A stretch of 43,627 nt of DNA from Armatimonadota bacterium (GTDB taxonomy: Bacteria; Sysuimicrobiota; Sysuimicrobiia; Sysuimicrobiales; Humicultoraceae): positions 25,267 through 68,893 of the forward strand of contig JAVKIA010000012.1 in the NCBI GenBank assembly GCA_031459715.1, read 5' to 3'. Below the pieces are notes generated by a model that had not been told where the DNA came from, made no database searches, and saw only the letters and a list, made by a program, of their open reading frames with translations. Positions 1 to 43,627 of the stretch are shown here, piece after piece (the first letter of the stretch is position 1; every line of letters starts with the position of its first letter). A program made the translations under genes and the position numbers.

Positions 1-31
1 CGCGGCGGTGAATTCCTGAGGTGCGCTAGCC

Positions 32-904
32 GTGGAACTATTCCTGCAGACCCTCATCGACGGGGCCCTTATCGGTGGGCTGATCATCGTCGTCGGAGTG
101 GGCTTCTCCCTTTGTTTTGGCGTCATGCACATCGTGGACTTCGCCGTGGGGGAGTGGGTCATGCTGGGCGCGTATGCTGCCTACTGGCTGGTGCGCTACC
201 TGGGGCAGGACCCCATGGTCTACCTCCCCCTGATCTTCGCCCTGTTCTTTGCCGCCGGCTGGCTGGTCTACCCGCTGATCTACCGGGCGGTCAGCGGGCG
301 GCGGCATCACCCGGCGCTGATGGGCCTGGTCTTCACCTTCGGTCTCTCCACCCTGGCTAAAGGCGGTGCCCTCTCCGCCTGGGGCTATCACGTGCGCTCG
401 GTGAGCACCTGGCTCTCCGGGCAGAGCGTCTCCCTGGGGGTGACCACGCTCCCGGCGCTGCGCCTGGCTGGCTTCGTCTTCGGCGTCCTGACCACGGTGC
501 TGTTCATGATCTTCCTCTACGGCACCCGCCTGGGCGTCTCCATCCGGGCCACCGCCCAGGACCGGGAGACGGCGGCGCTCCTGGGGGTGGACGTGCGGCG
601 GGTCGGTGCTCTGGTCTACGCCACCTACGCGGGCCTGACCGGGATGACCGGCGTGCTCATCGGAGCGCTCTTCTCCATCCACGCGGCCATGGGGGCAAAG
701 TACGTCATCTTCGCCTTCTTCGTGGTGGTGCTGGCCGGAATGGGGTATGTCCCCGGCGTGATCGTGGCCGGCCTCCTCCTGGGTCTGATTCAGTCCTTCG
801 TCGGCGTCTACATCAGCGGCCGCTACACTCTCTTTGCCCTCTTCCTCCTCATGTACCTGAGCCTGCTGGTGGCGCCGCGGGGCATCCTCCGCCGCGGGTT
901 GTGA
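32..904 (+). CDS. livH: Branched-chain amino acid (HAAT-type) ABC transporter permease, LivH family
   Basis: This inner-membrane permease subunit would form the translocation channel with LivM and be powered by LivG and LivF. The 290-residue product is hydrophobic throughout and opens with the typical LivH stretch (TLIDGALIGGLI, about residues 7-18). The conserved cytoplasmic loop near residues 165-190 (RLGVSIRATAQDRETAALLG) fits the family. The start is GTG, with a TGAGGTG-like site about 10 bases upstream. It opens a run of four genes with a one-base gap to livM. No binding-protein gene is visible; it may lie just before the window or elsewhere. The substrate could be branched-chain amino acids, but HAAT members also carry urea, amides and aromatic acids. 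Confidence 0.93.
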   Translation: MELFLQTLIDGALIGGLIIVVGVGFSLCFGVMHIVDFAVGEWVMLGAYAAYWLVRYLGQDPMVYLPLIFALFFAAGWLVYPLIYRAVSGRRHHPALMGLVFTFGLSTLAKGGALSAWGYHVRSVSTWLSGQSVSLGVTTLPALRLAGFVFGVLTTVLFMIFLYGTRLGVSIRATAQDRETAALLGVDVRRVGALVYATYAGLTGMTGVLIGALFSIHAAMGAKYVIFAFFVVVLAGMGYVPGVIVAGLLLGLIQSFVGVYISGRYTLFALFLLMYLSLLVAPRGILRRGL

Positions 905-905
905 C

Positions 906-1910
906 GTGACCACGCCAGCCGTCGAGGTCCGCTCACCTGCCCGCAGCGCCGCTCCCCGCCTCACCCTGGGAGCTCTCCTGGCGACCGCGCTGCTCCTTCT
1001 GCCCTTCACCGTCTCTTCTTTCTGGATCCGCATCGCCACTGAGGTCCTGCTGTGGGCGGGGCTGGCCCAGAGCTGGAACATCATCGGCGGCTACACCGGC
1101 TACCTCAGCTTCGGGCACGGCGCCTTCTTCGGCCTGGGCGCCTACGTCACGGGAATAGGCATGACCGTGCTGGGATGGCCCTTCCCCGCCGGCCTGGCGG
1201 TTTCCGGGGTGCTGGCTGCCGCCCTGGCTGCAGCCATCGGCTATCCCACCCTGCGGCTGCGCGGGGCGTACTTCGCCATCGCCACCTGGGCCTTCGGAGA
1301 GATGCTGCGGCAGGTGGCCACGGTGCTCGAGGTCACCGGCGGAGCCTTCGGCATGCGCCTGCCCCCGTTTCTCAACCTGCCGTTCTTCTACTACATCACC
1401 CTGGGAACAAGCACCCTGGTCTACGTGACGACATACCTGCTGCTGGAGCGCTCGCCCTTCGGCTACAAGCTGCTGGCTATCCGGGAGCACGAGGAGGCCG
1501 CCGAGATGGTGGGGGTGAATACGGTGGGCGTCAAGATCAACGCCTTCGCCCTGAGCGCCTTCTTCCCCGGGGTGCTGGGCGGCATCTACGCCTACTGGCT
1601 GACCTACATCCACCCGGATAGCGTGCTAGGCGGGATCATCACCGACCTGATGGTGGTGATGGTCTTCCTGGGCGGCATGGGCACCTTCTGGGGGCCGCTG
1701 CTGGGTGCCTTCCTGGTGCAGCTGGTCAGCCGCAGCCTCTGGCTCGTCTGGGGTGAGAGCACCCTCTACCTGGTGATCATCGGCGCGGCCATCTGCATCG
1801 TCGTCCTGTTCATGCCGGGGGGTATCGTGGGCCTGCTGGAGGGCCGGCGCGCGCCCCTGCTGGCCCCCCGCGCGGCCTGGCGCTGGTGGCGGGAGCGGGT
1901 GAGGTGGTGA
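906..1910 (+). CDS. livM: Branched-chain amino acid ABC transporter permease, LivM family
   Basis: This is the second membrane permease of the HAAT transporter. The 334-residue product has the LivM landmark around residues 54-75 (AQSWNIIGGYTGYLSFGHGA). The EAA-like cytoplasmic loop lies near residues 190-210 (REHEEAAEMVGVNTVGVKIN), and the family end GGIVGLLEGRR follows. The N-terminal 35 residues are polar and then hydrophobic, as usual. It starts with GTG one base after the livH stop, so translation is probably coupled. Length and order match livHMGF operons. Confidence 0.93.
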   Translation: MTTPAVEVRSPARSAAPRLTLGALLATALLLLPFTVSSFWIRIATEVLLWAGLAQSWNIIGGYTGYLSFGHGAFFGLGAYVTGIGMTVLGWPFPAGLAVSGVLAAALAAAIGYPTLRLRGAYFAIATWAFGEMLRQVATVLEVTGGAFGMRLPPFLNLPFFYYITLGTSTLVYVTTYLLLERSPFGYKLLAIREHEEAAEMVGVNTVGVKINAFALSAFFPGVLGGIYAYWLTYIHPDSVLGGIITDLMVVMVFLGGMGTFWGPLLGAFLVQLVSRSLWLVWGESTLYLVIIGAAICIVVLFMPGGIVGLLEGRRAPLLAPRAAWRWWRERVRW

Positions 1911-1916
1911 TCTCCG

Positions 1917-2639
1917 GTGCTGGAGACGCAGAATCTGACCAAGAGCTTCGGCGGCATCCTGGCCCTGGACGGCCTCTCCCTTACCGTCCCCGCCGGAACT
2001 ATAGTCGGCCTGATCGGCCCCAACGGCAGTGGTAAGACCACCTTCTTTAACCTGGTCACCGGGGTCTATCCCCCGGACCGCGGCCTGGTGCGCTTCCGCG
2101 GTCGGCTCATCACCGGTCTGCGCCCGCACCGCATCGCCCGCCTGGGCATCGGCCGGACCTTCCAGATTCCCGCCCCCTTTGTCAAGATGACCGTCCTGGA
2201 CGACGTGGCGGTGGGGGCCTTCATCCATGCGGGGACCATGGCCGCAGCCCGGCGCGCTGCCATGGAGATCCTGGAATTCGTCGGGCTGGCGGGAAAGGCC
2301 CGGGAGCTGGTCAGCCAGGTGACGCTGGAAGACCGGAAACGGCTGGAGCTGGCGCGCGCCCTGGCCACGCGGCCGGAGCTGCTGCTGCTGGATGAGGTCA
2401 TGGCCGGGCTGAACCCCACCGAGGTGCGCGCGGCGGTGGAGCTGATCAGGGCCATCCGCGCCCGTGGCATCACCATCGTAGTGGTGGAGCACGTCATGGA
2501 CGCCATCCTGTCCCTGTGCGAGCGCATCGTGGTCCTGGACCAGGGGCGGAAGATCGCCGAGGACGTCCCGGAGCGGATCGTCACCGACGAGGCGGTCATC
2601 CGCGCCTACCTGGGGGAGCGGCGCCGTGCTGCGCATTGA
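1917..2639 (+). CDS. livG: Branched-chain amino acid ABC transporter ATP-binding protein, LivG family
   Basis: This cytoplasmic ATPase energises the LivHM channel. The Walker A motif GPNGSGKT is at residues 34-41, Walker B ends at D159/E160, and the switch histidine is H192. The ABC signature is not LSGGQ but a TLEDRKRLELARA segment at residues 137-149, a variant found in many LivG proteins. At 240 residues it is slightly short for LivG (about 250-260). GTG start; the GAGGTGG site overlaps the end of livM. Its last 14 bases overlap livF. Confidence 0.92.
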   Translation: MLETQNLTKSFGGILALDGLSLTVPAGTIVGLIGPNGSGKTTFFNLVTGVYPPDRGLVRFRGRLITGLRPHRIARLGIGRTFQIPAPFVKMTVLDDVAVGAFIHAGTMAAARRAAMEILEFVGLAGKARELVSQVTLEDRKRLELARALATRPELLLLDEVMAGLNPTEVRAAVELIRAIRARGITIVVVEHVMDAILSLCERIVVLDQGRKIAEDVPERIVTDEAVIRAYLGERRRAAH

Positions 2640-3330
2640 GGGTATAACCGTAGCCTACGGCCAGGTGGCCGCGCTGCGCGACGCCTCGCTGCTGGTATCC
2701 CCGGGAGAGATCGTGTCCATCATCGGCGCCAACGGCGCGGGAAAGACCACGCTGCTACGCACCATCTCAGGCCTGCTCCACCCGCTGTCCGGCACCATCC
2801 ACTTCCAGACTACGCGCATCGACCGGATGGAACCGCACCAGATCGCCCGGCTGGGTATCGCCCACGTGCCTGAGGGGCGGCGCATCTTCCCCTACCTGAG
2901 CGTGCAGGAAAACCTGTGGATGGGCGGGCTGCAGATCAGGGAGCGAACTCAGATCGAGGCCCGCCTGGAGGAGGTCTTCGACCTGTTCCCCGTGCTGGCG
3001 CAGCGTCGCCGTCAGGCGGGGGGGACGCTCTCCGGCGGGGAGCAGCAGATGCTGGCCATCGCTCGGGCGCTGATGGCCGACCCCAGGCTGCTGCTGCTGG
3101 ATGAGCCGTCCCTGGGCCTGGGCCCCAAGGTCGTGGATGCCGTCTTCGACGTGATTGCCAAGCTCCACCAGCAGAGGCGCACCGTGCTGCTCGTGGAGCA
3201 GAACGCCTACCTCTCACTGGAGGTGGCGGATCGCGCCTACGTCCTGGAGACCGGACGCATTGTCCTGGAGGGAAGAGCGGCGGAGCTGATGGACCACCCT
3301 CATGTCAGGCGTGCCTATCTGGGCCGCTGA
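2626..3330 (+). CDS. livF: Branched-chain amino acid ABC transporter ATP-binding protein, LivF family
   Basis: This is the second ATPase of the HAAT transporter and probably pairs with LivG. Walker A GANGAGKT is at residues 34-41, the signature LSGGEQ at 135-140 and Walker B D159/E160. The LivF landmark VPEGRRIFPYLSVQENL is at residues 81-97. At 234 residues it is normal for LivF. The GTG start lies inside the end of livG (14-base overlap), which implies coupled translation. The next gene, an aminotransferase, starts 37 bases downstream on the same strand and is plausibly in the same transcript. Confidence 0.93.
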   Translation: MLRIEGITVAYGQVAALRDASLLVSPGEIVSIIGANGAGKTTLLRTISGLLHPLSGTIHFQTTRIDRMEPHQIARLGIAHVPEGRRIFPYLSVQENLWMGGLQIRERTQIEARLEEVFDLFPVLAQRRRQAGGTLSGGEQQMLAIARALMADPRLLLLDEPSLGLGPKVVDAVFDVIAKLHQQRRTVLLVEQNAYLSLEVADRAYVLETGRIVLEGRAAELMDHPHVRRAYLGR

Positions 3331-3367
3331 CGCCTCCGCGGCCGTCCTCCGGAGAAGGGAGGAGAGT

Positions 3368-4696
3368 ATGTCTCGCACCACAGTTGCCCTGCCCGGCCCC
3401 CGGGCCCAGGAGCTCCTGTCCCTGCGCCAGCAATACGTCCCCCGCGGGGTGGCCACCACCGTCCCCACGTTCGTGGTCGGAGCGGAGGGAGCCCGCCTGC
3501 GGGACGTGGATGGCAACGAGTTCATCGACTTCGCCGCCGGCATCGGCGTGGTCAACGTGGGGCACCGCCCCGCGCCGGTGGTGCAGGCGGTGCGCGAGCA
3601 GGTGGACCGCTTCCTGCACACCTGCGCCCATGTGGCCATGTACGAACCCTACCTGCGCCTGGCGGAGCGCCTGGCTGCGGTCACGCCCGGTGGCTGGGCG
3701 AAAAAGGTCCTCCTGGTGAACAGCGGGGCCGAAGCGGTGGAAAACGCCGTGAAGATCGCCCGCGCGACTACGGGGCGCCGCGCCGTGGTCTGCTTCGAGT
3801 ACGCCTTCCACGGACGAACGCTGCTGGCCCTCAGCCTGACCAGCAAGATCAAGCCCTACAAGTTCGGCTTCGGCCCCTTCGCTCCCGAGGTCTACCGGGC
3901 GCCCTACTCATACCCCTACCGCTGTCCGCGGGGCGGGGACCCCGCCGACTGCCCCATCTGCACCGGGCAGGCCCTGGAGGCGTTTCTGAAGACCCACGTG
4001 GACGCCGAGGAGGTGGCGGCGGTGGTGGTGGAGCCTGTGGCCGGCGAGGGCGGCTTCGTGGTGCCGCACCCGAAGTTCCTGCCCACCGTGGCGGAGGTCT
4101 GCCGCCGACACGGCATCCTCCTCATCGCCGATGAGATCCAGACCGGATTTGGCCGTACCGGGCGGCTCTTCGCCGTCGAGCATGCGGGCGTCGCTCCCGA
4201 CCTGCTGATCCTCTCCAAGTCGCTGGCCGCCGGCCTGCCCCTGGCGGCGGTGGTGGGGCGGGCGGAGGTGATGGACGCACCGGGGGTGGGGGGCCTGGGA
4301 GGGACGTTTGGCGGTAACCCCGTAAGCTGTGCGGCGGCGCTGGCCGTGCTGGACCTGGTGACCGATCCCGCGTTCCTGGAGCGGGCCGGCCACGTGGGCG
4401 CCGCCATCCGGGGCCGCCTGGGCCTGATGGCCGAACGCTACCCGCTGGTGGGAGAGGCCCGGGGCCTGGGAGCCATGGCGGCGTTGGAGCTGGTCCGGGA
4501 CCGTGCCACCAAGGAGCCGGCCGTCGAGGAGACCACAGCGGTGCTGCACGGCTGCCACGAGCGCGGCCTGTTCGTCCTCAAGGCCGGCGTTTACGACAAC
4601 GTGGTCCGCCTCCTGCCCCCGTTGACCATCAGCGACGAGGAGCTGGAGACCGGACTGCAGATCCTGGAGGAAGCACTGGCGGCCGCGGCCGCCTGA
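3368..4696 (+). CDS. Class III PLP-dependent aminotransferase (4-aminobutyrate aminotransferase-like)
   Basis: This enzyme would transfer the omega-amino group of a substrate such as 4-aminobutyrate to a keto acid using pyridoxal phosphate. The expected Schiff-base lysine is K284 in LILSKSLAAGLP, preceded by the cofactor-binding D255/E256 in LIADEIQTGFGR. The glycine-rich site VNSGAEAVENAVK is near residues 117-129. A cysteine cluster (C186, C195, C198) matches the GabT-like branch. The reading frame opens at 3302, but ATG 3368 follows GGAGAAGGGAGGAGAG, so the product is taken as 442 residues. Its position just after livHMGF suggests that the transporter imports this enzyme's amino-acid substrate. 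Exact substrate unknown; ornithine- or beta-alanine-type aminotransferases are alternatives. Confidence 0.88.
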   Translation: MSRTTVALPGPRAQELLSLRQQYVPRGVATTVPTFVVGAEGARLRDVDGNEFIDFAAGIGVVNVGHRPAPVVQAVREQVDRFLHTCAHVAMYEPYLRLAERLAAVTPGGWAKKVLLVNSGAEAVENAVKIARATTGRRAVVCFEYAFHGRTLLALSLTSKIKPYKFGFGPFAPEVYRAPYSYPYRCPRGGDPADCPICTGQALEAFLKTHVDAEEVAAVVVEPVAGEGGFVVPHPKFLPTVAEVCRRHGILLIADEIQTGFGRTGRLFAVEHAGVAPDLLILSKSLAAGLPLAAVVGRAEVMDAPGVGGLGGTFGGNPVSCAAALAVLDLVTDPAFLERAGHVGAAIRGRLGLMAERYPLVGEARGLGAMAALELVRDRATKEPAVEETTAVLHGCHERGLFVLKAGVYDNVVRLLPPLTISDEELETGLQILEEALAAAAA

Positions 4697-4702
4697 GCGG
4701 GC

Positions 4703-4876
4703 TCAGTCGCCCGTCTCGCGCATGAACCGCTGCAGGGCCTCCAGCAGCGCCTGCAGGTGCTTGACCACGTCCTTGGTGCTGGGGTACTCTCCCAGCCCCT
4801 TCAAATCGTTGGCGATGCGCGCCAGGTCTCGCTGGCATGCCGCTGCGGCATCGCGCACGGCCAGCCTCGCACGCAT
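4703..4876 (-). CDS. Small hypothetical protein, 57 residues
   Basis: I do not recognise this protein. The frame extends upstream to 4972, but ATG 4876 has a good ribosome site (GAAGGGGGTGAC) just before it, giving 57 residues. The sequence is charged and predicted mostly helical, with a heptad-like run (VVKHLQALLEALQRFM, residues 38-53) that could form a short coiled coil. There is no signal peptide or membrane segment. It ends six bases from the stop of the aminotransferase and converges on it. About 60 bases upstream on its own strand is a TACAGTATAT stretch that could be a -10 region. The strong Shine-Dalgarno and the amphipathic C-terminus favour a real gene. Confidence 0.6.
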   Translation of the reverse strand: MRARLAVRDAAAACQRDLARIANDLKGLGEYPSTKDVVKHLQALLEALQRFMRETGD

Positions 4877-4988
4877 ACCGTCACCCCCTTCACCGTCTGC
4901 CGCGCCATCGGCGGTAAATGGGGCTCTCGCCCACCCATATACTGTATCGGCGGTGTCGCGGACGCGCAACACGCACGACGCACGGCGC

Positions 4989-6410
4989 TCACAGCCTGCC
5001 CACGCGGCGGAGCCGGTATCGCTCGTAGATCAGGTCCACCTCCCCTTCTCGCCGCGTGAACTCCACGGGCAGCCAGCGCGCCGCCGCCAGGGTGACGAAT
5101 CGGGGGCGCTGCGGGTCCAGGCCCGCCGCATCGTAACCCTGGGGGACCAGCAGCGCCGCCTGCTCCTGCGGGCCATCCTGCATCTCCAGCACCAGGTAGT
5201 CGCCACGGCGAACCACCGTGGCGCGCATCGTCCCGCGGTAGGTCTCGTAGACGCCGGTCAGCCCGTCCAGCAGGCGCTCCGCACGCAGGGCGGGCACGCT
5301 CCAGGGATCCGCGCCCAGGAGCAGGGCCAGGGCGAAGGCGCCCATCTGGTTCAGGGGGTAGCCGCTCCCGTTGGCCAGCAGGGCCACACCCACCCCGCGT
5401 TGCGGGACGAACCCGACATAAGCCGTAAAGACCAGCACGCTGCCACCGTGCCCCACCAGCGTCTCCCCGAGGAAGTCCGGGGTGACCTGCAGACCGTAGC
5501 CGTAGAAAACCGCGGGCTCGGGCCCCAACAGACCGCGCCGCCAGAAGGGGATGGGAACGCGGGGTTGCCACATGCCGCACAACATGTCGGGAGGCAGCAG
5601 GGCCACGCCGGGCCCACGGCCCCCGGCCAGGAACATGGCCACGTACCGCGCCAGGTCCGCGGCGCAGGAGATCAGCCCGCCGTCCGCCTGGATGCCCCCG
5701 AAGAGGTAGGCACTGCGGGTGCGCCGCTTCTCCCGGTCGATCACGTAGGGGATGGCGGCATCGGGATCGCCCTGGACATCGTCGGGGCGAAAACCGCTGC
5801 GCGTCATCCCCAGGGGCTGCAGGATGTGCTGGCGGACGTAGTCGGGGTAGGGCTGCCCGGAGACCCGCTCGATGACCGCCCCCAGCAGGACATAGCCTTC
5901 GTTGAGGTAGAACCAGCGCTCTCCGGGCGAGGCGACGAGCCAGGGCTGTGCCTGGTCGAGGAAGGCCAGCATGTCCTCGATGCCGCTGATGGGGAACCAG
6001 CGCTGGGAGGTGCCGACGTGGTGGCGGATGGTGGCTTCGGCGTAGCCCAGCGCCGGCAGGCCGGAAGTGTGCGCCATCAGGTGCCGCAGGCGGATCGGCT
6101 CCTCCCCAGGCGGGCGGACAGGGAGGGGGAGGTAGCGGTCCACGGGGTCCTCGAGGTCCAGCAGGCCGCGCTCCTGGAGCTGCAGCAACGCCAGGCAGGT
6201 GAGGGACTTGGTCACGCTGCCGACACCAAAGAGGGTCTGCGGGGTAACAGGCAGCCCGCGCTCCAGATCACGGAAGCCGAAGCCGCGGCTCCACACCACT
6301 TCCCCCTTGCGAACGAGGGCCAGGCTGAGGCCTGGGAGGCCGGTCTCGCCCATCTTCTCCTGGACGAAGTGCTCCAGCGGTGCCAAGGAGTCAGTCATCG
6401 GCATGACCAT
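4989..6410 (-). CDS. Serine hydrolase of the class C beta-lactamase / D-aminopeptidase family
   Basis: The protein belongs to the beta-lactamase-like serine hydrolases (Pfam Beta-lactamase), which include esterases, D-aminopeptidases and penicillin-binding-type enzymes. The catalytic SxxK is S65-V-T-K68, the YxN motif is Y168-L-N170, and a GHGGS triad segment lies near residue 315. The last 100 or so residues form a beta-rich tail as in long family members. The open frame runs on to 7022, but that extension is arginine/proline-rich antisense of the GNAT gene. The start at 6410 (473 residues) is a best guess; ATGs at 6404 and 6398 are also possible and no ribosome site is well placed. No signal peptide is seen, so it may be cytoplasmic. 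True beta-lactamase activity is not implied. Confidence 0.88.
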   Translation of the reverse strand: MVMPMTDSLAPLEHFVQEKMGETGLPGLSLALVRKGEVVWSRGFGFRDLERGLPVTPQTLFGVGSVTKSLTCLALLQLQERGLLDLEDPVDRYLPLPVRPPGEEPIRLRHLMAHTSGLPALGYAEATIRHHVGTSQRWFPISGIEDMLAFLDQAQPWLVASPGERWFYLNEGYVLLGAVIERVSGQPYPDYVRQHILQPLGMTRSGFRPDDVQGDPDAAIPYVIDREKRRTRSAYLFGGIQADGGLISCAADLARYVAMFLAGGRGPGVALLPPDMLCGMWQPRVPIPFWRRGLLGPEPAVFYGYGLQVTPDFLGETLVGHGGSVLVFTAYVGFVPQRGVGVALLANGSGYPLNQMGAFALALLLGADPWSVPALRAERLLDGLTGVYETYRGTMRATVVRRGDYLVLEMQDGPQEQAALLVPQGYDAAGLDPQRPRFVTLAAARWLPVEFTRREGEVDLIYERYRLRRVGRL

Positions 6411-6460
6411 TCTGCCCGCCGCACCGCTTCCTCCGCAAGACGGCAACGCTTTCGTTGAGC

Positions 6461-7285
6461 ATGACCGCAGGAGATGACGTGCGGGCCCGGGTGCGGCGGG
6501 CGTTGCCGCGCGACCTTCCGGCACTGGCCCGCCTCTGCCGCGCCGCCGCCGGTGCGGACGACTATGTCCTGGCCTACCTGGACGAGATGGTGCGCGCCGG
6601 TCAGATCCTTGCAGTCCAGGCCGGCCGCCGTCTGGTCGCCATGCTGGGCGTGACCACCTGCCTGGACGGTGCCCTCTGGCTGGGGCAGGCGCGGACCCAC
6701 CCCGCCTTTCGCCGTCGCGGCTACGCCCGCATGCTGGTGGAGGCGACCATCGCCCATGCGGCGCGGGAAGGGGTTCCGGCGCTGCGTCTGTGGGTGAGCG
6801 CGCGCAACCGGGCGAGCCGGAGGCTGGCGGAAGCCGCCGGCTTTCGGCGCGTGGCCGTCTTCTCCCGCCTGGTCGCGGGGACGCTTCCGGGGGCAGGGAA
6901 TGTGACCGCGGTCCTCCCGCCGGAGGAGGTCTACCGCCGCTGGCGCCGCAGCGTGTTGTGCAGAGCGGGGCAAGCCTACCTGGCGTACCGAGGGCACTTT
7001 CTCCCGCCAAGCGCCACTTCACTGCAGCAGATTGCCGGGCGAGGTGAGCTACTGGTGGGACCGAGGGCTGCCTTCATCCTTTGGGCCGGCGAGCCCGGCG
7101 TCACCTACGCCTCCGTGCTGTGGGGAGGCATAGAGGCACTGCGCGTGGCCCGGCGCGCCGCCCGCAGCGACATAGTGGCAGTCTTCCTGCCATACGACCG
7201 CCACCTACTGATCCGGGCGAAGCAGGCGGGATACCGGTCGGGGTCCTGGGGAAGGCGCGCGGTCCTCTACGAGCGGTCCGTCTGA
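6461..7285 (+). CDS. GNAT-family N-acetyltransferase with C-terminal extension
   Basis: An acetyl-CoA-dependent acyltransferase; acceptor unknown. The GNAT fold occupies about residues 5-140. The acetyl-CoA loop is HPAFRRRGYARMLVEA, and the RNRASRRLAEAAGFRRV segment is the typical last helix and strand. Residues 150-274 form a second domain with no motif I know, perhaps a degenerate second GNAT half. Start choice is open: ATG 6461 is used here, but GTG 6479 sits five bases after AGGAG and may be the true start. The gene is divergent from the serine hydrolase, with about 50 bases between them that must hold both promoters. Its 3' end overlaps the PIN remnant on the other strand. Confidence 0.85.
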   Translation: MTAGDDVRARVRRALPRDLPALARLCRAAAGADDYVLAYLDEMVRAGQILAVQAGRRLVAMLGVTTCLDGALWLGQARTHPAFRRRGYARMLVEATIAHAAREGVPALRLWVSARNRASRRLAEAAGFRRVAVFSRLVAGTLPGAGNVTAVLPPEEVYRRWRRSVLCRAGQAYLAYRGHFLPPSATSLQQIAGRGELLVGPRAAFILWAGEPGVTYASVLWGGIEALRVARRAARSDIVAVFLPYDRHLLIRAKQAGYRSGSWGRRAVLYERSV

Positions 7286-7500
7286 AGGTCGAAGAGGTCG
7301 ACCAGGATCTGGGGCGCTAGGCTGTAGTGGGCGTCGGTGGTGGCAACCCGGAGGCCGTGCTCCATTGCACTCGCGGCCATCCACACGTTATTGATGGGGA
7401 ATCGAGGTCTCCCGCTGGCGGAGGCCAGAGGGTGCGTGTTCCGCGTCGAGCCGGCCGAGGTCCGGCGACTCCTCACCTCCTTGACCATCATCCGGTCCAT
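7267..7500 (-). pseudogene. C-terminal remnant of a PIN-domain (VapC-like) gene
   Basis: Only the last 47 residues of this frame (7267-7410) look like protein: a segment beginning RPRFPINNVWMAASAMEHG and continuing LRVATTDAHYSLAP. This matches the C-terminal third of PIN ribonucleases, where an (I/P)xND(x)WIAA motif and a T-x-D acidic motif lie close together. The usual first acidic motif (LDTN) and about 80 residues before this point are absent from all three minus-strand frames upstream. No antitoxin gene is next to it. I read it as a decayed toxin-gene end, not a working nuclease; one expected acidic residue is N instead of D. It overlaps the GNAT gene tail by 19 bases. Confidence 0.55.
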
Positions 7501-7682
7501 GGCGATATCCTGTCATGGGATGGCCCTGTCCCTCCGCTCCACCCGCAGGCTGCGTGGGCTGGCGCTGCGGTGCCGCGCGCCTGCCGGGTTCAGAACCGCC
7601 TCTTCGGCTGGAAGGACATCGGCCGGCTAACAGCCAGTGCGGCGCTTTCTGCCGTCGGCCTGCACCGATGAGGAGGTGCACA
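7501..7682. other. Non-coding gap upstream of the CsgG-like gene
   Basis: Together with the PIN remnant this makes about 400 bases (7286-7682) with no intact gene. Frames on both strands are short or of unnatural proline/arginine-rich composition. The only clear element is the GAGGAGGTGCACA ribosome site at 7670-7682. I saw no convincing promoter or RNA. Confidence 0.4.
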
Positions 7683-8306
7683 ATGAGCAGACAGATGCGG
7701 TGGTGGGTGCTGGGGATCCTGCTGGTGCTGGTGCCTGCCCTGTTGGCTGCTCCAGGCCGGGGGCAGACGACGCGCAAAGGGGTCATGGTGGTGGATTTCG
7801 AGGACCTGGCGCGGGGCTGGTCGTATACCCGGGAGGTGGTCACCGCCCGGGTGATCTCCAGGCTGCGCGAGGACGCCGCGCTGCGGGTGGTGCCTCGGGA
7901 GCAGGTGCAGGACGCTCTGCGCCAGGCCCGCGTGGAAACGGCGGGGTTCCTGGATGTGGAGGCCGCGCAGAAGGTGGCTCGCACCCTGGAAGCCGACTAC
8001 GTGGTTATGGGGCAGGTGGCCGCGTTCGACCAGCAGTACACTGGAGGGTGTCTTCCCATCGTCGGGTGTGCCTACACGGTGACCGCGAGCGTGACCCTGC
8101 GGGGGAAGGTCCTGGACGTGGCCGCTGGCGTCTTCGTCACCGAACCGCGCAGCGAGGCCCGCAAGACGCAGTCGTCGGTCTCGGTCTGGGTGGGTCCCTG
8201 GTGGACGCACGTCACCGTGAGCAACTTTGACGGCCAGCTCATCGGCAAGGCCACTCAGGAAGCGGTGGAGGACTTCACCGCAAAGATCAAGCCCTATCTG
8301 AGGTGA
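7683..8306 (+). CDS. Secreted CsgG/TolB-like protein of unknown role
   Basis: The 207-residue product starts with a signal peptide (charged start, hydrophobic core about residues 6-22, Ala-Ala-Pro-Gly region). A CsgG/LpoB-type alpha/beta domain follows: MVVDFEDLARG near residue 35, then a KVARTLEADYVVMGQV segment near residue 100. Such domains occur in outer-membrane secretion-pore proteins (CsgG), penicillin-binding-protein activators and FlgT-like proteins. Here there are no curli or flagellar neighbours, and the cysteine typical of a lipobox is not visible. ATG 7683 follows GAGGAGGTG at ideal spacing. It stands alone between the PIN remnant and a convergent PLP enzyme. Specific function unknown. 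Confidence 0.72.
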   Translation: MSRQMRWWVLGILLVLVPALLAAPGRGQTTRKGVMVVDFEDLARGWSYTREVVTARVISRLREDAALRVVPREQVQDALRQARVETAGFLDVEAAQKVARTLEADYVVMGQVAAFDQQYTGGCLPIVGCAYTVTASVTLRGKVLDVAAGVFVTEPRSEARKTQSSVSVWVGPWWTHVTVSNFDGQLIGKATQEAVEDFTAKIKPYLR

Positions 8307-8374
8307 CGCCGCCGCTCCATCGCCTTCAGACCCAGCATCCGCTCCCCGCGAGCCTTCGCCGAAGCAGCCGCGCC

Positions 8375-9574
8375 TCAGCCCTCTGCAGGAGCCAGGGCCA
8401 CCTCCCGCCAGGCGGCCAGCAGGGCGGCGGCGATGGCGTCTACCTCCTGCTCGGAGTGCGCCGCGGTCACGGTGACGCGCAGGCGACTGGTGGACGGGGG
8501 CACCGCGGGCGGGACGATGGGCAGCACGAAGATGCCGCGCTCGTCCAGCAGGTGGGTCAGGTGCCACGCCCGCTCGTCGTCGCCAACGATCACCGGGATG
8601 ATGGGGGTGGGGTCGTCGCGCACCGAGATTCCCCCGGCCCGCAGCGCGCCACGCAGACGCCGGACGTGCGCCCGCAGGCGGGCCACCCGATGTGGCTCGG
8701 CCTCCATCACGTCCAGCGCGGCCATTACCGCCGCGGCGCTGGCCGGGGGTAGGGCCGCAGAGAATACGAATGCCCGCGAGGCGTGCTTGAGGAAGGTGAT
8801 CAGGTCGCGCCTCCCGGCGATGTACCCCCCGGCGGAGGGGATGCTCTTGGAGACGGAGCTCATCTTGATGTCGATGACCCCGGGCAGGCAGAAGTGTGCC
8901 TCGATGCCCTCGCCTCTTGGGCCGAGGACCCCCAGGGAGTGCGATTCGTCCACCATCAGCCAGGCCCCGTGGCGCCGGCAGATCTCGGTCAGGGCGGGCA
9001 GGTTGATGACGTCGCCGTCCATGCTGAAGACGGCGTCCACCACCACCAGCCGGCCGACCCCTTCGGGCACCCCTGCCAGGGCCCGGTCGAAGGCGGTCAT
9101 GTCGTTGTGTGGAACCCGGACGAACCGGGCTCCGGAGAGCAGACACCCGTCCACGATGCTGGCGTGGTTGAGCTTGTCGCAGATCACCACGTCGTTGCGC
9201 CCCACCAGCGCCGAGATGGCCGCGAAGTTGGCCAGGTAGCCGCTGGAGTAAAGGACACAGGCCTCGGCGCCCACGAAGCGGGCGATACGCTCCTCCGCCC
9301 GGTCGTGCAGATCGGTGTTGCCTGCTAGCAGCCGCACGCCGTGGGTCCCGGTGCCGTAGCAGGCCAGGGCCTCCTGCGCGGCCGCCGTGATCCGCGGGTC
9401 GCCCAGCAGCCCCAGGTAGGAGTAGGAGGATGCCAGCAGCATCCGCCGCCTGCCGATGGTCACGTGGGCGCCGTCGATGGCGGCCACGGGTTGGAGGTAT
9501 GGGTAGATCCCTCGCCTCTGGATACTCGCCACGCGGGTGGCGAGCTCGCTGATGCGTCTGCTGATTGGGTCCAC
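8375..9574 (-). CDS. Alpha-oxoamine synthase-family PLP enzyme (BioF/KBL/SPT-like)
   Basis: Enzymes of this family join an amino acid to an acyl-CoA or acyl-ACP with loss of CO2, giving an amino-ketone. Conserved points: H137 in CDKLNHASIVDG, D209 and H212 in VDESHSLGVLG, and the PLP lysine K243 in SSVSKSIPSAGGY. The lysine loop differs from the usual TFSKAxG form. Length (399) is normal. GTG 9574 is preceded by GGGAGG at seven bases. No other biotin genes are present, so BioF is not assumed; 2-amino-3-ketobutyrate CoA ligase and serine-palmitoyltransferase-like roles are equally open. It is divergent from a second enzyme of the same family. Confidence 0.85.
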   Translation of the reverse strand: MDPISRRISELATRVASIQRRGIYPYLQPVAAIDGAHVTIGRRRMLLASSYSYLGLLGDPRITAAAQEALACYGTGTHGVRLLAGNTDLHDRAEERIARFVGAEACVLYSSGYLANFAAISALVGRNDVVICDKLNHASIVDGCLLSGARFVRVPHNDMTAFDRALAGVPEGVGRLVVVDAVFSMDGDVINLPALTEICRRHGAWLMVDESHSLGVLGPRGEGIEAHFCLPGVIDIKMSSVSKSIPSAGGYIAGRRDLITFLKHASRAFVFSAALPPASAAAVMAALDVMEAEPHRVARLRAHVRRLRGALRAGGISVRDDPTPIIPVIVGDDERAWHLTHLLDERGIFVLPIVPPAVPPSTSRLRVTVTAAHSEQEVDAIAAALLAAWREVALAPAEG

Positions 9575-9771
9575 AGGCCGGCCTCCCGGGCGTCCTCAGC
9601 CCGAATGTGCGGGTGTTGTCCGATTCTCTCCGCGGCGGCGGGTCTCCCCCTGGCGCGCCGGAAGAATTCCGAAGGGAAAGAGCCGCCGGCGGTGCCGGCT
9701 GTCCGCGCGGACGCTGGAGCAGACAGGGATTTCTCCCCTGATCCCGTAGTGGTACGCGGGAGGAGAGGGCG
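9575..9771. promoter_or_regulatory. Divergent control region between two oxoamine-synthase genes
   Basis: This 197-base gap must hold the promoters of both flanking genes. It contains a perfect 12-base palindrome (GTCCGCGCGGAC, 9701-9712) and a CAGGG/CCCTG inverted repeat (9724-9740), either of which could be an operator or a leader hairpin. GGGAGGAGAGG just before 9772 is the ribosome site of the rightward gene. No confident -35/-10 pair was found. Confidence 0.4.
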
Positions 9772-10872
9772 ATGCCGCGGTACGTGATGGAGAGCGCTCC
9801 CGCCGCCGAGACCGTCATCAGCGGACAGCGCTACCTCTATTTCGGGGGGACCGGGTACTACACCCTGCAGAATCACCCCGCCGTGCTGCAGGCGGCGGCC
9901 GCGGCTCTGGCCCGCTACGGGATGCACCCGGCGACCAGTCGCGGCGGCTTCGGGACTACGCCGCTGTATGTCGCCCTGGAAGCCGCGGCCGCCAGGTTCT
10001 TCGGCAGCGAGGACGCGGCCTACATCGCCTCCGGCTACCTCTCCAACCTGGCGGCGCTGCAGGCGCTGGTGGGAGCGGCTGACTTCAGCGCCGTCTTCGT
10101 CGACCAGGGTTCCCACTACAGCTTGACCGACCTCCTCCCCGTCCTGGGGCTGCCCGTTGTGCCCTTCGCCCACCGGGACCCCGAGGACCTGCGCCGGGGG
10201 CTGCTCACTCACCTGCGGACGGGGCAGCGGGCCCTGATCGTCAGCGACGGCATCTTCCCCCTCATGGGGCACCTGGCGCCGCTGCCCGCCTACCTTGAGG
10301 TGGCCTCCGCCTACGATGCCGTGGTCTGGCTCGATGACTCCCACGGGGTGGGTGTGCTCGGCGAGAGGGGGCGGGGTACCTGCGAGCACTACGGCCTGGC
10401 ATCCGAGCGGGTGCTGTTCGGCGGCACCCTGAGCAAGGCCTTCGGCGCCTACGGGGGCATCATCCCCGGCAGGGGGCCCTTCGTCCGGGCGGTGCGCGCC
10501 GGCCACGTCATGACCGGGGCCACCTCGCCCACCTCTTCTGCGGCGGCTGCGGCCCTGGCGGGGATGGAGCTGCTGGAACAGCATCCGGAGTGGCGCATGC
10601 AGCTATGGGAGAACGCGCGGATGCTAAAGGCCGGCCTGCGCCGCCTGGGCCTGCCGGTGGAGGATACGCCGGTACCCATCGCCGCCTGGGCGCTGGGGTC
10701 GGCCCGGCAGATGGATGCGGTGCAGCAGGCGCTGATGGCCCGGGGCATCTGCATCCAGCGGGCCCACTACGTGGGCGCAGGCACCGCCGGGGTTCTGCGG
10801 GTGGTGGTCTTCTCCACGCACACGGCGGAGCAGATCGGCCGGCTGCTGGAGGAACTGCAGAGGGTGCTGTAG
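9772..10872 (+). CDS. Alpha-oxoamine synthase-family PLP enzyme, short form
   Basis: This is a second member of the BioF/KBL/SPT-like fold, clearly different from its divergent neighbour. H115 (QGSHYS), D188 and H191 (WLDDSHGVGVLGERG) and lysine K222 in the classical GGTLSKAFGAYGG loop are all present. At 366 residues it is about 30 shorter than usual because the N-terminal arm is missing. The ATG follows a strong GGGAGGAGAGGGCG site, so the short form looks genuine. Substrate unknown. A GC-rich hairpin (10950-10968) lies about 80 bases past its end. Confidence 0.83.
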   Translation: MPRYVMESAPAAETVISGQRYLYFGGTGYYTLQNHPAVLQAAAAALARYGMHPATSRGGFGTTPLYVALEAAAARFFGSEDAAYIASGYLSNLAALQALVGAADFSAVFVDQGSHYSLTDLLPVLGLPVVPFAHRDPEDLRRGLLTHLRTGQRALIVSDGIFPLMGHLAPLPAYLEVASAYDAVVWLDDSHGVGVLGERGRGTCEHYGLASERVLFGGTLSKAFGAYGGIIPGRGPFVRAVRAGHVMTGATSPTSSAAAAALAGMELLEQHPEWRMQLWENARMLKAGLRRLGLPVEDTPVPIAAWALGSARQMDAVQQALMARGICIQRAHYVGAGTAGVLRVVVFSTHTAEQIGRLLEELQRVL

Positions 10873-10949
10873 CGGCGGCCGTGGCGGCGTGTAGTGCGCC
10901 GACCATGGCGGATCCGTCGAAGGGAGGTGATGGTCGGGGGAGGATCGTC

Positions 10950-10968
10950 CACGGGCCAGGAGCCCGTG
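10950..10968 (+). terminator. Hairpin upstream of a peptide-binding-protein gene
   Basis: A perfect seven-base stem (CACGGGC/GCCCGTG) with a five-base loop lies between the PLP enzyme and the binding-protein gene. No T-run follows, so it may be a weak terminator or a leader structure of the downstream gene. Confidence 0.4.
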
Positions 10969-11001
10969 CCCACCGGGAATTGTCGGACACAGAGGAGGGT
11001 G

Positions 11002-12579
11002 ATGGCTGTGAGAGTCTTTGGCTGGATGTGGGCGGTCGTTCCGGTAGTGGTGGTGGCGTTGTTGGCCGCACCGCTGCCGGCGGGGTCCGCCCAGGCGACC
11101 CCGCAGGATGTGCTCATCTTCGGATCCACCAGCGACGTGGAGACCATGGACCCTCAGGTCACCGTGGACAACATCGCCTGGAGGGCCATCTACTACTGTT
11201 ACGACCGGCTCGTCCAGCTCAAGGGCGGCACCACGGAGGTGGCGCCCCAGCTGGCGGAGTCGTGGACCATCTCTCCCGACGGGAAGACCTTTACCTTCCG
11301 CCTGCGCCGTGGCGTGAAGTTCACCGACGGCACACCGCTGGACGCCAGGGCGGTGCAGTTCAGCTTCACTCGCTTGCTGAAGATGGGCAAGGGCGCCGCC
11401 GGCCTGTGGGACGGGATCCTGGACGCCAGTGGCATCACCGTGGTGAACCCCACGACCATCCGCTTCACCCTGAAGACCCCGTTCGCGCCCTTCCTGGGGT
11501 CGCTGGCCACCGACCAGGCCAGCATCGTCAGTCCGGGCGTGATGAAGCACGAGAGCGGAGGGGACATGGGGCAGGCCTGGCTGGCCGGAAACAGCGCCGG
11601 CAGCGGGCCGTTCCGCCTCAAGGAGTGGCGGCGTGGGGAGCGCCTGGTGCTGGAGCGCAACCCCACCTACTGGGGCCGCAAGCCGGCCCTGCGTCAGGTG
11701 ATCATCCGCAACATCCCCGACCCGGCGGTCCTGCGGGACCTGCTAGAGCGGGGAGAGGTGGACATGGGGGAGACGCTGACGGACGACCAGCTGGACGCAC
11801 TCAAGGGCAAGCCCGGCATCACCGTCTTCGAGGCGCCTTCATTCCTGGTGACCTACCTGTACCTGAACAACAAGAACCCCTACCTCTCCAAGGTAAAGGT
11901 CCGCCAGGCCATCTCCTACGCCATCGACTACGAAGGGATCATTCGCGGGGTGAAGAAAGGCCGGGCGGTGCAGATGCGCGGTCCCATCCCCCAGGGCATG
12001 GCGGGGCACGACAAGACGGTCTTCCAGTACACCCGCAATGTGGCCCGCGCCCGGCAGCTGCTGGCGGAGGCCGGCTACCCCCAGGGGTTCGAGCTCAGCC
12101 TGCTCATCGACCCGGGCATCCGGGAATGGGCGGACATCGCCACCATCGTCCAGGCCAACCTGGCGGAGGTGGGCATCAAGGTTAAGATCGAAGGGTTCGC
12201 CCGCCCTACCATGCGGGCCAAGCTGGACAAGGCGGACTTCGACATGGCCACGGGCTTCTGGACCCCCGACTATCCCGACGCGGACATGTTCACCTGGTTC
12301 TGGTTCTACTCCAAGAACGGCGGGCTGGCGGGAAACCGGTCCTTTTACGTCAACCCGCAGATGGACCGGCTGGTGGTGGCGCAGCGGCAGGAGACCGACC
12401 CGGCCAAGCGCCTGGCTCTCTTCCGGCAGATCCAGAAGATCGCCGTAGAGGACGCCGTCTACGTCTACCTGCACCAGGCCATCTACCGCATCCCCATGCG
12501 GGACCGCGTCCGGGGCTACGTCTACAACCCCATGCTGCTGTTCATGCCCAACTTCAACGGGATCTCCAAAGGGCCCTAG
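11002..12579 (+). CDS. ABC transporter substrate-binding protein, family 5 (peptide/nickel type)
   Basis: This extracytoplasmic binding protein would capture oligopeptides or a similar solute for the two permeases that follow. A signal peptide covers about residues 1-31 (hydrophobic core VVPVVVVALLAA, ending GSAQA). The family-5 features follow: DVETMDPQVT near residue 42, then AESWTISPDGKTFTFRLRRG near residue 88, and the central QAISYAIDY motif. Length 525 is normal. The frame opens at 10894, but ATG 11002 or GTG 11008 is preferred; GTG 11008 has better spacing to GAGGAGGG. A strong hairpin separates it from the permease gene. No ATPase genes accompany the cluster. Confidence 0.9.
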   Translation: MAVRVFGWMWAVVPVVVVALLAAPLPAGSAQATPQDVLIFGSTSDVETMDPQVTVDNIAWRAIYYCYDRLVQLKGGTTEVAPQLAESWTISPDGKTFTFRLRRGVKFTDGTPLDARAVQFSFTRLLKMGKGAAGLWDGILDASGITVVNPTTIRFTLKTPFAPFLGSLATDQASIVSPGVMKHESGGDMGQAWLAGNSAGSGPFRLKEWRRGERLVLERNPTYWGRKPALRQVIIRNIPDPAVLRDLLERGEVDMGETLTDDQLDALKGKPGITVFEAPSFLVTYLYLNNKNPYLSKVKVRQAISYAIDYEGIIRGVKKGRAVQMRGPIPQGMAGHDKTVFQYTRNVARARQLLAEAGYPQGFELSLLIDPGIREWADIATIVQANLAEVGIKVKIEGFARPTMRAKLDKADFDMATGFWTPDYPDADMFTWFWFYSKNGGLAGNRSFYVNPQMDRLVVAQRQETDPAKRLALFRQIQKIAVEDAVYVYLHQAIYRIPMRDRVRGYVYNPMLLFMPNFNGISKGP

Positions 12580-12593
12580 CCCATGCAGCGCCG

Positions 12594-12627
12594 GGTGGGG
12601 AGGGGCGGCGCGTCGCTCCTCCCCACC
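12594..12627 (+). terminator. Stem-loop between binding-protein and permease genes
   Basis: A perfect ten-base stem, GGTGGGGAGG (12594-12603) with CCTCCCCACC (12618-12627), lies in the 64-base gap after the binding-protein stop. It has no T-tract. Such intercistronic hairpins commonly protect the upstream mRNA or attenuate read-through, giving more binding protein than permease. The stem shares GGTGGGG/CCCCACC with those at 36378 and 42052. Confidence 0.65.
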
Positions 12628-12643
12628 TGAGCCGAGGGCGTTC

Positions 12644-13651
12644 ATGGCTCACTTTCTGGCACGCCGCCTCCTCCTGCAGTTCTTGGTCTTCGCCGGCGTG
12701 CTGGTCCTGACGTTCCTCATCTCCCACGTGGTCCCCGGGGATCCCGCGCTGCTGCGGGCAGGCCCCAAGGCCAGCGCCGAAACCATCGCCAAGATCCGGC
12801 ACGACATGGGGCTGGACCGGCCCCTGCCCATCCAGCTGGCCGTGTACGTCCGCGAGCTGCTGCGGGGCGATCTGGGCACTTCCATCCGCACACAGCGCCC
12901 GGTGATCACCGACATCGCCGAGCACTTCCCCGCCACCTTTGAGCTGACCACGCTCAGCCTCCTGGTGGTGGTGGCCGTGGGCATTCCCCTGGGCGTGCTC
13001 TCGGCGGTACGCAAGGACCGCCTGCCGGACCACTTCAGCCGGGTGGTGGCTATCTCCGGGGTTTCCCTGCCGGTGTTCTGGCTGGGCCTTGTGCTCATCT
13101 ACGTCTTCTTCGTCCGCCTGGGCTGGCTGCCGGGCACGGGGAGGCTGGACATGGGGGTAGACCCCCCGCCTCCCCTCACCGGTCTCTACCTGGTGGACTC
13201 CGTCGCGGCGCGGGACTGGGAGGCGCTGCGCAGCAGCGTGCGCCACCTGCTGCTGCCGGTGTTCCTCCTCTCCTATGTCTCTCTGGCCCCTGTGGTGCGG
13301 ATGGTGCGCTCCAGCATGCTGGAGGTCCTGGGCCAGGACTACATCCGCACCGCCCGGGCCAAGGGCCTGGCCGAGCGGCTTGTCCTTTACCGGCACGCCC
13401 TGCGCAACGCCCTCATCCCCACCCTGACGGTAATCGGGCTTTCCTACGGCACGCTCCTGCAGGGCGCCGTGGTCACCGAGACCATCTTCGCCTGGCCGGG
13501 CATGGCCTACTACGCGGTGGGCTCCATGACCTACCTGGACTACCCCGCGGTCATGGGCATTACGCTGGTCAGCGCCCTGATCTACACCACCGTCAACCTG
13601 GTCGTCGACCTACTCTACGGCGTGGTTGATCCGCGGATTCGGTATGACTGA
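12644..13651 (+). CDS. Dipeptide/oligopeptide ABC transporter permease, DppB family
   Basis: An inner-membrane permease of a Dpp/Opp-type importer. The 335-residue product has the classic N-terminus (LARRLLLQFLVFAGVLVLTFLISHVVPGDPA, spread over residues 4-34). The EAA-type loop is DYIRTARAKGLAERLVLYRHALRNALIPT near residues 230-258, and the family end LLYGVVDPRIRYD closes it. It follows the binding-protein gene after a hairpin and overlaps the next permease gene by eight bases, so the two are likely translated together. Confidence 0.93.
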   Translation: MAHFLARRLLLQFLVFAGVLVLTFLISHVVPGDPALLRAGPKASAETIAKIRHDMGLDRPLPIQLAVYVRELLRGDLGTSIRTQRPVITDIAEHFPATFELTTLSLLVVVAVGIPLGVLSAVRKDRLPDHFSRVVAISGVSLPVFWLGLVLIYVFFVRLGWLPGTGRLDMGVDPPPPLTGLYLVDSVAARDWEALRSSVRHLLLPVFLLSYVSLAPVVRMVRSSMLEVLGQDYIRTARAKGLAERLVLYRHALRNALIPTLTVIGLSYGTLLQGAVVTETIFAWPGMAYYAVGSMTYLDYPAVMGITLVSALIYTTVNLVVDLLYGVVDPRIRYD

Positions 13652-14543
13652 GGTCGCCCGCCCCGGGTCCGCCCGCTCCGCCTTCGACCTCAGGTTGCGG
13701 GGAGGGCTGGTGGGACGCTGGCTGCTCCGCCGCCCCCTCACCCTGGTGGGTGCCGGGATCGTGTTGCTGGTGAGCGGCACGGGGCTTTGGGCGCCGCTGC
13801 TGGCCCCCTATGACCCGCTGGCCATCAGCATCGCCGAGCGGCTGCAGCCCCTGAGCCTGGCGCATCCTCTGGGCACGGACCACCTGGGGCGAGACCTCCT
13901 CAGCCGCATCATTCATGGGGCCAGGGTCTCCATGGGGGTAGGGGTGAGCATCGCCGCCCTGGGGGCGTTAATCGGGACGGTGCTCGGCCTGCTGGCCGGC
14001 TTCCTGGGCGGAAAGGTCGACGAGGCCATCATGCGGGTCTGCGACATGTTCCTGGCCTTTCCCGCGCTCATCCTGGCCATGGCCCTGGCGGCGTCGCTGG
14101 GCCCCAGCCTGGGTAACACCATGCTGGCCTTGGTGATCATCTGGTGGCCCTGGTACGCCCGGATCATGCGGGGCCAGGTGCTGGCCCTGCGGGAGTCGGA
14201 GTACGTCATGGCGGCCAGGGCGCTGGGGGCGGGCACGGGGCGCCTCATGTTCCGGCACCTCCTGCCCAACGCCATTCCGCCCATCATCGTCCAGGCCACG
14301 CTGGACGTGGGCAACGCCATCCTCATTGCCTCCTCGCTGAGCTTCCTGGGGTTTGGCGCGCAGCCACCGGTCCCTGAGTGGGGAGCGATCACCAGCGAGG
14401 GGCGGACGTTCTTGCGCGACTACTGGTGGTACCCTACCTTTCCGGGACTGGCCATCATGGTTACCGTAATGGGCTTCAACCTGATGGGAGACGGGCTGCG
14501 CGACCTGCTGGACCCTCGGCTGCGGCGACAGGTCGGTGGATAG
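13644..14543 (+). CDS. Dipeptide/oligopeptide ABC transporter permease, DppC family
   Basis: This is the partner permease. An N-terminal OppC-type segment (first membrane helix about residues 31-55, then LAPYDPLAISI) leads to the HPLGTDHLGRDLLSRIIHGAR motif near residues 73-93. The EAA loop is ESEYVMAARALGAGTGRLMFRHLLPNAIPP near residues 190-220, and the end DLLDPRLRR is typical. A TTG at 13626 would lengthen it by six residues; ATG 13644, overlapping the upstream stop by eight bases, is preferred. It gives 299 residues. No DppD/DppF ATPase follows, so the transporter must borrow ATPases from elsewhere. Confidence 0.93.
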   Translation: MTEVARPGSARSAFDLRLRGGLVGRWLLRRPLTLVGAGIVLLVSGTGLWAPLLAPYDPLAISIAERLQPLSLAHPLGTDHLGRDLLSRIIHGARVSMGVGVSIAALGALIGTVLGLLAGFLGGKVDEAIMRVCDMFLAFPALILAMALAASLGPSLGNTMLALVIIWWPWYARIMRGQVLALRESEYVMAARALGAGTGRLMFRHLLPNAIPPIIVQATLDVGNAILIASSLSFLGFGAQPPVPEWGAITSEGRTFLRDYWWYPTFPGLAIMVTVMGFNLMGDGLRDLLDPRLRRQVGG

Positions 14544-14613
14544 CGGTGCCTGCCTGGCCTCTTCCGCAGGGGCCGGAGGGAGCCGGGGGCGCGCCCGTGC
14601 TGGCCCGTGCGGG

Positions 14614-14619
14614 TAGAAT
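14614..14619 (+). promoter_or_regulatory. Possible -10 box (TAGAAT) before a conserved unknown gene
   Basis: TAGAAT lies 25 bases before the GTG at 14645, in the gap that follows the permease gene. No good -35 box is seen at the right distance. A strong GTGAGGAGGAAA ribosome site follows. Confidence 0.35.
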
Positions 14620-14644
14620 GAAAGGAGAGGGGTGAGGAGGAAAG

Positions 14645-15463
14645 GTGTCCGTCTCCGTCCTGGACCGTCTGACCAGCACAGATCTGCGTTTCGTCGCCCA
14701 GACCCTGCTGCCTGAGGAAGACACCGAGCGGGCCGCCCGTCGCCTGCGCGCGGAGGAGGATCTGCTGGACCACCTGCTGGAGGACGACCGTCTCTTCCGC
14801 CGCCTCCTGGCCGAGGAGACGGCCATCGTCCGCGTCTCTCCCTGGCTGCTCTTCAGCGTCCTGGTGCGCCGGGTGCGTCGGGAGCTGCAGATGCTCCCCT
14901 ACACCGTGGAGCAGCACGGCGTGGAGCGGGTTGCCGTCTTCGACGCGGCGCGGGCTGGCGAGCTGCTGGCCGACCGGGAAATCCAGGATTACCTGGTGGC
15001 GATGCTCACCTCCTTCACCCGCACCGACAGCTTTCTGGTAGAGGTGGAGGAGGCGGGGCGCATCCGCCGCCGCCGCTTCAGCGACTTCAGCAGCGAGGAC
15101 ATGATCGCCCTGGCGGGGTTGATGCCTGAGGAGCTGCGCTTTCCCATCCTTCGGCGCATCGCCGACATCGCCCTCTTCCTCACCGGCATCTTTCCGGAGT
15201 ACGTTGCCCCTGCGTCCCGGGCGGGACTGACCCCCCGGCCCACCCGCCCCTGGCGGGTGCGGCGCACATTGGAGGAGCTGGAGGACGAAGGGCGGCGCTT
15301 CTACCGCCTGGCCGCGCGCCACGAGATGGCGCGGCGCACCAACATGAGCCGCACGCTGGAGACTCTGGCGGAGACCTTTCCCCTGGCGCGGAAGCCCCTC
15401 AACGTCATGGCCACCAAGTACATCGGCACCAGCCGGATGCTCCTCTTCGGCGCCCCCGCCTGA
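14645..15463 (+). CDS. Hypothetical cytoplasmic protein, 272 residues
   Basis: I do not recognise the family. The product is soluble, rich in Arg, Glu and Leu and probably mostly helical. Dense charged stretches occur near residues 20-60 (LLPEEDTERAARRLRAEEDL) and 205-250. There is no signal peptide, membrane helix, metal motif or nucleotide-binding loop. The GTG start has GAGGAGGAAAG directly upstream and a possible -10 before it, so expression as its own unit is likely. It lies 82 bases before the acyl-CoA synthetase gene on the same strand. Codon use resembles its neighbours. Confidence 0.75.
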   Translation: MSVSVLDRLTSTDLRFVAQTLLPEEDTERAARRLRAEEDLLDHLLEDDRLFRRLLAEETAIVRVSPWLLFSVLVRRVRRELQMLPYTVEQHGVERVAVFDAARAGELLADREIQDYLVAMLTSFTRTDSFLVEVEEAGRIRRRRFSDFSSEDMIALAGLMPEELRFPILRRIADIALFLTGIFPEYVAPASRAGLTPRPTRPWRVRRTLEELEDEGRRFYRLAARHEMARRTNMSRTLETLAETFPLARKPLNVMATKYIGTSRMLLFGAPA

Positions 15464-15545
15464 CCCCTTCCTCGCCAGCACAATCGGGCCGTCGCCCGAT
15501 ACCTGCAGCCCACGCGCCGCGTAGGCTGGAGGGTCGGGCGCTGCC

Positions 15546-17687
15546 ATGGATCCCACACTCCTTCCCTTCTTTCGCCCCCGGGGGGTCGCGCTCGTGGGGG
15601 CGTCCCACGATCCGGGCAAGCTCGGCCATGCGGTGGCGGCCAACCTGGTGCACTGCGGCTACCGGGGCGCGGTGCACCTGGTCAACCCGCGGGGTGGCCG
15701 GCTCTTTGACCGTCCGGTCTATCCTCACCTGGCGGCTGTCCCCGACCCGGTTGACCTGGCGGTCCTCATCGTGCCGGCGGCGGCGGTCCCGGATGCGCTG
15801 CGTGCCTGCGCCTCCCGGGGCATCCGCGCCGCCGTGGTGCTCTCCGGGGGATTCCGCGAGGTGGGGCCGGAGGGCCAGGCGCTGGAGGAGGAATGCCGCC
15901 GCCTCGCCCACGAGCTCGGCATCCGGCTGCTTGGCCCCAACTGCGTGGGTCTGATCGACACCCACCTCCCCCTGGACGTCACCTTCCTGCCGCCGCCGGG
16001 TTCCCTGCCGGGGGAGGTGGCTTTCATCTCGCATTCCGGAGCCATTTGCGCCGCGGTCACGGACTGGGCCAGCGGGCAGGGGTTCGGGCTCTCCCTGCTG
16101 ATCAGTCTGGGCAACCAGGCCGACCTCACAGAGAGCGACGTGCTGGCCCCGGTGGCCGAGGATCCGTACACCCGCGTTCTCACCCTCTACCTGGAGGGGA
16201 TAGGGCAGGGACGGCGGTTCGTGGAGGAGGCCGCTGCCGTAGCGCGGCGCAAGCCCATCGTGGCGCTGAAGGTGGGGCGGTCGGCCGGCGGACGGTGCGC
16301 CGCCGCCTCGCACACCGGTGCTCTGGCCGGAGAGGAGGCGGCCTACGACGCCGCATTCCGCCGTGCCGGGGTCCTTCGCGCCCAGACCAGCGAGGAGCTG
16401 TTCGACTGGTCGCGCGCCCTGGCCTGGTGCCCGCTACCGGCGGGGCCCGCGGTGGCGGTGCTGACCAATGCCGGTGGGCCGGGCGTTATCGCCGCCGATG
16501 CGGTGGAGCGCAGCGGTCTCCACCTTGCCGAGCTGCAAGCAGAGACCCAGGCCGCGCTGCGTCAGTTCCTCCCTCCGCTGGCCAGCCTACGCAACCCGGT
16601 GGACATCCTGGCCTCCGCCTCTCCGGAGGACTACGCCCGTAGCCTGCGCCTGCTGTTGGCCGACCCCGGCGTGCACAGTGCGCTGGTGATCCTGCCACCG
16701 CCGCCCCGCGACCCGGCGGAGGCTGTGGTCGAGGCCATCGTCCCGGTGGTTCGCGCCGCCGCCAAGCCTGTGGTAGTGGCGTTGATGGGCGAGGCGCTCG
16801 TGCGCGTCGCCGGCGAGCGCCTGCGGGCCGCGCATGTGCCGGAGTACCGTTCCCCGGAGCGTGCGGCGGGCGCGCTGGCCGCTCTCTGGCGACGGGCAGA
16901 GGTGCTCGCCCGTCCACCCTCTGTCCCGGTGCGCTTCCCCGATGCCGACCGGGGAGAGGCAGGCCGTCTGCTGGCGGAGCTGTCTTCCGCCACGGGAGAG
17001 ATCCTCCTCCCCCAGCGTGCCGCACGGGTGGTGGCGGCCTACGGTATTCCGCACGCGCCGGGAGAGTTCGCGGCATCTGCCCATGAGGCTGTGGAGGTGG
17101 CACGGCGCATCGGCTTCCCCGTGGCCCTCAAGGTGGTCTCCTTACAGATCGTCCACAAGTCCGAGGCAGGCGGGGTCCTTCTGGATCTGCCCGATGCTGC
17201 CGCCGTTGCAACGGGGTTTTTCCGCATTATGACCGACGTGCGCCGGTTTGCGCCCCGGGCGCACGCCCTGGGGGTGTACGTGCAGCCCATGCTCCCTCCG
17301 GGGCAGGAGGTGGTGGTGGGAGCGGTGCGCGACCCGCAGTTCGGGCCCCTGGTCATGTTCGGCTCGGGCGGGGTGGAGGTGGAGGAACTGCGCGACGTGG
17401 CCTTCGCCCTGGCACCACTCACGGAGGAGGACGCCGACTACCTGCTGCAGACCACCTGGGCGGGACGCAGGCTGCGTGGCTACCGCCACCTCCCCCCTGC
17501 AGACCGCTCCGCCGTACGCCAGGTCCTCCTGCGCGTGGCGCAGCTTGCCGATGAGGTCCCCGAGATCGCCGAGGTGGAGATCAATCCCCTGCGGGTCTTT
17601 CCGGCCGGGCAGGGCGCGGTGGCGGTGGACACCCGCGTGCGCCTGCAGGCGGCGGACGCCGCCGGGTTGTTGCGGCAGGCGGGCTGA
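15546..17687 (+). CDS. ADP-forming acetyl/acyl-CoA synthetase, fused alpha-beta type
   Basis: The enzyme interconverts an acyl-CoA plus ADP and phosphate with a free acid, CoA and ATP, or ligates CoA in reverse. The 713 residues hold a CoA-binding Rossmann domain (about 1-130) and a succinyl-CoA-ligase-like domain (150-290) with the phospho-histidine candidate H256 in ASHTGALAGEEAAYD. A linker domain follows, then a C-terminal ATP-grasp domain (about 490-713) with the HKSEAGGV segment at 537. The fused order alpha then beta is common in bacteria and some archaea. Acyl specificity cannot be read from sequence; acetate and branched or aryl acids from amino-acid breakdown are known substrates of the family. 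ATG 15546 has only a weak ribosome site (GGAGGGTCGG). Confidence 0.9.
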   Translation: MDPTLLPFFRPRGVALVGASHDPGKLGHAVAANLVHCGYRGAVHLVNPRGGRLFDRPVYPHLAAVPDPVDLAVLIVPAAAVPDALRACASRGIRAAVVLSGGFREVGPEGQALEEECRRLAHELGIRLLGPNCVGLIDTHLPLDVTFLPPPGSLPGEVAFISHSGAICAAVTDWASGQGFGLSLLISLGNQADLTESDVLAPVAEDPYTRVLTLYLEGIGQGRRFVEEAAAVARRKPIVALKVGRSAGGRCAAASHTGALAGEEAAYDAAFRRAGVLRAQTSEELFDWSRALAWCPLPAGPAVAVLTNAGGPGVIAADAVERSGLHLAELQAETQAALRQFLPPLASLRNPVDILASASPEDYARSLRLLLADPGVHSALVILPPPPRDPAEAVVEAIVPVVRAAAKPVVVALMGEALVRVAGERLRAAHVPEYRSPERAAGALAALWRRAEVLARPPSVPVRFPDADRGEAGRLLAELSSATGEILLPQRAARVVAAYGIPHAPGEFAASAHEAVEVARRIGFPVALKVVSLQIVHKSEAGGVLLDLPDAAAVATGFFRIMTDVRRFAPRAHALGVYVQPMLPPGQEVVVGAVRDPQFGPLVMFGSGGVEVEELRDVAFALAPLTEEDADYLLQTTWAGRRLRGYRHLPPADRSAVRQVLLRVAQLADEVPEIAEVEINPLRVFPAGQGAVAVDTRVRLQAADAAGLLRQAG

Positions 17688-17707
17688 GGGCCGCAGGGAC
17701 TTCAGCC

Positions 17708-18733
17708 CTACCGCGCCAGCTCACCGCGCACCGCCTCGATCACCGCCTGCCCCTCGGCGCTGTCCGTGACCAGGTCAATGGCCGCTGGAGAGGCAACGCC
17801 CAGGCCGAGCTCCACTGCCCGGCGGATCTGCTCCTGCTGAAAGATAGCGCCGCGCGCCACCGGGCCGGTGGCCCCGTGCAGCCGCAGGAGGGCGACGCCC
17901 ACCGCGTCAATGGCCACCCGGTCGGTCCCGGCGAGGACCACGCCGGGACGCGCGAGCCTGCCCGACTCCGGGCCACCGTCCACGAAGGCCTCGATCCCGT
18001 CCAGGACCACCAGCGCCGGGGTGTAGAGGGTGTTCAGCTCCGCGATGAGCACCCGCTGCAGCGGCGAGGAGTGCAGCTCCCGCATGTAGTCGTAACCATC
18101 CGGGCCGGTGCGGGCCACCATGCCCACCGTGTTCTTCAGGGAGAGGGTGAACTGCCCGCCGAAGCGGTGTGTCTTCAGGCAGCAGGTCTGGACGATGGCG
18201 TCGGCCTGCTCCAGCAGGGTGGGGAAGAGGACACCGCGCACCCAGTGCCATCCTGGCCCAAAGCGCGACCGCCAGGCGGACGAGGGCAGGCTGTCCAGGG
18301 CGACCAGGCGCACCCCCATCTCACGGCCCATGGCCTTCAGCCCCTTCTCCTCCATGACCTGCTCCGTCTCCCCCATGCCGCTGCGGTCGGCGACTGTGAT
18401 CTCCCGTGCTCCGGCATCGCGGCAGACCTCGATCAGCGTGCGCAGGGTCTCCACATGTGTGGATCCGGGGAAGGGGTGGCTGCTGTTGAGGTTGGGCTTG
18501 AGCACCACGGAGCGCCCATGCAGCCGGAGGGGGTCCAAAAGGCGCAGCGCCCTCAGCACCCCCTCGCGGTGCTTCTGGGTGGCCACCAGGGCCACCCGCG
18601 CCCGGAGCGGTGCTCCCATCACAGGCACCGCTCCGGGCTGGGAGGAAAAGCGAAAGGGCCACAGCCGCAGCGCTGCCATCCCTCCCACCGTGGTGACGGC
18701 GGCGCGCAGGAACCCGCGGCGGCCCAGACGCAT
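17708..18733 (-). CDS. Tat-exported DUF362-domain protein
   Basis: The 341-residue product carries a twin-arginine signal (GRRGFLRAA, residues 4-12, then a hydrophobic stretch to about 25), predicting export of a folded protein. The rest matches the DUF362 family: VVLKPNLNSSHPFPGSTHVETL near residues 75-97, GAREITVADRSGMGE near 113-127, and TCCLKTHRFGGQFTLSLKN near 190-208. A TDRVAIDAVGVALL segment follows. DUF362 proteins often accompany iron-sulfur ferredoxins and redox enzymes. No CxxCxxC cluster is present here and the function is unknown. The start has an AGAGGAGAAGCC ribosome site. It converges on the acyl-CoA synthetase gene with a 20-base gap. Confidence 0.85.
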   Translation of the reverse strand: MRLGRRGFLRAAVTTVGGMAALRLWPFRFSSQPGAVPVMGAPLRARVALVATQKHREGVLRALRLLDPLRLHGRSVVLKPNLNSSHPFPGSTHVETLRTLIEVCRDAGAREITVADRSGMGETEQVMEEKGLKAMGREMGVRLVALDSLPSSAWRSRFGPGWHWVRGVLFPTLLEQADAIVQTCCLKTHRFGGQFTLSLKNTVGMVARTGPDGYDYMRELHSSPLQRVLIAELNTLYTPALVVLDGIEAFVDGGPESGRLARPGVVLAGTDRVAIDAVGVALLRLHGATGPVARGAIFQQEQIRRAVELGLGVASPAAIDLVTDSAEGQAVIEAVRGELAR

Positions 18734-18955
18734 GGCTTCTCCTCTACTCTACGACATCCGTGCCGGGCATCCCCTCAAGGGGTGTCCGCCACACAGGTGG
18801 ATGTGGAGGTCTAGAGTGCCTGCTGTGTGGGCAAAGACTGATTGCGGGGGCGACGGCCCCAACACCCAGGAACGGGTGCCGTTCGGTGCGACGGCCTCTC
18901 ACTGGTCTCAAGCCCTAGCGAGGTCCCGGTCGCCACTCCCCCGCAAAGACCTCTT

Positions 18956-18982
18956 CGGGGCGGAGCCCAGGGCTCCGCCCCG
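18956..18982. repeat. Perfect 13-base inverted repeat just upstream of a promoter
   Basis: CGGGGCGGAGCCC (18956-18968) is mirrored exactly by GGGCTCCGCCCCG (18970-18982) around one A. As RNA it would form a very stable hairpin. It lies between the divergent DUF362 gene and the operon at 19014, ending 11 bases before the TATACT box. It could be an operator or a terminator for transcription entering from either side; no T-run is present. The rest of the 280-base gap (18734-19013) holds nothing I can identify. Confidence 0.6.
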
Positions 18983-18990
18983 TTGCCATC

Positions 18991-18999
18991 TGGTATACT
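18991..18999 (+). promoter_or_regulatory. Extended -10 promoter TGGTATACT of the 19-22 kb operon
   Basis: TGGTATACT is a near-consensus extended -10 element (TGn-TATAAT, one mismatch). Initiation about seven bases after the hexamer would leave a leader of roughly eight bases before ATG 19014. No ribosome site is seen upstream of that ATG, consistent with leaderless or near-leaderless translation. No -35 element is required for an extended -10 promoter. Confidence 0.55.
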
Positions 19000-19013
19000 A
19001 GCCCTAGCCCGTC

Positions 19014-19811
19014 ATGGCCCGAGCTCAGACCTTTACGGAGTTAGAGATCCGCCTGTTCGAACGGCCGCGAAAGCTTCCTTTCCGCGGCCGTTCGGTCAAG
19101 ACGCTAACCGCGTTCCTGCGGCGGGAGGCCAAACGTGCCGGACCGTGGTTGGAGCGGGTTGCCGACGTGGTGGAGGCACTGGGACGCGAGGGGTGGCGCT
19201 ACCGGGGCTTCACCGGCAAGGCCCTGATCCTGGCGCACCTGCGCCCTGTGGACGGGGAGGAGGTGCGGCACTACCTCTCGCAGCGGTTTGGTCAGGAGGT
19301 CCTGCCCCAGATCGCCATCCGCGAGAGGACCAGTGAGGATGGCCCGCCGCCGCTGCCCAAGGCAGACGACGAGCTCTCCCGCGAGCTGCGCCGGCTGATT
19401 GGGGCGGAGAAGCACAAGGAAGACCTCTACCTGGGCCACCCGCCCGAGGAGTTGAGCGAGCTGCTGCTGGACATGTCCTTCCTGGCACAGGAGGCGCTGG
19501 AGGACGGCGAGGTCTCCGCTCTGCTGGACCGCGTCCGCGAGGAGCACGAGCGGGACGACCTCTACCGCGATCTGCACAGCCGCTACCTCAGCCTCATGGA
19601 GCGCACGGGCTCGGGCGATCCGGCCACGGAAGAGGCCTACTGGGACCTCTTCTCCTACATGTCCCGCAAGCTGGCCAAGCTGATCCCCCCGCTGCAGGGC
19701 TTCCTCGACCGACGCGGGTTCACCGACCTCTGCGAACACGAGGCCACCGCCTTCCTGGCCGCGGCCCTCTACCAGGCGCTGTCCATCGTCGAGTCGCCGG
19801 ACGAGCGGTGA
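19014..19811 (+). CDS. Hypothetical cytoplasmic protein, first gene of an overlapping operon
   Basis: I cannot assign a family. The 265-residue product is soluble and very charged, with long predicted helices. The N-terminal half contains a conserved-looking RGFTGKALILAHLRPVDGEE stretch near residues 64-83. The C-terminal half has acidic helices (EEHERDDLYRDLHSRYLSLMER, split around 180-201) ending HEATAFLAAALYQALSIVE. The ATG sits about 14 bases after a -10 box and lacks a Shine-Dalgarno site. The stop overlaps the next start in a GTGA arrangement, implying coupled translation with the following secreted protein and the metallopeptidase. Confidence 0.75.
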   Translation: MARAQTFTELEIRLFERPRKLPFRGRSVKTLTAFLRREAKRAGPWLERVADVVEALGREGWRYRGFTGKALILAHLRPVDGEEVRHYLSQRFGQEVLPQIAIRERTSEDGPPPLPKADDELSRELRRLIGAEKHKEDLYLGHPPEELSELLLDMSFLAQEALEDGEVSALLDRVREEHERDDLYRDLHSRYLSLMERTGSGDPATEEAYWDLFSYMSRKLAKLIPPLQGFLDRRGFTDLCEHEATAFLAAALYQALSIVESPDER

Positions 19812-20665
19812 ACCGGACCCGGCGCCGGGGCCTGGCCCGCCTGGCGCTGGGGGCGGGCCTGGCCACCGTACTGGCGGGCGGGGTGGCGCTGCTGTGGTGG
19901 CAGGGTGCGCCGCCCGCTTCGCCCCCACTGAGTACCCTGCTGCCGCCCGGCAGCGTGGTCACCAGCCAGGGACGCGTGGAACTGGACGGCCGCCCTCCGC
20001 AGGAGATCGCGGCCACTGCGTACCTCCCCGCGTACCCCGAAGGCCCCGCGAACCTGCGGCGCGCCGTGCTCGCCGGGTACGACCGCTGGCGGCGCCGCTG
20101 GCGCCTGCTCATGCTTCTGCCCCTGGCGCAGATCCCCGCCTCGCTGCAGGCGGGCCCGCTGCTGGGCGGACGGGACGCCGTGGTCTTTCCCGAGTACGCC
20201 ACGAACGGCACCGTGCGCTATCGCGTCGTCGGCCTGCGCCGGGGGCGGCCCGTGGTGCTGCACGTGGGACAGAGCCGTGGGACGGTGGAGGTCGTGGGCG
20301 GGGTGATCGCGGAACGCGACCCCGCCGGGGCGCGCGGCCTGCGCTGGGACGGGCGGAGGTTTCGTCCCGTGCCTCCGCCCCCGCCGGTTCCTCCCGCGCT
20401 GGTCTGGCGCTACTGGACCGACCGGGACGGCGTTCCCCACGGCGAGGCCGACCTGGTGGTGCTGGTCCCGGGCCAGCGCCTGGTGCCGGTGCGCCAGGGC
20501 GGGGGACCCACGGTGGTTCCCATTCCGGATGCTAACCTGCACGTCCTCGACGGGGCGTTCCGCGCGCACCGCCCCGGCACCTACAGCGTGATAATCCCGG
20601 ACTTCCTCAACCGCCCCGGGGGGAGCTTCCGGCTGACCGTCGAGGTGATCAATGTTCACCCTTAG
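19808..20665 (+). CDS. Hypothetical exported or membrane-anchored protein
   Basis: The 285-residue product has an Arg-rich start followed by a hydrophobic segment (about residues 10-32, LARLALGAGLATVLAGGVAL), a signal peptide or membrane anchor. The remainder is Pro/Gly/Arg-rich and apparently beta-rich, with a PPPPPVPP run near residue 190. No catalytic motif is visible. The last 90 residues (TDRDGVPHGEADLVVLVPGQ onward) may form an immunoglobulin-like domain. It starts inside the upstream stop (GTGA) and its end overlaps the peptidase start by 14 bases. Membership in one transcript with the peptidase is therefore clear, but its role is not. Confidence 0.72.
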   Translation: MNRTRRRGLARLALGAGLATVLAGGVALLWWQGAPPASPPLSTLLPPGSVVTSQGRVELDGRPPQEIAATAYLPAYPEGPANLRRAVLAGYDRWRRRWRLLMLLPLAQIPASLQAGPLLGGRDAVVFPEYATNGTVRYRVVGLRRGRPVVLHVGQSRGTVEVVGGVIAERDPAGARGLRWDGRRFRPVPPPPPVPPALVWRYWTDRDGVPHGEADLVVLVPGQRLVPVRQGGGPTVVPIPDANLHVLDGAFRAHRPGTYSVIIPDFLNRPGGSFRLTVEVINVHP

Positions 20666-22100
20666 CACCTACCAGGCCCGGCTGGAAGAGCTGGAGGTTG
20701 AGCTCAACCGGGAGACGTACCGCCAGTACGCCGGCCTGCCCTACGACGAGACGCGGATGAGTGCCCTCAGCCGGGAGATCGAGCGCTTGGCGGTGGAGGC
20801 GCTGCAGACCATCCCGCCCCAGGAGTTTCCTCGCTGCCTGCTCTACGCCACCATCCGCAACAGCCGCGCCTCGGACTACACCCGCCTGGACAGCGAGATC
20901 TACCGCCGGCGCAACGAAGAGGTCCTCCTGCAGGATGAAGGCGAGACGGTCAGCCTGAGCAACTGGCGGCTGTTCAACCACCGCCACGCGCGCGACGCCA
21001 CACGTCGCAGGCGCGTCTTCCTGGGGCTGCTGGAGCGCGCGGAGGTGCTCTCCCCCCTCCTGGCGGAGCGGTTTGCCCTCAGCCGGGAGGTCGCCGGCCG
21101 CTACGGGCGGACGCCCCTGGATATCTACCTGGAGGAGGAACGCGTCGACCTGGCGGCGCTGCAGCGGCTCGTGGAGCAGACGGCGGCGGCGGCGCAGCCG
21201 CACTTTGCCCGGGAGCTGCAGCACTATGCGGAGACGCTGCTTGGCACCTCACCGGACTTCTACGACGACTACTACGTTTTCCTCAATGTGATCTACGAGC
21301 CACTGGACCGGTTCTTCCGGAAGGTGGACTTGGACCGGCTGCTGCGGACCGTCTGCGAGGAGCTGGGGTTTTCCTTCGCCCGGATTCAAATCGATGCCGC
21401 TCCCCGTCCCGGCAAGCACGCCTCTCCGGTTTGCTTCGGCGTGCGCATCCCCGGCGAGGTCTACGTTCTCTACCAGCGGACCAGCCCTGTGGTCGACTAC
21501 ACCGGCTACTGCCACGAGCTGGGTCACGCGCTGCACTTCGCCTCCGTGTCGCCGGAGCGCTCCTACGCGGACCGCTACCTCATCCCCGCCGGGGTGGCGG
21601 AGCTTTTCAGCACCCTCTTCGAATCCCTGGGTACCACGCCGCAGTTCCTGGCGGAGGAGGCAGGCCTCCCCGCGGCGGCCATCGACGACCTGGTGGCCAG
21701 GGAGCGCTTCATGGAGCTGTACTTCCTCACCTTCTACGGCGCCAATTCCCTGTTCAAGCTGCGCTACTGGAGGGAGGCTCCGGACATGGACGCCGCCGAC
21801 CGCCTCTATGCCGACCTCTACCGCCGCTACGTAGGGCTACCCATGCCGGGGCGCTACTGGCAGACGCACCACGTCCTCGCCCTGCACGACGTCTACGCGC
21901 CGTCCTACCTCCTGGCCAAGGTGCGGATGGTGGAGCTGCGCCGGCTGCTGGAGGAGCGGTTCGGCGTGCGCTGGTGGCGTCAGGCCGAGGCGGGGCGCTT
22001 CCTGCGAGAGGAGATGATGGCGCCTGGCCGGGCCCTTCCCCCGGAGATGTTCTCCAGGCTGGACGCGGAGCCGTATCTGCGGGCACTGGGGGTGGTCTAG
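20652..22100 (+). CDS. M3-like zinc metallopeptidase (oligoendopeptidase F-related)
   Basis: A zinc-dependent oligopeptidase by motif: H288-E-L-G-H292, with the third ligand candidate E317 exactly 25 residues after the second histidine. That spacing is diagnostic of peptidase family M3. The HALHF segment after the motif and the helical N-terminal half also fit. At 482 residues it is shorter than PepF (about 600), so the N-terminal cap is reduced. There is no signal peptide, so it should act in the cytoplasm, perhaps on imported peptides. ATG 20652 is preceded by GAGGTGATC and overlaps the upstream gene. The stop shares a CTAG tetranucleotide with the stop of the convergent permease. Confidence 0.82.
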   Translation: MFTLSTYQARLEELEVELNRETYRQYAGLPYDETRMSALSREIERLAVEALQTIPPQEFPRCLLYATIRNSRASDYTRLDSEIYRRRNEEVLLQDEGETVSLSNWRLFNHRHARDATRRRRVFLGLLERAEVLSPLLAERFALSREVAGRYGRTPLDIYLEEERVDLAALQRLVEQTAAAAQPHFARELQHYAETLLGTSPDFYDDYYVFLNVIYEPLDRFFRKVDLDRLLRTVCEELGFSFARIQIDAAPRPGKHASPVCFGVRIPGEVYVLYQRTSPVVDYTGYCHELGHALHFASVSPERSYADRYLIPAGVAELFSTLFESLGTTPQFLAEEAGLPAAAIDDLVARERFMELYFLTFYGANSLFKLRYWREAPDMDAADRLYADLYRRYVGLPMPGRYWQTHHVLALHDVYAPSYLLAKVRMVELRRLLEERFGVRWWRQAEAGRFLREEMMAPGRALPPEMFSRLDAEPYLRALGVV

Positions 22101-23269
22101 GTGCCTCCGGCCTGGTCGTCTCCACCGGCCGGCCGGACCACGGTTTCGGGACGAGCGGCCCCGGCAAGGGGAGCCTCGGGTATGGCGGCCTCGGGAGGGG
22201 AAGCCTCGGGGCGGGCTGCTTCGCGAATAGCCTGGAGCACCTCGGCCACAACCACCTGAAGCGCCGCCGCCACCGGCACGGACAGCAGCACCCCGATGAT
22301 CCCCAGGAGCTTGCCGCCGACCAGCAGAGCGATGACCGTGAGCAGCGGAGAGAGCCCCACCGCCATGCGCATCACCCTGGGCACCACCAGGTTCGACTCC
22401 AGTTGCTGCACGCCGATGTAGAAGGCGATCACCGCCAGGAACCACCACCAGGGCGGCTGAAAGAGGGCCAGGAGTACGGCCGGGATGGCGCCGATGATGG
22501 GACCGATGATGGGGATCAGTTCGGTGATGCCGGCAACGAGGCCCAGCAGCAGGGGGTAGGGCAGGCCCAGCGCCCAGGTGCCGATGCCCACCACGACGCC
22601 GATGATCAGCCCCAGGAGGAGCTGCCCCCGGACCCAGCCGCCGAACTTGAGCCCCACCCGATGCAGGATCCCTTCCACCCGTGCGGTCTGGGTCGGAGGG
22701 AAGAGGGAGAGGAAGGCCTGCTTAATCTGGCGGCCCTCCAGCAGCATGTAGAAGGTCATGAAAAGCACGGTGACCGTGGAGACCAGCCCGCCGAAGAAGC
22801 GGAAGACCACACCGGCTGCGGTCCCGAAGTAGCGGCTCAGCCCGGCGAGCTCCTGGGGCAGGCGTGCGACCAGGGCGGAGATGTCGGGCAGCCAGGAGTA
22901 GCGCTCCTGCAGGACGCGGGCCGACTCCTCAAGCCGGGCCAGGAACTCGGGGAAGGAAGCGAGGAACCCCCGGGTCTCCGCCACCAGCGGGGTGACGATG
23001 ATCCCACCCATGAGCACAACCACCACCAGGATGGCCGCATACACCAGGAGGATGGCGCCGGTCTTGGGGATGTGCCGCTGGCGTCGGCCCACGCGAATGC
23101 GCTGCAGCAGGACGACCAGCGGGCTGATACCTGTGGCCAGGATGGCGGAGATGAGCACAAGCAGCAGGATCTCGGTGATCAGGGTGAGCAGGCGGATCAG
23201 CCCCGCGACCAGCAGGACTATCAGGCTGACCAGGACGGTAGTGGTGACCAGGTCGCGCGGCCGGGCCAT
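22097..23269 (-). CDS. AI-2E family (TerC/YdiK/PerM-like) permease
   Basis: The 390-residue integral membrane protein belongs to the AI-2E transporter family, a broad group that includes quorum-signal exporters, Na+/H+ antiporters and many unstudied permeases. Typical features are the N-terminal helix pair (LVTTTVLVSLIVLLVAGLI), the IVTPLVAE loop near residue 90, and the GIGTWALGLPYPLLLGLVAG segment. The family core ELIPIIGPIIGAIPAVLLAL is near residue 260. The C-terminus is a 45-residue Ala/Pro/Glu-rich tail, probably disordered and cytoplasmic. Its promoter must lie between 23270 and the tRNA promoter. The actual substrate is unknown. Confidence 0.87.
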   Translation of the reverse strand: MARPRDLVTTTVLVSLIVLLVAGLIRLLTLITEILLLVLISAILATGISPLVVLLQRIRVGRRQRHIPKTGAILLVYAAILVVVVLMGGIIVTPLVAETRGFLASFPEFLARLEESARVLQERYSWLPDISALVARLPQELAGLSRYFGTAAGVVFRFFGGLVSTVTVLFMTFYMLLEGRQIKQAFLSLFPPTQTARVEGILHRVGLKFGGWVRGQLLLGLIIGVVVGIGTWALGLPYPLLLGLVAGITELIPIIGPIIGAIPAVLLALFQPPWWWFLAVIAFYIGVQQLESNLVVPRVMRMAVGLSPLLTVIALLVGGKLLGIIGVLLSVPVAAALQVVVAEVLQAIREAARPEASPPEAAIPEAPLAGAARPETVVRPAGGDDQAGGT

Positions 23270-23313
23270 CGGGGTTTCTGGTTCGCTGCCCGGGCGACGG
23301 TTCCTGGACCGTC

Positions 23314-23376
23314 CGCAGTTGACACCCCTGCGGTGGTTCCCGCGCAGTTGACACCCCCGCGGGCGGTTCCTAAGAT
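23314..23376 (+). promoter_or_regulatory. tRNA-Asn promoter with duplicated -35 region
   Basis: A consensus -35 TTGACA (23348-23353) is followed after exactly 17 bases by TAAGAT (23371-23376), an excellent sigma-A-type promoter about seven bases before the expected start and 17 before the tRNA. A near copy of the -35 half, with its own TTGACA (23319-23324) and the same flanks (GCAGTTGACACCCC ... GGTTCC), lies 29 bases upstream but lacks a -10 box. Confidence 0.8.
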
Positions 23377-23393
23377 GAAGCCGAAGGCGACGC

Positions 23394-23470
23394 TCCGCGG
23401 TAGCTCAACCTGGTAGAGCGTCCGGCTGTTAACCGGAGGGTTGCAGGTTCGATTCCTGCCCGCGGAGCCA
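23394..23470 (+). tRNA. tRNA-Asn (anticodon GTT), CCA encoded
   Basis: All arms can be folded by eye. Acceptor TCCGCGG pairs with CCGCGGA; the anticodon stem TCCGG/CCGGA holds loop CTGTTAA with anticodon GTT at 23428-23430. The T arm is GCAGG/CCTGC with loop TTCGATT. The discriminator base is G (23467) and the CCA end is encoded (23468-23470). The D arm TAGCTCAACCTGGTAGAGC is standard. It ends 11 bases from the stop of the convergent deoC. Confidence 0.97.
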
Positions 23471-23480
23471 GTTTTGCTTG

Positions 23481-24149
23481 CTACGCGGCTTCCCGGACGG
23501 CCTGGGCGAGGACGGCTTCAGTGTGGCTGGTGCCGAGCAGGTCCGCCCCCGCGTGGAGCAGGGCCAGGGCGTCCTGGTAGGTGCGGATGCCACCCGCGGC
23601 CTTTACGCCCAGCCGCCTGCCCACCGCGCGCCGCAGCAGGGCCACGTCGGCCACGGTGGCTCCCTTGGGCCCGAACCCGGTGCTGGTCTTGACGTAGGCC
23701 GCGCCGGCCCGCGCCGCCAGCCGGCAGGCCAGACGCTTCTGGCCGTCGTCAAGGTAGCCGGTCTCCAGGATCACTTTGACCGGCCGTCCCTCCGCGGCCT
23801 CGACCACGGCGCGGATGTCGTAGAAGACCGTAGCCAGATCTCGCTGTCGCAGGGCCCCCACGTTGAGCACCATGTCCACTTCCTCGGCACCGCGAGCCAG
23901 CGCCTGTCGGGTCTCCTGCACTTTGGTCTCCGTGGTCTGCCCGCCGTGGGGGAAGCCAACGACGGCCACCAGCTTCACTCCGGCCCCGGCCAGGAGCCGC
24001 GCTGCCGCAGCCACGTGGCAGGGCTTGACCACCAGCGCCCGCACACCCCAGCGCACGGCGACCTGCACGCCCCGCGCCAGGTCCTGCTCGGTGGCGTCCG
24101 GGCTGAGGACGGCGTGCTCGATTCGTGATGCCAGCTCCTCCACCTGCAT
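23481..24149 (-). CDS. deoC: Deoxyribose-phosphate aldolase
   Basis: DeoC cleaves 2-deoxyribose-5-phosphate to glyceraldehyde-3-phosphate and acetaldehyde in deoxynucleoside breakdown. The Schiff-base lysine is K154 in AYVKTSTGFGPKGAT; the assisting D92 (EVDMVLNVG) and K183 (VKAAGGIRT) are present. The length, 222 residues, is typical of the bacterial short type. The open frame runs to 24302, but ATG 24149 has GAGGGGAAG upstream, so the extension is rejected. It starts ten bases after the hsp20 stop and is likely in the same transcript. Confidence 0.95.
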   Translation of the reverse strand: MQVEELASRIEHAVLSPDATEQDLARGVQVAVRWGVRALVVKPCHVAAAARLLAGAGVKLVAVVGFPHGGQTTETKVQETRQALARGAEEVDMVLNVGALRQRDLATVFYDIRAVVEAAEGRPVKVILETGYLDDGQKRLACRLAARAGAAYVKTSTGFGPKGATVADVALLRRAVGRRLGVKAAGGIRTYQDALALLHAGADLLGTSHTEAVLAQAVREAA

Positions 24150-24159
24150 CGTCTTCCCC

Positions 24160-24525
24160 TCAGGCGGCTTCCACCCGGATGTGCGTGACCTGCTCTGTCC
24201 CCGCCTTGGGCATGCAGACCTCCAGCACCCCGTCGCGGTACCTGGCCCGCGCCTGACCCGGCGCCACCGGCAGCGGCAGGGGGATGATCCTTCGCCGCCC
24301 ACCGGCGGCGAGGGTGAGGGTCTGTGCGCTCAGGCTGACCTCGATGCGGTCGGGATCGGCGTCAGGCAGTTCGGCGCGCAGGACCAGCATGGTCTCCGTC
24401 TCCCACATCACCGGCGCGTCGCGGAAGAGTGGCGGCCGGCAGCTGTAGACCTCCTCGAAGAGGTGCTCCATGGACTCGCGCAACGTGATCAATTCGTCCA
24501 GGACATCCCACCGCCCGGGACGCAT
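24160..24525 (-). CDS. Small heat-shock protein, Hsp20/alpha-crystallin family
   Basis: An ATP-independent holdase chaperone. The 121-residue product has a short N-terminal arm with a helix (ELITLRESMEHLFEEVY) and an alpha-crystallin domain. The domain runs from about residue 40 (WETETMLVLRAELPDADPDRIEVS) to the GVLEVCMPKAG motif near 98-108. The C-terminal HIRVEAA resembles a shortened I-x-I/V tail. ATG 24525 follows AGGAGG at six bases; the frame upstream to 24747 is not used. It precedes deoC by ten bases, an unusual pairing. Confidence 0.9.
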   Translation of the reverse strand: MRPGRWDVLDELITLRESMEHLFEEVYSCRPPLFRDAPVMWETETMLVLRAELPDADPDRIEVSLSAQTLTLAAGGRRRIIPLPLPVAPGQARARYRDGVLEVCMPKAGTEQVTHIRVEAA

Positions 24526-24679
24526 GTCCGCCTCCTGCCGCCCCTGCGCTTCCTTCCCTCCCCAGGATAGGCAGCCGCTCCCCGGGCCGGCATCGGGTTG
24601 GCGCCTGATTCTTCCCTCCCCCGGGGTGGCCGTCCGTGCATATACCTGGGGATCGGCGCCAGGGGAGGCTGTCAGCACT

Positions 24680-25274
24680 CTTGACCACGGCCCCGCCGCC
24701 TCGGTCATCGGCTTCCTGGGCAACGAGGGAGTGGCGATCTTTCGCATTCGGGTGGGGCGGGAGATCGGCAGCGCGGCGCTGGTCGCCGACGGCTACCACG
24801 CGCGGGTGGACGGCTGGACGAGCCTGGCCGTGCTCGCGGGGGCGGTGGGAGTCTGGCTGGGCTACCCGCTGGCCGACTCGTTCGCCGGGCTGGGCATCAC
24901 CGCAGCCATCCTGGTCATCGTGTGGCAGTCGGGGAAGGCGGTCTTTACCCGGATCCTGGACGGGGTGGAGCCCGAGGTCATCGAGGCACTGGTCCACGCC
25001 GCTGGGCACGTGCCCGGGGTGCAGGGGGTCACCGACGTGCGTGCCCGCTGGATCGGCCACTACCTGGAGGCAGAGTTGAATGTTGCCGTGCCCGCCACGC
25101 ACTCGGTGGCCGAAGGGCACCGTATCGCCAGGGAGGTCCACCACCAGCTCCTGCACCACGTCCCCTACCTAAAGTCGGGCCACCATCCACGTCGATCCTG
25201 CCGGTGAGTTCGGAGAGACCCACCACCGGATCTCCGCTCACACGCACGACGGGCTGCCGGTGCACTCCCACTAG
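24680..25274 (+). pseudogene. Broken CDF-family metal efflux gene (front third lost, frameshift near the end)
   Basis: From about 24695 the frame reads as the second half of a cation diffusion facilitator: VIGFLGNEGVAIFRIRVG, then SAALVADGYHARVDGWTSLA with the HxxxD-type metal residues. Two further membrane helices follow, then the cytoplasmic domain with VRARWIGHYLEAELNV and HHQLLHHVPYL. The first three membrane helices are missing upstream and no start fits. Near 25172-25181 the frame shifts by one: the family ending AtIHVDP resumes in the +1 frame (ATIHVDPAGEFGE) and runs to the stop at 25272-25274. Intact members have about 300 residues and need six helices, so this copy should not function. 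Confidence 0.85.
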
Positions 25275-25402
25275 GGCCCCTCAGTTGCGCCCCATTGCTC
25301 GATATGGACCGACCGTCCGTAGTGCAGGGCTCCGCCGGCCTCCACCATCTCCAGATAGAAGGTAGCCAGCAGCAGGATGGCGACTTCGTTAACAGGCGTC
25401 AT
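25271..25402 (-). CDS. Small ORF of 43 residues after a broken permease gene
   Basis: ATG 25402 follows GGAGGGACGATCGCC, a fair ribosome site, and encodes 43 residues with a hydrophobic N-terminal half (NEVAILLLATFYLEMVEAGG) and a polar tail. It is the only candidate gene in the 25275-25430 gap. Its stop shares the CTAG tetramer with the end of the CDF pseudogene on the other strand. It lies 28 bases downstream of the frameshifted DppC gene and could be the start of a gene cut off by the same deletions, or a small membrane protein. I do not recognise it. Confidence 0.4.
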   Translation of the reverse strand: MTPVNEVAILLLATFYLEMVEAGGALHYGRSVHIEQWGATEGP

Positions 25403-25430
25403 GGCGATCGTCCCTCCAGGCTGGTGTCTG

Positions 25431-26310
25431 CTACCGCATGGCTCGCAGGCGGGGATTGAGGACCTCTTCCAGGGCGAAGCCGGTGAAGGCGAAGCCCAGG
25501 ACGGCCAGGGTGATGAGCAGCCCCGGCGGGAAAACCCACCAGAGCCAGGCGCCGCTGAGGAAGGCGCTGCGCACCTGCGCGTAGTACAGGATCGAGCCCC
25601 ACGACTTTGCCGTGGGATCTCCCAGGCCCAGGAAGGAGAGCGAGGCTTCAATCAGGATGGCGTTGCTGGCCGCCAGGATGAACTGCGCCAGGGAGAGCGA
25701 GAGTACCCCCGGCAGGACTTGCCGCCGGAGGATGCGGCCGGCGGAGGCGCCCACCGCCCGCGCCGCGTCCACGTAGTCCAGCGAGCGCAGCGACACCACC
25801 TGCGCCCGCACCACCCGGGGCCGGCCGCGCCCACACCAGCAGGCCGATGACCAGGATGATGTTCCAGAAAGCCGGTCCGGCATACGCAGCCCGCAGGATC
25901 ATCAGCGGGAGGAAGGGGATCACCAGGACCACGTCCACGACCCGCATAAGGGCCACGTCCAGCCAGCCGCCGAAGTACCCGGCCACCGTGCCCACCGCAG
26001 TCCCGATGCCGACGGCCACCAGGGCGGCGAGGAACCCGATCACCAGGGAGATGCGCGCGCCGAAGACAAGTTCGCTGAGAATGTCCTGCCCGATGTCGTT
26101 GGTGCCCAGGGGGTGGCTGCGCGAGGGGGCCTCGAAAGGCCCGCCGCTGGTCTCCTCAGGATTATAGGGGGCGATCCACGGCGCGAAGACGGCGGCCACG
26201 GCCAGCAGGGCGAGCAGCGCCAGCCCCGCCCCTCCCACCGCCCCCAGAGGGCGGCGGGGCCGGAGGCGCACGGGACCGGCGCCGGCGGCCACGGCGGTGG
26301 CGGTGCTCAT
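25431..26310 (-). pseudogene. Frameshifted DppC-family permease
   Basis: The N-terminal part (from ATG 26310) is a normal OppC/DppC start: a membrane helix, APWIAPYNPEETSG, then HPLGTNDIGQDILSELVFGARIS, reaching VIGLLVWARP near residue 160. Then the frame leaves the family and the continuation is found one base over: RVVRAQVVSLRSLDYVDAARAVGAS, LPGVLSLSLAQFILAASNAIL and the end EEVLNPRLRAMR, stopping at 25431. The break is in a GC-rich stretch around 25815-25830, so a sequencing or assembly error is possible. Together the two parts account for a full-length permease of about 290 residues. It is downstream of the binding-protein/permease chimera on the same strand. Confidence 0.85.
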
Positions 26311-26334
26311 GACGTCCTCAGCCTGGTACCGACC

Positions 26335-27051
26335 TCAGGCATGGCGCACCCGGGGGTCGATCAGGGGGTAGAGCAGGTCGGCCAGCACGTTGGCAGCGAT
26401 GACGCTCACGGTGAGGATAAGGAAGGTGGCCTGGATCACCGGGTAGTCGCGGTTGAGCACTGCCTCGTAGAGGAGCCGGCCGAGTACCGGACAGGAGAAG
26501 ACCGTTTCTATCACTGTGGCGCCGCTGGCGATGAATCCCAGGTTGAGCATGAAGACGGTGGAGATCGGCAGCAGGGCGTCCGCCAGCGGGCGCAGGCGGA
26601 ACCCGGCGTGGGGAGCCTTCAGGCGAAAGACCACGGTCTGGGGATTGGGCGCGTCCACGCCCTCCAGGTTGCGCGTGGTCGGCGTCCAGCGCGAGTGGGT
26701 CACTTTCTGCACGTACTCAAAGGTGAACTTCACATCCTCCGACGTCAGCGCCCGGCCATCGTGCCAGCGTAGGTTTGGATGAAGGCTCAGTGTCCAGGTG
26801 CGCCCGTCGCCGGATACCCTGACTTCACGCACCAGCCAGGGGATGGGCTCGTTGTTGGCGTCGGGGTAGAAGAGGGGGTCGTAGACCAGCGTCATGATGT
26901 TCCAGCCGGGATAGCCGCTCTGGTAGGTATAGGGATTCAGGCTTCCCTCGTCCCGCGTGATGGCGAGGCGCACGATGCCGGTCTGTGCCAGACCTGCGGC
27001 CGGCAGGGTTACCAGTACGGGGACCAGGATCAGGGTTAGCCCAGCCCTCAT
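26335..27051 (-). pseudogene. In-frame chimera: front of a family-5 binding protein joined to the tail of a DppB permease
   Basis: Residues 1-23 are a signal peptide. Residues 24 to about 149 are the first lobe of a family-5 binding protein (RLAITRDEGSLNPY, TWTLSLHPNLRWHDGRALTS, NPQTVVFRLKAPHAGF). From about residue 158 the text is the end of a DppB permease: ALLPISTVFMLNLGFIASG, then ATVIETVFSCPVLGRLLYEA, RDYPVIQATFLILT and the terminal LADLLYPLIDPRVRHA. The switch lies between about 26570 and 26610. Roughly 350 residues of binding protein and 240 of permease are missing, so a deletion of about 1.8 kb would explain it. The ribosome site GGGAGGAACGAC and signal peptide are intact, so a 238-residue protein could be made. 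Loss of function is expected. Confidence 0.85.
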
Positions 27052-27196
27052 GTCGTTCCTCCCGGATCCGTACCAGCCTGACCCTGGAGAGACCGGCTCC
27101 GGAGCAGCCGGTGGAAGGACGTCTCCGTGATCAGATGGAAAGGTCTTCCGGACAGGGTCACGGGACGCTCGAGATTGGCGCGCCAAGGGAGTCGGG

Positions 27197-29503
27197 ATGC
27201 AGGACAGTTCGCCACATCATGGACATCACTCCGGCCGCGACCGTGAGCTGGTCTCCCCCGGCACGCCGCCGGCTTCCGGCCAGCCAGCTCCTGGGATCGC
27301 TGGGGGCCACCATCACCGCTACGGGGCCGGCGTCCCATGCACCTGTGGCCGGGAGTGCCTCTCCTGTCAGGAGGCGAACCTGAGTGTAACCTGCGGGTGC
27401 GGGTTCGAGGCCAAGCAGTTCGAGTACGGGCTCGACCGCCGGCTGGCGAGCCACGCTCACCACGCCGCGGGCCACGGCCTGGGGGAGGCTCACGACCACC
27501 AGGCGATGATGGCCGATCCCCGCTTTGCCCGCTTCATGGAGGCGGACATGCGCCGCCGCTTCCTCTGGTCGCTCCTGCTGACGGTCCCGGCCGTCCTCTA
27601 CTCACCCCTGGGGGCCAACTTCCTGAGGGTCAGCCTGCCCCGGCCCATCCCGGCTAACTGGATTCTCTTCTTCCTCACCACCCCCGTGGTTTTCTGGGTG
27701 GGCTCTGTCTTCCTGGCCGGCGCCTTCCGCTCGCTGCGGAAGAGGACCCTGAACATGTCGGTGCTGATCAGCGTGGGTGTGCTGGCGGCGTACCTGTTCA
27801 GCGTCCTCATCACCCTGCTGCGCGCCGGGGAGACGTTCTACGAGGCGGCGGCCATGCTGGTCACCTTCGTCCTGTTTGGCCACTGGATGGAGATGCGGTC
27901 CCGGCGCGGTACCTCCGAGGCTCTGCGGGCGCTCTTTAGCCTGGTCCCGCCCAGGGCGCGCGTGGTGCGGGACGGCGCCGTGGCGGAGATCCCTACCAGC
28001 GAAATCAAGGTTGGCGATCTTGTGGAGCTGCGTCCGGGGGACCGGGTGCCAGTGGACGGCATTGTCACCGAGGGCGAGACCGCGGTGGACGAGGCCCTGG
28101 TCACCGGTGAGTCCATCCCCGTGCCCAAGGGGCCCGGGAATCCCGTGATCGCCGGAACCATCAACCAGTCCGGTTCGGTCCGCTTCAGGGCCACGAAAGT
28201 CGGCGACCAGACCGCCCTGGCCCAGATCGTCAGACTGGTGGAGGAAGCTCAGGCGTCCAAGGCGCCCGGGCAGCGGCTGGCTGACCGCTGGGCCCAGTAC
28301 CTGGTAATCCTGGCCGTGGGTGCCGGCATGGCCACCTTCGGCTTCTGGTACGGGTGGATGCGCGAGCCTGTGCTGCTGGCGCTCACCTTTGCCATCTCCG
28401 CCGTGGTCATCGCCTGCCCGGACGCTCTGGGATTGGCCACGCCCACCGCCGTGGCCGTGGGCACCGGACTGGGGGCCAGCCACAACATTCTGATCAAGAA
28501 CGCCGCCACGCTGGAGCAGGTCTCCCGCATCACCGCCATCGTGCTGGACAAGACGGGGACGCTGACGGAGGGACGGCCGCGCATCACCCAGGTGGTGGGC
28601 GCCAACGGGGTTTCCGCGGACGAGGTGGTGCGCCTGTCCGCCGCGGCGGAGGCCCGTTCGGGACACCCCCTCAGCCGGGCCGTGCTGGAGGAAGCCGAGC
28701 GGCGGCATATTGAGGTCGATCAAGCCATCACCGACTTCGAGAACCTGGCCGGGCACGGGGTACGCGCCACAGTCGGCGACCGCGAGGTCCTGGTGGGTAC
28801 GGCCAGGCTGATGCGCCAGCGGAACGTCGATCTCCGCCCGCTGGAGAGCGACCTGCAGAGGCTGCTTGGGGAAGGCCAGACCCTCATGATCGTCGCCGTG
28901 GACGGCCGGGCGGTGGGCGTGGTCGCTGCCGCCGATCCCGTACGCCCCACCTCCCGCCGCGCCGTCCTGGAGCTGAAGCGTCTGGGGATCGAGGTCGCCA
29001 TGATCACCGGCGACAACCTTCCCACCGCGGAGGCGGTGGCCCGCCAGCTGGGGATTGCCCGCGTCTTCGCCGAGGTCCTCCCGGAGCAGAAGGCACAGTA
29101 CGTTAAGCGGCTGCAGCAGGAGGGCAGGTTCGTGGCCATGGTCGGCGACGGGGTGAACGACGCGCCGGCCCTGGCCCAGGCGGACATCGGCATGGCCATC
29201 GGTGCCGGCACCGATGTGGCCATCGAGACGGCGGACGTGGTGCTGATGCGTTCCGACCCGGCCGACGTGTTGCGGGCCATCTTCCTCTCCCGCGCCACCG
29301 TGGGCAAGATGCGGCAGAACCTCTTCTGGGCGTCCGCATACAACATCCTGGCCATTCCCGTGGCCGCGGGCCTTCTCTACCCGCGGTTCGGCATCATGCT
29401 GCGGCCGGAGTGGGCCGCCCTGCTCATGTCCGCCTCTTCGGTGATCGTGGCCACCAATGCGGTGATGCTGAAGCGGGTGGGGCGCAGGCTTCAGGAGATG
29501 TGA
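27197..29503 (+). CDS. P1B-type heavy-metal (probably Cu+) ATPase with CPD motif
   Basis: A membrane pump that would export copper or a related metal. The 768 residues start with a His/Cys-rich region (about 1-105: HHGHH, GGHHH, CTCGRECLSC, CGCG, HAHH) instead of a standard GMTCxxC domain. Actuator motif TGES, phosphorylation site D451 in DKTGTLTEG, the SGHP nucleotide motif and GDGVNDAPAL (near 650) are intact. The metal motif is C407-P-D409, not CPC. Helix 7 has the Cu-type YN pair (WASAYN) and helix 8 has MSASSVIVATN, both like CopA. ATG 27197 follows AAGGGAG. The MmgE/PrpD gene begins four bases after its stop. Confidence 0.92.
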   Translation: MQDSSPHHGHHSGRDRELVSPGTPPASGQPAPGIAGGHHHRYGAGVPCTCGRECLSCQEANLSVTCGCGFEAKQFEYGLDRRLASHAHHAAGHGLGEAHDHQAMMADPRFARFMEADMRRRFLWSLLLTVPAVLYSPLGANFLRVSLPRPIPANWILFFLTTPVVFWVGSVFLAGAFRSLRKRTLNMSVLISVGVLAAYLFSVLITLLRAGETFYEAAAMLVTFVLFGHWMEMRSRRGTSEALRALFSLVPPRARVVRDGAVAEIPTSEIKVGDLVELRPGDRVPVDGIVTEGETAVDEALVTGESIPVPKGPGNPVIAGTINQSGSVRFRATKVGDQTALAQIVRLVEEAQASKAPGQRLADRWAQYLVILAVGAGMATFGFWYGWMREPVLLALTFAISAVVIACPDALGLATPTAVAVGTGLGASHNILIKNAATLEQVSRITAIVLDKTGTLTEGRPRITQVVGANGVSADEVVRLSAAAEARSGHPLSRAVLEEAERRHIEVDQAITDFENLAGHGVRATVGDREVLVGTARLMRQRNVDLRPLESDLQRLLGEGQTLMIVAVDGRAVGVVAAADPVRPTSRRAVLELKRLGIEVAMITGDNLPTAEAVARQLGIARVFAEVLPEQKAQYVKRLQQEGRFVAMVGDGVNDAPALAQADIGMAIGAGTDVAIETADVVLMRSDPADVLRAIFLSRATVGKMRQNLFWASAYNILAIPVAAGLLYPRFGIMLRPEWAALLMSASSVIVATNAVMLKRVGRRLQEM

Positions 29504-29507
29504 GATC

Positions 29508-30878
29508 ATGACCCAGGCCGAACAGCTTGCTGCCTTTGTCGTCGCCACCTCCTACCAGGACCTCTCCGCCGAGGCGGTGCGGCAGTTGAAGATCCGCGTG
29601 CTGGACGCGCTGGGCTGCGCCATCGGCGCGCTGGACGGCGAACCGGTGCGGCTGGTGCGGGCCTACGTGGAGGAGTTTGCCGGGGCCCCCCGGTGCACGC
29701 TCATCGGGGGCGGGGCGGCTGCGCCGGACCGGGCCAGCCTTTACAACAGCGCTCTGGTGCGCTACCTGGACTTCAACGACAGCTACGTCGCTCCAGGCGA
29801 GACTTGCCATCCCAGCGACAACCTGGGGGCGGTGCTGGCCGCCGCCGAGTATGCCGGTGGCGACGGACGCAGCCTGCTCACTGCCCTGGCCGTGGCCTAC
29901 CAGGTGCAGTGCCGCCTATGTGATGTGGCCCCGGTGCGGGCCAGGGGCTTCGACCACACCACCCAGGGCTCCTATGCCGTGGCGGCCGGCGTCTCCCGGG
30001 CCCTGGGGCTGGATGCGCAGCGCACCGCCAACGCCCTGGCCATCAGCGGGACCGCCTTCAACGCGTTGCGGGTCACCCGCACCGGGCCGCTCTCCCACTG
30101 GAAGGGCCTGGCTTATCCCAACACCGCCGCCTCCTGCACCCACGCCACCTTCCTGGCAGCGTGCGGGATCACCGGTCCGCCCCTGGTCTTCGAGGGCAAC
30201 AAGGGCTTCATGGAGTCCATCGCCGGTCGATTCACCATCGACTGGTCCCGGGAGGACCTGGAGCGGGTGAGGCGGACCAGCGTGAAAAAGTACAATGCGG
30301 AGTTCCACTCGCAGTCCACGCTGGAGGCGGTTCTGGAGCTGCGGACCGAGCACCGAATCCGAGCGCAGGAAGTGGAGCGCGTGGAAATCGACACCTTCGA
30401 CGTCGCCTACCACATCATTGGCGGCGGGGAGGAGGGGGACAAGACGGTGGTCCGCACCAAGGAGGAGGCAGACCACAGCCTGCACTACATGACCGCAGTG
30501 GCCCTGCTGGACGGGCAGGTCCTTCCCGAGCAATACACGCCACAGCGCATCCACAGCGGCGACGTGCAGACGCTGCTGCGGAAAGTCTCGGTGCGGCCGG
30601 TGGAGGAGTTCAGCCGGCAGTTCCCGGCGCGCATGCCCTGCCGCGTTCGCATCGTCCTGGGCGATGGGCGAATACTGGTCCGGGAGAAAGAAGACTACGA
30701 AGGGTTCTGGACCCGGCCGATGGGCTGGGAAGGAGTTGTGGCCAAGTTCGACCGCCTGGCCGCTCCCTATGCGGATGCCGGTCTGCGGCGGGAGATCGCT
30801 GAGGCGGTGGAGCACCTGGAAGGAATCACCGTGGCCGACCTAATGCGCCTGCTGGCACAGGTCCGCCGGCCGGAGTGA
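29508..30878 (+). CDS. MmgE/PrpD family protein (2-methylcitrate dehydratase-like)
   Basis: Family members dehydrate or isomerise small hydroxy- or unsaturated polycarboxylic acids (2-methylcitrate dehydratase, cis-aconitate decarboxylase). The 456-residue product shows LDALGCAIGALDGEPVRLV near residues 30-48, RYLDFNDSYVAPGETCHPSDN near 85-105, then LPEQYTP near 340. The residue patterns HPSDN and the KKYNAEFHSQ segment match the family. The start is four bases after the P-type ATPase stop. A synthase-like gene follows 55 bases later. No prpB or prpC is present, so a methylcitrate role is unlikely; the substrate is unknown. Confidence 0.88.
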   Translation: MTQAEQLAAFVVATSYQDLSAEAVRQLKIRVLDALGCAIGALDGEPVRLVRAYVEEFAGAPRCTLIGGGAAAPDRASLYNSALVRYLDFNDSYVAPGETCHPSDNLGAVLAAAEYAGGDGRSLLTALAVAYQVQCRLCDVAPVRARGFDHTTQGSYAVAAGVSRALGLDAQRTANALAISGTAFNALRVTRTGPLSHWKGLAYPNTAASCTHATFLAACGITGPPLVFEGNKGFMESIAGRFTIDWSREDLERVRRTSVKKYNAEFHSQSTLEAVLELRTEHRIRAQEVERVEIDTFDVAYHIIGGGEEGDKTVVRTKEEADHSLHYMTAVALLDGQVLPEQYTPQRIHSGDVQTLLRKVSVRPVEEFSRQFPARMPCRVRIVLGDGRILVREKEDYEGFWTRPMGWEGVVAKFDRLAAPYADAGLRREIAEAVEHLEGITVADLMRLLAQVRRPE

Positions 30879-30933
30879 GCCGGCGGGGGTCCGCACCGGT
30901 GTGAGGTAAGCCAGACCCGAAGGAGGAACGATC

Positions 30934-31899
30934 ATGACCAGAGCACGTGGTGGTGCCAGGAGTGGTCGGCGCAGGGTCGCGGCGCCGGCCAGGCGACCGC
31001 GACCCGCGCGGGCGGGGACAGTCCCGGCGCTGCGGGAGGAGGCGGCGGTTCCCGCCGCGCCGGAAGCCCGCGCGCCGCTGCTGGAGCGTTCCCTCCCCTT
31101 CCTCAGGATGAATGACCGCCCGCCCAAGCCGCGCACCCGGGGCGTCACCGAGATCCGCGGCCCGTACTACACCCCACTGGGCCGGCGATACCTGGAGGAC
31201 CTGCTGGAGAGCATGGGGGCCTACGTGGATTCCCTGAAGTTCGCCGGCGGGTCGTTCTCCCTGATGCCGCGGCGGGTAGTGACGGATCTGATCGACCTCT
31301 GCCACCGCTATAACGTACTGGTCTCCACAGGGGGCTTCATCGAGTACGTGCTCACCCAGGGGGCCTCCGCCGTGCAGCGGTATATCGAGGAGTGCAAGGC
31401 GCTGGGCTTCGACATCATCGAGCTCTCCACCGGCTTCCTCAGCATTCCCAGCGACGACTGGCTGCGCCTGGTGGAGAAGGTGCGCCAGGCCGGGTTGAAG
31501 GCCAAGCCGGAGGTGGGCATCCAGTACGGCGCCGGCGGCGCCACCGCGGCGGCAGAGCTGGCCGCAGAGGGGACGCGCGACGTGGAGTGGGCCATCGCCC
31601 AGGCCAAGCGGTTCCTCCAGGCGGGCGCTTCCATGATCATGATCGAGTCGGAGGGCATTACCGAGAGTGTGACCACCTGGCGCACGGACATCCCCGCGAA
31701 GATCGTGAACACCCTGGGCCTGGAGGCGGTGATGTTTGAGGCCGCCGACCCGGATGTCTTCTCCTGGTACATCAAGAACTACGGCCCGGAGGTGAACCTC
31801 TTCGTCGACCACAGCCAGATCGTGCAGCTGGAGTGTCTGCGCTCGGGGATCTGGGGGACGAAGAGCACCTGGGGCCGGGTGGTGACCTATAAAGGGTGA
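30934..31899 (+). CDS. ComA-like phosphosulfolactate synthase homologue with Arg-rich extension
   Basis: The domain from about residue 59 to the end resembles ComA, which adds sulfite to phosphoenolpyruvate to give phosphosulfolactate, the first step to coenzyme M. Supporting text: RPPKPRTRGVTEIRGPYYT, then GAYVDSLKFAGGSFSLMPR, VSTGGFIEYVLTQG, and GFDIIELSTGFLSIPSDDWLRLVEK. The end includes VNLFVDHSQIVQLECLRSGIWG. A TIM-barrel of about 250 residues fits. ATG 30934 has a textbook GAAGGAGGAACGATC site, so the 58-residue Arg/Ala/Pro-rich extension is probably made. ComA-like proteins also occur in bacteria and plants that lack coenzyme M, so the reaction here is uncertain. Confidence 0.8.
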   Translation: MTRARGGARSGRRRVAAPARRPRPARAGTVPALREEAAVPAAPEARAPLLERSLPFLRMNDRPPKPRTRGVTEIRGPYYTPLGRRYLEDLLESMGAYVDSLKFAGGSFSLMPRRVVTDLIDLCHRYNVLVSTGGFIEYVLTQGASAVQRYIEECKALGFDIIELSTGFLSIPSDDWLRLVEKVRQAGLKAKPEVGIQYGAGGATAAAELAAEGTRDVEWAIAQAKRFLQAGASMIMIESEGITESVTTWRTDIPAKIVNTLGLEAVMFEAADPDVFSWYIKNYGPEVNLFVDHSQIVQLECLRSGIWGTKSTWGRVVTYKG

Positions 31900-31914
31900 T
31901 GGGAGGGATGGTGC

Positions 31915-32271
31915 GTGGCCAAAGATCCGTTCACCCAGGCACTGCGCCGCCGTGACCAGATCACCATCACCACCATCGGGCGGCGCACCGGGCGGGCCAT
32001 CGCCCTACCCGTCTGGTTCGTCCTGGAGCGGGGACGGGTGTGGCTTCTGCCAACACGGGGGAGGCGGAACCACTGGTTCCGCAACCTGTTGGCCAACCCC
32101 ACGCTGACCGTGCGCGCGGGGCGGTACCGCCGCACCTTCACCGTGCGGCCGCTTGAGAACAAGACCGTGGCCCGTCGGGTAGCGGCCCGGTTTCGCGCCA
32201 AGTACGGGCCAGAGCAGGTGGGGGAATACTACAGCGGTTTCGACGCCGCAGTGGAGGTCCGCCTCTTGTAA
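31915..32271 (+). CDS. Deazaflavin (F420)-dependent nitroreductase-family protein
   Basis: The 118-residue product matches the DUF385 / Ddn-like split beta-barrel family, small enzymes that bind F420 or flavin and reduce diverse substrates. Typical segments are ITTIGRRTGRAIALPVWFV near residues 18-36, then the LLPTRGRRNHWFRNLLANPTLTVRAG stretch. GTG 31915 is placed seven bases after GGGAGGG; another GTG at 31911 is out of frame. It lies 15 bases after the ComA-like gene and is probably co-transcribed. Whether the host makes F420 cannot be told from this window. Confidence 0.85.
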   Translation: MAKDPFTQALRRRDQITITTIGRRTGRAIALPVWFVLERGRVWLLPTRGRRNHWFRNLLANPTLTVRAGRYRRTFTVRPLENKTVARRVAARFRAKYGPEQVGEYYSGFDAAVEVRLL

Positions 32272-32332
32272 GGGAAGGAGAGGGTAGAGCGAGAATGCTT
32301 CTGCCCTCCGGCACAGGGCGCAGCGACGCTGC

Positions 32333-33364
<1,032 letters not shown>

Positions 33365-33445
33365 CTCTTCAGCTAACCATGTTCCCGGTTGGACGGACCG
33401 CCAGGCCGCGCCCGCAGCCTGCCCGGCGGGAAAGCCTGGTGAACC

Positions 33446-33796
33446 TCAGTGCGCGGCGCGGGTCAGCCCGGCCAGCCACCGGTCGGCCCAGCGCTGAACC
33501 TCCGCCACCACCCGCTCCAGGTCTCGCCCCTTATCGGTGAGTTCGTACTCGATGCGCACGGGCGTGTCCGCATATACTTTCCTGATCACCAGCCCCTCGC
33601 TCTCCAGTTCCTTCAGCCGCTCAGAGAGCAAACGGTCGTGGAGCCCGGGAACCGCGTCCAGGATCTCGGAGAACCGCCGCGGCCCGTCCATCAGCGTGCG
33701 CACGATCGCCCCCGTCCAGCGCTTCCCCACCAGCTCGACCGCCCGGTGGAAGCGCGGGCAGACCTGTTCTGATTCTTCGGACTGGTGCGAGCGCAT
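33446..33796 (-). CDS. HxlR/DUF24-family winged-helix regulator
   Basis: A 116-residue DNA-binding regulator. The family pattern is complete: CPRFHRAVELVGKRWTGAIV at residues 13-32, RRFSEILDAVPGLHDRLLSERLKELE (the recognition region), and YELTDKGRDL near the end. The cysteine at residue 13 aligns with the redox-sensing cysteine of YodB, CatR and related members, which respond to quinones, diamide or aldehydes. It is divergent from a DoxX-family gene. In Bacillus subtilis the HxlR-family CatR controls the DoxX-family CatD, so local regulation of the neighbour is likely. Confidence 0.9.
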   Translation of the reverse strand: MRSHQSEESEQVCPRFHRAVELVGKRWTGAIVRTLMDGPRRFSEILDAVPGLHDRLLSERLKELESEGLVIRKVYADTPVRIEYELTDKGRDLERVVAEVQRWADRWLAGLTRAAH

Positions 33797-33970
33797 TGTG
33801 GTTCCAGGGAAGATTCTAACAAAAGAGAAGGAGCTTGACTAGAGGAAGCGTTAAGTTGTACGCTCTCAGCACATACGAAAAAGAAGTTACTCCTTAAAGG
33901 ATAGGGTCCGGTGGGCACTGCCCGCCAGCGTGAGGGTCGAACTCCGCCGCAGGAAAGGGAGGGAAGGCTG
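33797..33970. promoter_or_regulatory. AT-richer divergent promoter region of the HxlR and DoxX genes
   Basis: The region is visibly richer in A and T than its surroundings. TTGACT (33835-33840) followed 18 bases later by TACGCT is a candidate rightward promoter. Imperfect dyads occur around 33855-33880 (TTGTACG ... CATACGAA) and at CCTTAAAGG (near 33893); either could be the regulator's operator, but none is a clear match to a known HxlR site. GGGAGGGAAGG just before 33971 is the ribosome site of the DoxX gene. Confidence 0.45.
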
Positions 33971-34405
33971 ATGCTGCAAGCCGTCTTCGCACCGCTAGTC
34001 GGGTTGGGTCCGTTGCTGCTGCGGGTGGCCCTGGGCATTATATTCCTCGTGCACGGCTGGCCCAAGATGAACCCGAACTCACCCATGAAGGGTCCGGCCG
34101 GATTCAGTGGCGCGCTGCGCCAGTTGGGCGTCCCTATGCCAGCGCTCTTTGCCTGGGTCGTGATCCTGCTGGAGACCCTGGGAGCGCTGCTGCTCATCGT
34201 GGGCCTGGGAACCCGCATTCTGGGGCTCCTCTTCGCCGTGGACATGCTGGTGGCAATCTGGGCAAAGAGGCGGGCATGGAACGTCCCCTTTATGGCCCAG
34301 CAGACCACGGGCTGGGAATTTGACTTTGCGCTTCTGGTCGCCGCCCTCTCCCTAGTATTCACGGGGGGCGGCGCCGCGGCACTGGATCAAGCGGTGGGGC
34401 TGTGA
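33971..34405 (+). CDS. DoxX-family membrane protein
   Basis: The 144-residue protein has four hydrophobic segments and the DoxX signature LLLRVALGIIFLVHGWPKM near residues 15-33. The FSGALRQLGVPMPALFAW segment and the WAKRRAWNVPF loop follow. DoxX/CatD proteins are small quinone-reactive or thiosulfate:quinone-oxidoreductase-like membrane subunits; in many bacteria they help resist thiol or quinone stress. The frame extends to 33911, but ATG 33971 after GGGAGGGAAGG is preferred. It is divergent from an HxlR regulator that probably represses it. The exact reaction is unknown. Confidence 0.88.
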   Translation: MLQAVFAPLVGLGPLLLRVALGIIFLVHGWPKMNPNSPMKGPAGFSGALRQLGVPMPALFAWVVILLETLGALLLIVGLGTRILGLLFAVDMLVAIWAKRRAWNVPFMAQQTTGWEFDFALLVAALSLVFTGGGAAALDQAVGL

Positions 34406-34506
34406 CTTCGCTGCGCCTGCCCCGGCTGGTTCGCTGAGTTCATCTGCAAGCAGACCTACGCGCTCTGAGGCAGGAGGGGACCCGGGGAGGGACGAATCTC
34501 GGTCGA

Positions 34507-35211
34507 GTGATCCCGCTGCGAGACCACCTGCCCGGCCGGAGCACCCCCGTGGTGGTCTTCCTGCTGATCGCCCTCAACGTGGGTGTCTTCCTCTACCTGG
34601 ACAGCCTGCCGCAGCCGCGCCTGGAGGCGCTGGTGCAGGCCTACGGCATGGTCCCTTACGAGATCACCCGCGGTGTGGACCTCCCGCCGCCGGGGCCGCA
34701 GCCGGTGTACGTCACCCTGCTCACCTCCATGTTCATGCACGGCGGCTGGTTCCACCTGCTGGGGAACATGTGGTTCCTCTGGATCTTCGGCAACAATGTG
34801 GAGGACGTCCTCGGCCGCCTGGGGTTCCTCATCTTCTACCTGGTCATGGGGGTAGCGGCCGCCTTCGGCCAGATTCTCGTCGCCCCGGCCTCGCGCATCC
34901 CGCTCGTCGGGGCCAGCGGGGCCATCGCCGGGGTGATGGGGGCCTACCTGGTCTTCTGGCCGGCCGCGCGCATTGACACCCTCGTCTTCTTGTTCTACTT
35001 CATCCGCGTTGTGCCCCTTTCTGCCGTCTTCGTCCTCGGCTACTGGATCTTCATCCAGGTGCTTCAGGGGACCTACGCTCTGGGCGGCCTGACGGAGGGA
35101 GGGGTGGCCTGGTGGGCCCACGTGGGGGGCTTCGGCGCGGGGGCGGTGGCCGGCCTGCTCTTCCGCGGGCGCGCCCGGGAAGTCGCCCGTACCTTCCGCC
35201 CTCACTGGTGA
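34507..35211 (+). CDS. Rhomboid-family intramembrane serine protease
   Basis: This enzyme would cut transmembrane segments of other proteins within the membrane. The catalytic dyad is visible: S137 in VGASGAIAG and H205 in AWWAHVGGFGAG. The MHGGWFHLLGNMWFLWIFGNNVE loop (split around residues 78-100) supplies the conserved HGG...H and N. The 234-residue protein has six predicted helices with a short cytoplasmic tail. The start is GTG 34507; GGGAGGG lies about 15 bases upstream, further than ideal. It stands alone with gaps of 100-110 bases on either side. Confidence 0.92.
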   Translation: MIPLRDHLPGRSTPVVVFLLIALNVGVFLYLDSLPQPRLEALVQAYGMVPYEITRGVDLPPPGPQPVYVTLLTSMFMHGGWFHLLGNMWFLWIFGNNVEDVLGRLGFLIFYLVMGVAAAFGQILVAPASRIPLVGASGAIAGVMGAYLVFWPAARIDTLVFLFYFIRVVPLSAVFVLGYWIFIQVLQGTYALGGLTEGGVAWWAHVGGFGAGAVAGLLFRGRAREVARTFRPHW

Positions 35212-35276
35212 AGGAAGGGCGGCCGGGGGGAGCCAAGTAGTACCCTCACCTGACCGCATCGGATCTATGCACCGGG

Positions 35277-35292
35277 GGGCGCCGCGGCGCCC
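35277..35292 (+). terminator. GC hairpin between the rhomboid gene and the aap transporter
   Basis: GGGCGCC-GC-GGCGCCC is a self-complementary hairpin 30 bases before the AapJ start codon and 66 after the rhomboid stop. It is followed by AATTCTGG, not a true T-run, so termination is uncertain; it could equally be a leader structure. Confidence 0.4.
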
Positions 35293-35322
35293 AATTCTGG
35301 ATACGAGCGGAGGGGGTGGAGC

Positions 35323-36336
35323 ATGCGAAGAGTTGTAGGCCTTGCGCTGGCGGTGCTGCTGGCCGTGGGCCTGGCGGCGTACGTGGGCTACGCGCAGGCT
35401 CCGCGTTCCCGGCTGGACGTGGTCCGGGAGCGCGGGACGCTCATCTGCGGAGTGTCGGGGACCACCCCGGGCTTCAGCTTCCCTGACCCCACCTCAGGCA
35501 GAATGGTCGGGTTCGATGCCGACTTCTGCTGGGCCGTGGCCGCGTTCATCGACGTGGCCCGCGTGGAGTTCGTCAACCTGACCTCGGCCAGCCGCATTCC
35601 GGCCGTGGTCGCTGGATCGGTGGATGTGGTCTTCCGCACCACCACCGTCACCATCACCCGGGACGACCAGGTGGACTTCGGCCCGGTCACCTTCTTTGAC
35701 GGCCAACGGCTCCTGGTGCGCTCCGACTCCAGGATAAACGGTCTGGAGGATCTCAACGGCGCGCGCATCTGCGTGCACGCGGGCACCACCAGCGAGCGGA
35801 ACATCACGGACCAGATGCGGGCGCGCAACTTCCGCTTCCAGCTCATCACCTTCCAGGAGGCGGCTCAGGCTTTCCAGGGGCTGGTGCAGGGTCGCTGCGA
35901 TGTCTTCACCACCGACGGCAGCCAGCTGGCCGCCTTCCGGGCTACAGCCCCCAACCCGGCAGACTTCAAGGTGGTGGGCAAGGAGTTCAGCGACGAGCCT
36001 CTGGCGCCCATGTTCCAGGAGAACGACTCCAAGTGGGCGGACGCCGTCAAGTACGCCGTCTGGGCCGTCATCCTGGCCGAGGAGCTGGGGATCACCCAGG
36101 CCATCGCCCGTGACCCTGCCCGGCTGGCCGCCATCACCGGACGCGACCCGGTGGCCAAGAACTTTGCCGAGCTGAAGGGGGGTGCCGGGCTGCGCCCCGT
36201 CCGTCTGGTGGGCAACTACGGAGAGATCTACGACCGCTACTTCGGCCCCAGGCAGCGCACGGCCATCACCCGGGAGGGGACGCGGAACATGCTGGCCATA
36301 AAGGGAGGCGCCATGGCCAGCCGACCGTGGCGCTGA
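35323..36336 (+). CDS. aapJ: Polar amino-acid ABC transporter substrate-binding protein (AapJ-like, family 3)
   Basis: An exported binding protein for L-amino acids. The signal peptide covers residues 1-26 (ending GYAQA). The mature part opens LDVVRERGTLICGVSG, then GFDADFCWAVAAF with the DFC cysteine typical of AapJ/BztA, RTTTVTITRDDQVDFGPVTFFDGQ and TTSERNITDQM. At 337 residues it fits AapJ (about 340) rather than the 260-residue glutamine-binding type. ATG 35323 follows GGAGGGGGTGGAGC. It leads a four-gene aapJQMP order with a hairpin after it. Confidence 0.88.
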   Translation: MRRVVGLALAVLLAVGLAAYVGYAQAPRSRLDVVRERGTLICGVSGTTPGFSFPDPTSGRMVGFDADFCWAVAAFIDVARVEFVNLTSASRIPAVVAGSVDVVFRTTTVTITRDDQVDFGPVTFFDGQRLLVRSDSRINGLEDLNGARICVHAGTTSERNITDQMRARNFRFQLITFQEAAQAFQGLVQGRCDVFTTDGSQLAAFRATAPNPADFKVVGKEFSDEPLAPMFQENDSKWADAVKYAVWAVILAEELGITQAIARDPARLAAITGRDPVAKNFAELKGGAGLRPVRLVGNYGEIYDRYFGPRQRTAITREGTRNMLAIKGGAMASRPWR

Positions 36337-36377
36337 GGCCGCAGGATCCCGGCCGATCTGCTAGACTGGTAACCGGC

Positions 36378-36416
36378 GAGCGGTGTGGTGGGGCTGTGGA
36401 GCCCCACCCGCCGCTC
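36378..36416 (+). terminator. Stem-loop between aapJ and aapQ
   Basis: The core stem GGTGGGGCT (36387-36395) pairs with AGCCCCACC (36400-36408) over a four-base loop, and outer bases GAGCGG/CCGCTC (36378-36383 with 36411-36416) extend it. There is no T-run. The position, just after the binding-protein gene, suggests mRNA stabilisation or partial attenuation before the permease genes. A TAGACT sequence at 36362 could be a weak internal -10. Confidence 0.65.
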
Positions 36417-36436
36417 GTCTGCACCGGTGACCTGAT

Positions 36437-37456
36437 GTGATCACCTCTCCTGGAGCTAAGGTCCCCCCGTGGCGTGATGTCCGCAAGCTGGAAGTCGCCG
36501 CGCAGGTACTCTTCATCTTCCTGCTGGCCCTGGCGGTCTGGGGGGCGCGCCTGGAGGTAGGGCGCAGTTTCATCCGTCAGAACATCCACCTGGATTGGAG
36601 CTTCTGGCGCCAGCCTGCAAGTTTCCAGCTCACCGCCCTCACCTGGACCGTGGACCTGGAGACGCTGCGCCCCAAACTCTACGACCCGGGAGACTCCGCC
36701 GGGGAAGCCATGATCGCCGGACTGTTCAACACCGTCAAGGTGGCAGTCCTGGGGGTGGTCCTGGCCACGCTGCTGGGCCTGTTTGTGGGCATCGCCCGTC
36801 TCTCCCGGAACTGGCTGGTCAGCCGCCTGGCCCTGGCCTTCGTGGAGCTGTTCCGCAACACGCCGCTGCTGGTGCAGCTCTTCTTCTGGTACTTCGCCGT
36901 CTTTCTGCAGCTGCCCAGCGGCGCGCCGGGGCAACCACCGATCCGCCTCTTCGCTGACCTGGTGGTCCTGACCAACGCCGGGCTGGCCCTGGGCGGGACC
37001 GTGGTCGAGCGCTTCGGCCGCCTGACCGTAGACGGCGGGGTGCAGCTTACCACGGAGTTCGCGGCGCTGTTGGTCGGCCTGGCCGTCTACACCTCCGCCT
37101 TCATCGCCGAGATCATCCGCGGGGGAATTCTGGCCGTCTCCCGCGGGCAGATGGAGGCGGCGCGCAGCCTGGGGCTGACCCACGGGCAGGCGCTGCGCCT
37201 GATCGTGCTGCCGCAGGCGCTGCGTATCGTCATTCCGCCGCTGGGCAACCAGTTCCTCAACCTGACCAAGAACAGCAGCCTGGCCCTGGGCATCGGCTAC
37301 GCCGAGTTCCTCACTGCGGCCAACACGGTGAGCAGCCAGTCCTTCCGCTCGCTGGAGGCCTTTACCGCGGTCACCCTGGGCTACCTGGTCCTGTCCCTGA
37401 TCATCTCCGGGTTGCTCAACCTGGTGCGCGCCCGGTTGCACCTGGCGCCGGTGTAG
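36437..37456 (+). CDS. aapQ: Polar amino-acid ABC transporter permease (AapQ-like)
   Basis: The first of two membrane subunits. The 339-residue protein begins with an extra N-terminal helix and periplasmic loop, as in AapQ/BztB. It then has the His/Glu/Gln/Arg permease core (FNTVKVAVLGVVLATLLGLF near 95-114) and AFVELFRNTPLLVQLFFWYF near 133-152. The EAA loop is SRGQMEAARSLGLTHGQALRLIVLPQALR near 234-262. The GTG start has no clear ribosome site; an overlapping ATG at 36435 is in another frame. It is 11 bases from aapM. Confidence 0.9.
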   Translation: MITSPGAKVPPWRDVRKLEVAAQVLFIFLLALAVWGARLEVGRSFIRQNIHLDWSFWRQPASFQLTALTWTVDLETLRPKLYDPGDSAGEAMIAGLFNTVKVAVLGVVLATLLGLFVGIARLSRNWLVSRLALAFVELFRNTPLLVQLFFWYFAVFLQLPSGAPGQPPIRLFADLVVLTNAGLALGGTVVERFGRLTVDGGVQLTTEFAALLVGLAVYTSAFIAEIIRGGILAVSRGQMEAARSLGLTHGQALRLIVLPQALRIVIPPLGNQFLNLTKNSSLALGIGYAEFLTAANTVSSQSFRSLEAFTAVTLGYLVLSLIISGLLNLVRARLHLAPV

Positions 37457-37467
37457 GAGGAACGGCC

Positions 37468-38484
37468 ATGGCGGTGCGCGTCCAGGTCCTGCCGCCCCCG
37501 GAGGAGCGGCTCACCCCCTGGCGGTGGGCGCGGCGCAACCTCTTCGACGGCTGGTGGAACACCCTCCTCACCGCCGCTACCGCTGCGGCGCTGTTCTTTT
37601 TTGTCTCCGCCATCCTCCGCTGGGCGGTGCGGGCGCACTGGAGCGTGGTCACTGACAACTTGCGTTTCTGGCTGGTGGGCCTCATGCCCGTGGAGCTGGT
37701 CTCCCGGGCCTACTGGGCGGGTGGCCTGGTGGCCGCAGCCGCCCTGCTCACAGCGGTGGGAGCGCGGCTGAGGGTGGGAGCACGGGTGCTGCTGGGGCTG
37801 TGGGGCGGGACAGTGGCGGCTGTGCTCTGGGTGATGTCTCCCGTGCGGCTGGACCAGATCGGCGGCCTCTACCTCACCCTGCTGCTGGCCGTGGTCTCCA
37901 TCTCGCTGTCCTTCCCCATCGGCGTCCTGGTGGGCATGGGCCGGGTGAGCCGCCTGCCGGCTGTTCGCCTCTTCTCCGTCCTCTACATCGAGCTCATCCG
38001 CGGCATCCCCCTGATCACCGTGCTCCTCTGGTTCTTCGTCTTCGTCACGCTGCTCTCGGGCGACGCCATCACCCGGGTGCAGCGGGCCATGATCGGTCTG
38101 ACCATCTTCACCTCGGCCTACGTGGGGGAGATCGTCCGTGCCGGCATCCAGTCGGTGCCCCGGGGGCAGACGGAGGCTGCACGGGCGGTGGGGCTCTCGG
38201 CCGTGCAGACCATGCGCTTCGTCGTCCTGCCGCAGGCGGTGAAGAACATGATCCCGGCGCTGGTGGGCCAGTTCATCAGCCTGTTCAAGGACACCTCCCT
38301 TACGGTGATCATCGGACTCTCCGACCTGGTGGGCACGGGGCGGGCGCTGCTGGCCATCACCGCGTACCTGCACGACACGCAGGAGGTCTACGTCTTCCTG
38401 CTGGTGGTCTATTTCGTCTTCTCCTACCTGCTCTCGTACGGCAGCCGGGTGCTGGAGAAACGCCTGGGGCTGGGCGAGCGCTAG
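37468..38484 (+). CDS. aapM: Polar amino-acid ABC transporter permease (AapM-like)
   Basis: The second membrane subunit. The 338-residue protein has the AapM pattern: a long N-terminal half with helices (LLTAATAAALFFFVSAIL), then GGLYLTLLLAVVSISLSFPIGVLVGMGRVSR. The family block LFSVLYIELIRGIPLITVLL is near residues 170-189, and the EAA loop PRGQTEAARAVGLSAVQTMR near 231-250. ATG 37468 follows a perfect AGGAGGAACGGCC. The gene is followed by a 117-base gap holding a possible separate promoter for aapP. Confidence 0.9.
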   Translation: MAVRVQVLPPPEERLTPWRWARRNLFDGWWNTLLTAATAAALFFFVSAILRWAVRAHWSVVTDNLRFWLVGLMPVELVSRAYWAGGLVAAAALLTAVGARLRVGARVLLGLWGGTVAAVLWVMSPVRLDQIGGLYLTLLLAVVSISLSFPIGVLVGMGRVSRLPAVRLFSVLYIELIRGIPLITVLLWFFVFVTLLSGDAITRVQRAMIGLTIFTSAYVGEIVRAGIQSVPRGQTEAARAVGLSAVQTMRFVVLPQAVKNMIPALVGQFISLFKDTSLTVIIGLSDLVGTGRALLAITAYLHDTQEVYVFLLVVYFVFSYLLSYGSRVLEKRLGLGER

Positions 38485-38556
38485 GAGGAAATCCGGGATT
38501 CGCACGGCATGATCCCGCGGGCCTGCCCCCCCGGTTCGGACCCGTGGACTGCGGCA

Positions 38557-38587
38557 TTGATCAATGAGGCGCCGGGAGCGCTACAAT
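38557..38587 (+). promoter_or_regulatory. Possible promoter of aapP
   Basis: TTGATC (38557-38562) and TACAAT (38582-38587) are separated by 19 bases, slightly long but workable. Initiation near 38594 would leave a leader of about eight bases before ATG 38602, similar in geometry to the promoter at 18991. If real, the ATPase can be made apart from its permeases. Confidence 0.45.
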
Positions 38588-38601
38588 AGGGGTGACAGGT
38601 T

Positions 38602-39399
38602 ATGACGGCGACCCAGGCTCCAACCACAGCACCCGCGGCGGCTCATCCGGCCCGCTCCGGGGAGCCCATCATCCTGCTGCAGGACGTGCACAAGTGGTTC
38701 GGCCGCCTGCATGTCCTGCGCGGCATCAACCTGCAGGTGTGGCCGGGCGAGGTGGTGGTGGTGGCCGGCCCCTCCGGTTCGGGCAAGTCCACCATGATCC
38801 GCTGCATCAATCGCCTGGAGCGGCACAACCGCGGGCGCATTGTCGTGGACAGCATCGAACTCACCGACGACCTGCGCAACGTGGACGCGGTGCGCAGCGA
38901 GGTGGGGATGGTCTTCCAGTCGTTCAACCTCTTTCCCCACCTCACCGCGCTGCAGAACATCACCCTGGCCCCCATCCAGGTGCGCCGCTGGCCGCGGGCC
39001 CGGGCGGAGCGCGTGGCCATGGAGCTGCTGGAGCGGGTGGGCATACCGGAGAAAGCGCACGCCTATCCGGCCCAGCTCTCCGGGGGACAGCAGCAGCGGG
39101 TGGCCATCGCCCGCGCCCTGGCCATGAACCCCAAGATCATGCTCTTTGACGAGCCCACCTCGGCCCTGGACCCGGAGATGATCCAGGAGGTGCTGGACGT
39201 CATGCGCGGGCTGGCCAAGGAGCGCGGCGTGACCATGATCGTGGTCACCCACGAGATGGGATTCGCCCGCGAAGTGGCTCACCGCATGGTCTTCATGGAT
39301 GAAGGGGTGATCGTGGAGGAGGGGACCCCCGAGCACTTCTTCACCAACCCCCGGCACGAGCGCACCAAACTCTTCCTCTCTAAGATCCTGCACCAGTGA
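38602..39399 (+). CDS. aapP: Polar amino-acid ABC transporter ATP-binding protein (AapP/GlnQ-like)
   Basis: The ATPase of the amino-acid importer. Walker [10 protein letters not shown] is at residues 56-64, signature LSGGQQQR near 160 and Walker [13 protein letters not shown] near 178. The switch histidine is in [15 protein letters not shown]. An N-terminal stretch of 20 residues rich in Ala/Pro/Thr precedes the domain. At 265 residues it is in the normal range for the GlnQ/AapP group. Its last four bases overlap the GTGA start of the amidohydrolase gene, a sign of translational coupling. Confidence 0.93.
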
Positions 39400-40319
39400 C
39401 CGACGCCCCCGCGGGAACCGGAACGCCGCCCGGCGACATCATCGACGCGCACCTGCACCTGACCACCGAGGGGATGATCCGGCGCATGATGGAGCGGCCG
39501 CCGGCCATCCGGGAGGAGGCGCGGCGGCGCAGCCGCGTCCGCGGTATGACCCTGGAGGAGCGGCTGCAGCCGGTGGCAGGGGTTACTCTAGAACAACACG
39601 CCGCCGCCTGGCTGGCTGCCTTCGACCAGGCGGGGGTGGCCGGCGGCGTCTTCATTGCCGTGGGCGAGGCCAACGAGGAGATGGCCCGATTCGTCGCCCT
39701 GAACCCGCGGCGGCTGCATGGAGTGGGGTCGCTGGCCGACCCGCGCCATCCGGATGCGGCGCGCACCGTGCGCACCTTCCGGGCCCGGGGGCTGTGCGCC
39801 CTGAAGCTCTACCCGCCCATCCAGCGGTTCCTGGCCAACGACCGCATGCTTTACCCGATCTACGAGGCCTGCGCGGAGCAGGAGCTGCCGGTGATCTTCC
39901 ACTTCGGCATCACCGTGGGCGCCTTCTACGACCTCTCCTACGCCAGCCCCCTTCCGCTCTCGGCCGTGGTCAGGGAATTCCCCGAGGTGACCTTCATCAT
40001 CGCCCACTTCGGCGCGGGGTTCTTCCGGGAGACGCTCTTCCTGGCCTACCACACCGACAACGTCTGCGTGGATACCTCCGGCACCAACAACTGGCGCCAC
40101 TACTCCCCCGGCGAACCCTCCCTGGAGCAGGTCTTCCGCGACACGCTGCGGGCCTTCGGGCCGGAGCGGGTGCTCTTCGGCACCGATTCCACTGTCTGGG
40201 GCGGCTACCGGCACCACATCCTGCACGAGCAGGTGGAGGTCCTGGATGGGCTGGGAGTCACTGCCGCCGACCGCGCCCGCATCCTGGGCGACAACGCCCG
40301 CCGGGTCTTCCACCTCTGA
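39396..40319 (+). CDS. Amidohydrolase-2 family metal-dependent hydrolase or decarboxylase
   Basis: A TIM-barrel enzyme of the amidohydrolase-2 group, which includes ACMSD-type decarboxylases and lactonases. The first metal motif is H19-L-H21 in IIDAHLHL. Later ligand candidates are the His of [10 protein letters not shown], the His of [11 protein letters not shown] and the Asp of [13 protein letters not shown] near residue 266. Length 307 is normal. The GTG start overlaps the aapP stop by four bases, so it is made with the transporter and likely acts on an imported amino acid or derivative, though that link is inference. Confidence 0.87.
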
Positions 40320-40379
40320 CCCGCCGCCGGGCCCCCCCGGGCCGCCGCGGACCGACGCTTTCGGGTGGGTGGCAGGGCG

Positions 40380-40385
40380 TATACT
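40380..40385 (+). promoter_or_regulatory. -10 box TATACT before the third binding-protein gene
   Basis: TATACT lies 43 bases before ATG 40429 in a 109-base gap that is otherwise extremely GC-rich. The same hexamer is used at 18994. No consensus -35 is found. The start of the gap (40320-40350) is a GC-rich run that may fold but gives no clean hairpin. Confidence 0.5.
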
Positions 40386-40428
40386 TGGGTCTGGGAAGCC
40401 GAAAACGCAGCGAGGGGAGGCGATGCTG

Positions 40429-42039
40429 ATGCGTCGGCAGATGGCCGCGTCCAGCCTGGGCGCCGTTCTCATTCTGGCCCTGGTGTTGTTCCCCAGTGTG
40501 CCTTCGCACAGCGGCCCTGTGGACCCCAGCACCCTGGTGGTCGGGCAGAACACCGGCATTCTCATCACCCTGGACCCGGCGGTGGTGTTTGAGGTCGAAG
40601 GCGCTGTCATCGTGGACCAGCTGTACGACAAGCTGGTGGAGCTGGAGCTGGCCGACGGCAAGATCCGGGTGGTGCCCGAGGTGGCCGAGTCCTGGTCCCT
40701 GGCCCCCGACGGCCGCACCTGGACCTTCAAGATCCGCAGAGGGATGAAGTTTCCCAGCGGCCGGGCCGTCGACGCCGATGCCGTGGTCTATTCTCTGCGC
40801 CGCATGCTGCGCCTCAGCCGTCCCAGCGTGTACATGTTCAACGAGCTGGGGCTGACCAAAGACAATGCGGAGACGGTGGTCAGGGCGCTGGATCCGTACA
40901 CCGTCCAGCTGGTGGTGGGGCAGCCCTTCGCTCCTGACCTGGTGCTGGCCATTCTCACCTTCCCGGCCACGGCCGTCCTGGACCCCGGGGTGGTGGAGCA
41001 GCACATCCGCGAGGGTGAGCTGGGGGTGGACTGGCTCAAGGACCACAGCGCCGGGTCCGGTCCGTACATCCTCATGCGCTGGGAGCGCAATGAGGTTGTG
41101 GACATGGTGGCCAACGCCACCTACTGGCGCGGCATCCCTCCCATCAAGCGGATTATCATTCGCGACATCCCCGAAGCCTCCGCCCAGCGTATCGCCCTGG
41201 AGCGAGGAGATGTGGACGTGGCCTGGAACCTGACCCCGACCATGCGTCAGGAGATCCGCGCGGCCAAGACACCGGGGCTGGCCATCGTCGGCGTCCCCGG
41301 GCACGGGATGGAGTATCTGGGGATGAACGTGAAGTACGCGCCGCTGGCCAAGGAACAGGTCAGGGAGGCCATCCGCTACGCCATCGACTACAGGGCCATC
41401 GTGGAGGGCATCATGCGCGGCGAGGGTCTTCCGCTGCAGACCTTCATCCCGCGCGGATACCTGGGCTACAACCCCTACATGCCCTTCAAGCAGGACCTGG
41501 ACAAGGCCCGCAGGCTCCTGGCCGAAGGTGGCTATCCCGCCGGCTTCGAGGTGGAGCTGATCCACTCTGCCCCCCACCCCTACCGGGGCGATATCGCGCT
41601 GGTGATCCAGAACGAGCTGGCCAAGATCGGCGTCAAGGTCAAGATCGTCACGGGGGCCGCGGCCACCATGCTGGCCAAGTACCGGGAGCAGGGGCACCAG
41701 CTGGTCCTGTGGGGATGGGGCGTGGACTACCCCGACCCCGACGCCCTGGCCAAGCCCTTCGCCGACGGAACGATCCGGCAGCTCGCTTGGCGCAATGCCT
41801 GGATGGACCCCAAAGCCACGGACCTGACGAAGAAGGCCATGCTGGAGCGGGACTCTGCCCGTCGGGTGGCTATGTACAAGGAGCTCACCGAGCTCGTGGC
41901 CCACAAGGGTCCGTTCGCCATCCTCTTCCAGGTCACCAATAACTGGGTCATCCGCACCTACGTGAAAGGGTTCGAGGCGGCGGCGGCGCTCGGCACCTTC
42001 CACTTCGACTACACCAAGATCAGCAAGGTGCGACAGTAG
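40429..42039 (+). CDS. ABC transporter substrate-binding protein, family 5
   Basis: A second complete family-5 binding protein, only distantly similar to the one at 11002. The signal peptide is at residues 1-29 (core LGAVLILALVLF). Family text: NTGILITLDPAVVFEVEG, then AESWSLAPDGRTWTFKIRRGMKF and REAIRYAIDYRAIVEGIMRGEG. The WGVDYPDPDALAKPFAD segment near residue 435 completes it. ATG 40423 and 40429 are both in frame; 40429 has better spacing (eight bases) to AGGGGAGG. Length 536. A permease gene follows after a strong hairpin. The likely ligands are peptides or similar compounds. Confidence 0.9.
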   Translation: MRRQMAASSLGAVLILALVLFPSVPSHSGPVDPSTLVVGQNTGILITLDPAVVFEVEGAVIVDQLYDKLVELELADGKIRVVPEVAESWSLAPDGRTWTFKIRRGMKFPSGRAVDADAVVYSLRRMLRLSRPSVYMFNELGLTKDNAETVVRALDPYTVQLVVGQPFAPDLVLAILTFPATAVLDPGVVEQHIREGELGVDWLKDHSAGSGPYILMRWERNEVVDMVANATYWRGIPPIKRIIIRDIPEASAQRIALERGDVDVAWNLTPTMRQEIRAAKTPGLAIVGVPGHGMEYLGMNVKYAPLAKEQVREAIRYAIDYRAIVEGIMRGEGLPLQTFIPRGYLGYNPYMPFKQDLDKARRLLAEGGYPAGFEVELIHSAPHPYRGDIALVIQNELAKIGVKVKIVTGAAATMLAKYREQGHQLVLWGWGVDYPDPDALAKPFADGTIRQLAWRNAWMDPKATDLTKKAMLERDSARRVAMYKELTELVAHKGPFAILFQVTNNWVIRTYVKGFEAAAALGTFHFDYTKISKVRQ

Positions 42040-42051
42040 TCCGGAAGATTC

Positions 42052-42083
42052 GGTGGGGCCCCCAGATGAGGGGGCCCCCCACC
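42052..42083 (+). terminator. Stem-loop between binding-protein and permease genes
   Basis: GGTGGGGCCCCC (42052-42063) pairs with GGGGG (42070-42074) and CCCCACC (42077-42083), with two unpaired C on the right arm and a six-base loop. It sits in the 55-base gap after the binding-protein stop and has no T-run. Its outer stem repeats the GGTGGGG/CCCCACC seen at 12594 and 36387. Confidence 0.65.
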
Positions 42084-42094
42084 GGGAGCGCCCC

Positions 42095-43105
42095 ATGAAC
42101 CTGACCACCTACATCGCCCGCAGGCTGGCGCTGATGGTGCTGGTCGTCTTCGGGGTGCTGGTCATCACCTTTATTGTCTCCCACGTCATCCCGGCCGACC
42201 CGGTTCTGGCCATTCTGGGGGGGAACGCCCCGGCGGAGAAGGTGGATGCGCTGCGCCGGGAACTGGGTCTGGACAAGCCGCTGCACCAGCAGTTCGTGGC
42301 CTACATCTGGGGCGCGGTGCGCGGTGACCTGGGACGCTCCCTGCGCACCGGCAGGCCGGTCTGGCAGGACATCCAACAATACTTTCCGGCCACCGTGGAG
42401 CTTACCTTCAGCGCCATCTTTCTGGCCATCATACTGGGGATTCCTCTGGGGGTTGTCTCGGCGATCCGGCGCAATCAGGTGCAGGACCACACCACCCGGG
42501 TCTTCTCCATCGTCGGGGTGTCCATGCCGGTCTTCTGGACCGGGCTTGTCCTCCTGCTCCTCTTCTACTACCGCCTGGGGTGGCTTCCCGGACCTGGGCG
42601 GCTGGACCTGGCCGTCCTCCCCCCGCCCAACCGCACGCGGCTGCTCATCGTGGACAGCCTCCTGGCCGGCGACTGGGTGGCCCTGCGCAATGCCGTGGCC
42701 CACCTGATCATGCCCGCCTTCGTCCTGGGGTATGTGGCCACGGCGACCATTGCCCGCGTCACCCGCTCCAGCATGCTGGACATCCTCCATCAGGACTACA
42801 TCCGTACCGCACGGTCCAAAGGCCTGGTGGAACGGGTGGTCATCCTGCGGCACGCACTGCGCAATGCCCTCATCCCCACCGTCACCGTCATCGGCCTGGT
42901 CTTCGGCGGACTGCTGGAAGGTTCGGTCCTCACCGAGACGGTCTTTGCCTGGCCGGGACTGGGGCGGTACATCACCACGGGATACATCTCCCTGGACTAC
43001 CCGGCGGTGATGGGCGGGACCCTTTACATCGCCGTGGTCTTCTCCCTGGTGAACCTGATCGTGGACCTGACCTATGCCTTCCTGGACCCCCGCATCCGCC
43101 TCTGA
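42095..43105 (+). CDS. Dipeptide/oligopeptide ABC transporter permease, DppB family
   Basis: The 336-residue permease has the DppB start (TTYIARRLALMVLVVFGVLV), then IPADPVLAILGG. The EAA loop is DYIRTARSKGLVERVVILRHALRNALIPT near residues 235-263, and the end is LTYAFLDPRIRL. The frame opens at GTG 42053, but that lies in the hairpin; ATG 42095 is preferred, with GGGAGCG upstream. Its last 32 bases overlap the start of the next permease in another frame. Confidence 0.92.
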   Translation: MNLTTYIARRLALMVLVVFGVLVITFIVSHVIPADPVLAILGGNAPAEKVDALRRELGLDKPLHQQFVAYIWGAVRGDLGRSLRTGRPVWQDIQQYFPATVELTFSAIFLAIILGIPLGVVSAIRRNQVQDHTTRVFSIVGVSMPVFWTGLVLLLLFYYRLGWLPGPGRLDLAVLPPPNRTRLLIVDSLLAGDWVALRNAVAHLIMPAFVLGYVATATIARVTRSSMLDILHQDYIRTARSKGLVERVVILRHALRNALIPTVTVIGLVFGGLLEGSVLTETVFAWPGLGRYITTGYISLDYPAVMGGTLYIAVVFSLVNLIVDLTYAFLDPRIRL

Positions 43106-43627
43106 GCTGGCCCGCGCAGCGGGACGCATCGCCGCCCCACCCCGGTACGAGGAGCTGCGCCGCGCCTACCGCCTGTGGCAGCGCAGCCCTCTATCCATCG
43201 TGGGAACGGTGCTGGTGGGCATGATCCTTCTGGTGGCGGTACTGGCACCGTGGATCGCCCCTTACGACCCCCTGGCCCAGGACTTCTCCATCCGCCTGCA
43301 GCCGCCCAGCCGGGCGCACTGGTTCGGAACGGACCAGTTCGGCCGCGACATCTTCAGCCGGGTCATCTTCGGCTCACGCATCGCCCTGCAGATCATCCTC
43401 ATCGTGTCGGTCATCAGCGGCAGCGTGGGAGCCGCGATCGGCTGGGTGGCGGGCTACTTCGGTGGCCGGACAGACGAGGTGCTGATGCGCCTGACGGACA
43501 TGTTCCTGGCTTTTCCCAGCCTGGTGCTGGCCATGGCCTTTGCCGCCGCTCTGGGACCCAGTCTGCCCAACATGATCTTCGCCATCTCTCTGGTCACCTG
43601 GACACCCTACGCCCGGCTGGCCCGCGG
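43074..43627 (+). CDS. Dipeptide/oligopeptide ABC transporter permease, DppC family (partial, runs off the window)
   Basis: An open frame from ATG 43074 continues past the last base. It reads MPSWTPASASELARAAGR, a charged N-terminal arm, then a membrane helix (IVGTVLVGMILLVAVLAPWI). The OppC motifs APYDPLAQDFSIRL and HWFGTDQFGRDIFSRVIFGSR follow. A further block contains DMFLAFPSLVLAMAFAAALG. At least 184 residues are present of about 290. The start overlaps the DppB end by 32 bases. ATPase genes, if any, would lie beyond the window. Confidence 0.88.
   Translation, partial: MPSWTPASASELARAAGRIAAPPRYEELRRAYRLWQRSPLSIVGTVLVGMILLVAVLAPWIAPYDPLAQDFSIRLQPPSRAHWFGTDQFGRDIFSRVIFGSRIALQIILIVSVISGSVGAAIGWVAGYFGGRTDEVLMRLTDMFLAFPSLVLAMAFAAALGPSLPNMIFAISLVTWTPYARLAR

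Follow-up and report, generated by a model that had tools for sequence, protein, structure and literature searches.

Fusions of substrate-binding and transmembrane domains occur naturally in type I ABC importers, i.e. GlnPQ and OpuA (PMC8025302, PMC11065425). They resemble the locus described here in that a substrate-binding domain and a permease are present in one polypeptide. However, their domains are complete (PMC8025302) and coupled to a partner ATPase, whereas at this locus neither partner is complete and the coupling loop has been lost. Domain order or family also differs, e.g. GlnP contains two substrate-binding domains of another class of binding proteins. A second point of comparison is provided by the wrinkly spreaders of Pseudomonas fluorescens, in which deletions between neighbouring genes gave rise to selected in-frame fusions (PMC4395868). 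An in-frame fusion via a deletion between neighbours is also found here, but the selected fusions retain a whole catalytic domain, while the present one does not contain any complete domain. The third comparable group comprises the chimeric pseudogenes generated by deletion in decaying bacterial operons. They share with this locus the adjacent genes, the single deletion with little shared sequence, the further disabling changes in neighbouring genes, and the intact orthologues in relatives. The difference is that the junction described here is in frame and the remnant resembles one open protein.

The window, i.e. the whole stretch of 43,627 nucleotides that was analysed, contains an open reading frame of 238 amino acids on the minus strand, with an ATG at 27051 and a stop codon at 26337-26335. 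It opens with a signal-peptide-like stretch. About 157 N-terminal residues (26580-27051, minus strand) are derived from a family-5 binding protein, and the last ~80 residues from a DppB-type permease, including its last two membrane helices (26335-26576, minus strand). Pfam searches yielded matches to SBP_bac_5 for residues 68-155 (profile positions 1-86 of 368, E = 4e-20) and to BPD_transp_1 for residues 159-237 (profile positions 106-184 of 184, E = 7e-15). Both are far above chance and bear out the description in an earlier note on this DNA, i.e. that one frame begins as a binding protein and ends as a DppB permease. The closest solved structures are oligopeptide/mannoside-type binding proteins for the first half and DppB for the second half. 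A sequence scan revealed a Shine-Dalgarno-like GGGAGG upstream of the ATG (27052-27066, minus strand), while a promoter scan found no sigma-70-like promoter near the frame, a result that is uninformative for this phylum. In the DppB part, alignment to relatives showed that the SYPG motif is altered at two residues that are invariant in the relatives, Tyr to Cys and Gly to Val, which is a weak sign of relaxation.

The closest relative in the comparison is Ca. Sysuimicrobiota CSP1-3 (contig LDXQ01000117, locus L021; "the sister" in the following). In the sister, the genes for the binding protein (1923-3524), dppB (3531-4502), and dppC (4506-5405) are all intact and follow one another. The window matches L021 at 1945-2403 (85% DNA identity in the binding-protein part) and then at 4258-5514, and the two matches overlap by 3 bp, an ACG common to both flanks, at window positions 26577-26579 on the minus strand. 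Therefore, the switch between the two genes lies within the range of 26570-26610 given in the earlier note. In comparison to the sister, 1857 bp are missing (L021:2404-4260), which corresponds to 619 codons. Because the binding protein and dppB share one frame in the sister, a loss of this size keeps the frame. The earlier proposal of an in-frame deletion of 1.8 kb is thus supported, and so is the assumption that the two genes are normally neighbours and that one deletion suffices.

The long spacing seen in the sister is also present in six further genomes (G032, G007, G002, G008, G009, and G010). Operon genes without internal stops were found in six relatives besides the sister (G011, G032, G007, G002, G009, and G013; the binding protein of G013 is matched only in part, and G011 has the binding protein at one contig end and dppB at another). 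Orthologous operons without internal stops occur at loci L021, L101, L103, L104, and L022, among others. The long spacing and the stop-free genes in the relatives show that the deletion is derived in the lineage of the window. The same junction is absent from ten operon-bearing relatives. A search across the order and the phylum (43 genomes), as suggested in the earlier note, retrieved the fused form from the window's genome alone and separate halves elsewhere. A search of the genome_contigs collection likewise yielded the halves only as separate sequences. Several complete genomes of the phylum do not contain the operon at all, which is consistent with a dispensable transporter. Separately, the sister apparently has two copies of dppC on two contigs (L021:4506-5405 and L106:2-832) with 91% protein identity, which are either paralogues or derived from mixed strains.

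The damage is not confined to the fusion. Directly downstream of it, dppC (25431-26310, minus strand) contains one extra C near 25820, a +1 frameshift that splits the gene over two frames, 26310-25648 for the 5′ part and 25883-25431 for the 3′ part. Disabling mutations are thus present in more than one operon gene, i.e. the 1857-bp deletion over two genes and the frameshift in dppC. Of the gene found next after dppC in relatives, a remnant is left at 25271-25402 (minus strand) with 43 codons before the stop, about 26 of them recognisable; compared with L106, it lacks ~657 bp. Its full-length versions in L106 (858-1610) and L107 encode ~250 amino acids and had no family match in a Pfam search. 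A convergent cation-efflux (CDF) gene (24694-25207, plus strand) has lost ~500 bp relative to L106 and with it the N-terminal half; what remains covers profile positions 108-194 of 198 as well as the dimerisation domain, and the orthologues in L106 and L107 are complete. The missing parts of these two genes were not found elsewhere in the window's genome. The frameshift and the two truncated genes had escaped the earlier note. Outside the broken block, the genes for a cation ATPase, MmgE/PrpD, AI-2E, an M3 peptidase, and deoC are uninterrupted and each matches its family in one frame; gauged from these five genes only, sequencing error is not rampant in the region. In the sister, a universal-stress-protein gene lies between an HSP20-like gene and deoC (L106:3299-3787), which is absent from the window at 24158-24164.

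Substitutions were counted at sites at which two outgroups agree, and the lineages of the window and of the sister were compared with a Fisher test. Nonsynonymous and synonymous changes number 31 and 41 in the window lineage versus 29 and 42 in the sister lineage (p = 0.87), and the result was the same with either dppC copy of the sister (L021 or L106) as the reference. Thus, the substitutions contain no signal of relaxed selection, including those in the dppC segment beyond the frameshift, which can no longer be read as dppC. The sequence within the fusion is conserved to the same degree as that outside it, which indicates that the damage is recent, and not that selection acts on the fusion. 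As dppC behind the frameshift is equally conserved, a low dN/dS cannot be taken as evidence that the fusion was selected. It also follows that the case for lost selection is made solely by the disabling mutations.

A second instance of decay was found in a genome of another genus and family, G020. At L102:3527-4472 (G020:C3), residues 22-76 of the binding protein are joined to residues 97-138 of DppB and then to DppC in one frame, and a frameshift of 1 nt in dppC follows the joined stretch. In comparison to its congener G032, the two deletions amount to ~1.7 kb and ~0.8 kb. As the breakpoints are not those of the window, the loss was independent. The frame is kept at the window junction and at both G020 junctions, for which the probability by chance is ~1/27; this speaks against an accidental join but is too weak a basis for conclusions. 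The fact that two genera have each lost this operon suggests that the peptide importer is dispensable in Sysuimicrobiota.

We interpret the locus as the result of recent decay of a peptide/oligopeptide ABC-importer operon (binding protein, dppB, and dppC), with an accidental in-frame join, and estimate the probability of this interpretation at roughly 0.86. Selection on an accessory transporter would have been lost, followed by deletion-biased decay; the window's genome has 25 SBP_bac_5 matches. One deletion of ~1.86 kb, joined at ~3 bp of shared sequence, would have extended over the final ~70% of the binding-protein gene and the initial ~75% of dppB, and the frame would have been preserved by chance (1 in 3). 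The +1 frameshift in dppC, the truncation of the next gene, and the loss of the N-terminal half of the convergent cation-efflux gene would represent separate changes. Translation of the frame, if it takes place, would yield an exported fragment without substrate binding or ATPase coupling that is probably degraded. Decay had been one of the readings offered in the earlier note, and it gains support from the frameshifted dppC, the truncated neighbours, and the restriction of the junction to this genome among the 43 of the phylum.

An alternative is that the operon is intact in the organism or in most of its population, the consensus having been drawn from a chimeric read or from a deletion strain. 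According to a review, the phylum was uncultivated at the time (PMC11604079), so that the genome was probably assembled from a metagenome. The substitutions without a sign of relaxed selection and the clustering of several deletions within 3.5 kb would also fit. However, an overlap of 3 bp would be too short for a k-mer misjoin, and the frameshift in dppC and the two further truncations would require separate errors, while the genes nearby are intact. A strain variant left unresolved by the assembly was tested for by searching the window's genome for the deleted 1857 bp, and nothing was found in it beyond a 105-bp stretch at 77%. The same operon has also decayed independently in G020. We regard an assembly artefact or a minority variant as unlikely.

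The other alternative is a functional new protein, i.e. an exported fragment of a binding protein on two permease helices with a role in sensing, scavenging, or dominant regulation. In favour of this, the open frame has both a signal peptide and a Shine-Dalgarno-like site, the fused halves remain conserved, these genes are also fused in frame in the unrelated genome G020, and beneficial fusions of neighbouring genes by deletion are known from experimental evolution (PMC4395868). If functional, the fusion would represent a new way of tethering a binding-protein fragment to the membrane. Against this, the pieces outside the fusion, including dppC behind the frameshift, are equally conserved, and none of the other genomes among the 43 of the phylum has kept the junction. 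The fused frame does not contain a complete substrate-binding domain; the SBP_bac_5 match ends at profile position 86 of 368, and the second lobe is among the ~70% of the binding protein that is gone. The EAA-type cytoplasmic loop of ABC-importer permeases contacts the ATPase. In DppB it lies in the stretch preceding ALLP, and this stretch was lost through the deletion, leaving profile positions 106-184 of BPD_transp_1. According to the known topology of DppB, the segment that precedes the retained helices lies in the cytoplasm. In the fusion these helices follow an exported segment and would need to be inserted in the reversed orientation. The AlphaFold model of the fused frame is poor, with a mean pLDDT of 57 and a pTM of 0.43 from a shallow alignment of 14 sequences, and its low confidence means that it was not taken as evidence for a fold.

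Therefore, a functional new protein appears very improbable, and we give almost no credence to the more specific view that the fusion is expressed and useful as a membrane-anchored fragment and that selection for such stubs also explains the parallel fusion in G020. The "stable exported first lobe" of the earlier note is not supported, as only part of the binding protein is left, the coupling loop is missing, the neighbours are broken, and the junction occurs in no other genome searched. For its "new membrane-anchored sensor" no positive support was obtained, both partners being truncated, the neighbours broken, and the junction absent from the other genomes among the 43 of the phylum.

Under the interpretation as recent decay, the locus is of little importance beyond annotation. 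Automated annotation would call the 238 amino acids a "binding protein" or a "permease", leading to wrong transporter counts for the lineage. Another SBP_bac_5 gene of the window's genome (G000:C3:95248-96771) appears in two pieces with an internal TGA and is likely a second binding-protein pseudogene.
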